Shown: piece by piece, positions 1 through 64,000 of the stretch
How positions within the stretch are numbered: position 1 is the first letter of the stretch
How the letters are laid out: every line of letters starts with the position of its first letter
Source: Hydra vulgaris
Lineage: Eukaryota > Cnidaria > Hydrozoa > Anthoathecata > Hydridae
Assembly (NCBI RefSeq): GCF_038396675.1
Contig: NC_088921.1
Span: 45,347,501-45,411,500 of the forward strand
Length of the DNA stretch: 64,000 nucleotides
Direction: 5' to 3'
The notes under the pieces: model-generated
What the model was told of the DNA's origin: nothing
The model's input: the letters and a program-made list of their open reading frames with translations, nothing else
Databases searched by the model: none
Position numbers and translations under genes: made by a program

Positions 1-214
1 GGCAAACTCTCCCAACCAAGGCTTTGGAGCTTGTCCTGAGTCACGCGAGCGGTGTGCGGTCTCGCGTTGTCGTGGAGAAGCAGAACTCCTCTCCTGTGCA
101 CCAGTGCAGGCTGCTTTACAAGCAACAGGTCGTCAACTCGTTGCAGCTGTGCTGAGTAGACCAGTCCAGTAATGGTTTGGCCTGTTGGGAGCAGCTCGTA
201 ATGCACCACACACA
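1..214 (-). pseudogene. mariner transposase, middle segment on the inverted arm
   Basis: Read on the minus strand from 214 to 1, this gives a middle mariner transposase segment. It contains a HYELLP-type stretch and GQTIT, followed by the second catalytic aspartate in HDNARPHTA. The same HDNARPHTA region is also encoded on the plus strand from 214 onward. Coding strand therefore switches in the middle of the gene. The minus-strand piece supplies residues that should lie just upstream of the plus-strand ORF, so the original gene order can be followed through the rearrangement. It is non-functional. Confidence 0.8.
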
Positions 215-314
215 TGCACAGGAGAGGAGTTCTGCTTCTCCACGACAACGCGAGACCGCACACCGCTCGCGTGACTCAGGACAAGCTCCAAAGCCTTGGT
301 TGGGAGAGTTTGCC
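1..314. repeat. 100-nt perfect inverted duplication inside mariner
   Basis: Bases 1-100 are the exact reverse complement of 215-314, separated by a 114-nt spacer that continues the minus-strand coding frame. The duplication covers the HDNARPHTA catalytic segment. Perfect identity over 100 nt implies a recent event or an assembly/cloning foldback. The left arm runs into the window edge and may be longer. Confidence 0.95.
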
Positions 315-540
315 TCATCCACCATACTCGCCAGACCCCTCCCCTACTGATTTCCTTTTTTTCCTTTCCCTGGGAAATCATTTAAAAGGACAGCAGTTCC
401 GAGACCAGGACGCGGTTGAAATGGAGTTCAAAGCTTTTATAGACTCAAAGGACCGAGAATTTTTTAGAAGTGGAATAAATAAGCTTGTTTTACGTTGGGA
501 AAAGGTTTTAGATGCTAATGGTGACTATTTTGATGAATAA
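214..540 (+). pseudogene. mariner transposase, C-terminal part
   Basis: A 108-residue C-terminal piece of a mariner DDD transposase, the enzyme that cuts and pastes the element at TA sites. HDNARPHTA carries the second catalytic Asp. The third Asp is in the SPTDF context, 34 residues later, matching the mariner DD34D spacing. The first Asp and the paired HTH DNA-binding domain are missing upstream. The ORF ends at a normal stop at 540, followed by the element's 3' end. Classification is high confidence; the fragment is inactive. Confidence 0.88.
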
Positions 541-614
541 ATGTACTTACTTTTGTCGTTTTGTGTGTTTTTATTATATACGGAAAAACCGCACGAACTT
601 TTTTGGTTACCTGA

Positions 615-1966
615 TACATATAAGAAAAAAGATTTGTACATAATAAGACTACTTGAAAATGAATAAACTTGTTTTTTTGTTTTTATTGGTATTTTAATGC
701 AAAAACAAGTATAATTTAGCTTTTCGAGAACGTATTGTAAAAGATTAAAAGAAAGGAGTCAAACAAAAGGAAATCGCAACCAAATACTCCATTAACAAGT
801 CAATTGTATGTCGAATAACCAAATGATTTAATAAAGGTAGTCCTTTAGAAACAGAACATAAGGGCGGAAGACCATTCAAAACATGTCGTTTCACCAATCG
901 AAAAACTATTTGTCATGTAAAAAAAAATCCTTTTGACAGCGCTAATGATACTATTAAAAAACTGAAACTTTCCGTGTCTCAAAATACAATTTGTAGGCGC
1001 TTATAAGTTTCAGGACTTTTGAGCTTTAGAGCAGCAAAGAAACCTTTCATTTTTCAGAAGAATAGAAAAGCTAGAATTGAGTTTGCAAATTCTCATAGAG
1101 ACTGGACTATAAATGATTGGAATAGAGTACTCTGTAGCGATGAATCAAAGTACAATTTGAAAGGTCCTGATGGAAATTTAAAGGTACGTAGACCTAAAGT
1201 TAAATGCTTAGATCCTAAATACACAAGAGGAACAATCAAGCATGGTGGTGGAAAAAGTGCAATGGTTTGGGGTTGTTTTTCTGGTTTTAGTAAAGTTGGA
1301 CCTATTTACCGAATAAATGGCATTATGAATCAGTATGTTTATCGTGATATTCTCAAGGAAAAAGTGGTTCCTCATACTGATAATAATATGCCTCTTTTAT
1401 GGACATTTCAACAAGACAACGACCCCCAACACACCTCTAAACTCGTTAAAGAATGGTTTGAAACAAATCAAATTAAAGTAATGAAATGGCCAGCTCAATC
1501 ATCTGATCTCGACCCAATTGAAAATTTATGGTACCAAGTTGAACTCTCCCTAAAACACAAAGCACCCTTCAAAAACGCTGATGAACTATATAAAGCTATT
1601 GAAACCACATGGAACGAGGTTATACAAAAAAAAATTAATAAACTCGTAGAGTCTATGCCGAGAAGATGTTCCTTGATCCTAAAAAGTAAAGGATATGCCA
1701 TTAACTATTGATACTAACATTTTTTAGGGTAGTTTTAAAATAGTTGCTAATGTTTTGGAAGACTACGTTTTTGTGTTAAAATACCAATACAAACAAAAAT
1801 TCACGTTTATTTTTTTTCAAGTAGTCTTATTATGTTAAAATCTTTTTTCTTATATGTAACATTAACCATTTTTTTCATTTAAAGCATAATTAAAAAAACA
1901 AAATTGCTGTAATCAGTAATCAAAGTAGTAAATTTTATTTGGTTGCTAATGTTTTGGAGGACAGTG
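615..1966 (+). mobile_element. Tc1-like element A (left end truncated)
   Basis: Tc1-like element with long inverted repeats. About 90 nt at 616-705 match the reverse complement of 1767-1860. At the right, two direct copies of a 21-nt motif (GTTGCTAATGTTTTGGA core) sit at 1744-1764 and 1943-1963, about 199 nt apart. This is the IR/DR arrangement known from Sleeping Beauty-type elements. The right terminus ends ..ACAGTG at 1966 against a TA and a (TA)n array. The outer left repeat is missing where the mariner end begins. The element is inactive. Confidence 0.78.
719..1711 (+). pseudogene. Tc1-like transposase A (DD34E), N-terminus broken
   Basis: The frame from 719 encodes a recognisable but stop-ridden HTH segment (FRERIV.., KQKEIATKYSINKS). 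From 1019 there is an open DDE domain of 230 residues. Catalytic Asp 1 is in CSDESKYNL, Asp 2 in QQDNDPQHT and Glu in DPIENLW, with 34 residues between the last two. GGG and MVWGCFSG follow the family pattern. Full Tc1 transposases are about 340 residues, so the catalytic half is nearly complete and the DNA-binding half is decayed by stops and frame changes. The start shown at 1019 is a TTG and is not a real initiation site. Confidence 0.85.
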
Positions 1967-1967
1967 T

Positions 1968-2161
<194 letters not shown>

Positions 2162-2457
2162 CAGTATTGGACAAAACATTTGCAACCAAAATCGAACAAT
2201 GCTAAAAAGTGTTCCTAATTTTACATGTCTTAAAAACGAAACGAACTATACTACCACAGCAAACAGTTCTTGAGTCTGGAGTCATAGCATGCCACGACAT
2301 GAGCAATCAGCTGACAGGTGACAGCACACAGGCAGAATTTCGTTGACAAGTGCCATTTTGCAGCGGACAAAACAAATGCAACTTTTTTGGTTTCTTTCAT
2401 TTTCTTAAGTCTGGTCCGTGTCAATGTCACGGAAGTTTTTTTTTAATTAAAGGAAGT

Positions 2458-2605
2458 ATCCAGAAGTTTCCAGAAGCATGCAGAAGCTTCCAGAAGTTTC
2501 CAGAAGAGGCATCTGGAAGCATCCAGTAGCATCCAGAAATATCCAGAAACATTCAGAAGCATCCAGACGCATCCAGAAGCATCAAAAAGAAGCACCTAGA
2601 ATCTT
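2458..2605. repeat. CCAGAAGCAT-type short tandem repeats
   Basis: About a dozen degenerate 10-11 bp units built on CCAGAAGCATC / CCAGAAGTTTC lie between the left inverted repeat and the transposase start of element B. They form a spurious ORF. They are internal to the element and may be a slippage product; no function can be assigned. Confidence 0.85.
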
Positions 2606-2909
2606 CCAGAACAGATTCACACAGGTTCATTTTACTATATACGAGTCATATAAATCGACATGTAATTCAGTCAGTATATGGAAGTCAATCAGTCAGTATT
2701 ATTAAGACAGTTTATCAAAGTGAGTTTTATCAAAGTGTTTTATCGAAGAACATCAATACAAGAAGTGAAATACAACAAGTGTTTCATTACATCAATACAG
2801 TCTATATCCAACCAAGATGTTGTGTTCCACAGAGCATTATTGTATCATCACAAGGTAAATGTAACACGGTAAGCCTTGAAAAGCGTGATTATTTATTTTT
2901 ATTATTTTT

Positions 2910-3930
2910 ATGACTTCAAGTGCAAAAACGGCTCCCGACAGTCTTGGATTGGAACTAAGAAAGAAAATTATTGGCGATTACGTAAGTGGAATGTCACAAA
3001 AAAGTATTTGTGATAAATATCGCGTGAAAAAATGGACCGTATCAAGACTATGTTCCAAATATCGTTCTACAGGGAAGTTGACAGCAGATAACAAAGGTGG
3101 AAGACCGAGCTCCACCACTTCTAGAGAGAATTCTATGATCGTCAGATCCGTCAAGAAGGATCCCTGGATATCATCAGTCGAGATACAAAAGCAATTAGAG
3201 CTGCCTGTATCGGACAGAACAATCAGACGACGTGCTGTTGAAGTCGGATTGTTTTCTCGACGCCCTGCAAAGAAACTGCTGATTTCATTAAAAAACCAGA
3301 AGAAAAGACTCCTGTTTGCTACATCTCATATTGACTGGAATGTGCAGAAATGGCAAACTGTCCTGTTCAGTGATGAATCGAAGTTCAACATCATTGGGAG
3401 CGATGGCATTTGCTGTGTACGTCGACCGGCCCGAAAACGCCTCGATTTACGTTACTGCCATACGACCGTAAAGCATGGTGGAGGCAATGTAATGGTCTGA
3501 GGGTGTTTTTCTGCTAACGGTCTAGGTCCAATAAATCGAAACGATGGAATAATGGACCGTTTCATGTATAAAAATATCCTGAAAGATGTTACCTCATGCT
3601 GAATGGAATAAGCCAATAAAATGGGTTATTCAGCAAGACAACGATCCGAAACACACTGCAAAATTAGTCAAGCAGTGGTTTCAAGACAACCACCTATCGG
3701 TGATGGATTGGCCGCCTCAATCTCCGGATCTCAACCCTATCGAGAACCTGTGGGAGATCGTCAACCGCAGAATTAATCGTGAAGGTGTTCGTAATAAGGA
3801 TCAATTGTTTGAACAAATTCAAAAGGCCTGGGCAGCGGTTCCACAAAGTTTCATCGATCACCTGATCAAATCTATTCCTCGAAGATGCAAGGCTGTGATC
3901 GACAACAAAGGATTCGCCAAAAAATATTGA
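2910..3930 (+). pseudogene. Tc1-like transposase B (DD34E), one nonsense codon and one frameshift
   Basis: ATG at 2910 opens a transposase with an N-terminal HTH (KSICDKYRVKKWTVSRLC), a GRPSS linker and a second DNA-binding half. Catalytic Asp 1 is in FSDESKFNIIGSDG. The frame ends at TGA 3498-3500, exactly where family members have Trp in VMVWGCF. Coding continues, then shifts frame near 3586 and ends at 3930. Asp 2 is in QQDNDPKHTA and Glu in NPIENLW, 34 residues apart. Overall length is about that of an intact Tc1 transposase (340 residues). Only two lesions are visible, making it one of the younger Tc1 copies here. The cut-and-paste role at TA targets is known for the family. Confidence 0.88.
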
Positions 3931-4132
3931 TAGCGAAATACAGCTTGGTCAACATTTTGTCGAGTTGCACTTGTTTTGTCCGGAAGGAAATCAACTTTTT
4001 TTGAAACTTTTGATTAATTTATTAATTTTCGTGTACAAATAATGAACTTTGTGATGAATAAAACTTGAAGAACTTTGTCTCTAAACAGTGACATAGTTAT
4101 TTCTCTAAATTGAAAAAATGCAGCACTTTTAT

Positions 4133-4193
4133 ATAAAGATAGATAGATAGAGATATAGATATATAGAGATATATAGATATAGGTAGATAGATA
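4133..4193. repeat. GATA/TAGA microsatellite
   Basis: Imperfect tetranucleotide tract of ATAG/GATA units. It replaces the expected right terminus of Tc1-like element B. Between 4194 and 4785 I see only AT-rich sequence and no gene. Confidence 0.85.
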
Positions 4194-4785
4194 TTATAAA
4201 GTTATAAACAGTATATATCAAATTATATTCAATATAAAATTATATTTATATGATAGTTTTATATAATTTATTTATCAGTAACTATGATAAATATGAATGT
4301 TATCAATTTATTATATGAATCACAAACATGTGCTTATTTATTACAAGTACATTTTAAAACGTTCAAATAAATGTCGATTATAAAATTAAAGATTTTATTT
4401 CTTTACCTTCGATGGTGAAAATTGCATTTTTTATCTGAAGAGTTTTAGGAGAAGTCGTAAGAGTTTTATAACATATTAAGAATAATTTGTTACCTATAAA
4501 ATTTAAGACTGACAGTTAACTTTATTTTTTTACAGGTCATATTGAAACGAGATATTGTGTAAACAAGTTTTCAAAGAAATCGTTTAAACAACAATGGAAA
4601 AGCTTCCAATCCGCAAGATAACCGTCAAAGCATTCGATACACGATTAAAGAATCGTTTAAAAGTTTGCTTAATTTCGACTGTAATTTAAATTATTTTTTT
4701 TTTGAAGTAAATCAAGTTATATATAAATTTGCTTTTTCTGTAATTTTTTAACATTTTAACGTAGTTTTTCAAGATTTGTAATGGG

Positions 4786-5090
4786 TAAACCTCGTGGGAC
4801 CCCTTACGGGATACCCGGCGGGCATACCCATATGGGCCCCAGAGGAAAACCGCGGCCAAAATCCGGTGGTTTCCCGACGGGTTTCCCATATGGGTCCCAG
4901 TTGCAAACCCTAATGGGCGCCTTACGGTTTTAAAGTAAGGGATTTGACTGGGACCCATACGGGATACTCAGCGGGCATACCCATATGGGTCCCATATGGA
5001 AACTGCGACCAAGATCCAGCGGGATGCCCTTGGTCTTCCCATACGGGACCCAGTTGACGACCCGTATGTCAGTGTTGGCTGGGTTTATTC
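4786..5090. repeat. GC-rich tandem pair with CCCATATGGG palindromes
   Basis: Two diverged copies, about 150-160 bp each (roughly 4790-4915 and 4955-5065), contain the same ordered blocks: ACGGGATAC, GCGGGCATACCCATATGGG, a central GG..CC segment and GGGTCCCAGTTG. The palindrome CCCATATGGG and its variants occur several times. The GC content is far above the surroundings. The repeat lies just downstream of a MULE-type transposase fragment on the minus strand, so it may be the subterminal repeat block of that element. That link is inference. Confidence 0.75.
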
Positions 5091-5109
5091 CTTGGGGAAT
5101 TGATTTTAT

Positions 5110-6024
5110 TATTGACAATCGTAAGTGAGTAGAACTTTTTTGCTTTGCTAAGATTGTCATTATATAACCAAAAAAACTCATAATACAAAACACCACTCGG
5201 ACCATCATTAAAATTCAATATTGCAGAATTTACTCCAATCTCCAGTGTTGATCGGTTCACGAAAACCATTTTGGAACAGCGTTTCAAGATAATTGAATTG
5301 AGCGCCTCGTTCGCATTCTGTGATTGGCCGTGAAGACATTTTGAAAGCAATTCATCTGCTGATAAATCCTGAAAAATTGGTTTTAATAAATTAAATAGTA
5401 GTGATATTTGCACCAAATATTTTCATCTTGCGGGCGTGTTGGTATTCTTGATCATCAAATTTAGTGCAGTGAAAAAGTACTGCCCAAACTGCTTTCTTCC
5501 TAGCTTACAAACTATGAATATTGTTTCTAATTGCTAAACCATAATAGTTTTATTGGTTCATAAGCATAAGAGTTTATTACTGGTTCTGTAAGTTTACCCT
5601 CACCCTGCAGACAAGTCTGTGTCTCTTTATTTATTTTAACCAGATTTCTAAGGCGAGTGTCAAGACGTCTTTGCACATGACCAATGCATTCTAACTTTAC
5701 ACGAGTGATACTATACTCCTTATATGGGTCACTTTGCATGATATCATTGAATAATGAAGTGTCTCTACCTCCAAGATACTCTTTATATATAAAATTATAC
5801 TTAGATACATAGCGTTTAAATATCGAGATAGCACCAGCTAGCTCCAATGAACCAAAAGACCCTTTATGGTTGATATTGCATATATGGCTAACATTGAAAA
5901 ACCAAATTATGATAATATAGTAGTAGTGGGGGCCTTCCAGATCATTTGTTATGCATTCTTGGGCTGCCTTATTCATAAGCCTAATCCAATTTCGCGGAAA
6001 CCCAACAACTGAACTTATATTCAC
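5110..6024 (-). pseudogene. Mutator-like (MULE) transposase fragment
   Basis: Two overlapping minus-strand stretches match one protein family. Upstream (5527-6024): a cysteine pair, NHKGSFGSLELAGA, YLGGRD, KLECIGHVQRRLDTRLRNL and GKLTEPVI, which I recognise from invertebrate Mutator-like transposase domains. Downstream (5110-5416): CLHGQSQNANEALNSIILKR and EIGVNSAILNFNDG, the usual C-terminal block of the same proteins. The two lie in different frames separated by a gap, and no N-terminus is visible. The family cuts and inserts DNA through an RNase H-like fold. Family assignment is by memory of motifs and fairly confident; the gene is dead. Confidence 0.72.
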
Positions 6025-6611
6025 TTCATATATTCACTTCATATGGCTCCCTCCCTGAGCTGCATAACTTACATACTATAATTTCAAACATTTTGTTCAA
6101 AATAGTCATACCAATCAAAATTAAGTAGTTTCAAACTTATTTTTTTCGAAAAAAGATTGTTGTTGGAGGGTACTCTGTTTTTGTGGTTGTTGATGTTGTT
6201 TTAAGTGAAAATTTGTTTGCTTATCATTTTTACAACGATGATGAAGGTGAACATTAGTTCTTTACTTTTTACAAACAAAATTTTGCTTGTTAATTTTAGG
6301 CATTATACTTTTAAAATAGTACACACAGTAAATATCATAACTTGCAAAATTCCATGTACTAGAAATACTACTTTAAACAACCTTTGAAGCAACTTGATTA
6401 TATATAAAGAATCCAAATGATCATTCAACTAATGACCAAAAAATAAGCAAGGTATATAGTACTAAAAATACTTTTTAATATTTACAATAAATCTCTATCA
6501 TGACATATGCGCAAAGAATTTCTAACACACGGAGTTAATTTTTGTCCAAAAATCTTCCGATTGCCAGTTAGCGCGTGGTTTCAAACAAGAGATTAGGATC
6601 GAATCTTTTTT

Positions 6612-6735
6612 TAAAGTTCCGGACCGGTTCAGTTTGGTTAAATCTAATGTTTGAGTTCGGTTCGATCATAAGCGCATTTCGGGTTCGGTAGCAACCAAAG
6701 TTCGGGTTCGGTTCGGTTCGGTGTCAACCCAATTG
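6612..6735. repeat. GGTTCGGTTC-rich simple repeat
   Basis: A GC-elevated tract of degenerate GGTTCGGTTCGG units, with TTCGGGTTCGG repeated several times, ending in CGGTGTCAACCCAATTG. It stands out from the AT-rich flanks. No gene or element end can be tied to it. The flanking 6025-6611 holds no recognisable feature. Confidence 0.7.
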
Positions 6736-6894
6736 TTTTTTATTAGTTTGATTAGTTACATTCACAATAATAAAACACAAATAAATTAAAGTAATATTAA
6801 GGTACTTCTCTACCATTAAATAAGTGAAAAACTAAAACTTTTTGGATTTTTTAAATTTTGAATTACAAGGAAACCAAAAAAATACATATCTAAG

Positions 6895-7114
6895 CAGGGC
6901 CGTCCCGAAGAAGTCTTCCATGGGAGGTGGGGGGGGGGTATTATATGTACTTTTTGCCACCTAGAAACACCAAAAAAAAAAAGCTCCCTTATATTTATTA
7001 TTTGCCAACAATAGTTCAAAACTTGCTCAATGTGCCCACTCAAATGCTTATATGACAACTTTGGGGGAAGGGGGGATGGAACACCTCCTACAGCCCCCGT
7101 TCGGGACGGCCCTG
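6895..7114. mobile_element. 220-bp hAT-like MITE
   Basis: Terminal inverted repeats CAGGGCCGTCCCGAA at 6895 and TTCGGGACGGCCCTG ending at 7114 are perfect over 15 nt. The flanks are TATCTAAG (6887-6894) and TATGTAAG (7115-7122), a 7-of-8 match consistent with the 8-bp target duplication of hAT elements. The CAGGG start is also typical of hAT. The interior has poly-G and poly-A runs and no coding potential, so it depends on a transposase from elsewhere. Confidence 0.88.
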
Positions 7115-7735
7115 TATGTAAGTTCAATTATAATAATTGTGAATGTTGTCCTAGATGCATTATAACTAAGAATATAACTAATATGCAACTTTGGTTATAG
7201 GTTCAGTTTGTTATTTATTATTTTATTAATATACCCTGAAAATTTCAGTTAAAAAACTTTATTAAATGCGGAGAATTTTAGGAAACAGATCCTATCCTTT
7301 TTTGCCCTTTATCTCATAAATTTGGCGCAAGTATTTGTTAAATTCATGTCTTGTGTCATTACTCCCAGCTTAAGACAATGAAGTAGCAGCTGTTATTAAG
7401 TCTGTCTGCAAATCATACAATTAACGGTCAGTTTTACTCTTTTTAAGAGTAAAGCTTACCCTGACGCATAAAAAGTTTAAAGTTTTGCTCATTTTCCCCC
7501 TGAAATAGTTTTGAATGATCCTAAGTTTTAAACGAGAATTTTTTTTTTGATGAAATGTAACATCTGTTGATAAATTTTGATCTTGTTTAATATAACACAA
7601 AAAAATATGATGAAAAAATCCTTTTAGGAACTATACCCTAAGGATGGGCTATTAGGGGTCCCATAGGGTCAGCTACAATTACTTTATTGCCGTAAAAAAA
7701 GATTTTGTTAAACTGTTATTTATATTTGTTATTTA

Positions 7736-7769
7736 TAACCTCCTTTTAACAGCTGTTAAAAGGAGGTTA
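7736..7769. repeat. 34-bp perfect palindrome with no spacer
   Basis: The half-site TAACCTCCTTTTAACAG (7736-7752) is followed directly by its exact reverse complement (7753-7769). It lies in AT-rich non-coding DNA, about 190 bp below the end of the LINE fragment. Nothing suggests a terminator or promoter. Confidence 0.9.
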
Positions 7770-7959
7770 ATATTGTATTATTTACAAGCTACCTGCAAAT
7801 TGAAAGCTACCTTAAAAGTAGGGTACCGGATTGGAAATTTTGAATTCTGAACAAGAAATTATATATAGAGATCGTCCATGAAGCACGTACTCTCCGATGA
7901 AAAGATAGGGTCTGCAAATGGCGTAAATGAGATGGGAACAGGGGGTCAATTATAAATGT

Positions 7960-8990
7960 AAGAAGATTGGTGTAATTTTGTTTGTAAGATCAAACCCAGC
8001 AGTTGTAAAATATTTATTAAACTCCTCAGATATTTGTTTAGGGCATGATTTATTAGTATTTTTGATATTGATTTTTTTTGGTAGCAAAGAAGTTTTATTT
8101 TTATTTTTTTTCTATAAAATCTTTGATTACTGACCATGTTTTTTTAGCACCTAACTTACATTTAGTAATTTGTTTGCTGTAATATATTTTTTCAGTTTTT
8201 TTAAGAAGATTGACAAAGTTTTTGTATAATTTTTTTCATTAACTGTGTTTTTATTTTTTAAGAAATTTATTGTATAATTTTTGTTCTTAGAGCATTTTAA
8301 TAGTGTTTTATCCATTCATGGATAGGCTTTTCTTTTCTTTTTCTTTTATTACTACATTTGGACACGCTTCATTAAAAACCGTCTGAAATTTGTTTAAAAA
8401 TATATATATTTTTTTTGTTCTTTTCTTAAACACTTTAATGAATCGTTGTACAATAATATCGTTAACATTTAAATAATAAAATCATATAATAAGAATTAAG
8501 TAAAAGATAATATAGTTATACAGGTATTTAATTTAATAAAAAGAACGTGGAGACTCGCAGAAGACCGTCAGGTCTTGTCATCGAGAACCGCTCGTAATTT
8601 ACTATCTCAATAAATCATAATCAAATATAGTTGTATATCTCTATAAAAACTTGACAGCATAAATACATCAAGTTATACATGAAATTATTAAACATTTAAA
8701 AAATATAAAAATATATAATAAATTACACGCTTCATTTGAATTTTGACTTTTATAAACTTCACTCCAATTTTCTCTATTTATGAGATAGATTTTTGTATTA
8801 TTAGTTAAAAGATTACTTTTTTTTAAGCTTAAAATTTTAGGTTGATCCTCCGAAATAGCTGTAATATTTTTTATGTTAATATATATCGGCAAATGATCAC
8901 TAATATCAATCTTAAATATACCTGTCTCAAATGACGTTTCTAAGTAATTGTTAATAAAAATATTATCAATGGCAGTTGCAGAAGTTCTAT
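7960..8990 (-). pseudogene. LINE (CR1/Jockey-like) endonuclease-to-RT linker fragment
   Basis: Read from 8990 downward, this gives the C-terminal end of an apurinic-type endonuclease (TAIDNIFINNYLE.., then ISDHLPIYINI, with the SDH catalytic motif). NWSEVYK follows. After an interruption comes the linker (FQTVFNEACPN, KKSLSMNG, LYNKFLKNKNT), and finally ISEEFNKYFTTAGFDLTNKI near 7990, the segment that precedes the reverse transcriptase. Several stops and frame changes break it. The RT itself is absent. The 8400-8660 interval interrupts the homology and contains AGACCGTCAGGTCT (about 8551), a hairpin-like motif of LINE 3' ends, possibly from another LINE copy on the plus strand. Confidence 0.75.
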
Positions 8991-8995
8991 TTAGC

Positions 8996-9000
<5 letters not shown>

Positions 9001-9052
<52 letters not shown>
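9001..9052. repeat. (TA)n microsatellite
   Basis: About 50 bp of TA directly against the LINE fragment on the left. On the right it meets a GC-richer tract beginning CAAAGGGTGTACGAAGGGCG. That tract looks like a border of another repeat unit, but I found no matching opposite end. Confidence 0.95.
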
Positions 9053-9054
<2 letters not shown>

Positions 9055-10379
9055 AAGGGTGTACGAAGGGCGCTAGAGGGGCGTCTACAAAACTCTATTA
9101 TATTGAAAAATGTAGATTTTTTAAAAGAAAATATTATTATTTAATTAAAATTCATAATTTTTATTTGTATTTTTTAATATATTCTAACAGGGTACCATCA
9201 AATATGATTTGGATACTTTAGGCTGATAGGATAGAAGTCCTTTTGGCTTCGGGTGCACACTCTGACCCAATATCAAGATTATTACTTTGTATCTTTATAT
9301 AAAAATGCATGCAATTTAGTATCAAAAAAAAGAAAGGTTTTAGGGATAAATGCGTGAAAAGGGTGCAAGAGGGTATTTTTTGGAAGCTCTACACCTCTCA
9401 CACCTTGGGTAGGGTGGGTTAAAACTTAAATATTATTTTTTTGTAATAATAAATAGTATTTATATAATACACAAATTTTTCATAAAAAAATCAAACTCAA
9501 CTATATACAAAAATTAATATACAAAAAGATTATATACAAGTATCAACTTAATAAATATATACATACACACTATACATACATTGTATAGTGTGTATGTATA
9601 GCTGAATCTATATACACTTCTATCAAGAAGTGTATATAGATTCAGCTAAGTGAATCTATATAAACTTATTAATAAGTATATTTATAGTTGTTAATAACTA
9701 CATTCCTGAATCCTCTGCCATCCCTCTTCCATCATCAGGCAGAAGACCCTTTTTGATTTAGGCCCAGGGTGGCTTTGGCGCCAAACCAAGAAACCACTCC
9801 TAGACAAGTCTATATTTAAAACAAAAATATTAAATGAGTGTTCGAAAAATTAAAATGAAAAACAAAAATTAAAACACAGTAAAAAACTTACCAAGGAGGT
9901 CTAGGTTTTCACTTTAGGTGCCAGAGGGCAGTGATGATGTGGATGAAGCTGGTAAATTTAATTTTTTAAATTTTTAATATGAAATAAGTTTAATAAAAAT
10001 TATAAAAAATAGTGTTCATTTAGTAAAAAACCATTTAAAAAAACAAATTTACAACATCATTAAGATATATCTACCAAGTTCCTCCCTTTTGCGCCTCTTA
10101 CCTCCTTTAGTGTCAAGAGTGTCTTTAGTGTAATAGAAAGTGAGAAATACCTTTTATATTGTCGCTTCAAGACAACTTTCACAGCATCAAGACAAGCAGA
10201 AGTCATTTTTTAAAGCTGGTTATCAATGAAAATTATACGAGTGTTAGTGGTTAGCAATGGAGCATATATTGATTTTAAAATGTTAGGGGCAAGGGTATTC
10301 CCAAAAAAATCTGCTCTTCTGCTAAACTGAGCAGCTGGATTAGATTTACTATTTGTAATTATTAGCAAAACTTTTTTTC
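9053..10379. other. No gene recognised; AT-rich with small repeats
   Basis: This stretch holds scattered GC-richer patches (9055-9085, 9240-9260, 9350-9420, 9715-9800) and the palindromes at 9558-9647. There is no reading frame longer than noise and no recognisable protein motif on either strand. Confidence 0.6.
9558..9647. repeat. Two adjoining near-perfect palindromes
   Basis: Palindrome 1: 19-nt arms 9558-9576 and 9582-9600 with a 5-nt spacer. Palindrome 2: 22-nt arms 9600-9621 and 9626-9647 with a 4-nt spacer. All arms match exactly, and the second begins on the last base of the first. Part of the second arm (GTGAATCTATATA) recurs just downstream, as if copying restarted. Confidence 0.92.
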
Positions 10380-11640
10380 ACTAACTGACTACCAGAAACA
10401 TGATTAAAAGTTGCATCCTCACCTAAAACATGAAACTTTTTCATTCAAGGTTCAGTAGGGAGTTTTCCAAACAATGCAAGCGCGCATTTATTTTATTGCA
10501 GTTTTATTACAAAATGCCTCTCTTAGAATTGCAAAATTTTACATTTTACTCTTCCAACAGTGAGGAAATGTTTAAACTCACTGTAATGCTTGATAAAAAT
10601 AAAACAATTATGAAAAAGAATATGAAGCCGATTTCCATGATATCTAGGAATAATACTTCGTAGTAGATCGTTTTCATTTAAAAAAATTTACAAATCCTAT
10701 TGGATATCTATAAACCTCATTTTGTTCATGGCTAAAACAATTTTAACTGCCATTCAATCATTTCCAAATAACTAACAACTCTCACACTCAAGAGAACATT
10801 CAAGCAGCATAAGACTGCACACTCAAGCGACATAAAACTGCAATTGTGTCAAGAGGGTCCAAATGGCAGTTCAACTCATTAAAATTCTTGCCCCAGGTTG
10901 CACAAACTTTGCTTATAGTAAGATGGTTGACTGCAACTGTCTGACATTGTGTTAGATATATTTTCAATAATCAAGTTATGATATTCATCGAAGCTACTTT
11001 GGTAAAAATCTGAATAAACAAATACCATATAATCAATTGAAGTGCATATATGACTTTCATAATCAAATGCTGTTCTTCCTGGTAACTGATCTAGAGCAAA
11101 CACAAGACACTTATCTTAAGATGTTAAGTTAATGCTATTAATGTGGACACTTTCTTGTGTTGTAGCATCAAACCCAAGAGTAGGATTATTATTATGCATA
11201 GCCCACTCTGCTGCTTGCAAATATGGAATACTGCCAGGTTCACGAGCTCTTTGCTCAACAGCACTTCGATGAGGAATATTATTATAAATAACACCCATAT
11301 AATACCCTATTTTGCTCATAAGATGGAATGCTACTTGTTGGTTATATTACACAACAGCATATTATAAATTATTATTCTTATTTGTAATAAATATATTTTT
11401 TCATCTTCTGGCATAATTACATTTTTTTCCTCCTTAATCTGGAGCAAATCATTCTCCAACCTAGCAATTACCCTGTTACTTGTAAAAAACAGCAGCATTA
11501 TGCTTAGTTTTGAGTTGCCTTAACTTATGCTTTTCCTTTAATTTCAAAGCATTTTTTTCAGCTTTAAAGTGACGAATCTGCTCACTGTAATTTTATTTTT
11601 TTGTGTGTGTTTTTTCAGATCTATTATTTCTGCCCTTAAA
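10380..11640 (-). pseudogene. Decayed transposase-like gene of an unnamed invertebrate family
   Basis: Minus-strand segments follow one another in the order of a protein family I recognise from cnidarian and other invertebrate genomes but cannot name. First comes a Lys/Glu-rich coiled-coil stretch (11400-11640). Then RSAVEQRAREPGSI, LQAAEWAM and LGFDATTQESVHINSI (11116-11319). Next are LPGRTAFDYE, ENISNTMSD and LNCHLDPLDTIA (10880-11103), LRSIIPRYHGNRLHILF (near 10630), and KKFHVLGED..FNHVSG (near 10420). Stops and frame changes separate the pieces, including TGA where a conserved Trp is expected near 10450. The Asp in GFDATTQ could belong to an RNase H-like active site; that is inference. 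It is probably a dead transposon gene. Confidence 0.6.
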
Positions 11641-14520
11641 ACTTTAGTTATTTTTTCTTTTTGTTTAACATTTTGTCTTAAAACACTTAACTGGTTTAAG
11701 ACAAAATAAGGTGCCTGAGTATGCTTTTTTTACAATGAAATTTGGCAGGTAGTAAGAAAAAAGGCTATTAAAGATGAGAAAATATATTAGAAAAATGAAC
11801 CAGCATTCCTTCGATATATATTTGATGTCCAAAAAACAAGCAAATTTTTAAAAACAATCAAATTCATAATAAATAAAATTTTACATCAAAAAATCCATGC
11901 AAAATTAAAGTTCCATAATTCTAGTATTCAAAAAATATTTATGTTGATTCATATTTCTAAAAAATAACAGAGCAAACCAAGTTCATACCATGCAACTTTT
12001 CAACAAACTTGAAAAAGTGTATCACAGAATTTGGCCGAAAAAATAGTTTCGTAAAATCCGCATTTCCGCGTACCTATATATATATTTGAACTATATTTAT
12101 AAAATTATTATTATATATATTATATGACTTTTATTATTATTGTTATCATGCACAATATAAAACAGGTTATTAATGCGGATTTGTTCGATGTTTTCCCCAC
12201 AAAAAGATGATTATGATGCTATTGTATTTGAAACTGCATTATACTTATCTTTCAATGTTGACGACCTTCCAATATGTAAAGCAAGTTTCTCTCAAGTATA
12301 GCATTGCTTTTATAAAAATTGTTTCTTGATTTAGATCAAAGAAACAGCAACACCAGAAAATCTTGGTGCCAAAACAGTTGGCGACTCACCATGTAAGATT
12401 TGTGTTTAAAATTTGTGATTTAAGATAATTATTTAATAATCATATTATTATTTAAGTTTTTATTTGTTTCTTTTAAGCTAAATTTGGTGTCGCTAGCAGA
12501 GGCATAGAAAGAATTTTTTGGCGTTCGAAATAACTTCCAGACATGGAGCAAATTCCAAACATTTATATGTTTACACTTATGTCAAATAATGAGGGTTTGC
12601 AAAAAATTGCGATGATTAGAGGCTGGGAACAAAAAAGCCCAGAAATTTTTGTCCCCCCCCCCAGTCCCAAAGGTGAGAGCAACAAGTTGATGAAGTATTT
12701 TTTGTACTATTCTTAACTAGACTTAAATTCACCAATAAATTTTAGATTTCATCTTAAAATATTTTAGCGTTCAAAAATTATGACCATATAAAGTTTAAAC
12801 CCCCCTCAATTCGAGGGGGTTGCAAATTTTATATAGTAATAATTTTTAAACGCTAATAGATAATACTATGAAACTTAAAATAAAAAATTACAACTGTTCT
12901 ATCAATTTATCATACATGTTCTATTTTCATTCAATTTGTAAACTCTATTTCATAAATCTACACACACTGTAACTTGCATATCTTGTTGAACAGCCTAGCT
13001 TTAGATATGTTGTGGATTAAATAGGTAACCTTAACTTAATCTTAAACCAATAGAATAATTTAATCTTGAACCAATATAATAACTTAACCTTAAACCAACA
13101 GAACTATTATATTTTATTCAAAAAAAAATAAAAAGCATAACATCAAGAAAGGTGTCATCTTATTGATATTTTTATAACAGGTAATATTTATAAAAACTAA
13201 TAAAAATAAATTATTTTTATATTTTGAATTTGCTATCTTTTTTAAGAAGGTTATATAAAATTATCTTGAAATGATATAAATAAAATAAGTCTAAAAAAAT
13301 ATATTATAAAATAAAATTATTAATATAAAATATTTAAATTTGTAAAAATAAAAAATTTGTGAACACTTCAGTTCATTACTTATATAATGTAACATTATAA
13401 TCAAATAGTCATTTGAATATACTTATTACAATTCCTAAAATACTTTTTTGTAACTGTTTATACTTTTTATTCACAGTAGTAGCGGTCTTTACATTTCTGG
13501 AAGTCTTTCAATAATAAAATTGTTGTAATAAATAATAAACTTCAATAATAAAAATGTTAATCAATTTAATAATAACTTAATAATATGTAACCAAGTAAAA
13601 AATTTTTCCTTCATAAAGATATTTAATGCAGTTGAAAAAAAAATTTAGAATAAAATCCAGGTAATTTTAAAATTTAATGAATATAACTTTGAAATTCATG
13701 AATACAAAACAAAACATAGAAAAAAACACAAAATAAAATGTGAAAGTAAAATAATAATTAATATAAACAATTATGAAGATCTAATAATAAAAAGGTAAAA
13801 CTTGGAACTTCAAACACTTTCAAGCATTTTTTTCTTTCTCACAAAGCCTACTTACCTCAGCCAAATAAAATAAAAAGTAATATTTAGTGTGTTTAAATAT
13901 CCTAATAACACAATAATGTAGAATAAACATAAACTTACTTCATAAAATGATTTAATTGTATTTCTTGGTTAAACATGGACAACACTGATGTGTAGTTACA
14001 CATTGCAAGTTAAGATATTTTTAAACACTTTTTCATACTGTTTTATAATATATTATTTATACCTACTAATAAATATTATTTCTACGAATAATATTTTATC
14101 AACTATAAAATTTAAGAAAAGTATTTTTAAATGTCAAGTGACAAATAAATAAAAAATTTGATAACATTTATATTTTAACATACAAGATAGAGTCTTTAAA
14201 AATTGTTTATAGTATTTAAAAAATATTTTTTTGAAAAACAATTAACGTTGAAAGCAGTTTTTCCCAATAGTTATAATAGTCGCCATCTACAGGACCGAGG
14301 AGCCAAACATAGCCTATTGTAAAGAAAACCATACTAAAATAGTTTAAGATATTTATTACCGATAGGGACGACGATTAAACATATATTAAAAAAAACTATG
14401 TGATTCCATATTAGTATGAAGTTATAGAAAAATTAGATAAAAGTAAAAAAAAAAAATTAAAAAAGGAACAAAATAGAAAGATTTTTAAAAACTAATTAAT
14501 TTTGTGAGCACTTTGGCTAA
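11641..14520. other. Gene-poor AT-rich stretch
   Basis: No recognisable coding sequence on either strand. Features seen: a poly-C run at 12653-12662; a small hairpin at 12798-12821 (AACCCCCCT..GAGGGGGTT); and three degenerate units of about 28 bp, CTTAATCTTAAACCAA-type, at 13025-13110. The rest is low-complexity A/T sequence. Confidence 0.6.
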
Positions 14521-14579
14521 TGGTGTTATTTTTTGAAACCAATATCTTTATCTTTAATGAAAAGCCAACTCGTTTAATT

Positions 14580-15680
14580 ATCTCATTCAAAGAGCAAAAA
14601 TATCAATAACACTAAGGATAAAGAAAGTTCCAAGGTTGTTTATATGTTCATGTAAGGCATCATACTGCTTGCTTTTGTCAAAATCCAAGGCGCTGGATTT
14701 TGACATATGCATCAACAGCATATTGTTGAAACGGTTTCTTGCCATAAAAGATAGAAGAAAAAAATTGTCTGACTGTAAGTCTATAATTGTAATACTGAGA
14801 TAGAGTAAAATGATTTCTAACCAATGTAGCATGTTCAGGGTTGTGAACCAATTGATTATGCCAATCAGCATTACCTCTTGGGAAAAACAGAGGATAAACC
14901 ATAGGATCTAAGTTGGCAGACATACTTGATATAGTTTTGAGAGGATGGCCTCTTGGGTAAATAACAACTTCCCTGGAAGCATGTGGAGCACCATCTTCAC
15001 CAACAAATACAACTGCAACTTCATTATAGCGACGTCCATCTTGTCCTTCAAGTAAAGACATTTTTACAACTAATTTCATCTTCCACTTCAGTCATGTTTT
15101 TAAATGCAAGAGCAAATGAGTTTTCTTCTCTTACTATAGTTTGCAAATGAAACATTAAAATACGTAAGCAAAGATCATTACTATGTTGTTGCATTCTAAA
15201 GTTTACTGCTGCAAGTGGATCATAGATATACAGTTGACAATATGTTGGAAGAATATCTTGATCTGGCCAAAGATTACCAAAACGATGAAAAACTTGACCA
15301 CATATTCTAAAACATGATGGCCCACAATTCAAAGGTTGAATCAAATTAGCTGTAAATGAAGCAAAAGAAAGACAGGGAATTATATAGATCATATTGGAAT
15401 TATGATCTATATAATTCCATTGTGGCAACATAGAAAATGACTTTCATCAGGAAAATTTCTAGAACCACAATGTTGACAGATCTATCCTAAATAATTATAA
15501 TCTGGAATAATATTACTTCTTGCTATACAATGCATTCTACCTTGTCTCATAGCATTTTGTACATTATTCTCATTAGAATGAACTTCTGCTTGTCTAGCTC
15601 TATTCCACTCATTTAGACGATAATTAATTTCATCCCGTCTAGCTATATTTCTCTCATTTTGATGACGATTATTTTCAAGT
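14580..15680 (-). pseudogene. Helitron Rep/helicase protein, N-terminal part
   Basis: The minus strand from about 15680 gives an upstream segment with NAMRQGRMHCIA and ICQHCGS..CCHNG, a cysteine motif common before the Helitron_like_N domain. It continues with LSFASFTANLI, GPSCFRICGQVFHRFGNLWP, YCQLYIYDPLAAVNFRM and a CLRILMFHL block. A frameshift near 15050 leads into MSLLEGQDGRRYNEVAVVFV, LDPMVYPLFFPRG and FQQYAVDAYVKIQ, the standard end of this domain. Sequence decays after about 14580. The HUH replication initiator and the helicase are absent, so this is a truncated, dead copy. Rolling-circle transposition is the family's known mode. Confidence 0.85.
15376..15418. repeat. 17-nt arm inverted duplication inside Helitron coding DNA
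   Basis: GGAATTATATAGATCAT (15376-15392) is exactly mirrored at 15402-15418 with a 9-nt spacer. It falls within the Helitron frame just before the conserved LSFASF segment, so it adds residues the family does not have. Confidence 0.9.
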
Positions 15681-16275
15681 TACTTAGTAGCATTTACACT
15701 AATGACTTCTTCAAGCTCAACATCATCCATTTCAGTTTCACTATCATGAAACATAATACCAGCAGTATTACAACTGTAGTCACATATGAATGTAAAAGAA
15801 ACCTAGGAATTGCAATATTTTCTATTAAGTTACTTACTATTATTCTAAAGTGAACAAAGGAAAAAATCAAGTAACTTTTATAAATTAATGTTATTTAAAA
15901 AAAATTTAAAAAGAAAACTAAATTAAATAATTAAAGACAATTTTAAATTACATAAAAATATACATTATTTTAAATTTAATGATAAAAAAATAAAAGCCGA
16001 AAGCTTAATAACTAGGAGAAGTAATTGTAATGATAACTAAATTTATACTCTTTTAAATAAAATTAAATTTTTATTTATTACTAACCCGTATAACAGGTTG
16101 CTTACTGCTAATAAAAAAGAAAAACAAAATTTTAAATTTTATTTTGTTTAATTAAACAATTTAAAAGAGCTATGAAATCAATGCAAATGTAGAGCTAAAA
16201 ATATAAATGCAATTACTTTAGAAGTGATATAAAAACCTTTAAAATTTAATTCATTAATTTAACAACTGGTCAAAA

Positions 16276-17152
<877 letters not shown>

Positions 17153-17272
17153 AACCCTTAGATGTTGTCCGAAAGTTTTTTCGATATTTTGTTGACAAAA
17201 AGTAAAAATTAAAATGCAAGACCGGAATTTTTTTTTTTAATAATGATAGACTGCCTGCCCTAACCAAACCCT

Positions 17273-17470
17273 CAGTCGATGTAGCAGCACTCCCTTGCGG
17301 GTCAGGCTATTTGTCAGTCGATGTAGCAGCACTCCCTTGCGAGTCAGGCTATTTGTCAGTCGATGTAGCAGCACTCCCTTGCGAGTCAGGCTATTTGTCA
17401 GTCGATGTAGCAGCACTCCCTTGCGAGTCAGGCTATAAGATAGTCGATGTAACAACACTCCGCGCATGAT
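17273..17470. repeat. 42-bp minisatellite, about 4.7 units
   Basis: Unit starts fall at 17273, 17315, 17357, 17399 and 17441 (partial and diverged). Each contains AGTCGATGTAGCAGCACTCC and GAGTCAGGCTATT. The first four units are nearly identical, differing at one G/A. There are no unique spacers, so this is not a CRISPR array. AT-rich 34-bp repeats follow at about 17478-17560. Related AGTCGATGTA words recur at 38779 and 38822. Confidence 0.93.
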
Positions 17471-17671
17471 TTTCAGTAAAAAAAATAAAAATAAAAACAT
17501 TTTATTAAAAAAAATAAAAATAAAAACATTTTATTAAAAAAAATTAAATAAAAACATTGTTTATATTGTTAAAAACATTCACAATGTTTTTAAAACATTC
17601 TGGTCAATTAAATTTGCGTTTTTGTGGTTTTTTTAAAAAACGATTAATTTGTAATTAAATTAATGGTTTTT

Positions 17672-17705
17672 ACTTTCGTCCAACACGGAAATGTTGGACG
17701 AAAGT
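17672..17705. repeat. 14-nt arm hairpin
   Basis: ACTTTCGTCCAACA (17672-17685) is mirrored exactly at 17692-17705 around a 6-nt loop, in AT-rich DNA between the minisatellite and the next (TA)n array. Confidence 0.88.
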
Positions 17706-17788
17706 TAAAAGTAATTAAAAGTGACGTATATGTTGGCGTAAGAATCACTTTTTTCCTTCCGCTCTTCCCAAAGCCAACAAACTATAGA

Positions 17789-17792
<4 letters not shown>

Positions 17793-17853
<61 letters not shown>
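17793..17853. repeat. (TA)n array at the left end of the MULE-like element
   Basis: About 60 bp of TA. Its right border is the first base of the inverted terminal repeat of the 9.3-kb element (CGCCGTGG at 17854). Confidence 0.95.
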
Positions 17854-17855
<2 letters not shown>

Positions 17856-17874
17856 CCGTGGTAGCCTACCGAAA

Positions 17875-18125
17875 GTCGGTAGCCAAAAAAATAAAACTTT
17901 GCCTACCGAAAGTCCGTTTTATTGGCTAAAAATGTCACGTGTCAAAATAGAATTTATCAACCAATAAAAGCGCTTTCGGTAAAATAAAAAAAAGTTACAA
18001 CTCACCTCGACTGTCGGTAGCCAAATAAAAAAATTTTTGCCTACCGAAAGTCCCTTTTATCGGCTAAGAATGTCACGTGTCAAAATAGAATTTATTAACC
18101 AATAAAAAGCGCTTTTGTTAGAATA
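17875..18125. repeat. 138-bp tandem duplication at the left terminus
   Basis: GTCGGTAGCC..GCCTACCGAAAGTCC..GTCACGTGTCAAAATAG..CCAATAAAA is present twice, starting near 17875 and 18013. The right end of the element has one copy only. Each unit contains inverted GGTAGGC / GCCTACC words and a CACGTG box. Terminal duplication may reflect transposase-binding repeats. Confidence 0.88.
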
Positions 18126-18129
18126 TAAA

Positions 18130-19039
18130 TACTATGATAGCCTGCCGTTTAAAACGTGTAAAATACGTAAAATATTTTAAGATATTTCTTAAAAAAATAA
18201 TTTACACATACGTTTAAAAAAATTAATATATCTAAAATATAATGACGAATTAAAGTACGCTTCCGGTAGCACAATTAGTGTTCAATAAATACATAAGTAA
18301 TATTCATAAAAGATATCTTTAATAATATCAATTAAGGTTATTTAGTTTACCAAATAATGCTTTTAATTTTTTTTTTAAATATAAAATAGTAAACTTTCAC
18401 TTTTAAAATTACAATCTGTTTGATTCAAAGGTTTCAATGCAATAGCACACATATGCGCTTTTTTTATTGAATTTTTTTTAACACTAAATAAAATATTTGG
18501 GCGTACGTATTAAGTGGGATATACGATAATGATAAAATAAACAAGATTGTTAGATCAATTTCTGCTTCGGAATGTTCTCCTTCATAAAGTTCCTTAAATC
18601 ACTTGTTGTTCCTCTAAATTCTAGTTAAACTGATTGTTTTAAAACTGCTTTTCTAAACGTTGGTCTTTAATACTTGCTGTGAGCGTGTAACATTAATTGA
18701 CCAACTACCATCGTTCACACATTAGAGTTTGTATAATTCCATTAGGTTGCGTATAGTAAATACTTCGTTTATAAATAAATTCAGATTTTTACACTGTAAT
18801 TGAGTAAGTAAAAACGCAAGGGATTATTTATTAACCTAATAAAAGAGTTTAATTTATTACAAAACAGAACTGCCGTCTTATGAATCTTATGAATTGAAAA
18901 AATAATGCAGTAGTTTTTATTTTTCTTAGACATATTTAAGAAAACTTCTAAGACAAATTGTGTGACCGTATCAATATTATTATAAAAGTAATTGTTATAA
19001 CAACACAATTCAAATCCGCGTAATATTTTTGGCGTCAGC
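18130..19039. other. No gene recognised inside the MULE-like element
   Basis: AT-rich with no coding motif. A 137-residue minus-strand frame over 18781-19194 includes the 19-bp tandem repeat and resembles nothing I know; I do not call it a gene. Confidence 0.55.
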
Positions 19040-19116
19040 TTTGTTGATGATACAACACTTTGTTGATGGTACAACACTTTGCTGATGATACAACACTTTG
19101 CTGATGATACAACACT
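19040..19116. repeat. 19-bp tandem repeat, four units
   Basis: Units TTTG(T/C)TGATGATACAACAC start at 19040, 19059, 19078 and 19097, nearly identical. Confidence 0.93.
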
Positions 19117-19437
19117 AGCGAAATATTTTTGGCATAGCTCAGGCAAAGTGCCAAATAAACTACTATTAATTAATTTTAATTGATAGTTATGCACGACACC
19201 TTAATCAAATGTTATTAATTTTATGACTCATTAAGGTGTTGGCGTTGGTCATTAGTAAGACGGTATAAAATTTTTTTTTTACATTTAAAAAGAGCTGTAA
19301 TTAGTTTTATAAATATGTACAGAAAAATATACTTAAACAGAGTTTTGAATTTTTTACAATTTAAACATATTTGCAGGTTTATTTATACTTGAATCTACAT
19401 GTTCTATATATAGGTTTATATATACTTGAATCTACCT

Positions 19438-19548
<111 letters not shown>

Positions 19549-19560
19549 TAACACTTTACT

Positions 19561-19630
19561 AACTTGAGCTTCTACTGTCAGTTTCTCCTTCAGCAGGATC
19601 ATCAGGAACCTGGCAGTAGAAGCTCAAGTT
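19561..19630 (-). ncRNA. Type I hammerhead ribozyme with short stem III (Penelope/retrozyme type)
   Basis: On the minus strand all core pieces are present in order. CTGATGA (19605-19599) is followed by stem II TCCT..AGGA with loop GCTGA, then GAAA (19585-19582), C, a five-base loop TGACA and GTA (19575-19573), the expected GUH cleavage triplet. Stem I is TTC/GAA next to the core, then an internal loop, then a 9-bp helix AACTTGAGC/GCTCAAGTT at the ends. This matches the hammerheads known from Penelope-like elements and retrozymes. The two outer ends also form a perfect 17-nt inverted repeat (19561-19577 and 19614-19630), an alternative fold. Predicted self-cleavage is after 19573 on the minus strand. 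No Penelope coding sequence is attached. Confidence 0.8.
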
Positions 19631-20119
19631 AGGTATTTGTTTTTTTTGTACTAATTTATATATATATATTTATTTATATGTTTGTATGTGTATATATATA
19701 TATATAGTCTAAAAGGTTGGACAAAGCAAGGAATTGCATCTCCACAAACTTTAAATAACTTCAATAAATATTGCCTTGGTTTTTAGTTTATAAATTACAA
19801 AGTATAAAACTTTTGTAACTTATTTAACGAAATGCACCACGAGAAGGTAAACCATAGGACTCGGCATTTCATATTTCTAGATTAAATACAAAACAAAAAA
19901 CAAATAAAAACAAAAAAGGAAAAAATGTTGTTACTAAAAAACTGTTGTTTTTTTCTTTCTCTTTTTCTTTAAAACTATTTCTTTTTATTTTATAAGATTA
20001 GATTTTTATTTATCTCAAAGCTTGGATCAAAAATATAGCTCAAAAAATAAAATATGACATTGCATACAGAGGTTTTATAAATATTTTTACAATCTGTATC
20101 TAATCTATACAATCAAAAT

Positions 20120-20295
20120 AATACTATTTAAATATAACTATATAATCTGTAACAATCATACTATATAATACTATTTATCATAATATATAATACTATTTAA
20201 ATATAACTATATAATCTGTAACAATCATACTATATAATACTATTTATCATAATATATAATACTATTTAAATATAACTATATAAACTGTAACAACC
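20120..20295. repeat. 69-bp tandem repeat, about 2.5 units
   Basis: AATACTATTTAAATATAACT starts at about 20120, 20189 and 20258. Units are nearly identical, AT-rich and non-coding. Confidence 0.9.
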
Positions 20296-20343
20296 AATTT
20301 AATATATATATATACAAAAATTATAAAGTTAATATTTAAATCA

Positions 20344-20601
20344 TTACCTTCCATAACAAGTGCGACAAACCCAATACCTTGCTTTTAAAAAGGAATTCTC
20401 TTTTTGTCCTACACATTTTTTATGCGACCACAACAAGCATGAATCACATGCTATTGCATTGCCAGTTTTATTTTCTTTGCTTGTGCTCTTCAGGCAAACA
20501 GCGCATGTTATGGTTTGGCGGTGATTAAAGATTTGGCAGTGATAAAGATTGGCGGTGGCACACAAAGTTTGTCCACATTTAAGGAATTTTTTTAGAAACA
20601 C
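20344..20601 (-). CDS. PHD-like zinc finger exon (C-terminus of the MULE-like gene)
   Basis: The minus-strand frame ends at TAA 20346-20344. It contains a PHD-type cysteine/histidine array: CAVC, then ACDSC, LWSHKKC and finally YWVCRTCYG. The spacing and the aromatic residues (W before H, W before the last C-x2-C) fit a PHD finger. The part upstream of about 20530 is probably intron or decayed. It lies downstream of other ZSWIM3-like exons on the same strand inside one pair of inverted ends, so it is most likely the C-terminal exon of that transposase. PHD fingers usually bind histone tails; whether this one does is unknown. The exon itself carries no stop. Confidence 0.6.
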   Translation of the reverse strand: MFLKKFLKCGQTLCATANLYHCQIFNHRQTITCAVCLKSTSKENKTGNAIACDSCLLWSHKKCVGQKENSFLKARYWVCRTCYGR

Positions 20602-21235
20602 TGACCATCGCAGTTTGCATCTTTTAACTTTTAAAGTGTTTCAATAATTTGTGTTAAAAAGCTAAACTTATCTACTTAGAAAAAAACAAATTCTTAAAAA
20701 AAAGAAACAATTACCACATTTGAAACAATGTTGTAACGAAATATAATATTATATTTTATTCATTTATTTATTCATTTATAATTTATTAATTAATAACTTA
20801 AAAATAGTAAATTCTAAAAAAATATTCATTTTGTAAAACTTTTTTAAAACTTTGTATTCTTTTTTTTAGGTTGGTAATTTTAGCTACCAAATTTCATACA
20901 ATTTGAGGAAAAAGGCAGTATATTTTAACTAAAATTAACTAAAAAATTGCATGCTTTTTTTATAAATGTATTTACCACATTTGATCCCAGTCTTAAATTA
21001 TTTCCTTTATATTGCCCGATTTCCAGCATTAATACAAAATACTGGAGATAATAGATGATTGCTCTGTTTGAAAAATGTAGTTAAAAACTTATAAAAAAGT
21101 TTTAAATAGCTACAAAAAATGTAGTTGAAAAAAATTTTGTCCAAAAAAATTACTTTAATTGTGGACAAACAAGGCGTGCGACCGCACACGCTTTCGGGTA
21201 AGACTTGATCTGTGCACTCCTAGAATATATATTTA

Positions 21236-21988
21236 CAGTCATGGACAAAAGTTTGCAACCACTGCCATTTTCGCATATTTTTTAATGTATTCTACTCTGA
21301 ATTGCTTTTGGGCTACTTTATTGCTACAATTTTACATTATAGTATATTACACATAGTACATTATACTAACAGTCAAACAGGCTCCAAAAGTTATGGTTTG
21401 GGGAGCAGTCTCTGGTAGGGGTTGTGCCGGCATTTGGATTATGCCTAAAAATACAACAATCAATGGTGCTGTTTACTTGAGTATACTGATGGATAAGCTG
21501 CCATCATTTGTACCAATACATGGCATCACTCATTTCCAGCATGATGGCGCACCTTGTCATGGTACCAAGGCTGTTAAGGACTGGCTGCATTCTGAAAACA
21601 TCCCAGCACTGGAACCTTGGCCAGGCAACAGTCCAGATCTCAATATTATTGAGAGTGTTTGGACTGTAATGAGCAGAAGATTGCTGCACATAGCCCAAGT
21701 TCTGAAGATGACCTTATCAACTGAATTAAACGCGTGTGGGTGCAGGAGATTACGCCGGACTATTGCAAGAAACTGTGTGAATCGATGCCAGGATGTATTG
21801 AAAATATTCTCAAAAATAAAGAATTTCATTGTAAAAACTAAAATATGAATAGACATGCTGTTTAACCTGTATAGTGTGAATAAACATTCAAAACATATGT
21901 ACTGATTTATAATTTACTACTTATTTTTCTAAATTTTGAGTGTTTTTTGTAAAAAATTGCAGTGGTCGCAAACTTTTGTCTATGACTG
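21236..21988 (+). mobile_element. Tc1-like element D, 753 bp, internally deleted
   Basis: Termini CAGTCATGGACAAAAGTTTG at 21236 and its near-perfect reverse complement ending at 21988 (two mismatches over about 30 nt), each next to TA. The element lacks the N-terminal half of the transposase, so at 753 bp it is a deletion derivative. It lies within the MULE-like element and therefore inserted later. Confidence 0.9.
21393..21848 (+). pseudogene. Tc1-like transposase D, C-terminal part (DD35E)
   Basis: Starts within MVWGAVSG, the conserved block after the first catalytic Asp, which is deleted. Asp 2 is in FQHDGAPCHGT and Glu in NIIESVW, with 35 residues between them, one more than in elements A, B and E. 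After RRLLHIAQ the frame shifts; the correct continuation (VWVQEITPDYC, CESMPGC) is readable in another frame. Inactive. Confidence 0.85.
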
Positions 21989-22159
21989 TATATATACTAC
22001 TTATAATACATATATTTATAGTTATTATATATTTTTATTTGCATCACTGTAAACAATTTATCTAGTTTAATTAATTTTAGATCTAAAAATAAATTTTTAA
22101 AATTTAATCATCTAAAATTAGAAGTTATTCATTTAGTCTCACTTGCATAAAATCATTTG

Positions 22160-22320
22160 AGGGGCAGTTTAGGAGTAATCCCTAAACTTTAGGAGTAACT
22201 CCTAAACATTCGGAGTTACTCCTAAACTTTAGGAGTAACTCCTAAACTCACTCTCTCTCAAGCTGATTATAATAATACTTATCAACTCTCAAGCTGATTA
22301 TAATAATCCTTATTCAAGTT
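22160..22320. repeat. Cluster of AGGAGTAACTCCT palindromes plus a 28-30 bp tandem
   Basis: Between 22167 and 22247, TTTAGGAGTAACTCCTAAA (a perfect 19-bp palindrome) and variants occur about four times in alternating form. Directly after, CTCTCAAGCTGATTATAATA is repeated twice (about 22252-22318). No gene is nearby except the exon at 22616. Confidence 0.88.
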
Positions 22321-22615
22321 CAGCATAAAGTTGAAGCTGAAACTGTTCACCTTAAAGCTGAGACTGATATGTCAACAACAATCCCTATTTTAAATTTAAT
22401 AAGTCAATTTATCAGCTTTCTAAACAAAACCAGAAAGATTCGGAAAATATAGTTTAAATTTGACCTAATAAAACAATATAAAATCAATAAATTACAAATT
22501 ATTGAGCAATAAAAACAGAAACAAATGAAGAAAAATTATTTAAAAACATGCCAAATTTAAGAGAGAAAAAATAAAATAAAAACAAGAAGCATTATCAGTT
22601 CATATGACTACTTAC

Positions 22616-22850
22616 TATATTTGTCTTTTAAAGTTGTAACAAATGTTGTGATATCATTCTTATTTTTAACTTTGTTAGATGAAGCAGCAATGTTTGAAAG
22701 ATCTCTTAGAGTGATAATTTTACCTGTGGTTTTAATCAACTCTTTTTGGAGCAGTTTTTTGTTTGGTTTTAAATGCATTAACTCTTTAGCTTTCTTGATA
22801 GCATAATCTGGAAGTTTTCTTTGATTTGGCAAGTGCTTATAGAGAATCTG
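22616..22850 (-). CDS. ZSWIM3-like exon (FAR1/MULE-type DNA-binding segment)
   Basis: The minus-strand exon runs from after an acceptor TTCAG (22851-22855) to a GTAAGT donor at 22615. It encodes ILYKHLPNQRKLPDYAIKKA, LMHLKPNKKLLQKEL and TTGKIITLRDLSNI. This is the block I recognise from ZSWIM3-like proteins just before the MULE transposase domain. It is open throughout. Upstream exons of the same protein lie at 26206-26330 and 26457-26914. The following catalytic exons are not visible. Family fit is good; the functional state is probably dead because the gene is split and invaded. Confidence 0.7.
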
Positions 22851-22929
22851 AATTTAAAACAAAGATTAATAAAGAAGAAAATTCAGTCCACTTCAAAACA
22901 ATCTGTACAAAACTAATTGGTTTATAATG

Positions 22930-22933
22930 TATG

Positions 22934-23029
<96 letters not shown>
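22930..23029. repeat. (TA)n microsatellite
   Basis: About 100 bp of TA, preceded by TGTATGTATG, in an intron of the MULE-like gene. Confidence 0.96.
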
Positions 23030-23032
<3 letters not shown>

Positions 23033-23389
23033 CAACAACATTTTATTACTGATTAAACATGATGGTAAACCAGTGGTACTTGGTATAAGCGTATACATTT
23101 CTGTTTATTTGGATTTTAAATTGCGATTTTCATCTTGAAGTTTTCTGTTTTTTTTTGTAGCCATGGCAAAGTTTAATGTAGTAGACTTCTAATACACAGA
23201 TCCTCCACACCAATTAAATCTTACCATCTCAAATTAAATGGTAACAGAATCTAATGGTAACAGCATCTTATACAGTATGGCTGTTGCTAACACTTTCAAC
23301 AACTGCTATAAAACAATACAATGCCCACCTAAAGGTAAAAAGGTTTTTTCTCTGACTATTTAAAAATTCCAATTCTAATTTTTTTTTCT

Positions 23390-24640
23390 TTATCTAGTGA
23401 CTAAATATGGTGTCTGATTTAATAAAAAAAATTCTAGAAAGCAATAAAAATTTAGATCCCACACACCTTCTTACACTTAATTATCATGTTACTTCTAAAC
23501 CTCTTTGTACCATATAACAGTTCTTCTAATAAAGGCTTATTTCCAGATGTCTTTAAGATATTCAAAGTCATTCCTATTCATAAAAAGGGTTCTATAATGG
23601 ACCACACAACTTATCAATCAATTTCTCTTCTATCTAATATTAGCAAAGTACTTGAAAAAGCTTCTATAGCTTTTTTTGAAAAAAATCAAAGTCTCCACAA
23701 ATATAAGTATGGATTTTATAGCAGACACTTAATTCATGTACTTGTTAAAATAACTGAAACTATTAAAAAAGCTCTTGACAATAAAATTTTTACATGTGGA
23801 TTGTTACTTGACTTGGAGAAAGCCTTTGATTCTGTTGATCACTCTAATCGCCTAAGTAAATTAGAACACTACGATATTTGAGGTATTGCTTTACAATTGT
23901 TTTCATCATACTTTCTTAAAATTTTGCAATTTGTCTTTATTAATGATGCCAAATCTTTGCCAATAAAATGCTCCATAGGTATACCCTAAAGTTCTGAATT
24001 AGGACCATTGCTATTCCTCATTTTTATAAATGATCTTAATATCTAAAATTTTAAAGGCTTATTATTTTGCTGACAACATAAAATTACTAATAACAAACCA
24101 ACCAATAAAAAAAAATTAGCAAATATATTAATCATTTATCTAATCTAGTTACATGCTGCACTTTAATAAACTAAGTTTTAATACCAACAAAACTGAACTC
24201 ATCATTTACAAATCACATCAATCTAAAAAATATAAAAACCTTAACTTAAAAATAAAATATATAAAAACCTAGTTTCATTAAAATATCTTAGAATCAAAAC
24301 TGACTCAAAATCTATCCTATTCCTCTAGTCTTAAAAACTTAGCGGTGAAATTGTGTAGCGGTGAAATGGAATGCTAGCCAAAATGTGTCACTGAGTCAAT
24401 TATGAAACTTTACTCAATATAAACCATATAATTTTTGGATCACATTTTAGATATGCTTGTCAGGTTTAGGGACAAACCAAGTCTCATGCATTTTTTAGAT
24501 TATTTAACCTACAAAACAGAGCTTTAAAAATAATATACTTTCAACAATACAATTTTAATTCTGACATCAATTACGTTCTTAAAAAAAATACTCAAAATAT
24601 GTGATCTTGAATCAAAAAAGTAAGTAAACCTCCCTATAAT
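23390..24640 (+). pseudogene. LINE (CR1/Jockey-like) reverse transcriptase, C-terminal half
   Basis: Plus-strand homology to a non-LTR reverse transcriptase: GLFPDVFKIFKVIPIHKKG, YQSISLLSNISKVLEK, YGFYSRHL, then LLLDLEKAFDSVDHS (motif A, catalytic Asp in DLEKAFD). It continues past a stop at 23881 with VFINDAKS, SSELGPLLFLIFINDL, YFADNIKLL (motif C, with the second catalytic Asp replaced by Asn, near 24065) and the family's C-terminal tail (NRALKII.., ILKICDLE). Several stops and frame changes. The 5' part including the endonuclease is missing, as in ordinary 5' truncation. The 3' end runs into a (TA)n array. The element sits inside an intron of the MULE-like gene. Confidence 0.85.
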
Positions 24641-24661
24641 ATCTTCAATCTTTTATTAACT

Positions 24662-24950
<289 letters not shown>

Positions 24951-24959
24951 GTATATGTA

Positions 24960-26102
24960 CAGTGGTGGCCAAAAGTCTTGGAACAAAACATTTAACGACC
25001 AAAAAAATTTATTTTTGATCTAAAGTATAAATTTTAAAAGTTAGATGCTTTTGTTTTTACATAGCAATATGTTTATAGTTACATATTTGTATATTGCGCA
25101 ATTTATTATCGTTTATTATTATTCATAAGCAATTTATCAGCTATATTATGCCACAACTTTCACCTAAAAAAAGGGGAATTATTGCTGCATTATATGAACA
25201 AGGTTTAGTTCAAAGAGAAATATCTGAAAAGCTTGGTTGTTCATTATCAATTGTAAGTAAAACTTTAAAAAGGCATAAAGAAGAGCCCCAATTAAATTTT
25301 ACTTCAAAAATGAGATCAGGCAGGCCCAGAGCAACCACCTCAAGAACTGACAAACTTATTCAGCCATGCAAATCCACGGCTATCTGCACACGAGATTTCA
25401 AAAGAAATTTTTATTGAGAAAAAAGTAAGTGACCGAAAACAGTTAGAAGAAGGCTTTTGTTTGATTTCAAAATGAAGGCATGCAAGCCAGCAAAAAAACC
25501 TTTTTTATCATTAAAAAACCTAAAAGATTGAAAAACATTTTTTCAGCGCTACAAAAATTGGACTGGAGAAAATTGGTCTAAATTTCTTTTTTCTGATGAA
25601 ACATGTATTAAACAATTTAATGTTACAAACAACTTTGTAAGAAGATCAAAAAACTGTAGATATATGCCAAAATATACAGTTAGCAGTGTCAAGGCTCATG
25701 TGTCTTGTATGGTTTGGGGTGCTATTTCTGCCAAAGGACGTGGGCCATTATGGATAATGCCCAAGAATACCACAATCCTATCACTAATCCAAAGCCAAGA
25801 TCCTATAATGATTTAGTTGAAGCAATCAAATCAGTGTGGATCCATGAAATTACACCAGATTATTGTACAAAACTTGTTAACAGCATGCCAAAACGTATCC
25901 AAATGGTAATTGACAATAACTATGCTTCCATTAAATGTTGAACTTTTATCATGTATGTTCATGTACCTATCATCTTTAAAATTGTTATAAACACTTATTT
26001 TATTGAAAAAAATAAAAAAATTTACTAATAAATTATTTTTCACACAAATATATTGATTTCATAACATAAAATATGATGTTCCAGGACTTTTGGCCACCAC
26101 TG
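24960..26102 (+). mobile_element. Tc1-like element C, 1143 bp, internally deleted
   Basis: Left terminus CAGTGGTGGCCAAAAGTCTT and right terminus AGGACTTTTGGCCACCACTG match over more than 25 nt and are flanked by TA. At 1143 bp the element is shorter than a full Tc1, and the coding sequence lacks the catalytic core. It is inserted in the MULE-like element between exons. Confidence 0.92.
25149..25941 (+). pseudogene. Tc1-like transposase C, catalytic core deleted
   Basis: ATG 25149 opens an intact HTH (KRGIIAALYEQGLVQREISE, then GCSLSIVSKTLKRH) and the GRPRATT linker. Stops and frameshifts follow from 25417. FSDETC with catalytic Asp 1 is readable near 25590, then VWGAISAKGRGPLW and IMPKNT. 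Right after that the sequence jumps to NPKPRSYNDLVEAIKSVW, so the segment with Asp 2 and Glu is missing. The C-terminus SMPKRIQMVIDNN ends at 25941. Dead, but the ends could still be recognised by a related transposase. Confidence 0.85.
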
Positions 26103-26205
26103 TATGTATGTATATGTGTATGTGTGTGTGTGTTTGTGTGTAACTTATATTAAAAACTAATAAGTAATTATTTAAATACAAAACAAAAACTTTTTACTTC
26201 AGATA

Positions 26206-26330
26206 CTTCATGATTATGTGTTCTATTCATTGTATGTAACACTAAAAATTGCCCATCTTCAGAAGCTTTAAAATTCAAGTAGAATGGACAGTCTTTTTTA
26301 AAAGTTTTAAAATTATTAGCACAATCAAAA
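26206..26330 (-). CDS. ZSWIM3-like exon, N-terminal domain
   Basis: The minus-strand frame encodes TFKKDCPFYLNFKASEDGQF followed by LVLHTMNRTHNHEVSE. This is the FAR1/FLYWCH-like zinc-binding block of ZSWIM3 proteins, with a Cys and the closing HNH. It follows the exon ending at 26457 and precedes that at 22850 on the minus strand. Exact splice borders are uncertain. Confidence 0.65.
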
Positions 26331-26456
26331 TTTAACATAAGACTTTTTTATTCTGTTAGTTATTGGATTATAAGTTTTAATCCAATAGCAATTATAACAT
26401 AATATAAATCAAAGTAAATTTCTATACTTTGCTAAAACAATAATTACAATAACTTA

Positions 26457-26914
26457 CGAAGTTTTACGCTTTCCCTTGCCACAATATTTAAATTTTTGAC
26501 CACCATGAATGCTAGAAGTTCTAGAATGGATTTCCTAGCAGCCTCAATAGTTCTGCTAGGAAATCCAAGAATGCTAGGAAATCCAAGAATGGATAAGAAA
26601 TAATATTTAGAAATATTTAAAAAGATAGAAACAATATTTAATATTAGCTGCCATTAAAGCAGCTTTTTTAGGAATGGATTTCCTAGCAGCCTCAATAGTT
26701 CTAGTAGAACTATTGAGGCTGCTAAGAAATCCATTCTTGGATTTCCTAGCATTCTTGGATTTCCTAGCAGAACTATTGAGGCTGCTAGGAAATCCATTCT
26801 AGAACTTCTAGCATCTCTTACCCACAACTTTGTAAAAGAAGTATCTTCGTACTTCCTAATAGCTTCTTTTAAAACTGCAAATGATGCAAAAGAATTAGAG
26901 CATGAAAAAGCCAT
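26457..26914 (-). pseudogene. First exon of the ZSWIM3-like gene, scrambled by inverted duplications
   Basis: The exon opens with [20 protein letters not shown] and TKLWVRDAR, the ZSWIM3-like N-terminus. It closes with SIHGGQKFKYCGKGKRKTS directly before a GTAAGT donor (26456-26451). In the family these two parts are joined by a short linker. Here that linker is replaced by 26509-26814, where the unit encoding TIEAARKSIPKKA occurs repeatedly in both orientations. The start at 26914 is the first in-frame ATG upstream of the conserved part. The scrambling must destroy the normal protein. Confidence 0.72.
26509..26814. repeat. Nested perfect inverted repeats (85-nt arms around 31-nt arms)
   Basis: Outer arms 26509-26593 and 26730-26814 are exact reverse complements over 85 nt. 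The inner hairpin has arms 26672-26702 and 26706-26736 (31 nt, one mismatch, 3-nt spacer) and lies mostly in the outer spacer. All contain CCTAGCAGCCTCAATAGTTC or its complement. Confidence 0.96.
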
Positions 26915-27110
26915 AATTTCGCTAGAAACACAATAAAGTAAGTTATGAAAACAGTTGTACGAAAAATACTTCGAAAAATGTGGTGAAAAAAGATAAAAAA
27001 TATAAACAAGATTACATTTTTAACTCGTGACATTCTTAGCCAATTATTCGTACTTTCGGTAGGGAAATTTTTATTTTTTTGGCTTCCGACTTTCGTTAGG
27101 CTATCCACGG

Positions 27111-27861
<751 letters not shown>

Positions 27862-27877
27862 TAAATATAATATAATA

Positions 27878-30800
27878 GGGCCATTTCGGATAAAGCGAGC
27901 CATCGGATAAAGCGAGCCGGTCGCCTAAATATTGCAATTTTACGAAATCAAATTATGCTTTCGATTTATAACAATTTATTTAATATTAGTTATTCATTTT
28001 AAAGTCTAATGAATATTTTAAAAACAGTTGCTAAGCAATTATTTTCGCGGTGGTATAATTATAATCATTCAAGTAGTAACAAAACGTTTTTTCGCTTTAA
28101 GACCTTATATTTTGTTTAGCTTCAATTAAGAAAAGTGAGTATTTCATATTTGACACTATTTATAGTAAATATGATTGTAATATTAGTAATATGAGAAACT
28201 ATTTCAAAAAATACAGTGTTGATATGTATTTGAGCGATGATAAATTTTTTTAATCGAATTTTCAACCTGGCTCGGTTTTGCATAACTGTTAGATAAACCG
28301 AGCCAAGGGCATTCAGGTAAACCGAGCCATTGGCTCACTTTTCCAAAAATTGCAATAATAAATAAATGTAAAAAATATTATAAATTTTTTTGCTTTTTGA
28401 CCCACATGAATTGTTAATTTATTGGAATTTTTTATGATATTTTTACAGAATGGTACGTTATCAACCGATCACGGCCCGAAGAAGCCAAAAATCTCAAGGA
28501 AAACAAAAATTGTCCGAGCAGGTACCGGCAATTCGAGGACAACATCGAAGTCCAAAAAAACTGCCGAGGCCTCAAAGTCATGCAGGCACAAAACTAAATT
28601 TATGGCAAAAAGGAAATATGGCTGGTGCTATGGAAGAATACAGAAAACAAGAAGAAAAACCTTCAACTGAACGGTTGTCAATACGGCTGATAGCGAGAGC
28701 GTGGAATGTGCCATATGAAACTTTGAGGAGAAGATTGTCAGGAAAAGTGAGCGAAGTGGAAAGTGCTTCTGGGAGACCCACAATTCTTTCACAATAAAGT
28801 GAAGAAGAATTAGCAGAGACTGTAAGAAAAATGGCACGAGCAGGGTTTCCTTTGTCGCGCAAAGATATTCGAGAAATTGCATATGCTTATTCTGATGCTA
28901 AAGGAATAAAAGGATTTTCAGAATCAAAAAAAATTGCCGGTTATTACTGGTTTCAGGGATTTTTGAACAGATTTCCTGATATAAGCACAAAAAAGGCAGA
29001 GAATCTGTCTGCAGCAAGAGCAATGGGTATGAACAAAACTCAGTTTATGAAATGGTTTGATTTGTATGAAGACTTAGTGCAAAGACTGGATATAAAAGAC
29101 AGTCCTAGGCACATTTGGAATGTGGACGAGACAGGTGTGATGAATATTCACAAGGCAGAAGAAGCTGTGGCAATTGTTGGTGAACCTGCTTATAATCTTA
29201 CTGCATTAGAAAGAGGGGAGACATCTACTGTCTTGGCAGCATTAAATGCATTTGGCGATATTATACCACCTATGATCATTCATAAAGGAAAAACTGTTGG
29301 CAAAGGCTGGAAAGATGGTGCTCCTTTTGGTGCTATTGTAAAAGCAAGTGATAGTGGCTGGATAAATAAAGACTTGTTTGTGGAATTTGGACAGTTATTT
29401 GTCAACAATTTACAACGATTAGGACTATTAAACGATCGACCTCATCTTTTAATTATGGACAATCACTATTCACATGTGTTTAACCTTGAATTTTTAAACC
29501 TAATGAAAGCAAACAATATTCATGTATTTGCATTACCAAGCCATACTACTCATTGGCTGCAACCGCTGGATCGTGTGCCTTTTGGTTCATTTAAGAGAAA
29601 GTGGAATGAGGGCATGAGATTTTTTACACGAAAGAATGCCGGCCATAAACTGGAAAAAAAGGAATTTTTTAGCTTGTTTACACCAACTTGGCAAGCATCG
29701 ATGACTGTTGAGCTGGCTCAGGCTGGCTTTCGTGCTACTGGCTTGTTTCCCTTTAATGACAAAGCTATTCCTGAAGAGGCTTTTGCACCAAGCACCATTA
29801 CAGAAAGAAAATTAGATTCAACAGCCTCGAATTCTCAGCCCAATATGTTGTCAAATATTGAAAATTCTTGTTTGCCACTGCGATCGAGTATTGAACAGCC
29901 ACCTGTACCTAATGCAGCTATGAATTTGCAGTTGATTTCTGTGACCGAATCCGTTGACATAATTAATCTGAATGAAATGCAGTTGCCAGATATTTCATAT
30001 AGTTCTAGTGCTAAACTTGTTGATACAGCTAATAAAGATAATATTAATGCATCTAGTTCTAATACTCGCCTAGATAAGCAGCATGAGCAACATGTCAATA
30101 CTGATATTGCTGGTAGTACTTGTTTACCTACCACTGATGAAAATGCAATTGTGTCAATTGAACAAGCAGACCTCAATGTGTCTTTCGAAAACTTGATGCC
30201 AGTGCCACACAGAGATCGACCACAAAGCAGTCGGCCACGTAAGAAACCACCATCTTATGAATTGACATCAGAAGAAAATGTAGCATTTATTCAAGAAAGA
30301 ACCAAACCAATAACAAAAAAAGCAGCTAAAGAGAAAGAGACCAGCAAAGAAAAGAAACAGAAGAAAACTGTTCAACAGAAGGTTATAAAGAAAAAGAAAG
30401 AATCCAAAAAAGAAAAGAAACAAAAAGAAGAGGGCATTTTCAAATATTGTGGGTTTGCATACGGTGAAGCAACTGATCCTCTCATTGACGATGAATGGAT
30501 TGAGTGTGACGCGTGCCGTGATTGGTTACATGAGAGCTGTATCGAAATAACCGTGCGTGGACAACTATGTGCTGATTGTGTTCAAACAACAACTAAGTAA
30601 ATTAACTCTAGTTAAGACTTGATACTTTGCATTTTGTACTGCATCATTTATCTGCAGCTTTAGCAGAATTATTTTTATTAGACTCGCTGACATTTTTATA
30701 TTGCTTTTGTTCTTTAAATTTTTTGCATTGTATGCATTTGAGGTTAATGTTTGCAAACTTTTAATACCAGTTTACTATATCGTAGGTAATAAAGTTAATA

Positions 30801-31143
30801 TTAATATAGTAAATATTATTTGCAATAATACTTCCAATTTTGTAAATTTTTGTCTGAAATAAAAGCTAAATGGCTCACTTTAGAATAATCATATAAGCTA
30901 TTGGCTCGCTTTAACAATAATGGTGGCTCACTTTATAAATTTTTTAATATAAAGCGAGCCTTTCCTATGTATCATATATAGTTTACTTGGCTCACTTTAT
31001 ATTAGTGTGGCTCACTTTACATAACATCATAGTTTAGGTATCTGTTATAGAGTTTTCTAGTACAAGAGGTATTAAGATATCTCACATAGTTATTAATACA
31101 CACTGATTTTAGTTTTATTGGCTCGCTTTATCCGAAATGAACC
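27878..31143 (+). mobile_element. Pogo-like (Tigger-type) element, 3266 bp, nearly complete
   Basis: GGGCCATTTCGGATAAAGCG at 27878 and its near reverse complement ending CGAAATGAACC at 31143 form the ends, each flanked by TA (27876-27877, 31144-31145), the target of pogo elements. Subterminal copies of TAAAGCGAGCC / GGCTCGCTTTA and GGCTCACTTTA occur about three to five times at the left and seven times at the right. These are plausible transposase sites. One large ORF lies inside. Because it splits the 7-kb element, it is the younger insertion. Confidence 0.93.
28450..30600 (+). CDS. Pogo/Tigger transposase with C-terminal PHD finger; one in-frame stop
   Basis: One frame of 716 codons from ATG 28450 to TAA 30598-30600, interrupted only by TAA at 28795-28797. 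Domains: a basic Gln/Lys-rich N-terminus; a psq-type HTH at about residues 72-112 (TERLSIRLIARAWNVPYETL); a CENP-B-type HTH at about 118-190; and a DDE_1 catalytic domain with Asp in WNVDETG (about 226), IMDNHYSH (about 337) and PLDRVPFG (about 374), the last two 36 residues apart. A Ser/Thr-rich linker and a Lys-rich tract follow. A PHD finger (YCG..ECDACRDWLHESC..CADC) lies at about 666-712. A single nonsense codon suggests a recent copy. PHD fusion could guide insertion to particular chromatin; that is inference. Confidence 0.92.
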
Positions 31144-31219
31144 TATATTGCATAATGAAATATAATGCATAAATATATTATATAAATCATGTTATTTTTT
31201 TTCCTGCTTTCCTACTGCT

Positions 31220-33450
31220 TCATACGCTAGCTGCAACTGTTCCTTGGGATTCTGACCCACGGAGGTGATCTCGTCTTTGCTGCACAGCTAGTATAAGTTT
31301 TTGACGATCATACTCATTGTGAACAGTGCTCACAAACTCTAATACAAGTTTACAAGCCCTTTCAGAACAATCGTTCACTACTTTAAGTTTACTTACAAAA
31401 TTGGAGAATGTTTTGAACTGATAAACATAGCACCACATAGGAGCAGGACAGTTTAACCAAAGTTTGTCCTCTATTCTAGTCAGGTTTAATAAACTGAAGA
31501 TGAACCAAAAGTTCTCTCCAATTAATGGAGCAAGTCCTGGTGGCACTTCTTGTTTAAATTTTAACTTATTTATCAAATTTGACTTCTCTGAATGCTGAAA
31601 ATGATCAGGAACTGGTTTGGAGATTATTGTTTTTGTGATGTTTTTTTTCTCCACATCAGGAAGGGTAGGGTCTAAGAGAGCAAGTGGAACCAAAGTTTCA
31701 ATTAAGTACCAGGTGTGTCTCTTCATTGACATCATTGTACATTCAATTCCGTTTAGAACTCTCTTGGAATCAAAGTCGCGTTTCTCTACATATTCTTTGT
31801 ACTGCACCATTTGCAATTAGGCTTTTACATCCTGAAATGGTGCCGCTCAGGGCAATGAGGTTCTCAGAAACCAGACAGAATAGAAAATTGAGATAAATTC
31901 TGCCATTGTCTTCAACTCTTTATTTTGGGCAGCAATCAAATCATAGGGCATATGTGCACTCAATATCTAAATTTTCAAGTAGTAAATGGCTTTTGACATG
32001 AACCTAGCATTAGAAACACAGCCTGGAGCTCGAACTTTGAAAAATATTTTAGGATAAAGATACATCAGGGTAAGTTCCAATAACTCCCTATAATCCCCTC
32101 TAGGAAATATGTCAGTGTTAAATGCATCTTTGCAAAACTGGATGGTTTCCTCATCTTGGGTTGCCAAGAAAGTATTGCTGATGGAATTGGTATCAAACCT
32201 TGTTAAATTGGAAGAATCAACAGCTTCCTTGATGTCATTTTAGTTTGTCTGAAACCGTTTGAACATTAAATTTTTTGGAGCTGCTGTTTTGCCTGAGGTA
32301 ATTTACTCCCAGAAATGTTTGAGATGAAGTTCATATATATGCCTCCTGCAGGCAAGCACTAATAAAATAGATACCTGTCTTTGACTGAACCTAATATTGA
32401 TTCCTGAATGTCTTCCAGTATTTGAGGCAGTTGTGTCAAAACATATTCCCTTCACATTGTCACGTGTTCCATAATCTTCCTGTATACTAACTATACATAC
32501 TAAGCAGCTCCAGTCCCATGCTCCATTGCTAGAATTCCAAGAAGCTTAATGTCTCCATCAATATTAGCTGAAACAGCAAACCTGTCTCTTTTTTCTATTT
32601 TTCCATTAGTAATATCTTCCATAAATTTTCCATCAAAGTGAGCTATTATGGGGAAAAGTGCTTTCTCAGCAGCTTTTTTAACCCCTATTTTGAGTTTTGA
32701 AGCATTTTGCTGGATGGTTTTCTTTTGTGCCCGCCAAATAGTAGATTGAGACAGTAAAAAGTCTTCAAATTTTCCTCCTGAACTAACAACCAAATCTGTA
32801 CACGCATGCAGCAAATCTCTGGAGGAAATATTTTTGGAAACTGAAGTCATGGCAATATCTTTTACAAAATCCTTGGCTAACTGTGGCGTGTCATTACTTG
32901 GACCCGGCTGATCGAAATTAAACGAATAATCTGAGTCTATGCTGGTATTTATATCACTGGTTTCTGAGGAAAACTGAAGCTCTGTAGTAAAATTATTTCT
33001 CTGAGAAAACTGTTCAACACTGTGTACTAACTGTGGATGTTTCAATCTTCTCTGTTCTCTCTTCTTAATTCTCCGGTTATAAAGTTTGTCTTTTTTACCC
33101 AGAGTCATTTTACGACTGGTCTTTTGATCTCTCAAAAATTTTATATCGGTACAATACGATTCCTTATTAAGACAAGTCTTCTTTAGAAATCTTCGATATT
33201 CGATTTAGCAATCCAGAAAACCTTCTTTCCTTTTTTTTTTGAAATCTTGTCTAGCTTTTCCTGCTTCTTTTGAGTTCTTACGCTTACTTTTCTTTAAATT
33301 CTCCCAGCTGTTGATCAGATCAGTGATATGCAATCAGCTTTTTTGAATAATGTCTGTATTTGTTGAAAACATTATTTCTAGAAGATTTTCTTTAAGATCC
33401 TCTTCTTCAAAAAGATATGCTATTGTTTTAAGTCTTGTTGATCTTGGCAT
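31220..33450 (-). pseudogene. Transposase-like protein of the 7-kb element
   Basis: The minus-strand gene begins near ATG 33450 (MPRSTRLKTIAYLFEEEDL) with a basic N-terminal region. From 33135 it runs open for 211 residues with LLSQSTIWRAQ, IIAHFDGKFMEDI and KLLGILAMEHGTGAA. A broken stretch follows at 32170-32500 with GICFDTTASNTG, LACRRHIYELHLKHF and KNLMFKRFQTN, then 31967-32167 and the last 198-residue block (RHTWYLIETLVPLALLDP, LKVVNDCSERACKL). I know this motif set from invertebrate repeat proteins but not its name. Asp in HFDGK and CFDTT may be catalytic. Stops at several places, including TAA where Trp is expected, show it is dead. Confidence 0.75.
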
Positions 33451-33604
33451 CTTGGTTTCTAAACAGTAATTTGATTAAAGAAAACAATTGACATTCATTC
33501 TTTGTTTAAGTCACGTGTATTTTAAAATAATAATTTTGTAATTATTATTGTAAAATACATGTGGAAATGAATAAATATTGCAAAATATTCAGGAAGCAAA
33601 ATGT

Positions 33605-34380
<776 letters not shown>

Positions 34381-34385
34381 GGTGC

Positions 34386-34434
34386 ACTTTGCACAAAATA
34401 TTCCACGCAATAGCTGGAATATTTTGTGCAAAGT
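34386..34434. repeat. 20-nt arm hairpin at an element border
   Basis: ACTTTGCACAAAATATTCCA (34386-34405) is mirrored exactly at 34415-34434 with a 9-nt spacer. It sits 8 bp inside the TAGGGTG border next to the (TA)n array, so it may be a terminal structure of the element that carries the gene at 34550-35200. Confidence 0.92.
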
Positions 34435-34549
34435 CAAAAGTTATAACATCAATGTTGTCGCTTAATGATGAAGAATCTTTACATTCTCTCATGCGAGAAT
34501 AAAACAAGAAGACTGAGTTTTGCATTGTTACAAAGTTACATTCTTTTCA

Positions 34550-35200
34550 TTAGCAATGCTGACTTTTACTTTTGTTACTGTAATGAACTCTTTTATAAGG
34601 AAACGAAGATATGTGGAAATGAACATTTGCCACAGAATTTAATGACACTTTTCGCTGATTTCCATGCCGTTCCCTGCCATCTTTAGGAACTAATAGGTGA
34701 TTTGCCAAATCAGAAATTCTTTTAACACGACGTTCTGTTACTCCATGCAAGGCAATAAAAGCAGAGCGACAAACACCTGCTTCCTTATTTCCACATTTAA
34801 CAGTATACTTTTAACTTGTAGCCCGCTTGACACTCGTATTGCCTGTTCTAGGTCGCCTTCGCTTTATTTCAGCAGGTCTTATAAGCGCAATTAGATAATT
34901 ATCCTGTCCATTTTTTTCACCTATGGTATTAAAAGATGTTAAAATAGCTTTCTTCTCCTTATTGCTGACTTTAGAAAAGCACATATGTCGGTAACGGCAA
35001 TCAACCCCTGTAGTCCTCATAGGTACCAAACTTTTATTCCAAGAAATAAATTTCTTACCTTCTGCTTTAGCACGTTTGATTACATTGCGTTTCCACAACG
35101 GTTCATTCCTTGTCCGTTTTCCAGTAACAGCAGACACACTACTATCAGAATCACTGCTTGTAATATCCATTTTCATTAACAAAAAACAATGACGCTGCAA
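34550..35200 (-). pseudogene. N-terminal part of an insect/cnidarian transposon protein
   Basis: The minus strand from 35200 gives an acidic start, then EPLWKRNVIKRAKAEGKKF, the Cys-containing DCRYRHMCFSKVSNKEKKAI, a loop to IKRRRPRTGNTSVKR, and, in another frame, MHGVTERRVKRISDLANHLL, GRERHGNQRKVSLNSV and SFPYKRVHYSNK. I recognise this series from unnamed transposon proteins in insects and Hydra-like genomes, where an RNase H-like catalytic part follows. That part is missing here; the sequence stops at a nonsense codon near 34550 and runs into the element border. Frame changes and lost segments mark it as dead. Confidence 0.65.
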
Positions 35201-35308
35201 AAAATAATGGTATTAAAAACCTGTTGCTTATAAAGTCTATGAGAAAAATAATAATTAATTTTAAGCTGTTGTAATAATTAATAATAATTTGTAGCTGTTG
35301 CTTGTAAC

Positions 35309-35375
35309 GCAAATATTATTAACCAATCAGGTTTTAGTAATTATTACTAAAACCTGATTGGTTAATAATATTTGC
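35309..35375. repeat. 67-bp perfect palindrome
   Basis: 33-nt arms 35309-35341 and 35343-35375 match exactly around one central T. The arm contains AACCAATCAGGTTTTAGTAA. It lies in AT-rich DNA with no gene on either side. Confidence 0.96.
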
Positions 35376-35636
35376 ATTATAATTAGGCTTTGAATGATTT
35401 GTGTAAACGATAGCTATTGTGCTGTAGCTTTGTAGCCACTATAATACTTATTTACTTAAAATTAAATAAATTTAATAAATAAAAACGCATTACTTTATAT
35501 AACAACAGAAGTGTTCATAATCTGCCAGCTTTTAATATATCTTATATATTGTTTTGTGTAACGCTTTGTTATATTTTAATTTGAGCTAACGAATGCGTTT
35601 TGTAGATGTTTTGTTTATGTTAGTGTTTTGTGCACG

Positions 35637-35898
35637 TTGGACGTTATTGTTCTTAAAGTGCTAATTTCACTGTTTCTAACATTAATAATAATAATTAATT
35701 ATTAACAAATAAATAATTATATTATATTAGTGCTTTAAATAATTATTATTTATGAAAAATTATTATAAGGCAATATGCGTCACTTGTCTATCAACATTAT
35801 TACGTATATATCCATTTTTGATTATTTTGGACTTAGGACGTTCTTGATCTCAGGACGTTATTGTTCTTAAAGTGCTAATTTCACTGCTTCCAACATTA

Positions 35899-35903
<5 letters not shown>
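35637..35903. repeat. Direct repeat pair, about 50 bp each
   Basis: GGACGTTATTGTTCTTAAAG with the following TGCTAATTTCACTG..CAACATTAAT occurs at about 35639-35688 and 35852-35899, about 213 bp apart. The second copy ends at a (TA)n array. These could be flanks of a decayed insertion. Confidence 0.85.

Positions 35904-35985
<82 letters not shown>
35900..35985. repeat. (TA)n array beside the Penelope-like element
   Basis: About 85 bp of TA ending at the left border of the Penelope-like element. Confidence 0.95.
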
Positions 35986-35989
<4 letters not shown>

Positions 35990-36048
35990 ACTGTTACCCG
36001 CAGTACCAGGAATTAGCTAAATGCTAATGTTTATAATATAATTTAATA

Positions 36049-36090
36049 TTGCAACTCTGAGTTTCATGTGTTATCACAATCACCAGGCAA
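36049..36090 (-). ncRNA. Hammerhead ribozyme in the left repeat, core mutated
   Basis: Mirror copy of the ribozyme at 37045. On the minus strand the core reads CTGGTGA (36086-36080) in place of CTGATGA, so the invariant A6 is G. Stem II is TTGTG..CACAT, then GAAAC, TCAGA, GTT and a clean stem I TTGC/GCAA. The fold is kept, but the A6 change should abolish or strongly reduce cleavage. Confidence 0.72.
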
Positions 36091-36124
36091 GTAGTAAAAG
36101 TTTAATTTTGCTACGATTTGTTTA

Positions 36125-36682
36125 GTGGTCGTTGCGGTTTATATTTGTATTTTAGATTGTTACGGGATCGTTACGTTAAAAAACCACAACAAAAAAATTA
36201 TCTTCCCTATAATAGAAAATAATGATCCAAAATGCAACTGTCGAAACAAAGCAGAATGCCCTCTGAATGGTAAGTGCAAATCCACAAATATTATATATAA
36301 ATGCATCGTCGCAGCAAAAAACCAACCCAGCAAAGTTTATATAGGATTAACGGAAGGTGAGTGGAAAACCAGATACAACAACCACAAATCATCATTCAAC
36401 AATATTAAATACAAAAATTCGACCGCCCTATCAAACTATGTCTGGGATTTAAAAAACAATTTTAATGAAACCCCTATGCTATCATGGTCTATTCTCAAAT
36501 CAGTACCCCCCTACTCGAATATTTCCAAAAGATGCCCACTATGTCTGTATGAGAAATTTACTATTATATCATATCCAAAACCTGAAGAACTGTTAAATAA
36601 GAGAACCAAAACTATATCGAAGTGCCGCTACGAAAATAAATTCTTATTAAAAAATTACAAAGCTTGCTACAAACCTGACTAA
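36125..36682 (+). CDS. GIY-YIG endonuclease domain of a Penelope-like element
   Basis: Open to TAA-containing context at 36680-36682. The real domain starts around 36190, after FPIIENN; residues before that are coded by the left terminal repeat and the displayed start is a GTG. A zinc-finger-like cluster CNCRNKAECPLNGKC precedes the GIY-YIG core: IYKCIVAA, KVYIGLTEGEWKTRYNNH, then LSNYVWDLK and WSILKSVPPY. A second cysteine pair CPLCLYEKF and LLNKRTK.SKCRYENKFLL follow. This nuclease nicks DNA to prime reverse transcription in Penelope elements. The reverse transcriptase that should precede it is deleted, so the protein cannot mobilise the element alone. The frame is intact. Confidence 0.88.
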   Translation: MVVAVYICILDCYGIVTLKNHNKKIIFPIIENNDPKCNCRNKAECPLNGKCKSTNIIYKCIVAAKNQPSKVYIGLTEGEWKTRYNNHKSSFNNIKYKNSTALSNYVWDLKNNFNETPMLSWSILKSVPPYSNISKRCPLCLYEKFTIISYPKPEELLNKRTKTISKCRYENKFLLKNYKACYKPD

Positions 36683-37044
36683 AAACTATAAATAAAAATA
36701 ACTATACTAATCTGCTCCATATATCTCTAGGCTAACTAATAAATTACTCACATACACAGCTTTTGTAATATATTTCATAATATTATATATATTTTTATAT
36801 CAATTTTATTTCTTATTTTCTTATTTTTATTTTATTATTTTTTAATACACAAATAATACACATTAACACATAAAAAATATTTTAAACAACATTAAACATA
36901 TAACTATTTCACAATTATTAGCCAACTAAAAACAAATTAATAATATTATTAACCTAACCACTAATCAATTTCCGTCCGTAACGATCTAAAATACAAACCG
37001 TAACGTCCACTAAACAAATCGTAGCAAAATTAAACTTTTACTAC

Positions 37045-37086
37045 TTGCCTGATGATTGTGGTAACACATGAAACTCAGAGTTGCGA
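37045..37086 (+). ncRNA. Type I hammerhead ribozyme in the right repeat
   Basis: In order: stem I TTGC (37045-37048), CTGATGA (37049-37055), stem II UGUG/CACA closed by a GTAA tetraloop (with a U-U mismatch at its base), GAAA (37070-37073), C, loop TCAGA, GTT (37080-37082) as the cleavage triplet, and GCGA (37083-37086) pairing with stem I through one G-U. Core nucleotides are intact. The very short stem III is characteristic of hammerheads in Penelope-like elements. Predicted cleavage follows 37082. Activity is inferred from sequence. Confidence 0.82.
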
Positions 37087-37195
37087 TATTAAATTATATT
37101 ATAAACATTAGCATTTAGCTTATTCCTGTTACTGCGGCTAACAGTAACATATATACTATATAGCTCTAGTTTATCTATTGAGCACTCTTTCAAGT

Positions 37196-37925
37196 AGGGG
37201 AGATCGGGGCTAGTTGGCCGCAGGGGTAAGTTGACGAACTGCGTTTATCTTTAGAGCCTTTCATCAGAAAGTGACAAAAATTACTCAGAAACTTCCTTAT
37301 TGACCATTTCATCATTCACTGTAGTATTGTCAGGATTCGCGCATGCGCATGGGAGATATTGAGATTTATGCGTTTTTTGGACAAAAACGTAACTTTTAGA
37401 ACATCGCTTTCTTTTTACTTTACAAAGAAAATATTTAGTCGTATGAAAAAAAAATTATTGTAAAAGTTCCAGTCACAATTTGTTTACTATATCCAGTCAG
37501 ACTTTTTGTTAAACCTGCCGTTTTTCAGGATCTATAGACTGTTTATTAAAAAAAAAGCTTTCGGGGTAAGTTGACAGATTTTTCACGGGGTAAGTTGGCT
37601 CATAGCATTTACTATGGAAAAAAATATTCATTTTTATAAAATTATTATTATTATTTTTTTAATTTTTAACAATATTGAAAATATTTATTCTTACAAAAAA
37701 ATTAAAAAAAAATTTTTTTTAGTTTTTTTTCCACAGATAAAAGGTGGGCTACTGTTTGGCTTTTATACGGACTAATATTTGGTACCAGCTAAAAGTAAAA
37801 CTAAATTTTGGGATAAAATTGTTGCAAAAATTAATTTAAAAAAAGTTTCTATTAATTTTGCACTTAATAGTGCATTAATAATCATTTTTATAGTTTGCGC
37901 CAACTTCCCACGTGGTGGGGTAACT
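37196..37925. mobile_element. Element end with GGGGTAAGTTG repeats
   Basis: Begins AGGGGAGATCGGGGCTAGTT and holds repeated GGGGTAAGTTGA/GGGGTAAGTTGG words at about 37225, 37563 and 37587. An inverted or altered form, GCGCCAACTTCCCACGTGGTGGGGTAA, lies near 37898. Such repeated words are typical of subterminal transposase sites. No coding sequence and no clear opposite end are visible, so the family is not assigned. Confidence 0.5.
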
Positions 37926-38159
37926 TAGAGCAAAGCTCAACAAAAATGGATGCAAACATTACTTGATGTTAGAATTACAACTACTCCCAAGACATCAGAT
38001 ACTCGTTTTACTAGCTTAACGGAGCAGAAAATGACGGAAGCATCCAATCTTCTGCACTAGCAATGTTAGACCATCTTTGCTGTAGCCATTTGATACTAGT
38101 GACTTTGAAATTAAACATTTTTCCTCTACTTGACTGGAAAAGATTGGTTACGATCCCTT

Positions 38160-38750
38160 TCCATTGGATATGCCAAAAGGTATTAGAAACCATACATTTC
38201 TAAAGTTTGTTTTAAAAATCAGAATACCAAATGAAGAAACTTTTTTGCAAGATTTGTTTGTAATTAGCCCAGCAAAGAAAGCAGTATTTTGTTTTCTAAT
38301 TCAATTATTTTACCTGGAAATCAAGTTTCACATTTCCAAATTTTGTGAATCGCCAAACCCTCAACGAAGTAGCTACCTGGAGAAAAATTATGGAACAAGT
38401 CTTAGATGTGGTTCTGTTTCTTAGTGAGCGTGGATTGTAAAATCTGACCTAATTGGAGATTCTCAAATGGAAATTTCTTAGGATTGCTGAAACTAATTAC
38501 ACATTATGACCAATTCTCAAGAAACATGTGATTAAAGTTAAACAATCACAGGAAGGGTCAACGGCTTCAGGTGCAATACTATTCAAATCTTTTTTAACAA
38601 AAAATTTATTGGTCTTTTTGCAGACTTTTGAAAACTGCCGTGGCCAAGACTATGAAAATGGAGCCAACATTTCATTGATTTACGCGACGTTAAAACCATC
38701 GTTAACTCGAATACTTTTAAACGAAATGATTACTTGTCTTTTATGAATTT
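38160..38750 (+). pseudogene. hAT transposase fragment (ZMYM1-like, TTF zinc finger and DUF4371 region)
   Basis: Plus-strand pieces in several frames line up with ZMYM1-like hAT proteins. ISPAKKAVFCF near 38260 is the TTF-type block. NEVATWRKIMEQVLDVVLFL and SERGL (38360-38440) are followed by KWKFLRIAE and ILKKHVIKVKQ. FENCRGQDYENGANIS near 38625 corresponds to the conserved GQGYDGA.NM motif around a catalytic Asp. Stops and frameshifts separate them. The dimerisation domain is not seen. Small and heavily decayed; the order of the motifs makes the assignment credible. Confidence 0.68.
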
Positions 38751-38778
38751 TATTCATGGCTAAAACCGAACCCTTACC

Positions 38779-38836
38779 TTAAGTCGATGTATTTACATTG
38801 AACTCTTGATATTCCTGTTGCCAGTCGATGTATTTA
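38779..38836. repeat. Two AGTCGATGTATTTA words
   Basis: AAGTCGATGTATTTACAT at about 38779 and CCAGTCGATGTATTTATGCC at about 38821 resemble the core of the 42-bp minisatellite units at 17273-17470 (AGTCGATGTA). It could be a remnant of a related minisatellite. Confidence 0.6.
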
Positions 38837-39130
38837 TGCCAAACAACACACAAAAAATTATTATATAAATTTATCTATATATTTAAATCAACAAAATATT
38901 TGTAGCTGTTAAAATATGTTTTGGTCTGCAAAAATATTGGGGGTTGATACTTGAAAATGACAAATTTAATCTAAATTTGTTTAAAATTCAATTTTTTAAT
39001 TTAATTTAAAGATGTTTTAAAACACATTATGCTTTATTTAATGACTTCCTTTATAAAATATCTAAAAATTAATATAACGATTTATATAAATTTACAAAAT
39101 AATTTATAAAAGAAAGTCAATGAATAAACC

Positions 39131-39748
39131 GTGACGTTAGATTAATAGGGTTCTATTTCCCTTTTGTAATGTTTAGAGAATTTGTTAAATCCTTCTAATT
39201 TTTTTAAAATAAAATAAAAAATTGTTAAATTCTTTAAAATAAAAGATCAAAATATCAAATTTTTTAAATTAATTGCTTTTAACACACATTATTTATTGTT
39301 TATTAAGTAATATAAATTGATATAAAACAAAACAGCATATCGGTAGATGAGAAATATAAGGCTCATAGTCTCCCAATTTTTATGGTAAAAAAATACAATT
39401 TTTTGTTTTTATTTATAACATTATTTTTGTGTTCAAAATGATATAATTTTAGTATATTAATCTTATTATTATTTATAATATTTAAAAACGCATGTTTTTG
39501 TTTTTTCATTGTTAATTTTATCCTTATTTAATAAAGTTGGAGTTAACAATTAATTTGTAAACAAGCAATTTTAAAAATTATAAAACTAATAATGTAAAAT
39601 TAATTATAAAACATAAATATTGTAAAAAACATACATTTTATCAATACAAACAATAACAGCTGTACAATAATTAAATAATAAAAAAATCAAAATTTAAATT
39701 CTCTAAACGTTAAAAAATGGAGATAAAACCCTATTATTCTAACGCCAC
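39131..39748. mobile_element. MITE of about 620 bp with about 50-bp inverted repeats
   Basis: GTGACGTTAGATTAATAGGG at 39131 and the reverse complement of CCCTATTATTCTAACGCCAC ending 39748 define the ends. The match continues inward through TTTAGAGAATTT with roughly 80 percent identity. The interior is A/T-rich with no ORF. The target duplication is not clear. Family unknown. Confidence 0.7.
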
Positions 39749-41218
39749 GATATTAATGGTTATTTGTTTAAAACTACATAGTTCTTTTTTTGATTTTGGT
39801 TCAGTGTTTTTTGATAAAATAATTTAGTAAAGTATATTGTGATGATAACACTCAATTTTAATAAAGTAATGCAATAAAGCATAAAAGTATTGAATATGGA
39901 ACAAACTTTATCTTTAATCAAGTCGGAGAAAAGCCATTGGACAATACTGTCAAAAGGACAGTATTGTTTAATGTTAATCCACCTATTTTAAATGATTTTG
40001 GATTTTGACCAAAGTTTAAAAAATAAAACATTATACTGGTAATAATTTCAAAATACATGATAATATAAACAAGAGACATCTTTGGTTTCAAAGAACACCT
40101 AAAAAATATGTCTAATACTTTTCTTAAATTTCTAAATTCTGTTTTAAGTAATTCTGTAACAAATTTTCCGAACATAACAAATTTGAAACAAAAGTGTTTC
40201 TCTTAATAGCGTTTTAATCAGCTAGACTATTTCTTCGCTTGTATAATTTGTAAAATGCTTTGTGACGTGTTAATATTTTATGCCTAATTTCTGATTTTTT
40301 TTATACATGATTCTGTATTGCCAAAATCCACATTTATCATTTAGATCTTTGAGAAAGCTCGTTCATCATTATTGAACCTGAAATATATGCTTACATTTTT
40401 TTAATCAAAAGTTTTCCATTATGTGACAATAAGTTTAATAAAATCACCAGTCTTGTTAACGTTTGAGATGTTTCTGGGTGATTAAAAAGAGCGCTTTAAG
40501 TATTATTAGAGAAAAACTTTTGCTTTTTGAGTCCATTATTTTGTATGTTTTTGATAACGTGGAAAAAAGTCAAACAGCAAAACAGTTCCGTCTGTAATTA
40601 ATCAAGGTTTTTCATAAAATGTTAGAGTTAGATATATGTCACATATAACTGCCTTAGCTTTGCTATTTGACTTTTTTTACTGATTCTAGAGTTAAATGAA
40701 TTTGATCACATAAAAATTAGAAAATTATTTCTTTACAGGTTTTCACAACATTTTAAAAAGAAATTTAGGACCATGTTTACAACTTGCATTACAAGTTTTC
40801 ATAACATCTGAAACACTTTTTGAAATAGAATGCATATCAACATTTTATGTAACATACACCTTGTCACAGGAAATAATAGTTCCTAGTAGAAATTTTCAAA
40901 GTAGAAAAAAAAACTAGTAGAAAGTTCCTTGCAATTTTAAAATAAACTAAAAATCTGAAAGGAAAATTGTGCAAAATGTTGTTTTAGTTTAACCTTTTTA
41001 AAGTTTTGATGCCAACCAGATCATATACTAAAGTGTTGCTAGACGTTATAAAACTCGCATTAGGTAAACATTCTATCCAACGTGTTTTCTTCACTTTGTC
41101 TCTGGGAAATCTATTTTTTAAAACGTTTTTAAATCGTTTGACTTCTTCAATAATAAATAACTCGTAGAACAGCAATAAACACATTTTAAAATTTTTCACG
41201 AACATAAAGTTTATATGA
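39749..41218. other. No gene recognised
   Basis: AT-rich. A hairpin at 39942-39969 (ACAATACTGTC..GACAGTATTGT, 5-nt spacer) is the only clear structure. Short minus-strand frames at 39918-40175 and 40984-41205 show no motif I know and have Ile/Lys-rich composition as expected by chance. Confidence 0.55.
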
Positions 41219-41312
41219 CCGTTTCATAAACATTAACTTTATGAAAATGGTGTTTCATAAACATCAAGTTTCAAACCGTTTCATAAACGTAAAGTTTATG
41301 AAAATGGTGAAA
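41219..41312. repeat. CCGTTTCATAAAC / TTTATGAAAATGG repeats
   Basis: Two copies of CCGTTTCATAAAC.(T)TAA.(C)TTTATGAAAATGGTG at about 41219-41253 and 41277-41311, each itself partly palindromic, separated by a TTTCATAAACATC half unit. Confidence 0.82.
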
Positions 41313-41550
41313 TTTGTTTATGATAAATAAATTTTTTTCATGATAGACTAAATAAAGAAGAAGTATAAGCGAACCAACAGACGGTGCTATTTAATTTAAT
41401 CTTTATAATTAAAAAAGTTATTGTTTTCATTTAATGATTGCTACCCACTTCATTAAGAAAAGTTTTATAAGCAGCGAGTGGATATTTAACAGAATTTCTT
41501 TCTTTGCTACAAAAGTTCTGTTTTTGCTACAAGTTCTCGATTGAAGACGT

Positions 41551-41715
41551 AGGGTGGAATGCAAGAAACGAATTTGAGTCAAGTTCGACTTGAAATCTCA
41601 AGTTCGACTTTGTCAAGTCAGACTTGAAAAATTGACTTGAGCGAATGCGTAAACGAGACTTGAAAATTTCAAATTCGTGCTTGAAAAAGTCGAACTTGAA
41701 AAATGGATTTTTTTT
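41551..41715. repeat. GACTTGAAA-rich terminus, probably left end of the Harbinger element
   Basis: GGGTGGAATGCAAGAAACGA at 41551 is followed by about ten TCAAGTTCGACTTGAA or GACTTGAAA words in both orientations up to about 41710. It lies 350 bp upstream of the Myb-like gene of a PIF/Harbinger element and resembles a subterminal repeat block. No matching right end is seen. Confidence 0.6.
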
Positions 41716-42060
41716 ACGGGAAAAATCTTTTACTGAAACAAATTCGTGTAATGATATTTGTATAACATACGATCAATATATAAATTATATAACAATATAA
41801 ATTACAATTTAACTACAGGTAATAGTTTAGTTAATCATGACACTTTTACAACTTTAAAGCTGTAAAAAGAAAAAGATAAAAAATAAATGTGCAATAAATT
41901 ATAGTCTGTTTTTGTTTACTGTTTATTCTGTTTCCTTTTATCAAAATGAAAATTTCGTCGTAAATGTTTATGATAAGAATTGCTCATCATATAAAAGAAT
42001 AAAAATTTCAAAATGCATATCCACTACAGACTTTTTGCTTACTTTTTAAATATTTGTAAA

Positions 42061-42770
42061 ATGAATTCTAAAAGACGAATTTTCAGTCAGAAAGAAAAAT
42101 TTTGATCAATATAATCAAAGACTACAAAAACATCGAAGAAAAGAAGACGGATAATGTCTCCCTTAAAATAAAAAAATCTTTGTGGGAAGAAATAACGCAA
42201 TTATTCAACAGCCAAGGCATCGAAATTAAAAGAGATCAAAAAGAACTAAAGAAATGCTGGATGAAATCAAAGCAAAAAGCAAAACAATTTGTTGATTTGT
42301 AAGTAGCAAATAAAGAAAAAAAAACAAAGATTATTTTTATAGGCAAACACCCAGTAAACATAAGACATGTTTTAGACATCTAAAAGAAGTCTTGTGTACA
42401 TTTAGCAAACGTTATTTATATCGAAAAATGTTAATAAAATATGAATTGTAGGACAATGATTTTCTTGCCCAAATTGTATGGTTACCAGTAAAGTTTATAC
42501 AGTGCTAGACTTCTCTCTGTCTGACTTTTACAACATATTTTCTTGTCGATATTACTTAATATAAGTTAACAATATGGGTTTTTCTAACCAATTCTTTGGA
42601 TTTTAGTGAAAGAAAAGAGCTAAACAAAAATGGCGGAGGTTCTAATCAAACTCCTGTTCCGTCACACGAAATTGAAAGCGTTCTGCAGATATTACCACCA
42701 AAGTCATTGAACCCTATTTTGACACCTTTTGGGGATGATGCTATACTGCAATGTAATTTTATTTTTTAAT
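42061..42770 (+). pseudogene. Myb/SANT-like protein of a PIF/Harbinger element (two exons)
   Basis: ATG 42061 starts NSKRRIFSQKEK, then one frame change at about 42100 leads into IIKDYKNIEEKKTDNVSLKI and KKCWMKSKQKAKQFVD, a Myb/SANT-like DNA-binding domain of the type encoded as the second protein of Harbinger transposons. The exon ends at 42298 before GTAAGT (42299). The next exon starts after TTTTAG at 42607 and keeps frame: ERKELNKNGGGSNQTPVP, ILPPKSLNPI. The 308-nt intron and the GGG linker fit the family. This protein is known to help bind element ends and carry the transposase into the nucleus. It faces the transposase gene tail to tail. One frameshift makes it a pseudogene. Confidence 0.75.
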
Positions 42771-42799
42771 TTTATTTATTTTTAATACTATTTATTTAT

Positions 42800-43735
42800 T
42801 TATTTATTTTGGCAAAAACTAGTGAATCATGAACACTTCCAGGCCATTGAACACAAGCAGATAAAATTTCTTTTGAAGGACCTGCAATGACATGGCAATT
42901 CAAAGAGAAAAATTCCTTTCTGTTTTGATACATTTCTGGGATTTCTCCACCAGAGTTTATTATAGGAATATGTGTTCCATCAATTGCTTCTATATATATC
43001 CTGGAAATCTTTGAATTTGGTAAAATCTAAACAATGGTTGATAAATATAAATATTTTCGTTGTCAAAGAAAATTTTAAAGTTTGTATTTAATAGCAAAAT
43101 GCAAATATCCATGAAAACTTATAATCACCTTTGCTGAATTATCCAAGAATCAGCTTTTGTTGGAAACTTTATGTACTGATATCTTTTGTTGGCAATTTGA
43201 ACTGAAATGTTTTCAACTACTCGACAAACAGTTGACTGATTAACTTTCAGCTCCTCCAAATCTCCTATTACTCTCTAAAAGAGTATACTTAACTAGATCA
43301 GATCATACAAATTTAAATGTGAAGTACTTTATTTGTTGTTACTTGAGTATGCGATTATTTTATTTGTTGTTATAAAATGGTGTTTTTTAAAAACATAATA
43401 CAAAATCTACAATAAGAATACAATACAATAAAAAGGTACCATTGTTTGATACTATTTCTTGAATATCTACTCACTAGGTATGAACCAGTAGCATATAACC
43501 AAAATGCAATAGCCAGTTGTTGTACAGATGAATGAGGGAACCCTCGATTGTTAACATTGCTGTTAATAATGTCATTAGATAATATATAAAAAGTTTCTTT
43601 GGAAAATCTGTAGCGCATTTTAAACCATTATAAACTTCTAAAAGATTGGCTTTGTCAATAATAATTCTTGGTATGTGATTTGACATATTTTTTCTTCTTC
43701 TTCTTCTAAAATTCAGCTCATACCGATTCATTTTT
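42800..43735 (-). pseudogene. PIF/Harbinger transposase (DDE_Tnp_4), three exons, C-terminus missing
   Basis: Minus strand. Exon 1 (43735-43475): MNRYELNFRRRRRK, then, after a frame change, MRYRFSKETFYIL and FWLYATGSYL. Intron GTGAGT..TTTTAG (43474-43275). Exon 2 (43274-43129): RVIGDLEELKVNQSTVCRVV, an HTH-like block, and YIKFPTKADSW. Intron 43128-43027. Exon 3: FYQIQRFPGYI, then IEAIDGTHIPIINS with catalytic Asp 1, YQNRKEFFSLN, and WPGSVHDS with Asp 2. Between FPGYI and EAIDGTH an extra TA in a TATATATA run (about 42990-43000) shifts the frame. The final catalytic Glu region is absent. The family inserts at 3-bp TWA targets. Confidence 0.85.
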
Positions 43736-44096
43736 GAACGCTTTAAAACAAGTTTTTTTAATATTTCATATTATTATAACCACTTCTTCTCGAGAATTCT
43801 CTTTTACTCCTTTTACACGTATCAATTCTTTGTGTAACTGCAACTGTTTATTACGAAATGTAATTTACTTTTATACTGTATCACAAAAGCGTGCCTTAAT
43901 CAACATCCATTTATAATGCTAGGATGTTCGACATTTCAAAATGCTAATAAGCATTTCTAATGGCATCATAATATGGCATGTTGGATCATTACATACGAGT
44001 TACAGGATGTTTTAAAAGACACATTTTCACAATGTTGGTTTTCTGTAATGAATTCATTGACAAATATACATTGACAAATGTAACCTTCTAAATTAA

Positions 44097-44330
44097 TTAC
44101 GTTAGTATACCCAAATAACTACTTTTACTTGGTAAAAGCTCATTTTTATATTTGCAAAGGTTGTAGTAAGTTATATGGTAATAGTTGTTTTGACGTGTAT
44201 GTTCTATTATCACATAATTTTCAATTTCTACATTACTTATAGATGATATATGTTGTTTCAGCCTTGTCTCAGACACAGCCATAACACAGGGAAGAAATTT
44301 TAAGGAACTAATTAAAGATTTTTAACTCAT
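44097..44330 (-). pseudogene. LINE endonuclease, N-terminal fragment
   Basis: The minus-strand frame reads MAVSETRLKQHISSISNVEI then ENYVIIEHTR, the segment around the catalytic Glu of AP-type endonucleases in CR1/Jockey-like LINEs (ITETRL..). It decays after that. Only a short piece remains. Confidence 0.6.
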
Positions 44331-44743
44331 CTATATGAAAAGAAAGTGAGGAAATATTCTAGTGTAAGAAATTTAATGGTTTTAGGTTTAGATCTAAGGC
44401 ATTAAAAATCATCAACATTGTAGTACTTACAATCTAAGACAACTGTTTACTTTGTTTAGACATTTAAATAAATAGTTGAGATCACAATAAATGTTTTAAT
44501 AAGAAAATTAAAGCTAATGTTATAAAAAATAATGTTTATAACAATTTAATTAAGTTATATATTTAGCGATAATTTAATAATAATAAATAATAAAATACTA
44601 GGTATAATAACGAATAGGTAAATAACATATAACAACATTCAACTTACATAGATTATATTTATATATACAAATAGCAACGATTAAATAATATAGTAGTTAA
44701 TAATATAATAGTAGATAATCTGTCAATTAATAAACAATAAATT
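44331..44743. other. No gene recognised
   Basis: AT-rich, simple-sequence tract (AATAATA) up to the TIR of the 17.5-kb composite. Confidence 0.6.
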
Positions 44744-44754
44744 CCTAGATAGCA

Positions 44755-45035
44755 AGATCACATTGGCCTAGCGTTGGGCCAATGCATGTTGATACATTGA
44801 CCCAACGTTTAAATTTGATGTTGGCCCAATGCAGGTTTGATCATTGTTTAGGCATTGGCCCAACGTTGTATACAACGTTTATTTAAGGTTGGCCCAACGT
44901 TGAATACAACATTGGGCCAATATTGTATGTAACATTGGGCCAATATTGTATAAAACATCAGGCAAATGTTATTATAAATTAGCTATATACTGAATTTCAA
45001 CAACAAATGTTGTATATCGGCCAAACGTTTTATGC
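44755..45035. repeat. TTGGGCCAA / TTGGCCCAA subterminal repeats
   Basis: About nine degenerate words of the form (A)TTGG(G/C)CCAA(C/T)(G/A)TT in both orientations, often joined by TGTATACAAC. The word is itself palindromic. Similar words occur at the opposite end of the composite. Confidence 0.88.
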
Positions 45036-45277
45036 AACATTAAATCGTTGTTATAAATAGATGATTTGCATCGCTACATTAAAACTTATAGAGAATTTAT
45101 ATATATAAAAACAATAATTTATTATATAAGGATAAAAATTTATTTGTTTAATTTACATAATTTCTCCCATAAATATAAATATTGCAAATACCAAACATAA
45201 ACCATAACTAACACATTATGTTTAAAAAAAAAAATTCCCTTTTTATGGAGTAGTTTCCAGTAGTTTTATTGTCCAAG

Positions 45278-46140
45278 CTACTTGTTATTGAGCCGTGTTA
45301 AGCTAATGATATTTAGTGCGATCATCTTTTCTTCCATCATTTCTATCACATGCCTGCATAAGCCATGCTTATTTGACTTCACAGCTTCTGCAAAAAAATT
45401 AGTTGTTTGTTTAATTATGCACCAGAGAAACATAACAAATATATATCTATAAACAAACATAAGAAAGTAATTGTGTAATGCAAAACTGAAACTGAAAAAA
45501 TTTTCTAAACCACTTACCAATAGCAACATTGGTTAAACTTAAATTAATGTAAAATCTCATTTATAAAAAACCTTCAAAGAGTGTTTTGTTTAAAGCACAT
45601 AACTTGTATAAAGATATCATACGAAATCATAAAAAAATATTTACCATATCCTTATATATTTTCTTGTCTTTCAATTTTTCTTCTAGAGAACTTAAATTCT
45701 CTACTGCTTATAGTGGCAATGACACTCTCTCAGGAAAATCATTAATTGGCACATCTTTGTTACTCTTTCTAAGTATGCTTAAAATGAAATTTGATATGTT
45801 CGCCAAGTTGCACTTCAATGCTTGCCAATTGTGCCAATAATACCTGCATTTAAAGATATGGGGATACAATTTTATCTTGAAACAATAAAGTTAACAATAT
45901 TCTGAAGAAACAATACAAATTACATATAACATTTAGAATTTATGAAAGTCAATACAACATTCACTAATAAAGCAAATAAAATTAAAGACAGAGGGGCAAA
46001 TTTTTAATGATAAAAATATATACTTGTTAATGGATTCATAATATGTTTATGAATTATCGAATTTGCTGGTGTGCATTCAATTTCTGGCACTGACACAAAA
46101 CAATTCTCGTTAACGTTTGAGAAACAGACTGCACTGTAAA
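45278..46140 (-). pseudogene. Spliced remnant, possibly DUF4806-like
   Basis: Minus-strand pieces flanked by plausible splice sites. First ENCFVSVPEIECTPANSII (about 46110-46040). Then LKCNLANISNFILSILRKSN, FPERVSLPL and AVENLSSLEEKLKDKKIYKD, ending MV before GTAAAT (about 45820-45640). After that a short piece ending at GTAAGT (about 45515), and a last exon after TTTTTTTGCAG with EAVKSNKHGLCRHVIEMMEE (45278-45390). The LPL..ENLSSLEEKLKDK part resembles the start of DUF4806 proteins common in invertebrate transposons. One in-frame stop is seen. It is probably coding sequence of the surrounding composite element; identification is tentative. Confidence 0.42.
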
Positions 46141-46494
46141 ACAAAAAAATTCATATAAAAATAATGTTTCTCCAATGTTAGTAAATGATTTTTTTTTAAA
46201 TATTTTATTCTGAATATTAATAATAATACAACTTTTAAAAATAATATCACCTATAAAAATCAGGGGCGGATCCAGAGGGGTTCAAAGGGTGCTGCAGCAC
46301 CCGTCAACTTTCAACAAGCAATGTTTGCTATTTTGTTGCATTTTTTTATATATAAAAATAAAATTGTTAGAATATTTTATTCAACTCAAAATTTGCGATT
46401 CAATTTTTTGTGAAGAAAATAATTTGTTGTTGTGTTAGCGCTAGCGTATTTATATATATTTATGTTTCGACTAGGAAACTCCAGTATATTCGCT

Positions 46495-46660
46495 TTCTGA
46501 TTCGCCTGCTCCCCTCAGAATTATTTTTGATTGACCTGCACCCCTCAGAAGCTATTTTTGATTGGCTTGGTTTCTTAAGCTAATCAAAACTGGTTCTGAG
46601 GGGTGCTGACCCAATCAGAAAGATCTCTGAAGGGTGCAAGCCAATCACGCATAAATCAGA
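46495..46660. promoter_or_regulatory. Four CCCCTCAGAA / TTCTGAGGGG boxes upstream of the OTU-like gene
   Basis: CCCCTCAGAA occurs at about 46512 and 46543, and the inverted form TTCTGAGGGGTGCTG and a variant CTGAAGGGTGCAAG at about 46594 and 46626. They alternate with TTGATTG / CAATCA words. The cluster ends about 60 bp before the ATG at 46714. It could be promoter or transposase-binding DNA; no direct evidence. Confidence 0.45.
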
Positions 46661-46713
46661 AAAAAGGGTTTTCACTAAGCTTTTGGTTAACTCATAGGTC
46701 AAGTGTTCTAAAC

Positions 46714-47013
46714 ATGGCGGATGCAATGCTTCAAATCATTTTAAAACGTATTTTAGATGAAAATAGGGTTCAATCAGAAAAGGAATCGCTTTTATTTAAT
46801 GTTATTGTCGAAGCTCATAATACTATTAGAGAAAAATTTTTGTTTAATGAAAAATCTAAACTAAGTATATTGCATAAAATATGCAAAGTTTCAAATATAC
46901 AGTTTCCCTTATCTCAATCATTTCGAGCAGAAAGCGATTTTCAACCAGTGAGGTAATAATTTTATTTCTTAAATAATTATATTATTTAAAAATAAAAAAA
47001 CAAACGAAATATT

Positions 47014-47104
<91 letters not shown>

Positions 47105-48050
47105 TGATTAATGGTTAAAATAATAGCAAATAAAGAAATCATATATAACTTTTTTTGCTTAAACATTTTACTACAAACTTATTTTTATTTTAAGCTTAAA
47201 GATGTGTAAAATTTTGTCCTAGGTGCTTAAAATTTAAAAACATATTTTTCTAGTAAAATTGTGTTCATGCTTAAGTATAATATATTTATATTATATTTCA
47301 AGGAGAAAATAATCAATTATGTTATAATTTATTTTATGTTTGAATAATATCAAAATTACATTTAGTAAATGATTTACCAGTAAGTTATTTTATGACTTAA
47401 AATTGTGTAATAATTATTTTGCGGCATAACATTAAATTATGTTACCTCGCTCATGTTATTTTTTTGTTTTTTATTAGAACTTCTCCGAACGGAAACTGTT
47501 TATTTAATGCTTGTTCTATATCATTAGTTGGAAATGAATCTTTGTCAGAATACTTTAGATGTTTGACCGGTATCGAATTATATACAAATGCAGATTTTTA
47601 TTCAAACCATCCAATTATTTTTTCTCAAACTGATGTTACCAAATCTCGAAGAATTGATTAAAACACAGCTTTTTCTATTATTATTTCCCAAAAAGCATAT
47701 AATTCTTTTTGTAAAAATAATAGAACACTAAGTGTCATATCAGATTCTATCAATGTTGCAAAAAATTATTCTTATTCCTCGTTTCTTACTTTGTGTGCTC
47801 TCTCAAGTGTTGTTGGAATACCAATCAAATCATATTATCCTATAGAAAAGGATAGAAAAGAAATAAAAAAAACTGTTTATGAAATATTTTTCAATTGCAC
47901 TGTTAGACCACGTGTTGAACATTCTTTAAGCACATCTGTAAAAAAAAATACACATACTTCGTTGCTCTTCAGTTATTGCAGATTTTAAACAGACCTCTAA
48001 TATATTTGTAAACAAAGATCACTTTGTTCCTTTAATATCTTTAAAATGTA
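46714..48050 (+). pseudogene. OTU-like cysteine protease gene carried by the hAT element
   Basis: Exon 1 starts at ATG 46714 (MADAMLQIILKRILDENRVQ) and ends at 46952 before GTAATA. Exon 2 starts after TTATTAG at 47478 in frame. It begins TSPNGNCLFNACSISLVGNE, the OTU catalytic-Cys motif (Cys codon about 47497), then SEYFRCLTGIELYTNADFYS. After a TAA at 47659-47661 the frame resumes: FLTLCALSSVVGIPI, TVRPRVEHS and, in a shifted frame near 48020, KDHFVPLI, which supplies the catalytic His. OTU enzymes remove ubiquitin; related vertnin/OTU-like modules are seen in other invertebrate and fish repeats. Here the gene has one nonsense codon and a frameshift near 47950, so it is inactive. The intron (46953-47477) contains a (GT)n tract. 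Confidence 0.72.
47017..47104. repeat. (GT)n microsatellite
   Basis: About 88 bp of GT with two TATGT interruptions, inside the intron of the OTU-like gene. Confidence 0.97.
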
Positions 48051-48175
48051 TTCCTAAAAAATTCCCATTTTTTAGGAATACATTTTTAGTTTTATATAGT
48101 TTTAGAGCGATATGTTGCATTTTTTGGAGTAGCAAATTGCTACTCCAAAAAATGCAACATATCGCTCTAAAACTA
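48035..48175. repeat. Two consecutive palindromes at a coding breakpoint
   Basis: First: AAAATGTATTCCTAAAAAA (about 48045-48063) is mirrored at about 48070-48088 with a 6-nt spacer. Second: a 79-bp palindrome, exact 39-nt arms 48097-48135 and 48137-48175 around one base. The right arm is true transposase coding sequence (encoding NATYRSKTTQNE); the left arm is its inverted copy. The TTF zinc-finger half of the transposase is missing at this point. Confidence 0.94.
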
Positions 48176-49705
48176 CTCAAAATGAGTTGATTAGTATTTG
48201 TAATGACATTATAGTTTCTAAATTGAAATGTGAAGTTAAAAAACCTAAAAATTTTTCAATATTAGCAGATGAAGCATCTGATGTTAGCAATATGGAGCAA
48301 ATGCCACTTGTATTACGCTTTGTAAATGATAATTGTGAAATTTGTGAACTATTTTTTGGTTTTATTCCTTGCGACTCAGGCTTGTCTGGAGAAGCTATAG
48401 CCAGCCAAATTTTGAATAGTATTAAAAATATGGGATTCGAAATGAAATTTTGTGTTGGTCAAGGTTATGACGGTGATGGAAACATGGCTGGGAACTGTTC
48501 CGTAGCTGCAATAAGAATAAAAACTATTTATCCCAAAGCATTGTATGTTCATTGTGGATCTCATGTCCTCAATCTTTGTGTTGTAACATACAAATAGTTA
48601 GCAATATGATGTCAAATGTTCGAGTTATATCTCAGTTCTTTAATTTTAGTCCAAAGCGTGTTGATGTGCAGAAAAAAAAATTGAAGAAATGTTTCTAAAA
48701 GCTCATCACTCTCGTCTAATAGATGTATATCGTACAAGATGGATTGCCAGAATTGATGGTTTAGATGTGTTTATAGAGGTACTTCCGGCTATAATTAAAT
48801 GCTTTGAGCTAATGATTAATAACGATGAAAAGTTTTGGAATCATGACTCAGTGCGTGATGAAAATAGTTATTTCTTTGGTACTAGATCTTTCCAGTTTCT
48901 TGTTACTTTAGTAGTGATGTCTCGCTGTTTAGAAGTAACAAGACCAATTACAAAACAATTTCAATCTCCAAACCTTGATGTTTTTGCATCACGTGAAAAA
49001 GTAAATTTGTTATATCTTGCTTTACGGCGACTAAGATAAGAAATTGAACACAGTCACGGTGCTTGGTATAGTGAGGCAGTTGTATTGGCAGCAAGTGTTG
49101 GTGTTTATGAGCACAAGCCTCGTACAATAGGAAAACAGCTAAATCGAAATAATTGTCCTAGTGAATCTATTAATGAGTATTACAAGAAAGTTATTAAAAT
49201 TCCTTTTCTTGACCATTTATCATCCCAGATTCAATTACGTTTTACTAATAGAAACATTGCTGTTTATAATGGATTCTTTGCAATGCCAACTAACGTTTTA
49301 AATGTTGCTGAATGGAGAAGCAACTTTCTTCTTTTTTTAAATGAGTATGAGGATGAACTTCCGGAACCACGCTATATCATGACCGAATTGAGCATGTGGG
49401 AAGATTATTGGCGTAGTTTTAAAAATTCTCTTCCAACTACTCTAACCAAACTCCTTCCTCTTATTGATAGAATAACTTTTCCTTATATATTCACCTTAAT
49501 TCAAGTTCTTGCAACTATTCCAGTAACAACATGCACTTGCGAAAGATCAATCTCTGTTATTCGTCGTTTAAAAACCTATCTACGTAACACAATGTCACAG
49601 AATAGATTTAATAGTCTTGCTTTAATGCACGTTCACCAAGATATCAGCATTGATGCAAATGAAGTGATTGATTGTTTTGCTAGGAAAAATCCTTGTAGAA
49701 TGTAA
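48140..49705 (+). pseudogene. hAT transposase, ZMYM1-like (N-terminal zinc finger deleted)
   Basis: Begins at the palindrome with KNATYRSKTTQNELISICND, then FSILADEASDVSNMEQMPLV (first catalytic Asp region), CVGQGYDGDGNMAGN (second Asp region) and LYVHCGSHVLNLCV. A stop at 48596 and a frame change are followed by 48689-49039 (RTRWIARIDGLDVF), a TAA at 49037-49039 in the same frame, then 49085-49705. The C-terminus TCTCERSISVIRRLKTYLRN with MSQNRFNSLALMHVH is the hAT dimerisation domain. Zinc finger TTF and the N-terminal part of the DUF4371 region are missing. Three lesions plus the deletion make it inactive. Confidence 0.88.
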
Positions 49706-49980
49706 CTTGTAGATATTTCAGATTCTGATCCAATTTAAACTGTTTTATTTAATAATATAATATAAATATATTGTTTACTGTTTTATATATTTAATAGAGT
49801 GTTATGGCGTATTAAATGACGTACTAATATGATGCATGACTTTAGTTAAAAAGTGAACTTTTTTTAATGCTGTAATTTAAATAGTGGTCCTAGAAAGTTC
49901 TGCAGTTTTTTTTGTATTTTTTAATTATAAAATTATACTTCAAAAAATATATGCAGTAGAATCTTGTTAAGTCTGACTCT

Positions 49981-50130
49981 CAAGGGGAATAGATAAATAG
50001 TCAGACAAGAGGAATAGATAAATAGTCAGACAAGGGGAATAGATAAATAGTCGGACAAGGGGAATAGATAAATAGTCAGACAAGGGGAATAGATAAATAG
50101 TCAGACAAGGGGAATAGATAAATAGTCAGA
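49981..50130. repeat. 25-bp tandem repeat, six units
   Basis: Units CAAGGGGAATAGATAAATAG + TCAGA start at 49981, 50006, 50031, 50056, 50081 and 50106, almost identical. Located in the 3' non-coding part of the hAT element. The 50131-51400 stretch has no gene. Confidence 0.95.
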
Positions 50131-51464
50131 TTTAGCGAATGTCAGAGTATGTATAGAAAGTTCAATGGGAATTGAAAATCTTACTTAGTAAAAGTTTAAC
50201 TTATCAGACTTAATTATAAAGTATTCATTATATTAATTTATTGATAGTTATAATTATAGTTTAATTGTAATTAAAGTTTAATTATAACTGGATTTACAAA
50301 TAAGTCTGTTATTACATTTTTTATTTATATTTCTAGGGAATATTCTTGGAAAATAAATGGTCCCAGAACATCATGAAACTTATATTTTATTACAGTTACA
50401 TAATTTTGTTTATAAACAGTGTTATATAATGTTATTAAATCTATTCACTAATATTAATGTATTTAGTGTAAAAGTTTATTATTATTGTTATTACATTTTA
50501 TAAATAATTACTGTGCATAATTATATATTTTAAGTATATTATGTGCATAAATTTATTATATCATAGTATTAATAATTATTTTTAATAGTGAGTTGTAATA
50601 CAATTGTGTTATATTTGCAATATAATGTGCATGACGCAGGTATTTTTAGAAGTTAAACTTGATGGTTACTTTATATATTTCTAAGTTTCTGTTTAAAAAT
50701 CATATTAGAAGCAAAAATTTGGATAGTTCCATTGAAACTAGATTTTTATTAACAGTTTCTTTTATCAGTTCTACATTTTGTAACTATTCTACTAGTTTAT
50801 TTTAGTTTTCCTACTGTTGAAATATGGTTTTAATTTAGTAAAGTTTCATGATTTGAAATTTACTATATTAGTGATAAGCTAACAATTTAGAAAAAGAAAT
50901 TTAGCACAGCTATGGTAAGAAATTTGTTTACTTTTAACATTTCAAAACTGGGTTTTATTGTTCAATTCTTATGTCATTCCTAGTTTATGTTATATGTCAT
51001 AAAAATAATTGCGTATTCAATGTTTGGGTTCATGAAACTAAACCCCGTTTATTCGGCAGGCGAGAGTAATTATTTTTATTATCATTTTTATAAGCCGTAA
51101 CTCTGTTATTGAATTGTTAATGATATAAAAGTCAATTACTGCTAATAAAATTAAGTTGCTGCATACAAAATACTATTATGGAAATATAATAGATATGTTT
51201 ATAAGAATTGTAACCTTTCTTATCTGATTATTTAATCAAAATACGGGCAGTTTAAAGGGTATAAAAAGATGGGCAGACAGGTAAAAGACCCAGAGGGATA
51301 TAGCCTTTTCTTTTGTTAAAAAAGAGGTTGAAAATTTAAAAAGTTGATGAAAAATATAGTCAAACCACGTACGTATTCGTTGCCTTGAACACCTTTTAAA
51401 CAAACTTGTACGCTTTCGGGTGACTCTCTCTCCCGTACTTTATTAAAACCATTTTTTATGACCC

Positions 51465-51525
51465 CCCTCCTTTATACACCCCTCCCCCCCCTCCTTCGCG
51501 ACGCGCGCGGGGGGGGGGGAAAGGT
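51465..51525. repeat. GC-rich island near the right end of the hAT element
   Basis: CCCCTCCTTTATACACCCCT, a C run, TTCGCGACGCGCGCGG and a G run form a short GC-rich block, able to fold into a C-run/G-run hairpin. It lies 70-130 bp inside the right TIR. Confidence 0.8.
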
Positions 51526-52687
51526 AATGAACATATCTTCGCAGTACATATTTGCTCAGGACCCCTCAAAAAAAAAGCTAGATCCGCCCCTGATAATATA
51601 ATACTACCTTAGTCTTTTAGATAAATCTAAATAAAAGTTCATTTAATGAATAATAATGAAACATCGCCAACTGTTAAAACTTCAAACTCATATGAATATT
51701 ATGTTTTCTTTTCTAAGAGTTGATTTCAAATGGGTTTCAAATTTGGTTTAAGCTTTGATATGCTAATTATTGCACAATAAAATGTTCATCAACACTCTGA
51801 TTTTTTGACCGTAATATATGAAAAAGTCTTTAAAAAATTGCAAAAGTTAAAACTATGAATAAAGATTTCCAATCATCAGACAAAAAGCCTTTTGAATTAA
51901 AACTAACCATTTAATAAATTTTATTCATTCAACTTCTAAGAGCAAACATTGAACTTCTGCAAAGAGTTTGGAGTTACTGGTAAATCCCACTGTCTTTCTT
52001 TTTTGCCTCCAGGGCAGAAGTTTAGCCTTCTGCTAAGTTCAATCTTGCATTTCTATAAAAATCTATAAATCAGCTCATTAATAGTTAAGTTACAACTAAA
52101 GTTAATGAATAAGCTTAAAGTTGTTAACTGTTGTACGCAAACTAAATATGAACGATATCCAATAAAATCAATTAAAAACTAATGAAAGCAAGAATAATGT
52201 CCCTCTGCCTCAGAAAGATGGAATATATACAGGGTTGTTTTTATTTAAACCGATTGAACAAAAATCATGATTTAAATAGATTTTTTTGGTTTTAGTTGTT
52301 TTTAATTGATTATTTATAGATTTAATCTCATAATTCATTCAATTATTATAGACTAGTCATTGGTCTTGTAATAAAATGTCTGGCAATTAGAAGGCTCTAC
52401 ATACAGTGCAATTAGAAGGCTGTACATACAAATTCACTCCACCCTACTCTACATACAGTGACTAACAGTGAAAATGATGCAGCATTGTAAAAGATACATT
52501 TTCGTGATTCAACATTATTTTAATATAAGTTTTGAAAATATTATTCTATGTAAAGTATACATTGTGGCATAATCTTTATATTAGACATTTGTTTTTATGT
52601 TGATTTAAATTACTTTCTAAACAATAATACAAAACATAATGTTTATCGTAAAAAACATGTCACAGTGAAAATGATGCAACTTTATTA

Positions 52688-53752
52688 TTGCCACATGACT
52701 CTCAAAGAAAGAAAATTAATCCTATTTTATTTCCAAAATAAAAAAAGTCAACAAGAAATTGCAAAAAATGTTATTAAAAGTGCGTCTACAGTGCAACATA
52801 TTATAGAACGTTATTAAAATGAAAATAGAATAAAAAAATAAAGTGAAAATAAGTCCCAAAAAAAAGTTTTACAATAAGAGAAAAACATTGGATTGTCCGA
52901 AATTTGCGAGATAATCCACGTTTAAGAGCACCAAAGCATGCCATTGAGGGAAAAAAACAATTCAGAAAAAATGTGAATCCAGAAACAATCCGTAGAGTTT
53001 TAAGAAAAAACGACTTACAGCGTATAATGGCTATGAGGAAACCATTGGTAAGCAAGCAAAAAAAAGAAAATCGACTCAAGTTTGCCAATGATTATAAAAA
53101 CAAAGATTTTAACTTCTGGAAGAATGTTTTGTTCACTGATGAAAGTAAATTTAACATCATTGGTTCAGATGGTCGAGTAAATGTATGGCGAAGAGCAAAT
53201 AAAGAGATTCATCTCTTTATTTGCTCTTCACCATACATTTACTCGACCATCTGAACATTTACCTCAACATTTAAGACAAACCGTAAAAAATGGTGGTGGT
53301 CATGTAACGGTTTGGGGTAGTTGTTCAGCTAATGGGTGGGTAATTTACATTTTATCAAGGGCAATATGGACAAAATAATATACTTAAACATTTTGAAAAA
53401 AAACTTAACAACCAGTGTCAAAAAATTGGACATAAAAGATAATTTTGTGTTTTACCAGGACAACGATCCCAAATACACATCAGACATAGTGCAAAAGCTG
53501 TTATTTTACAATTGTCTAAAAGTGATGTAAACTCCGCCACTGTCTCCTGATATTAATATTATTGAAAATTTATGGCATAAACTAAACTTAGAAATTCGTA
53601 AACATACCATAAATAATAAAAATGATTTAAAACATGCGTTGCTGGAAGAGCAGAATAAAATAACCCTAGAATATACAACCAAGTTAGTGGAATCGATTCC
53701 TAATAGACAAGAATTAGTAATTAAGTCCAAAGGAAATCCTACCTGTTATTGA
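52688..53752 (+). pseudogene. Tc1-like transposase E (DD34E), broken
   Basis: Starts MTLKERKLILFYFQNKKSQQ, then EIAKNVIKSASTVQHII, an intact first HTH, and stops near 52816. The frame from 52904 gives RDNPRLRAPKHA, QRIMAMRKPLVSKQKK, and FTDESKFNIIGSDGRVNVW with Asp 1. A 92-bp palindrome (53164-53255) then interrupts the frame. Coding resumes with HLPQHLRQTVKNGGGHVTVW, then YQDNDPKYTSDIVQKL (Asp 2), a stop where Trp is expected, and DINIIENLW (Glu). Asp 2 to Glu spacing is 34. The C-terminus ends near 53752. All domains can be followed, but at least four lesions are present. Confidence 0.87.
53164..53255. repeat. 92-bp palindrome inside the transposase gene
   Basis: 45-nt arms 53164-53208 and 53211-53255, one mismatch, 2-nt spacer. 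The left arm is the native coding sequence after the first catalytic Asp. The right arm is an inverted copy placed between that and the next conserved block. Confidence 0.95.
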
Positions 53753-54304
53753 TTTTATTTATTTATGATTGTCTTTTGTATTTTTTTGATTGCATCGTTT
53801 TTACTGTGATGTAGTTTTTGTTTAGTTTATATGTGTTTAATAAAAAATAGTATAATTGTTTATAAACTTATTTCATTTTTTCGCAATAACAATATTAAAA
53901 GATATGCTCTTCAATATAATGTTCAGAGAGATTATGTTAAAGTACTGTTTAACCACGAAAGCACATTTTATACTACCCTGAATCATTTTCACTGTGAGTC
54001 ATTGTAAGTAGAATTTAGATTCTAGTAACATCACCTTTTGTACACTGTGTTAAAATGTTAGTAGATAGAGTTTCACAATCAAACACAGAAAACATCAAAA
54101 AAAAAAGAAACACACCTAAAATGTAAGAAATCAGTTTCTAACAACTACAATGCCACTGTAGTAGTCAAATATGAAATTTTATATCTAATGACACGAGTGA
54201 TGTACAATTTGCAGGTATTATTAATATATCTATGAACTAAAAATTAAACTATTATGAATAAATTAAGAAAAAAAAATTATTTTTCAATACTTATTACTGT
54301 ATGA

Positions 54305-54381
54305 CATTTCAAATATTTAATTTATTTAATAAAGAAGATTTTAAATGTCTTCTTTATTAAATAAATTAAATATTTGAAATG
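54305..54381. repeat. 77-bp palindrome with 9-nt spacer
   Basis: Exact 34-nt arms 54305-54338 and 54348-54381, starting CATTTCAAATATTTAATTTA. Non-coding AT-rich DNA, 300 bp downstream of Tc1 element E. Confidence 0.95.
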
Positions 54382-54384
54382 CCA

Positions 54385-57069
54385 ATCTGTATTGATATTT
54401 CAATAATAATAAAAAAAAAATAACTGTAAGATCTTATACAAAAATAATTTGACTATTGCCTTTATTATTACATTGATATTTTAGATTGTAGTTAAAATAT
54501 TATAAGCACGTTATTTAAATGTTAATTAATATTTCACTAGCAGAAAGCAACCCGTAATACGGGTTACGGTCGGTCTATTACTTAATTTACAGTGGCTGTT
54601 TTCCACAATTTAAAGTTGCGAAACCTTAACTAATACTATGTAAGAAAAACGCCTTCAAATTAAAAAATTAAGCCATCTACAAAATTAAAATAAATTAATT
54701 TACCAATTATTTAACGTTATTTGAGTAATTTAAAACTGACATAGGTCATATCAGTGTATGGCAGAACCATTTTCCTAGACATTACAAAGCTCAACACAGT
54801 ACGTTTTTAGTTACTGACACAAAATAATAACACTTCATCATGCTTTAAATTGACGAAAAAGTAAAGCTAAATTCTTATTATATTTTTTATATCATGAACT
54901 TTAATTAATAAGATTAATATGAAGTATACTTTTACACTAATAAAAGACAGTATATTGACAGTATATTTGAAGTATATTTTCTCATATATTTTGACACTAA
55001 TAAAGGACCTCCCTTCCTCATTTTTGCCTTAATGGTGGCCAGGAGAATGAAGTTATTTTTATTAAGAGTAATCAAGTTTTTGATGAAGACTTTTTACCAA
55101 AATAATAAAATGTAAAACAATGATTTACATTTCTAAGAATTTTTTCTTTTTAATATATATAAGAATTTAAAATATACAAGAATTTTTTCTTTCCTCAAAA
55201 GTGTTGCAAATGCAAACTAAGCTAATTAATTAGTTAAACCCGTTATAAAATTTAAGTAACTTCGTATTTGACAAATGCGCAAAACTACAATATCCTCCAT
55301 GTATTTAAAGGTTTTTAGTTTGTTTTTAGTTGCGACCCTCTTTAAAAACATCTCTTAAGTTACGAACAACAAATTATTAGGCATAAAAAAAAGAAATTTA
55401 AAAAAAAATTGAACTAATTGCATATATTTATATCATTTTAACTGACAATAAAAGAAATCAGGGTATTTTTTTAAAAATCGCATAAATGCGTCAATCGTAA
55501 ATCTTAAAGAAAAAAAAAATGGAATTATGATACCGTAATTACAAAAAAATAAAAAAAATAAAAAAAAAAAAAACCACATAAAAACTCAAAATCGATTTAC
55601 CTATTTATATTAATCTATGTTGACATGGCAGTTAATATAAACATTTATCGAAAATGTAACTATAAAATCTGTTTCCAAGTACAAAAGGATTAACAATACT
55701 AAAAAAAAATAAAAATCAAATTAAGATATAAATTGCATTTTTAGCAAAATGTTGTCTTGGCTTTTAGTAAATAAATAAAAGCAGTAAGTTCCAATAATGA
55801 AACTACCAATTATTCATTTTTAACAATAGACACCAACGTGAAGGTAAGCCAAGCAGTCTATCAACACAAAACATCACAACAATAAAACATAACAATAGAA
55901 TATTTACACCACACCCTTGATCCTAAAATCCAGCGAAAATAACAAACCAAATTAAAATATGAAAGTCAAAATTAGAAAACCAATTTTAAGTTAACTATAT
56001 TTACCTTTTTACTAAATATATAAATACATAAAAGTATATTTGCTTTTATATTCAATATTAGTTATTCAATTACTTCAAATTTAGGACATTAAAACGCCCT
56101 AGATTTAAAGATCAAGGTACACATTACGCTAAATATTAACAGACATTATGTGTTTCCAGAATAATTAAAAAAAGGCTAGACAAAACAACCTAGCTCTAAA
56201 GCAGTAACACCGCCTGGCACTAAATACTGCCAAGTCACACCTCTGCTATAAGTACACCGCTTGGCTGGCAAGGTTATCAATCTTTCTCAACATAATGCCA
56301 AGTCACACCACTTTGAAAACATGAAAACAACATAATTTTAACATATATACAACTATATATAGTACATTTTATAAATAAACCTCTACAATTTCCTTGGTAC
56401 AACAACTCGATCATGATTAATAACAACTCTGTAAACATGAATTTTCTAATAATCTAAATCTTAATAAATTATAAACAATTAAACTTAAATAAAAATGTAT
56501 GAAAATGATTAATGGTATATTAAATATAGAAAAACAAACATATAATAACTATAAGAATTATAGTAACTTATATTTTCAATATTAACATCTATAACACATT
56601 TAAAAGTACAATTTAAAAAAAGATCGAACAATAGGTATAACTATGCGCACTAATAATAATAATATTCACTGTGCTATTTCAGATAAAAGTCACTAATTTA
56701 TGCTTCTGCTTGAAGAAATTATATTAATGTATTTATATTAAGAAACAAAAGGAGCGAGTTCTAGTAATGAAACTACCTATTAATCATTTTTAACAACAGA
56801 CACTAACATAAAGATAAGTCAAAGGTAACAACATTACACAAAAAATATTTAAAGATGTTATGTATTTTCAGAATAGTTATATTGAAGGCTAGACTACACT
56901 TAGACCTAAAGCAGTAACACCACTTGACTGGTAAGGTTGAGGAATCTTGCTCTAGATCTATATCTCAAATATATTGTGTGTTATAGTTATACTAACTATA
57001 AAACACAATATTTTTTAAAATGTTATATAACATATAAAAACACCTCATTTAACAATCATGTACACATTA
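54385..57069. other. No gene recognised; contains a diverged direct duplication
   Basis: A palindromic AACCCGTAATACGGGTT occurs near 54551. Segments at about 55788-55860 and 56750-56822 (AATGAAACTACC..ATTCATTTTTAACAA..) are similar. So are 56170-56290 and 56885-56945 (CTAAAGCAGTAACACC), roughly 700-960 bp apart, pointing to an old tandem duplication. No protein motif on either strand. Confidence 0.55.
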
Positions 57070-57077
57070 GATAAAAT

Positions 57078-57433
57078 CAGGGATGCAGAGTACCAAAAAG
57101 GACTCCGGATTTGAAAGTCACAAAAAGATTACTTTATCCTAGTTTTTGGTATACAGGAGCACTAAAAATATAAATAAGTTTATGGACTACTAATAGAAAA
57201 AAAAAATTAAGAATTTTAGGTTAGAGGAACAATCGTTTTTTTAGCCCAGAGTTTTTAGGTATTATGGCGGCAAGGACTCCTGGCTTATAAATAATAAGTT
57301 TCAAGTCATTAAATCTCATGAAATTATTATAGCAGATAATAAGTCAATAAACATGTTTAGAGCTTCTGGACACTACAGACTTGGAAAAAGTAGATACAAA
57401 AAGCTGGAGTCCTTTTGGGACTTCGCATCCCTG
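57078..57433. mobile_element. hAT-like MITE, 356 bp, with perfect 8-bp target duplication
   Basis: CAGGGATGCAGAGTACCAAA at 57078 and the reverse complement of TTTTGGGACTTCGCATCCCTG at 57433 form TIRs of about 29 nt with few mismatches (both reach AAAAGGACTCC). GATAAAAT occurs exactly on both sides (57070-57077 and 57434-57441), the hAT-type 8-bp duplication. No ORF. The intact duplication suggests a fairly recent insertion. Confidence 0.93.
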
Positions 57434-57441
57434 GATAAAAT

Positions 57442-58756
57442 ACATTTCATACTATTATAAAAACACATTTATATGAACACATTTATAAAACAACTATGTA
57501 TATCACTACATACACGTATTTATCAAACTACATATATCATCTCATACACATATTTATCAAAAACTTTTTAACTTTGAGCATAAGATAAACATATAAGCAA
57601 ACCTTTAACAGCTATAAAACGACATTTATTAGCATTAATTATTTTTAATGTAACAAAGAATGCAGACTACAATTTACAACATTTTAATGAAAAAGATAAA
57701 ACCATTAAAAAACAAAATTATAAGTTTCAAATAAATACATATTCAGATACCTTAAAATGAAGCATAACACAACATTCTTTTGACAAACTCCAGAAGAATT
57801 TTTTTTTATTTTTTTATTCCTTATTATTTTTCCTAAGAATATAAAATTTACATATAGATATAGAGCAATATAAAACAGATTAAAATAAACGCAAACTTAT
57901 GTATATAAACTTACATGAACACAAACAACAATCTTATTCTATTTAACTTTTCATATTAAACACATAAATAAAACTTTATACTCATTATTCTTTCTACAAA
58001 AAATAATCTTAATCTATAAATAAGAAAATGAATTGAACTTACTAAAAAAGCCATCAGCTCCTCTTAATTGCTCCAGAAAATAAAACAATACTTGCTTAAA
58101 ATGTTCTTAAAAGACTAACGACAAAACTGAAACAGTTTACTTAAACAGAAATTTTACTTATAAACTTCTTCTAAAAAATGAAAACAGGCTATAAAAATTA
58201 GAAAAATAAAAACAACCAACAACAAACAAACGATTATTTAAATTTTCTATTTTAAACAATGAACAACATCAATTCTTTTCGAAAATAATAATATATCAGC
58301 TCTAATTTGCTTGCTTGCTTGCTTGCGAAAGACCGCATGGAATATTTAACCGCGCATTCAAAAGTCTAGAAACTACTTAAAAACTAAGAAATGGTGTATT
58401 TTACAGAATACAGAACCGTCATTAACAACACGAACATTAGGCGTAACTATGCGCACTATTCATTACCGTATTAATATATAGATTATTTTAAAAAAATTAA
58501 ACATTAAGCCACGAGAACCTCTTGAAGTTGTATTATTATGAGGTAGCCTTCTAAGATTCTTAGAAAATTAATGAATATAGCCTATTTTGTTTATTTTTAT
58601 GACTTAAAAAAATGAAAAGATAATATCAAAATCTTTTTTAATTTTGTAAAACGAAACCATTTTGCAACAAGTTTTAAAAATATACCAAAAAATGATCCGC
58701 AACTATATTGGCCCGATATTGACTCAACAAAGTAAGACATGTAAGAACAATGTAAT
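57442..58756. other. No gene recognised
   Basis: AT-rich. A CTTG tetranucleotide repeat (four to five units) lies at 58307-58326. A TTGGCCCGATATTGACTCAA word at about 58708 belongs to the end repeats of the composite. Confidence 0.55.
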
Positions 58757-61700
58757 CACAGTTAGCCTTAACTAAATTTAGGTTTTCTGAATTGTGTCTA
58801 AATTAATTTCAACGTTTTCTGAAAAAGTATATTTTACTGATCACTATGTATGTAGTCCATTAAATCAAAAAAACTCCTATTAAGTAATTATAGCGTTTTT
58901 AGGATTTTTTCGTGCCTTTTTTGTTTTTTACAACCATCTTTAAACCGCCATTTTTTCTGCCACAAGTTTAATTGCATAATCATAGAACTATTTTTATTTA
59001 AAAAAAATGTTAAGCATTGTTAAATCACATCCTCAGACTATTTTAGATCATCAAAAGAACAGAGAAAAAGTATGTCTTTTTTGTGGTCGCAAATGTCTTA
59101 TGAAAATAAACAGCCAAAGCCATATAATTTCTTAATTTCAGAGCAGTTTTTCGGATTATAGCATTGCTGATGATCGATACCCTACTGGATTTTGTCCGAG
59201 GTTGGTATACTTAATGATTTTTAACTAAATAAATATATATATAAAAAGTATATATGTCATAAACGTAAAACCATTCACATAACTGAAAAATTGGGTACCT
59301 TGTTGAACTCAAAGAAATAAGATTTGATAAATGAATCAAATCTCATTTTGCTGGTCAAAGATGACTATCCCGGCTAAAACACGAAATAGGTAAAATGTTG
59401 ATTTATTTGTATAACTGTTGTAAAGAAATATAAAATTAGAATTTTTTATATAATTTTAGGAAACTAAAAACTTGCAGCTGGGAAATATGCAAAATCGCAA
59501 GAATGAAGGGAAGGGTACCCAAGAAAAAATCTGGTATAAAGAGTTTTGAAACGGCAGCTATTAGTCCGCGGTGTAGTTCTTGTCTGACTAAAGTTAAAAG
59601 AGGATTGCATCATAAATGCAATGCAACAACGCTCAGGTAGAAAACGTTTTAATAACTTTGATTATTTGACTGTGAAAGGTTGTATACCATGTTCTATTGA
59701 AAACAAGTTCGTAAATGTAATTTTTTATTATCAGAAATAACATATCAGCTGCATATGGATATCAAGGTATTAAAAAAACCATATTAATTTGCGTTACTTA
59801 TAGAGAGATAAGTGAAAGAAATGTCGAGAATAATAAATCAAAAATGATAATTTTATTTAAAAAAAAACATTGTAAGCTTTTGAACCTATAATCTTTTTAA
59901 CAATGTAAAGTTGTTGAAGCCTTATTCATTTAGTCTCCATAGTTTTGTATCTTATTTAGATGTCAAGGAACAAATGGCTCCTCGCGTTATTAAAGAAAAG
60001 CTATGTAGTGAAAGTGGTAACACCATTTCATTGAAGACAGCAGATAGTAAACTGAAACTATCTACTGGATCTGAGAATACTCCTAAAACAACCAATTTTA
60101 CTCACAAAATTTTCTTTATATTCAGAATTCACTTTCCTTAAGTAACCATCAAATGATAAAACTTGCTAATATGATAAGATAAAATCACAATACTAATACA
60201 AATTTAATTCTGCACAATAAAATGATGCAATATTTGGAGTAAAACTTATTATATAAAAAAATTAATAATTACAGAGTTGTTAAAAAAAGAAAAAACGCTG
60301 TAGAACCTGTACTAAAAGACTGTGTCTCTGATATGGACAGTTATCTTCTCCCATTATTTACCGAAGAAAATATTTCATTTGAAGATAAAACTTTGGATTA
60401 TCAAAATATTACAGTAACGTACTGCAATGATGTTACTCTTGTTGTTAAACTACTCCTGGATCTTAAATGTGTTGATTCTAAGAATCAGTTGCTAAAAATT
60501 GCTGTTGACGGTGGAAGTGGTTTTATCAAATTTTGTTTAAATATAGTTAATCTTAATGAAATTTTTGAAAATTACGGCAAAGTTGAAATAGATATCTTAA
60601 AACAAAACCGGTTACAGCTTGCAGGTCTTTATATAAAGATGGTCTAAAAATTTTTTTTAAAAATTCGTCAGTAAATGCTTCATTTCTTCTTCTGGTAGCT
60701 CCAGAAATCCCAGAAAGTATTTAAATACTAAAATATTATTTGCAAAATTAAATCTTGAAAAAGTTGAGCACATTGGGGGATGCGACATAAAACTTAGTCA
60801 AATTCTGATAGGTATATCTCCAAGTAGCAGTTCAATTCATCCCTGTTATGTATATGAGTGGGGTAGAAGAGAAACTTAAACAAATGCTCCATACAGAACT
60901 TTCGAGAGCTGTCAAAACAACTATACAAAATTCAAAGAATCTGGTTCAAAACTTGAGTGTGCACAACATTTTAAGAATTGTATAAACCCTGAATTAGTGC
61001 ATAAAAACCCCTCTAAAATTCTTGTAGATAGACTTGTTTTACCGTAGCTTTATATAATGGAGGGAACTGTCAACCATGTAATGGATAACATGGAGCGGAT
61101 TTGGTCGGAAATGAGTGTGATGAAGATTTACGAACAGTTGCAAATTATTAAGACTGATCAGCATAGTGGAAAATTTAATGGAAATTCTTCTCGAAAAATT
61201 CTTAAAAAGTGGGAAGTCTTTAATAATAAGCTGTCAATTAAACTGAAGTCTTTTGGAGAAAGCTTAAGGTTGTTAAACTTAGTTGTTGAGTCTTGCTTTG
61301 GATCCGAACTTGATGAAAAATTTCAAATTAATATCGAAAATTTAAAAGCATGCTATAAAAATTTGATGTTGGAACATGGTATTACTTTAACACCATACCC
61401 AGTTCAATCATGTATTTGAATTCTGTAAAACAAAAAAAATGGGTCTTGGAGTTTATTTGGAGCAATCAGGAGAAAGTGTTTACTTCCTCTTCAAAACTGC
61501 CACGTGGAACCGGTACAAGGTGTCCGCAAATAATTCTAATTATTAGTAATAATTTAGTAAGAGCATTAAGTTCTTATAATGGAAAGTGTCTTGTTTCTCT
61601 TGGACATGTTAATCCAAATGTTGATATTTTTTAGTGATTCAATTCAAGAAGAAATAGTTTTTAATTTTATATTTTTAAATATTTTGATGATTTAAAATTA

Positions 61701-62026
61701 TGTGATTATGTGATTATTCACTCTCAAACTATGTAATATAACACAATACCATCTGTATTATTCATTTCCAATAAATTGTCTGTAACTTATGCAATAAAAT
61801 TTTGAATGAAAACATGGCGGACCAAAAAATGGCGCAAAACATTTGCAAAAAAAGGCGCAAATTAAAAAGCGCAATAAAATCTTTAAAATGCCATAATTAC
61901 TTAATAGGAGTTTTCTGATTTGGTGGACTATATACATAGTAATCAGTAAACTATACTCTTTCAGAAAACGTTGAAATTAATTTGGACACAATTCAGAAAA
62001 CCTAAATTTAGTTAAGGCTAACTGTG
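58757..62026 (+). mobile_element. 3.3-kb DNA transposon with about 140-bp TIRs and TAAT target duplication
   Basis: CACAGTTAGCCTTAACTAAA at 58757 is mirrored at the right end (TTTAGTTAAGGCTAACTGTG ending 62026). About 140 nt match at about 90 percent by eye. TAAT flanks both sides (58753-58756 and 62027-62030). A 4-bp duplication is known for Sola and some Academ elements, so one of those is possible; I could not confirm it from the protein. One spliced gene fills the interior. It splits the right subterminal region of the composite element and is therefore younger. Confidence 0.85.
59007..61634 (+). pseudogene. Spliced transposase-like gene of the TAAT-flanked element
   Basis: ATG 59007 starts MLSIVKSHPQTILDHQKNRE, then VCLFCGRKC, a Cys cluster. 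Likely exons follow at about 59461-59635 (PRCSSCLTKVKRGLHHKC, a second zinc cluster, ending before GTAGAA), 59734-59765, 59959-60105 and 60276 onward. The main part has LLKIAVDGGSGFIKFCLNIV, then decayed sequence. From 61057 it reads MEGTVNHVMDNMERIWSEMS, SGKFNGNSSRKILKKWEVFN, VVESCFGSELDEKF, and in a shifted frame VYLEQSGESVYFLFKTATWN. I recognise this set from unnamed cnidarian and arthropod repeat proteins; the Asp in VDGG may be catalytic. Stops and frameshifts make it inactive. Confidence 0.65.
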
Positions 62027-62229
62027 TAATGTAAGAACAGATTTTTGTAGCAAAATATTTAGCCCGTACTGTTGGCCCAACATAGTACAATATTTGCAAA
62101 AAACTGATTGAAAAACTGAAAACTGAAATATTACGTTAAAAAAAACACATGACGGCCCAACGGAATAAATTTGTCAATGTTAAAACTTACGTTAGGCCAA
62201 TGTAAGCTTGCTGTCTGGGTTAAATTAAT

Positions 62230-63568
62230 GTACAAAAATAAAGACAGAAAAATAAAGTAATATTTAAAATATAACTATATAACTATAGTATTATAAATCA
62301 ATATTAAATAATATTTATAATGATACTATTCTAATAAATCTAGACAGTAACAAATAAAATTATATAGTAACAATAAAAAAATATATAATAATAAATATGT
62401 AGTAATATTTAATAATAATAACAAAAAATATATATTAGTAATAAATATTAAATAAAATGAATACAATTAACAATGAATAAATAATTTAATGAGGCAAATA
62501 AATAGTAATAAAATTAGTATGAATTAAAACAAACAAACAGAGAAACAAATGATTACAAATTAAATAGTAATAATAATAAAAAAAAAGGTCTCAAAGTATA
62601 AAAACAATCAATTTTCTAGCTGTTTTTTTACTTTTTCTTCTTTTATTTCTTCTTACTTGCTTACTTATTCCATCTTTACTAATCTTTCTCTCTTATTTGT
62701 TTACTTTATTTTTTGTTTACTGTTTCTTTTTCGTCTTTCCTTTGAGTGTTCTTTTTTTTTTTTAAATTCGAAGTTCTTTCGACAAACAATACAAAATGCA
62801 AAGAAAGTTATACCAATTTAGAACAAAATGTGTATCAATGCAATAAAACAATCTTATTGGGATTTATTCTCATCAGAATCTTGCTGCCTTGAACGTTTTC
62901 CAGCTGGTGTAATTTAAGAAAAATAGAAAGAACTAAAGATTCGATAAAAAACTTGGAAAAAAGAATAAAAGAAAAATAAAGCTCACGATATAGGTACGCA
63001 CATAAAAATTTTAAACTATTTATATATAAAACTATTATAAACCATTGAAAGAGCTTTAAATTAGTATTAAAATAGCGAAAATTTCATAAAAAAAGAATGA
63101 TTCGATAAAAAGTATCAAAATTTAACTACAAGGATTACTTAAGAATACTTCGACCAACCAATGATATATTATATAATTAGATGTCTAACTTCGATCCGAA
63201 AAGTGAAGCCGCTTTTTGCCCTTTTTACAATTGGCGGATTAAATTTGTAAACAAATATTTTTAACTTTTCTTTTCTAAATGAAGTAAATATATTTTAAAT
63301 TTAAGCATTATTTACATAAAAGTGTTAAGCGAAAGTTATAATACTTGTAAAATTATAATATATGATTCCTTAATTTGTTTTCAATTAAAAAGGGATTAAA
63401 GTTTTGAACAGAAAAGTAAAACGGCAGACGCTTTTGAAGCATTTTTATGAATTAAAATACTTTTTAATAAACATAGGCTCATAAAAAAAACTCTTATAAG
63501 TATTTTATAACTATTAAAATTTGTTTTTGAATTATCTTTAATTTATTGGGAACTTTTGACTTGAATTT
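62230..63568. other. No gene recognised
   Basis: Simple AATAAT-type sequence at 62270-62590, a pyrimidine-rich tract at 62620-62765, then AT-rich DNA. No coding motif on either strand. Confidence 0.55.
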
Positions 63569-64000
63569 TTAACTTTTATTCCACACTTCGGCTTCAGCTT
63601 TTGCCCTTTTTACCAATGACGTCCTAATATCAAACGAGTAGACTTTTTTACATTGGGTGCTTTGTACTTTCTGCTGCATTTTTTCTATCTTTTTCTGTAA
63701 AATAAGCATATCATTTTGCAGGACACTAATCTCTACATTCTTGTCAGCAAGCTGTTGACGTAAGATAACTTCTTCAGTAGACAGCTTTGTTTGGATGAAT
63801 TGCAGCTCTTTTTTCAAACATAAATTTGAAATTTGCGAGCAATAGTCTCATTGATATGTTTAAACCATCTTAATGGGATAATACTTGTACTAATACTTGT
63901 TTTAATTTTTCTTTTAACACTTTTACATCTTCTCTATGCTTTCGCTTTTTGGTTGCAATTTCAGTCGCAAAAACACTTAATCTCCGTTTCAAGAGTTTTC
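63569..64000 (-). pseudogene. Coiled-coil fragment, possibly the N-terminus of a transposase-like gene
   Basis: The minus strand from the window edge gives LLKRRLSVFATEIATKKRKH, REDVKVLKEKLKQVLVQVL, a stop near 63850, then 63817-63569: LQFIQTKLSTEEVILRQQLA, VEISVLQNDMLILQKKIEKM and YSFDIRTSLVKRAKAEAEVW. Heptad-like Leu/Ile spacing indicates a coiled coil. The closing YSFDIRTS resembles the segment that follows the coiled coil in the family seen at 10380-11640, but this is weak. The gene continues beyond the window. Confidence 0.4.

Follow-up and report, generated by a model that had tools for sequence, protein, structure and literature searches.

Overall structure of the insertion

The window analysed here, a stretch of 64,000 nucleotides from Hydra vulgaris, contains a copy of a Penelope-like element (PLE) that consists of two arms with outward-facing 3′ ends. 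For this and all other insertions, the terms left and right reflect the analyst's orientation only. A (TA)n array (35903–35986, no strand) adjoins the left 3′ end. The left arm (35987–36167, minus strand) is an inverted family 3′ end without a tail and corresponds to positions 2830 to 2650 of the reference, which is one natural family copy of 2831 nt. A 9-nt filler at the junction (36168–36176, no strand) lies between it and the right arm (36177–37149, plus strand), a 5′-truncated PLE copy equivalent to reference positions 1852 to 2831. The right arm begins within the open reading frame, 3′ of the reverse transcriptase (RT) motifs, and includes a remnant of a GIY-YIG-type endonuclease without a start codon (36179–36682, plus strand; stop codon 36680–36682). 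Its 3′ terminal region (36975–37149, plus strand; inner edge approximate) is present again in the left arm. Within the family, the window copy is locus L009 (window coordinate = L009 coordinate + 33985).

An initial annotation of this region had described a PLE with a GIY-YIG-type endonuclease between inverted terminal repeats, placed at 35986–37149. Both features were borne out: the family has a frame encoding RT and endonuclease, and the arms are indeed inverted (35980–36146 and 36989–37155), 167 nt long, and 95% complementary, their outermost bases being TA stretches. The left border needed a shift to 35987, whereas the right border had to be extended to approximately 37196, since 47 nt of the family tail come after 37149. 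These first 47 nt of the tail (37150–37196, plus strand) are followed by unrelated sequence starting with GGGGAGATCGGGG. Since the remainder of the right-arm tail has no match in the window (with up to 3 mismatches in 27 nt), the sequence from 37197 onward is taken as a later insertion or a deletion joint. It interrupts the PLE tail, carries repeated GGGGTAAGTTGAC motifs at 37223, 37563, and 37587, and is perhaps another repeat. The PLE insertion itself is probably old. Upstream of the element, positions 35302–35382 form a nearly perfect inverted repeat of 40 nt whose loop is 1 nt long. Elsewhere in the window, the frames at 1007–1711, 2889–3500, 28798–30600, and 49040–49705 resemble transposases by eye, which we take to be of the Tc1, pogo/Jerky, and hAT types; the pogo/Jerky-type frame presumably has a PHD-like end.

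Endonuclease frame and coding capacity of the family

The open frame on the plus strand (36098–36682) is 194 aa long from stop to stop, and its PLE-derived portion starts at 36179. It has the GIY-YIG endonuclease fold by which PLEs with a C-terminal endonuclease are recognised. The initial annotation was right that this frame is open. A start codon is missing, the initial residues derive from the inverted arm, and the sole in-frame ATG lies deep within the domain. Compared with the majority of the other copies, the frame has 13 differences, five silent and eight replacing, which are too few and give no signal of selection on it. The open endonuclease frame is not a sign of function.

The window copy is a member of a multi-copy PLE family with RT and endonuclease. 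These are found together in one frame in the family and are not so combined in the window copy, which lacks the RT because both of its arms are 5′-truncated. In the sister copy L015, the open frame spans 653 aa, includes a YRDD motif, and aligns over 99% with proteins of approximately 700 aa. Pfam did not recognise the RT of L015, and the homologue P0029 gave a weak RVT_1 match (4.4e-05) under the curated cut-off. For the window frame and the L015 frame, Pfam returned only weak, unrelated names under the cut-off, and a PDB sequence search returned nothing useful. A pseudo-LTR was detected in one sister copy: in L016, the ORF is preceded by a directly repeated fragment of 64 nt, the only such fragment among the loci mapped. 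The window copy without RT is an ordinary object, a 5′-truncated insertion of a common Penelope retrotransposon.

Hammerhead-like motif

Each arm of the window copy carries a hammerhead-like motif, at 37045–37086 on the plus strand in the right arm and at 36049–36090 on the minus strand in the left arm. As annotated initially, the former, on the same strand as the frame, has an intact core (CTGATGA...GAA), and its mirror copy reads CTGGTGA, with A6 changed to G. In the right arm, stem I has 4 bp, stem II has 4 bp after a U·U at 10.1/11.1, and stem III has 3 bp. The conserved core (C3–A9, G12–A14, A15.1–U16.1, and H17) together with the three stems was found in the right arm only. In the hammerhead core numbering, a U·U at 10.1/11.1 is a weakness at the base of stem II. 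The cleavage site is predicted after 37082.

A strict descriptor was composed of the core, at least three pairs in stem II with one mismatch allowed at the base, three pairs in stem III, and four in stem I. It has a single match on both strands of the 64 kb, namely 37045–37086, whereas 100 first-order Markov sequences with matched length and base steps gave no hit; the right-arm assignment rests on this match and on the sister copies. Among the loci, the descriptor also matches one other repeat in L013 and L028, and a second, divergent PLE in L020 (minus strand, 7760–8397), whose endonuclease is approximately 61% identical to P0004. The motif of this second PLE (minus strand, 7800–7831) has the stem I CCATTT...AAATGG and is followed by a (TA)n array. 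As regards compensatory changes between families, there is this single comparison: the core is identical to that of the window family and similarly located, and the sequences paired in the stems differ. In the family, the core is intact in 41 of the 48 motif copies across 37 loci. The 48 copies contain 0.62 changes per site in the core vs. 0.44 at other sites, and thus no protection of the core by selection is visible after insertion.

The covariance-model comparison was less favourable to the motif. Rfam 15 gave no window match at gathering thresholds, and no hammerhead was found at E ≤ 10 for the element, including 37045–37086, or for the 66 nt around the motif. The hammerhead-like site of the second PLE had no Rfam hammerhead match either, so the test may lack sensitivity and need not be decisive. 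The hammerhead is not the minimum-energy fold of the motif: for the 42-nt piece, the hammerhead fold has −2.0 kcal/mol vs. −7.4 kcal/mol for a competing fold, and for the common family sequence the values are −0.9 and −6.4 kcal/mol. This weak isolated fold does not exclude activity, since the hammerhead of a lizard PLE (PAc, Poseidon of Anolis carolinensis) cleaved only with the protein present (PMC11167929); the Hydra motif, by comparison, is a sequence candidate. Minimal type I PLE hammerheads (PMC6155905, PMC7229834) resemble the Hydra motif in their minimal form and in having the core inside the terminal repeat. They are described as usually lacking helix III, whereas the Hydra motif has a 3-bp stem III, and the latter also differs from those described there in its U·U at 10.1/11.1 and the missing Rfam match. 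The hammerhead-like motif is part of the family's ordinary terminal region, and its ribozyme activity is putative.

Double-ended insertions in the family

The survey comprised 37 loci, taken from the best 40 of 1084 candidates in a genome search. Two outward-facing 3′ ends were observed in 16 of the 37 sampled insertions, a share that may overstate the frequency of double-ended copies, as the query itself contained both arms. The double-ended loci are L009 (window), L011, L012, L015, L017, L019, L023, L025, L028, L029, L030, L035, L036, L038, L044, and L045. The remaining 21 loci are not double-ended, and 15 of them are simple 5′-truncated copies; others include L027, which is interrupted by an insertion and has its 5′ end beyond the stretch examined, L032 and L040, whose 5′ sides are unreadable (N), and L043, whose 3′ end is lost. 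For L031–L045, approximately 3.3 kb was examined per locus, a range in which a distant arm could be missed. (TA)-rich arrays adjoin nearly all sampled 3′ ends, with exceptions that include the right ends of the window copy and L029 as well as L043, and the (TA)n target conceals any target-site duplication. A palindromic assembly artefact is an unlikely source of these structures, because the two arms are of unequal length and frequently not alike in their tails, and because the sequences flanking them on the outside, where readable, are not the same on both sides.

The nearly fixed and inverted outer ends would suit a DNA transposon with terminal inverted repeats. However, the left arm varies within the family from approximately 34 nt (L017, read by eye and then matched) and 43 nt (L044, tail only) to approximately 2.2 kb (L023), simple one-ended copies are present at 15 of the 37 loci, and the family frame codes for RT and endonuclease; the probability of such a transposon is negligible.

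The initial annotation regarded the locus as a non-autonomous, mobilisable mini-PLE, that is, an endonuclease between inverted, ribozyme-bearing repeats that is moved as a unit. In favour of this, L028 and L030 are also double-ended with a direct arm starting near the endonuclease. Yet the borders of the window copy recur end to end in no other scored candidate among the best 40 of 1084, the best non-self match beginning at query base 192 (1608 bits vs. 2100 bits for the self match), and the junctions of the three copies lie at different reference pairs (window, 2650/1852; L028, 2296/1830; L030, 2753/1901). Together with the missing start codon, these differences make a mini-PLE family very improbable. 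The anatomy had been rightly spotted, but its interpretation as a separate mobile mini-element is wrong.

Tails and reverse transcription start sites

Outward of the last base of the terminal repeat (AACA), the family 3′ ends occur in two variants. In the first, AACA is followed by TATATATTATATA and then (TA)n; in the second, by a tail of approximately 105 nt that finishes in ACTTACGTA and leads into (TA)n. Minor variations occur, and a few ends are lost. Both ends are readable in 15 of the double-ended insertions, and in 12 of these the tail is present on exactly one arm. Eight have an untailed left and a tailed right arm (L009, with its tail cut, L011, L015, L017, L019, L023, L035, and L036), and four show the opposite arrangement (L025, L030, L044, and L045). 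The three concordant insertions have a tail on both arms (L012) or on neither (L028 and L038), and in L029 the right end is lost, leaving the tail state unreadable. Leaving aside the window copy with its cut tail, 11 of 14 are discordant. At the 21 loci that are not double-ended, 7 of the 20 readable ends have the tail. If each arm chose independently, with p = 14/30, a discordance of 12/15 would have P = 0.017, a statistic framed after the data had been seen. A tail could also be lost secondarily through slippage between TA stretches.

Junctions and divergence of the arms

For 15 of the 16 double-ended insertions, a program gave the junction coordinates, which correspond to 15 different reference pairs. 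The arms overlap by 1–17 nt in nine of the 15, the overlap being merely 1–3 nt in seven of these nine, and are separated by a filler of 2–68 nt in the other six. These overlaps and fillers resemble end joining. An inverted repeat of more than 6–10 bp within 40 nt of the junction is absent in 15 of the 16 insertions. The exception, L012, has a long hairpin junction at 5277 with a 62-bp arm and an 8-nt loop, and both of its ends are tailed.

The arms could be compared in 13 of the 16 pairs, L017, L025, and L044 being left out since their left arms are too short. Changes shared by both arms and present in at most one other arm total 54 across the 13 pairs. Nine pairs contain 2–14 such near locus-unique changes each, and the other four contain none (L009, i.e., the window, L029, L030, and L045). 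Differences between the arms total 77, of which 68 look private and nine are of a type that also segregates in other loci; several of the 13 differences in L036 cluster at the junction and may be due to misalignment. The window pair has no shared and nine private changes over 174 sites.

These data bear on whether a double-ended copy arose in one event. A single TA array might have been entered twice, by separate insertions in opposite orientation: such arrays are the family's usual target, more than one hit on them is possible, and the window arms have no shared derived change. However, the near locus-unique changes common to both arms make the insertion in those nine pairs look like one event from one source. 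Moreover, in 13 of the 15 resolved junctions the arms either overlap or are at most 9 nt apart, and in none of the 15 does a TA array lie between them. Two insertions are therefore quite unlikely; because the window pair has no shared change, its own single-event origin rests on the sister copies. An origin of concordant pairs from two RNAs, and of discordant pairs from a single one, was also considered and set aside: segregating-type differences amount to 5/33 in three concordant pairs vs. 2/40 in nine discordant pairs (L029 excluded, its tail state being unreadable; L017, L025, and L044 left out for their short left arms), which is suggestive only.

To date, inverted arms of this kind have been explained in rotifers by self-priming. 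In PMC3846280, the Adineta vaga elements Pen2, Pen2a, Pen5, and Pen6 have inverted pseudo-LTRs (pLTRs) in full-length and 5′-truncated copies, head-to-head being the commonest inverted arrangement. As in the Hydra family, a short tail is optional on one inverted pLTR. A curation guide mentions inverted pLTRs and 3′ extensions (PMC8969392). The architecture is therefore already known. Differences are found in the length of the tail, 31 bp in A. vaga and approximately 105 nt in Hydra, in the (TA)n target of the Hydra family, unlike that of A. vaga Penelope, and in the junctions, where palindromes are reported as consistent in A. vaga (PMC3846280) but are present in only 1/16 Hydra insertions. 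That account attributes the inverted pLTRs and the tail to self-priming on antisense templates and does not exclude a sense template.

In the Hydra family too, inverted arms could arise by snap-back, in which an antisense template or cDNA primes its own copying, the mechanism put forward for rotifer Penelope (PMC3846280). L012, with its long hairpin junction and a tail on both arms, agrees with it, and the source-specific changes common to both arms, taken alone, fit it equally well. However, self-priming predicts the same start site on both arms, and 12 of 15 pairs differ; it also predicts a hairpin at the junction, which 15 of 16 lack, and the overlaps of 1–3 nt in seven of nine cases speak against it as well. 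As the explanation of the family it is improbable, although it may also occur, rarely, as in L012. The discordant tails and mostly non-palindromic junctions are therefore fitted better by priming from two strands than by the published self-priming. A limited literature search found no report in which discordant tails serve as a test of self-priming, which is not to say that none has been published.

Proposed priming from both target strands

The preferred reading, to which a probability of roughly 0.7 is given, is that the window contains one 5′-truncated PLE insertion made by priming from both strands of the (TA)n target. The element protein would cut both strands of this target. Since the sequence of a TA array equals its reverse complement and reads alike on both strands, both cut ends would offer the same primer, and both 3′ ends could pair with UA-rich start sites of the element RNA. 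Of the two cDNAs, one would begin at site 1, after AACA-TATATATTATATA, and the other at site 2, at the ACTTACGTA end approximately 105 nt further 3′. Both cDNAs would stop early, and their 5′ ends would be united by end joining. In the window, a left cDNA of 181 nt and a right one of approximately 1 kb would leave the endonuclease alone between two terminal repeats.

It is further possible, if rather doubtful, that the two primers, one per cut strand, copy one RNA or a paired RNA dimer with two start sites used. The two cDNAs would have to use different start sites, as both could not begin at one position. If true, this would explain the tail on one arm only and the near-identical arms in younger copies, as well as the optional PLE tail found on one of two inverted ends.

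Through many double-ended insertions in a self-complementary target, the family is a natural record of the start and end of each cDNA. It is relevant to the origin of the inverted pseudo-LTRs and the optional tail of Penelope elements, and both discordant tails and junction type are checkable in any genome with such elements.

Comparison with the lizard element

Biochemical precedents for priming from both strands come from the purified lizard PLE protein. In PMC11167929, both strands are cut and extended, two adjacent start sites define the tail, and the start sites were seen not to differ between the strands. PAc resembles the Hydra family in its C-terminal GIY-YIG nuclease and AT-rich target, in two RT start sites that define the tail, and in a hammerhead upstream of them (PMC11167929). 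It concerns work in vitro, and its accessible sections do not describe double-ended genomic insertions, in contrast to the genomic copies in Hydra (PMC11167929).

Other inverted and short copies

In L024 (5829–5903) and L034 (974–1019, reverse-complemented), a short inverted piece lies internally at the 5′ end; both loci lack a second 3′ end and are not double-ended. Such pieces at the 5′ end resemble twin priming in LINEs. In L028, two short TTAGTAGTAGAAAATCACTTAACA copies lie within the TA array just after 4978. They nearly match the reverse-complemented end of the second PLE in L020 and are perhaps extremely short insertions of that family.
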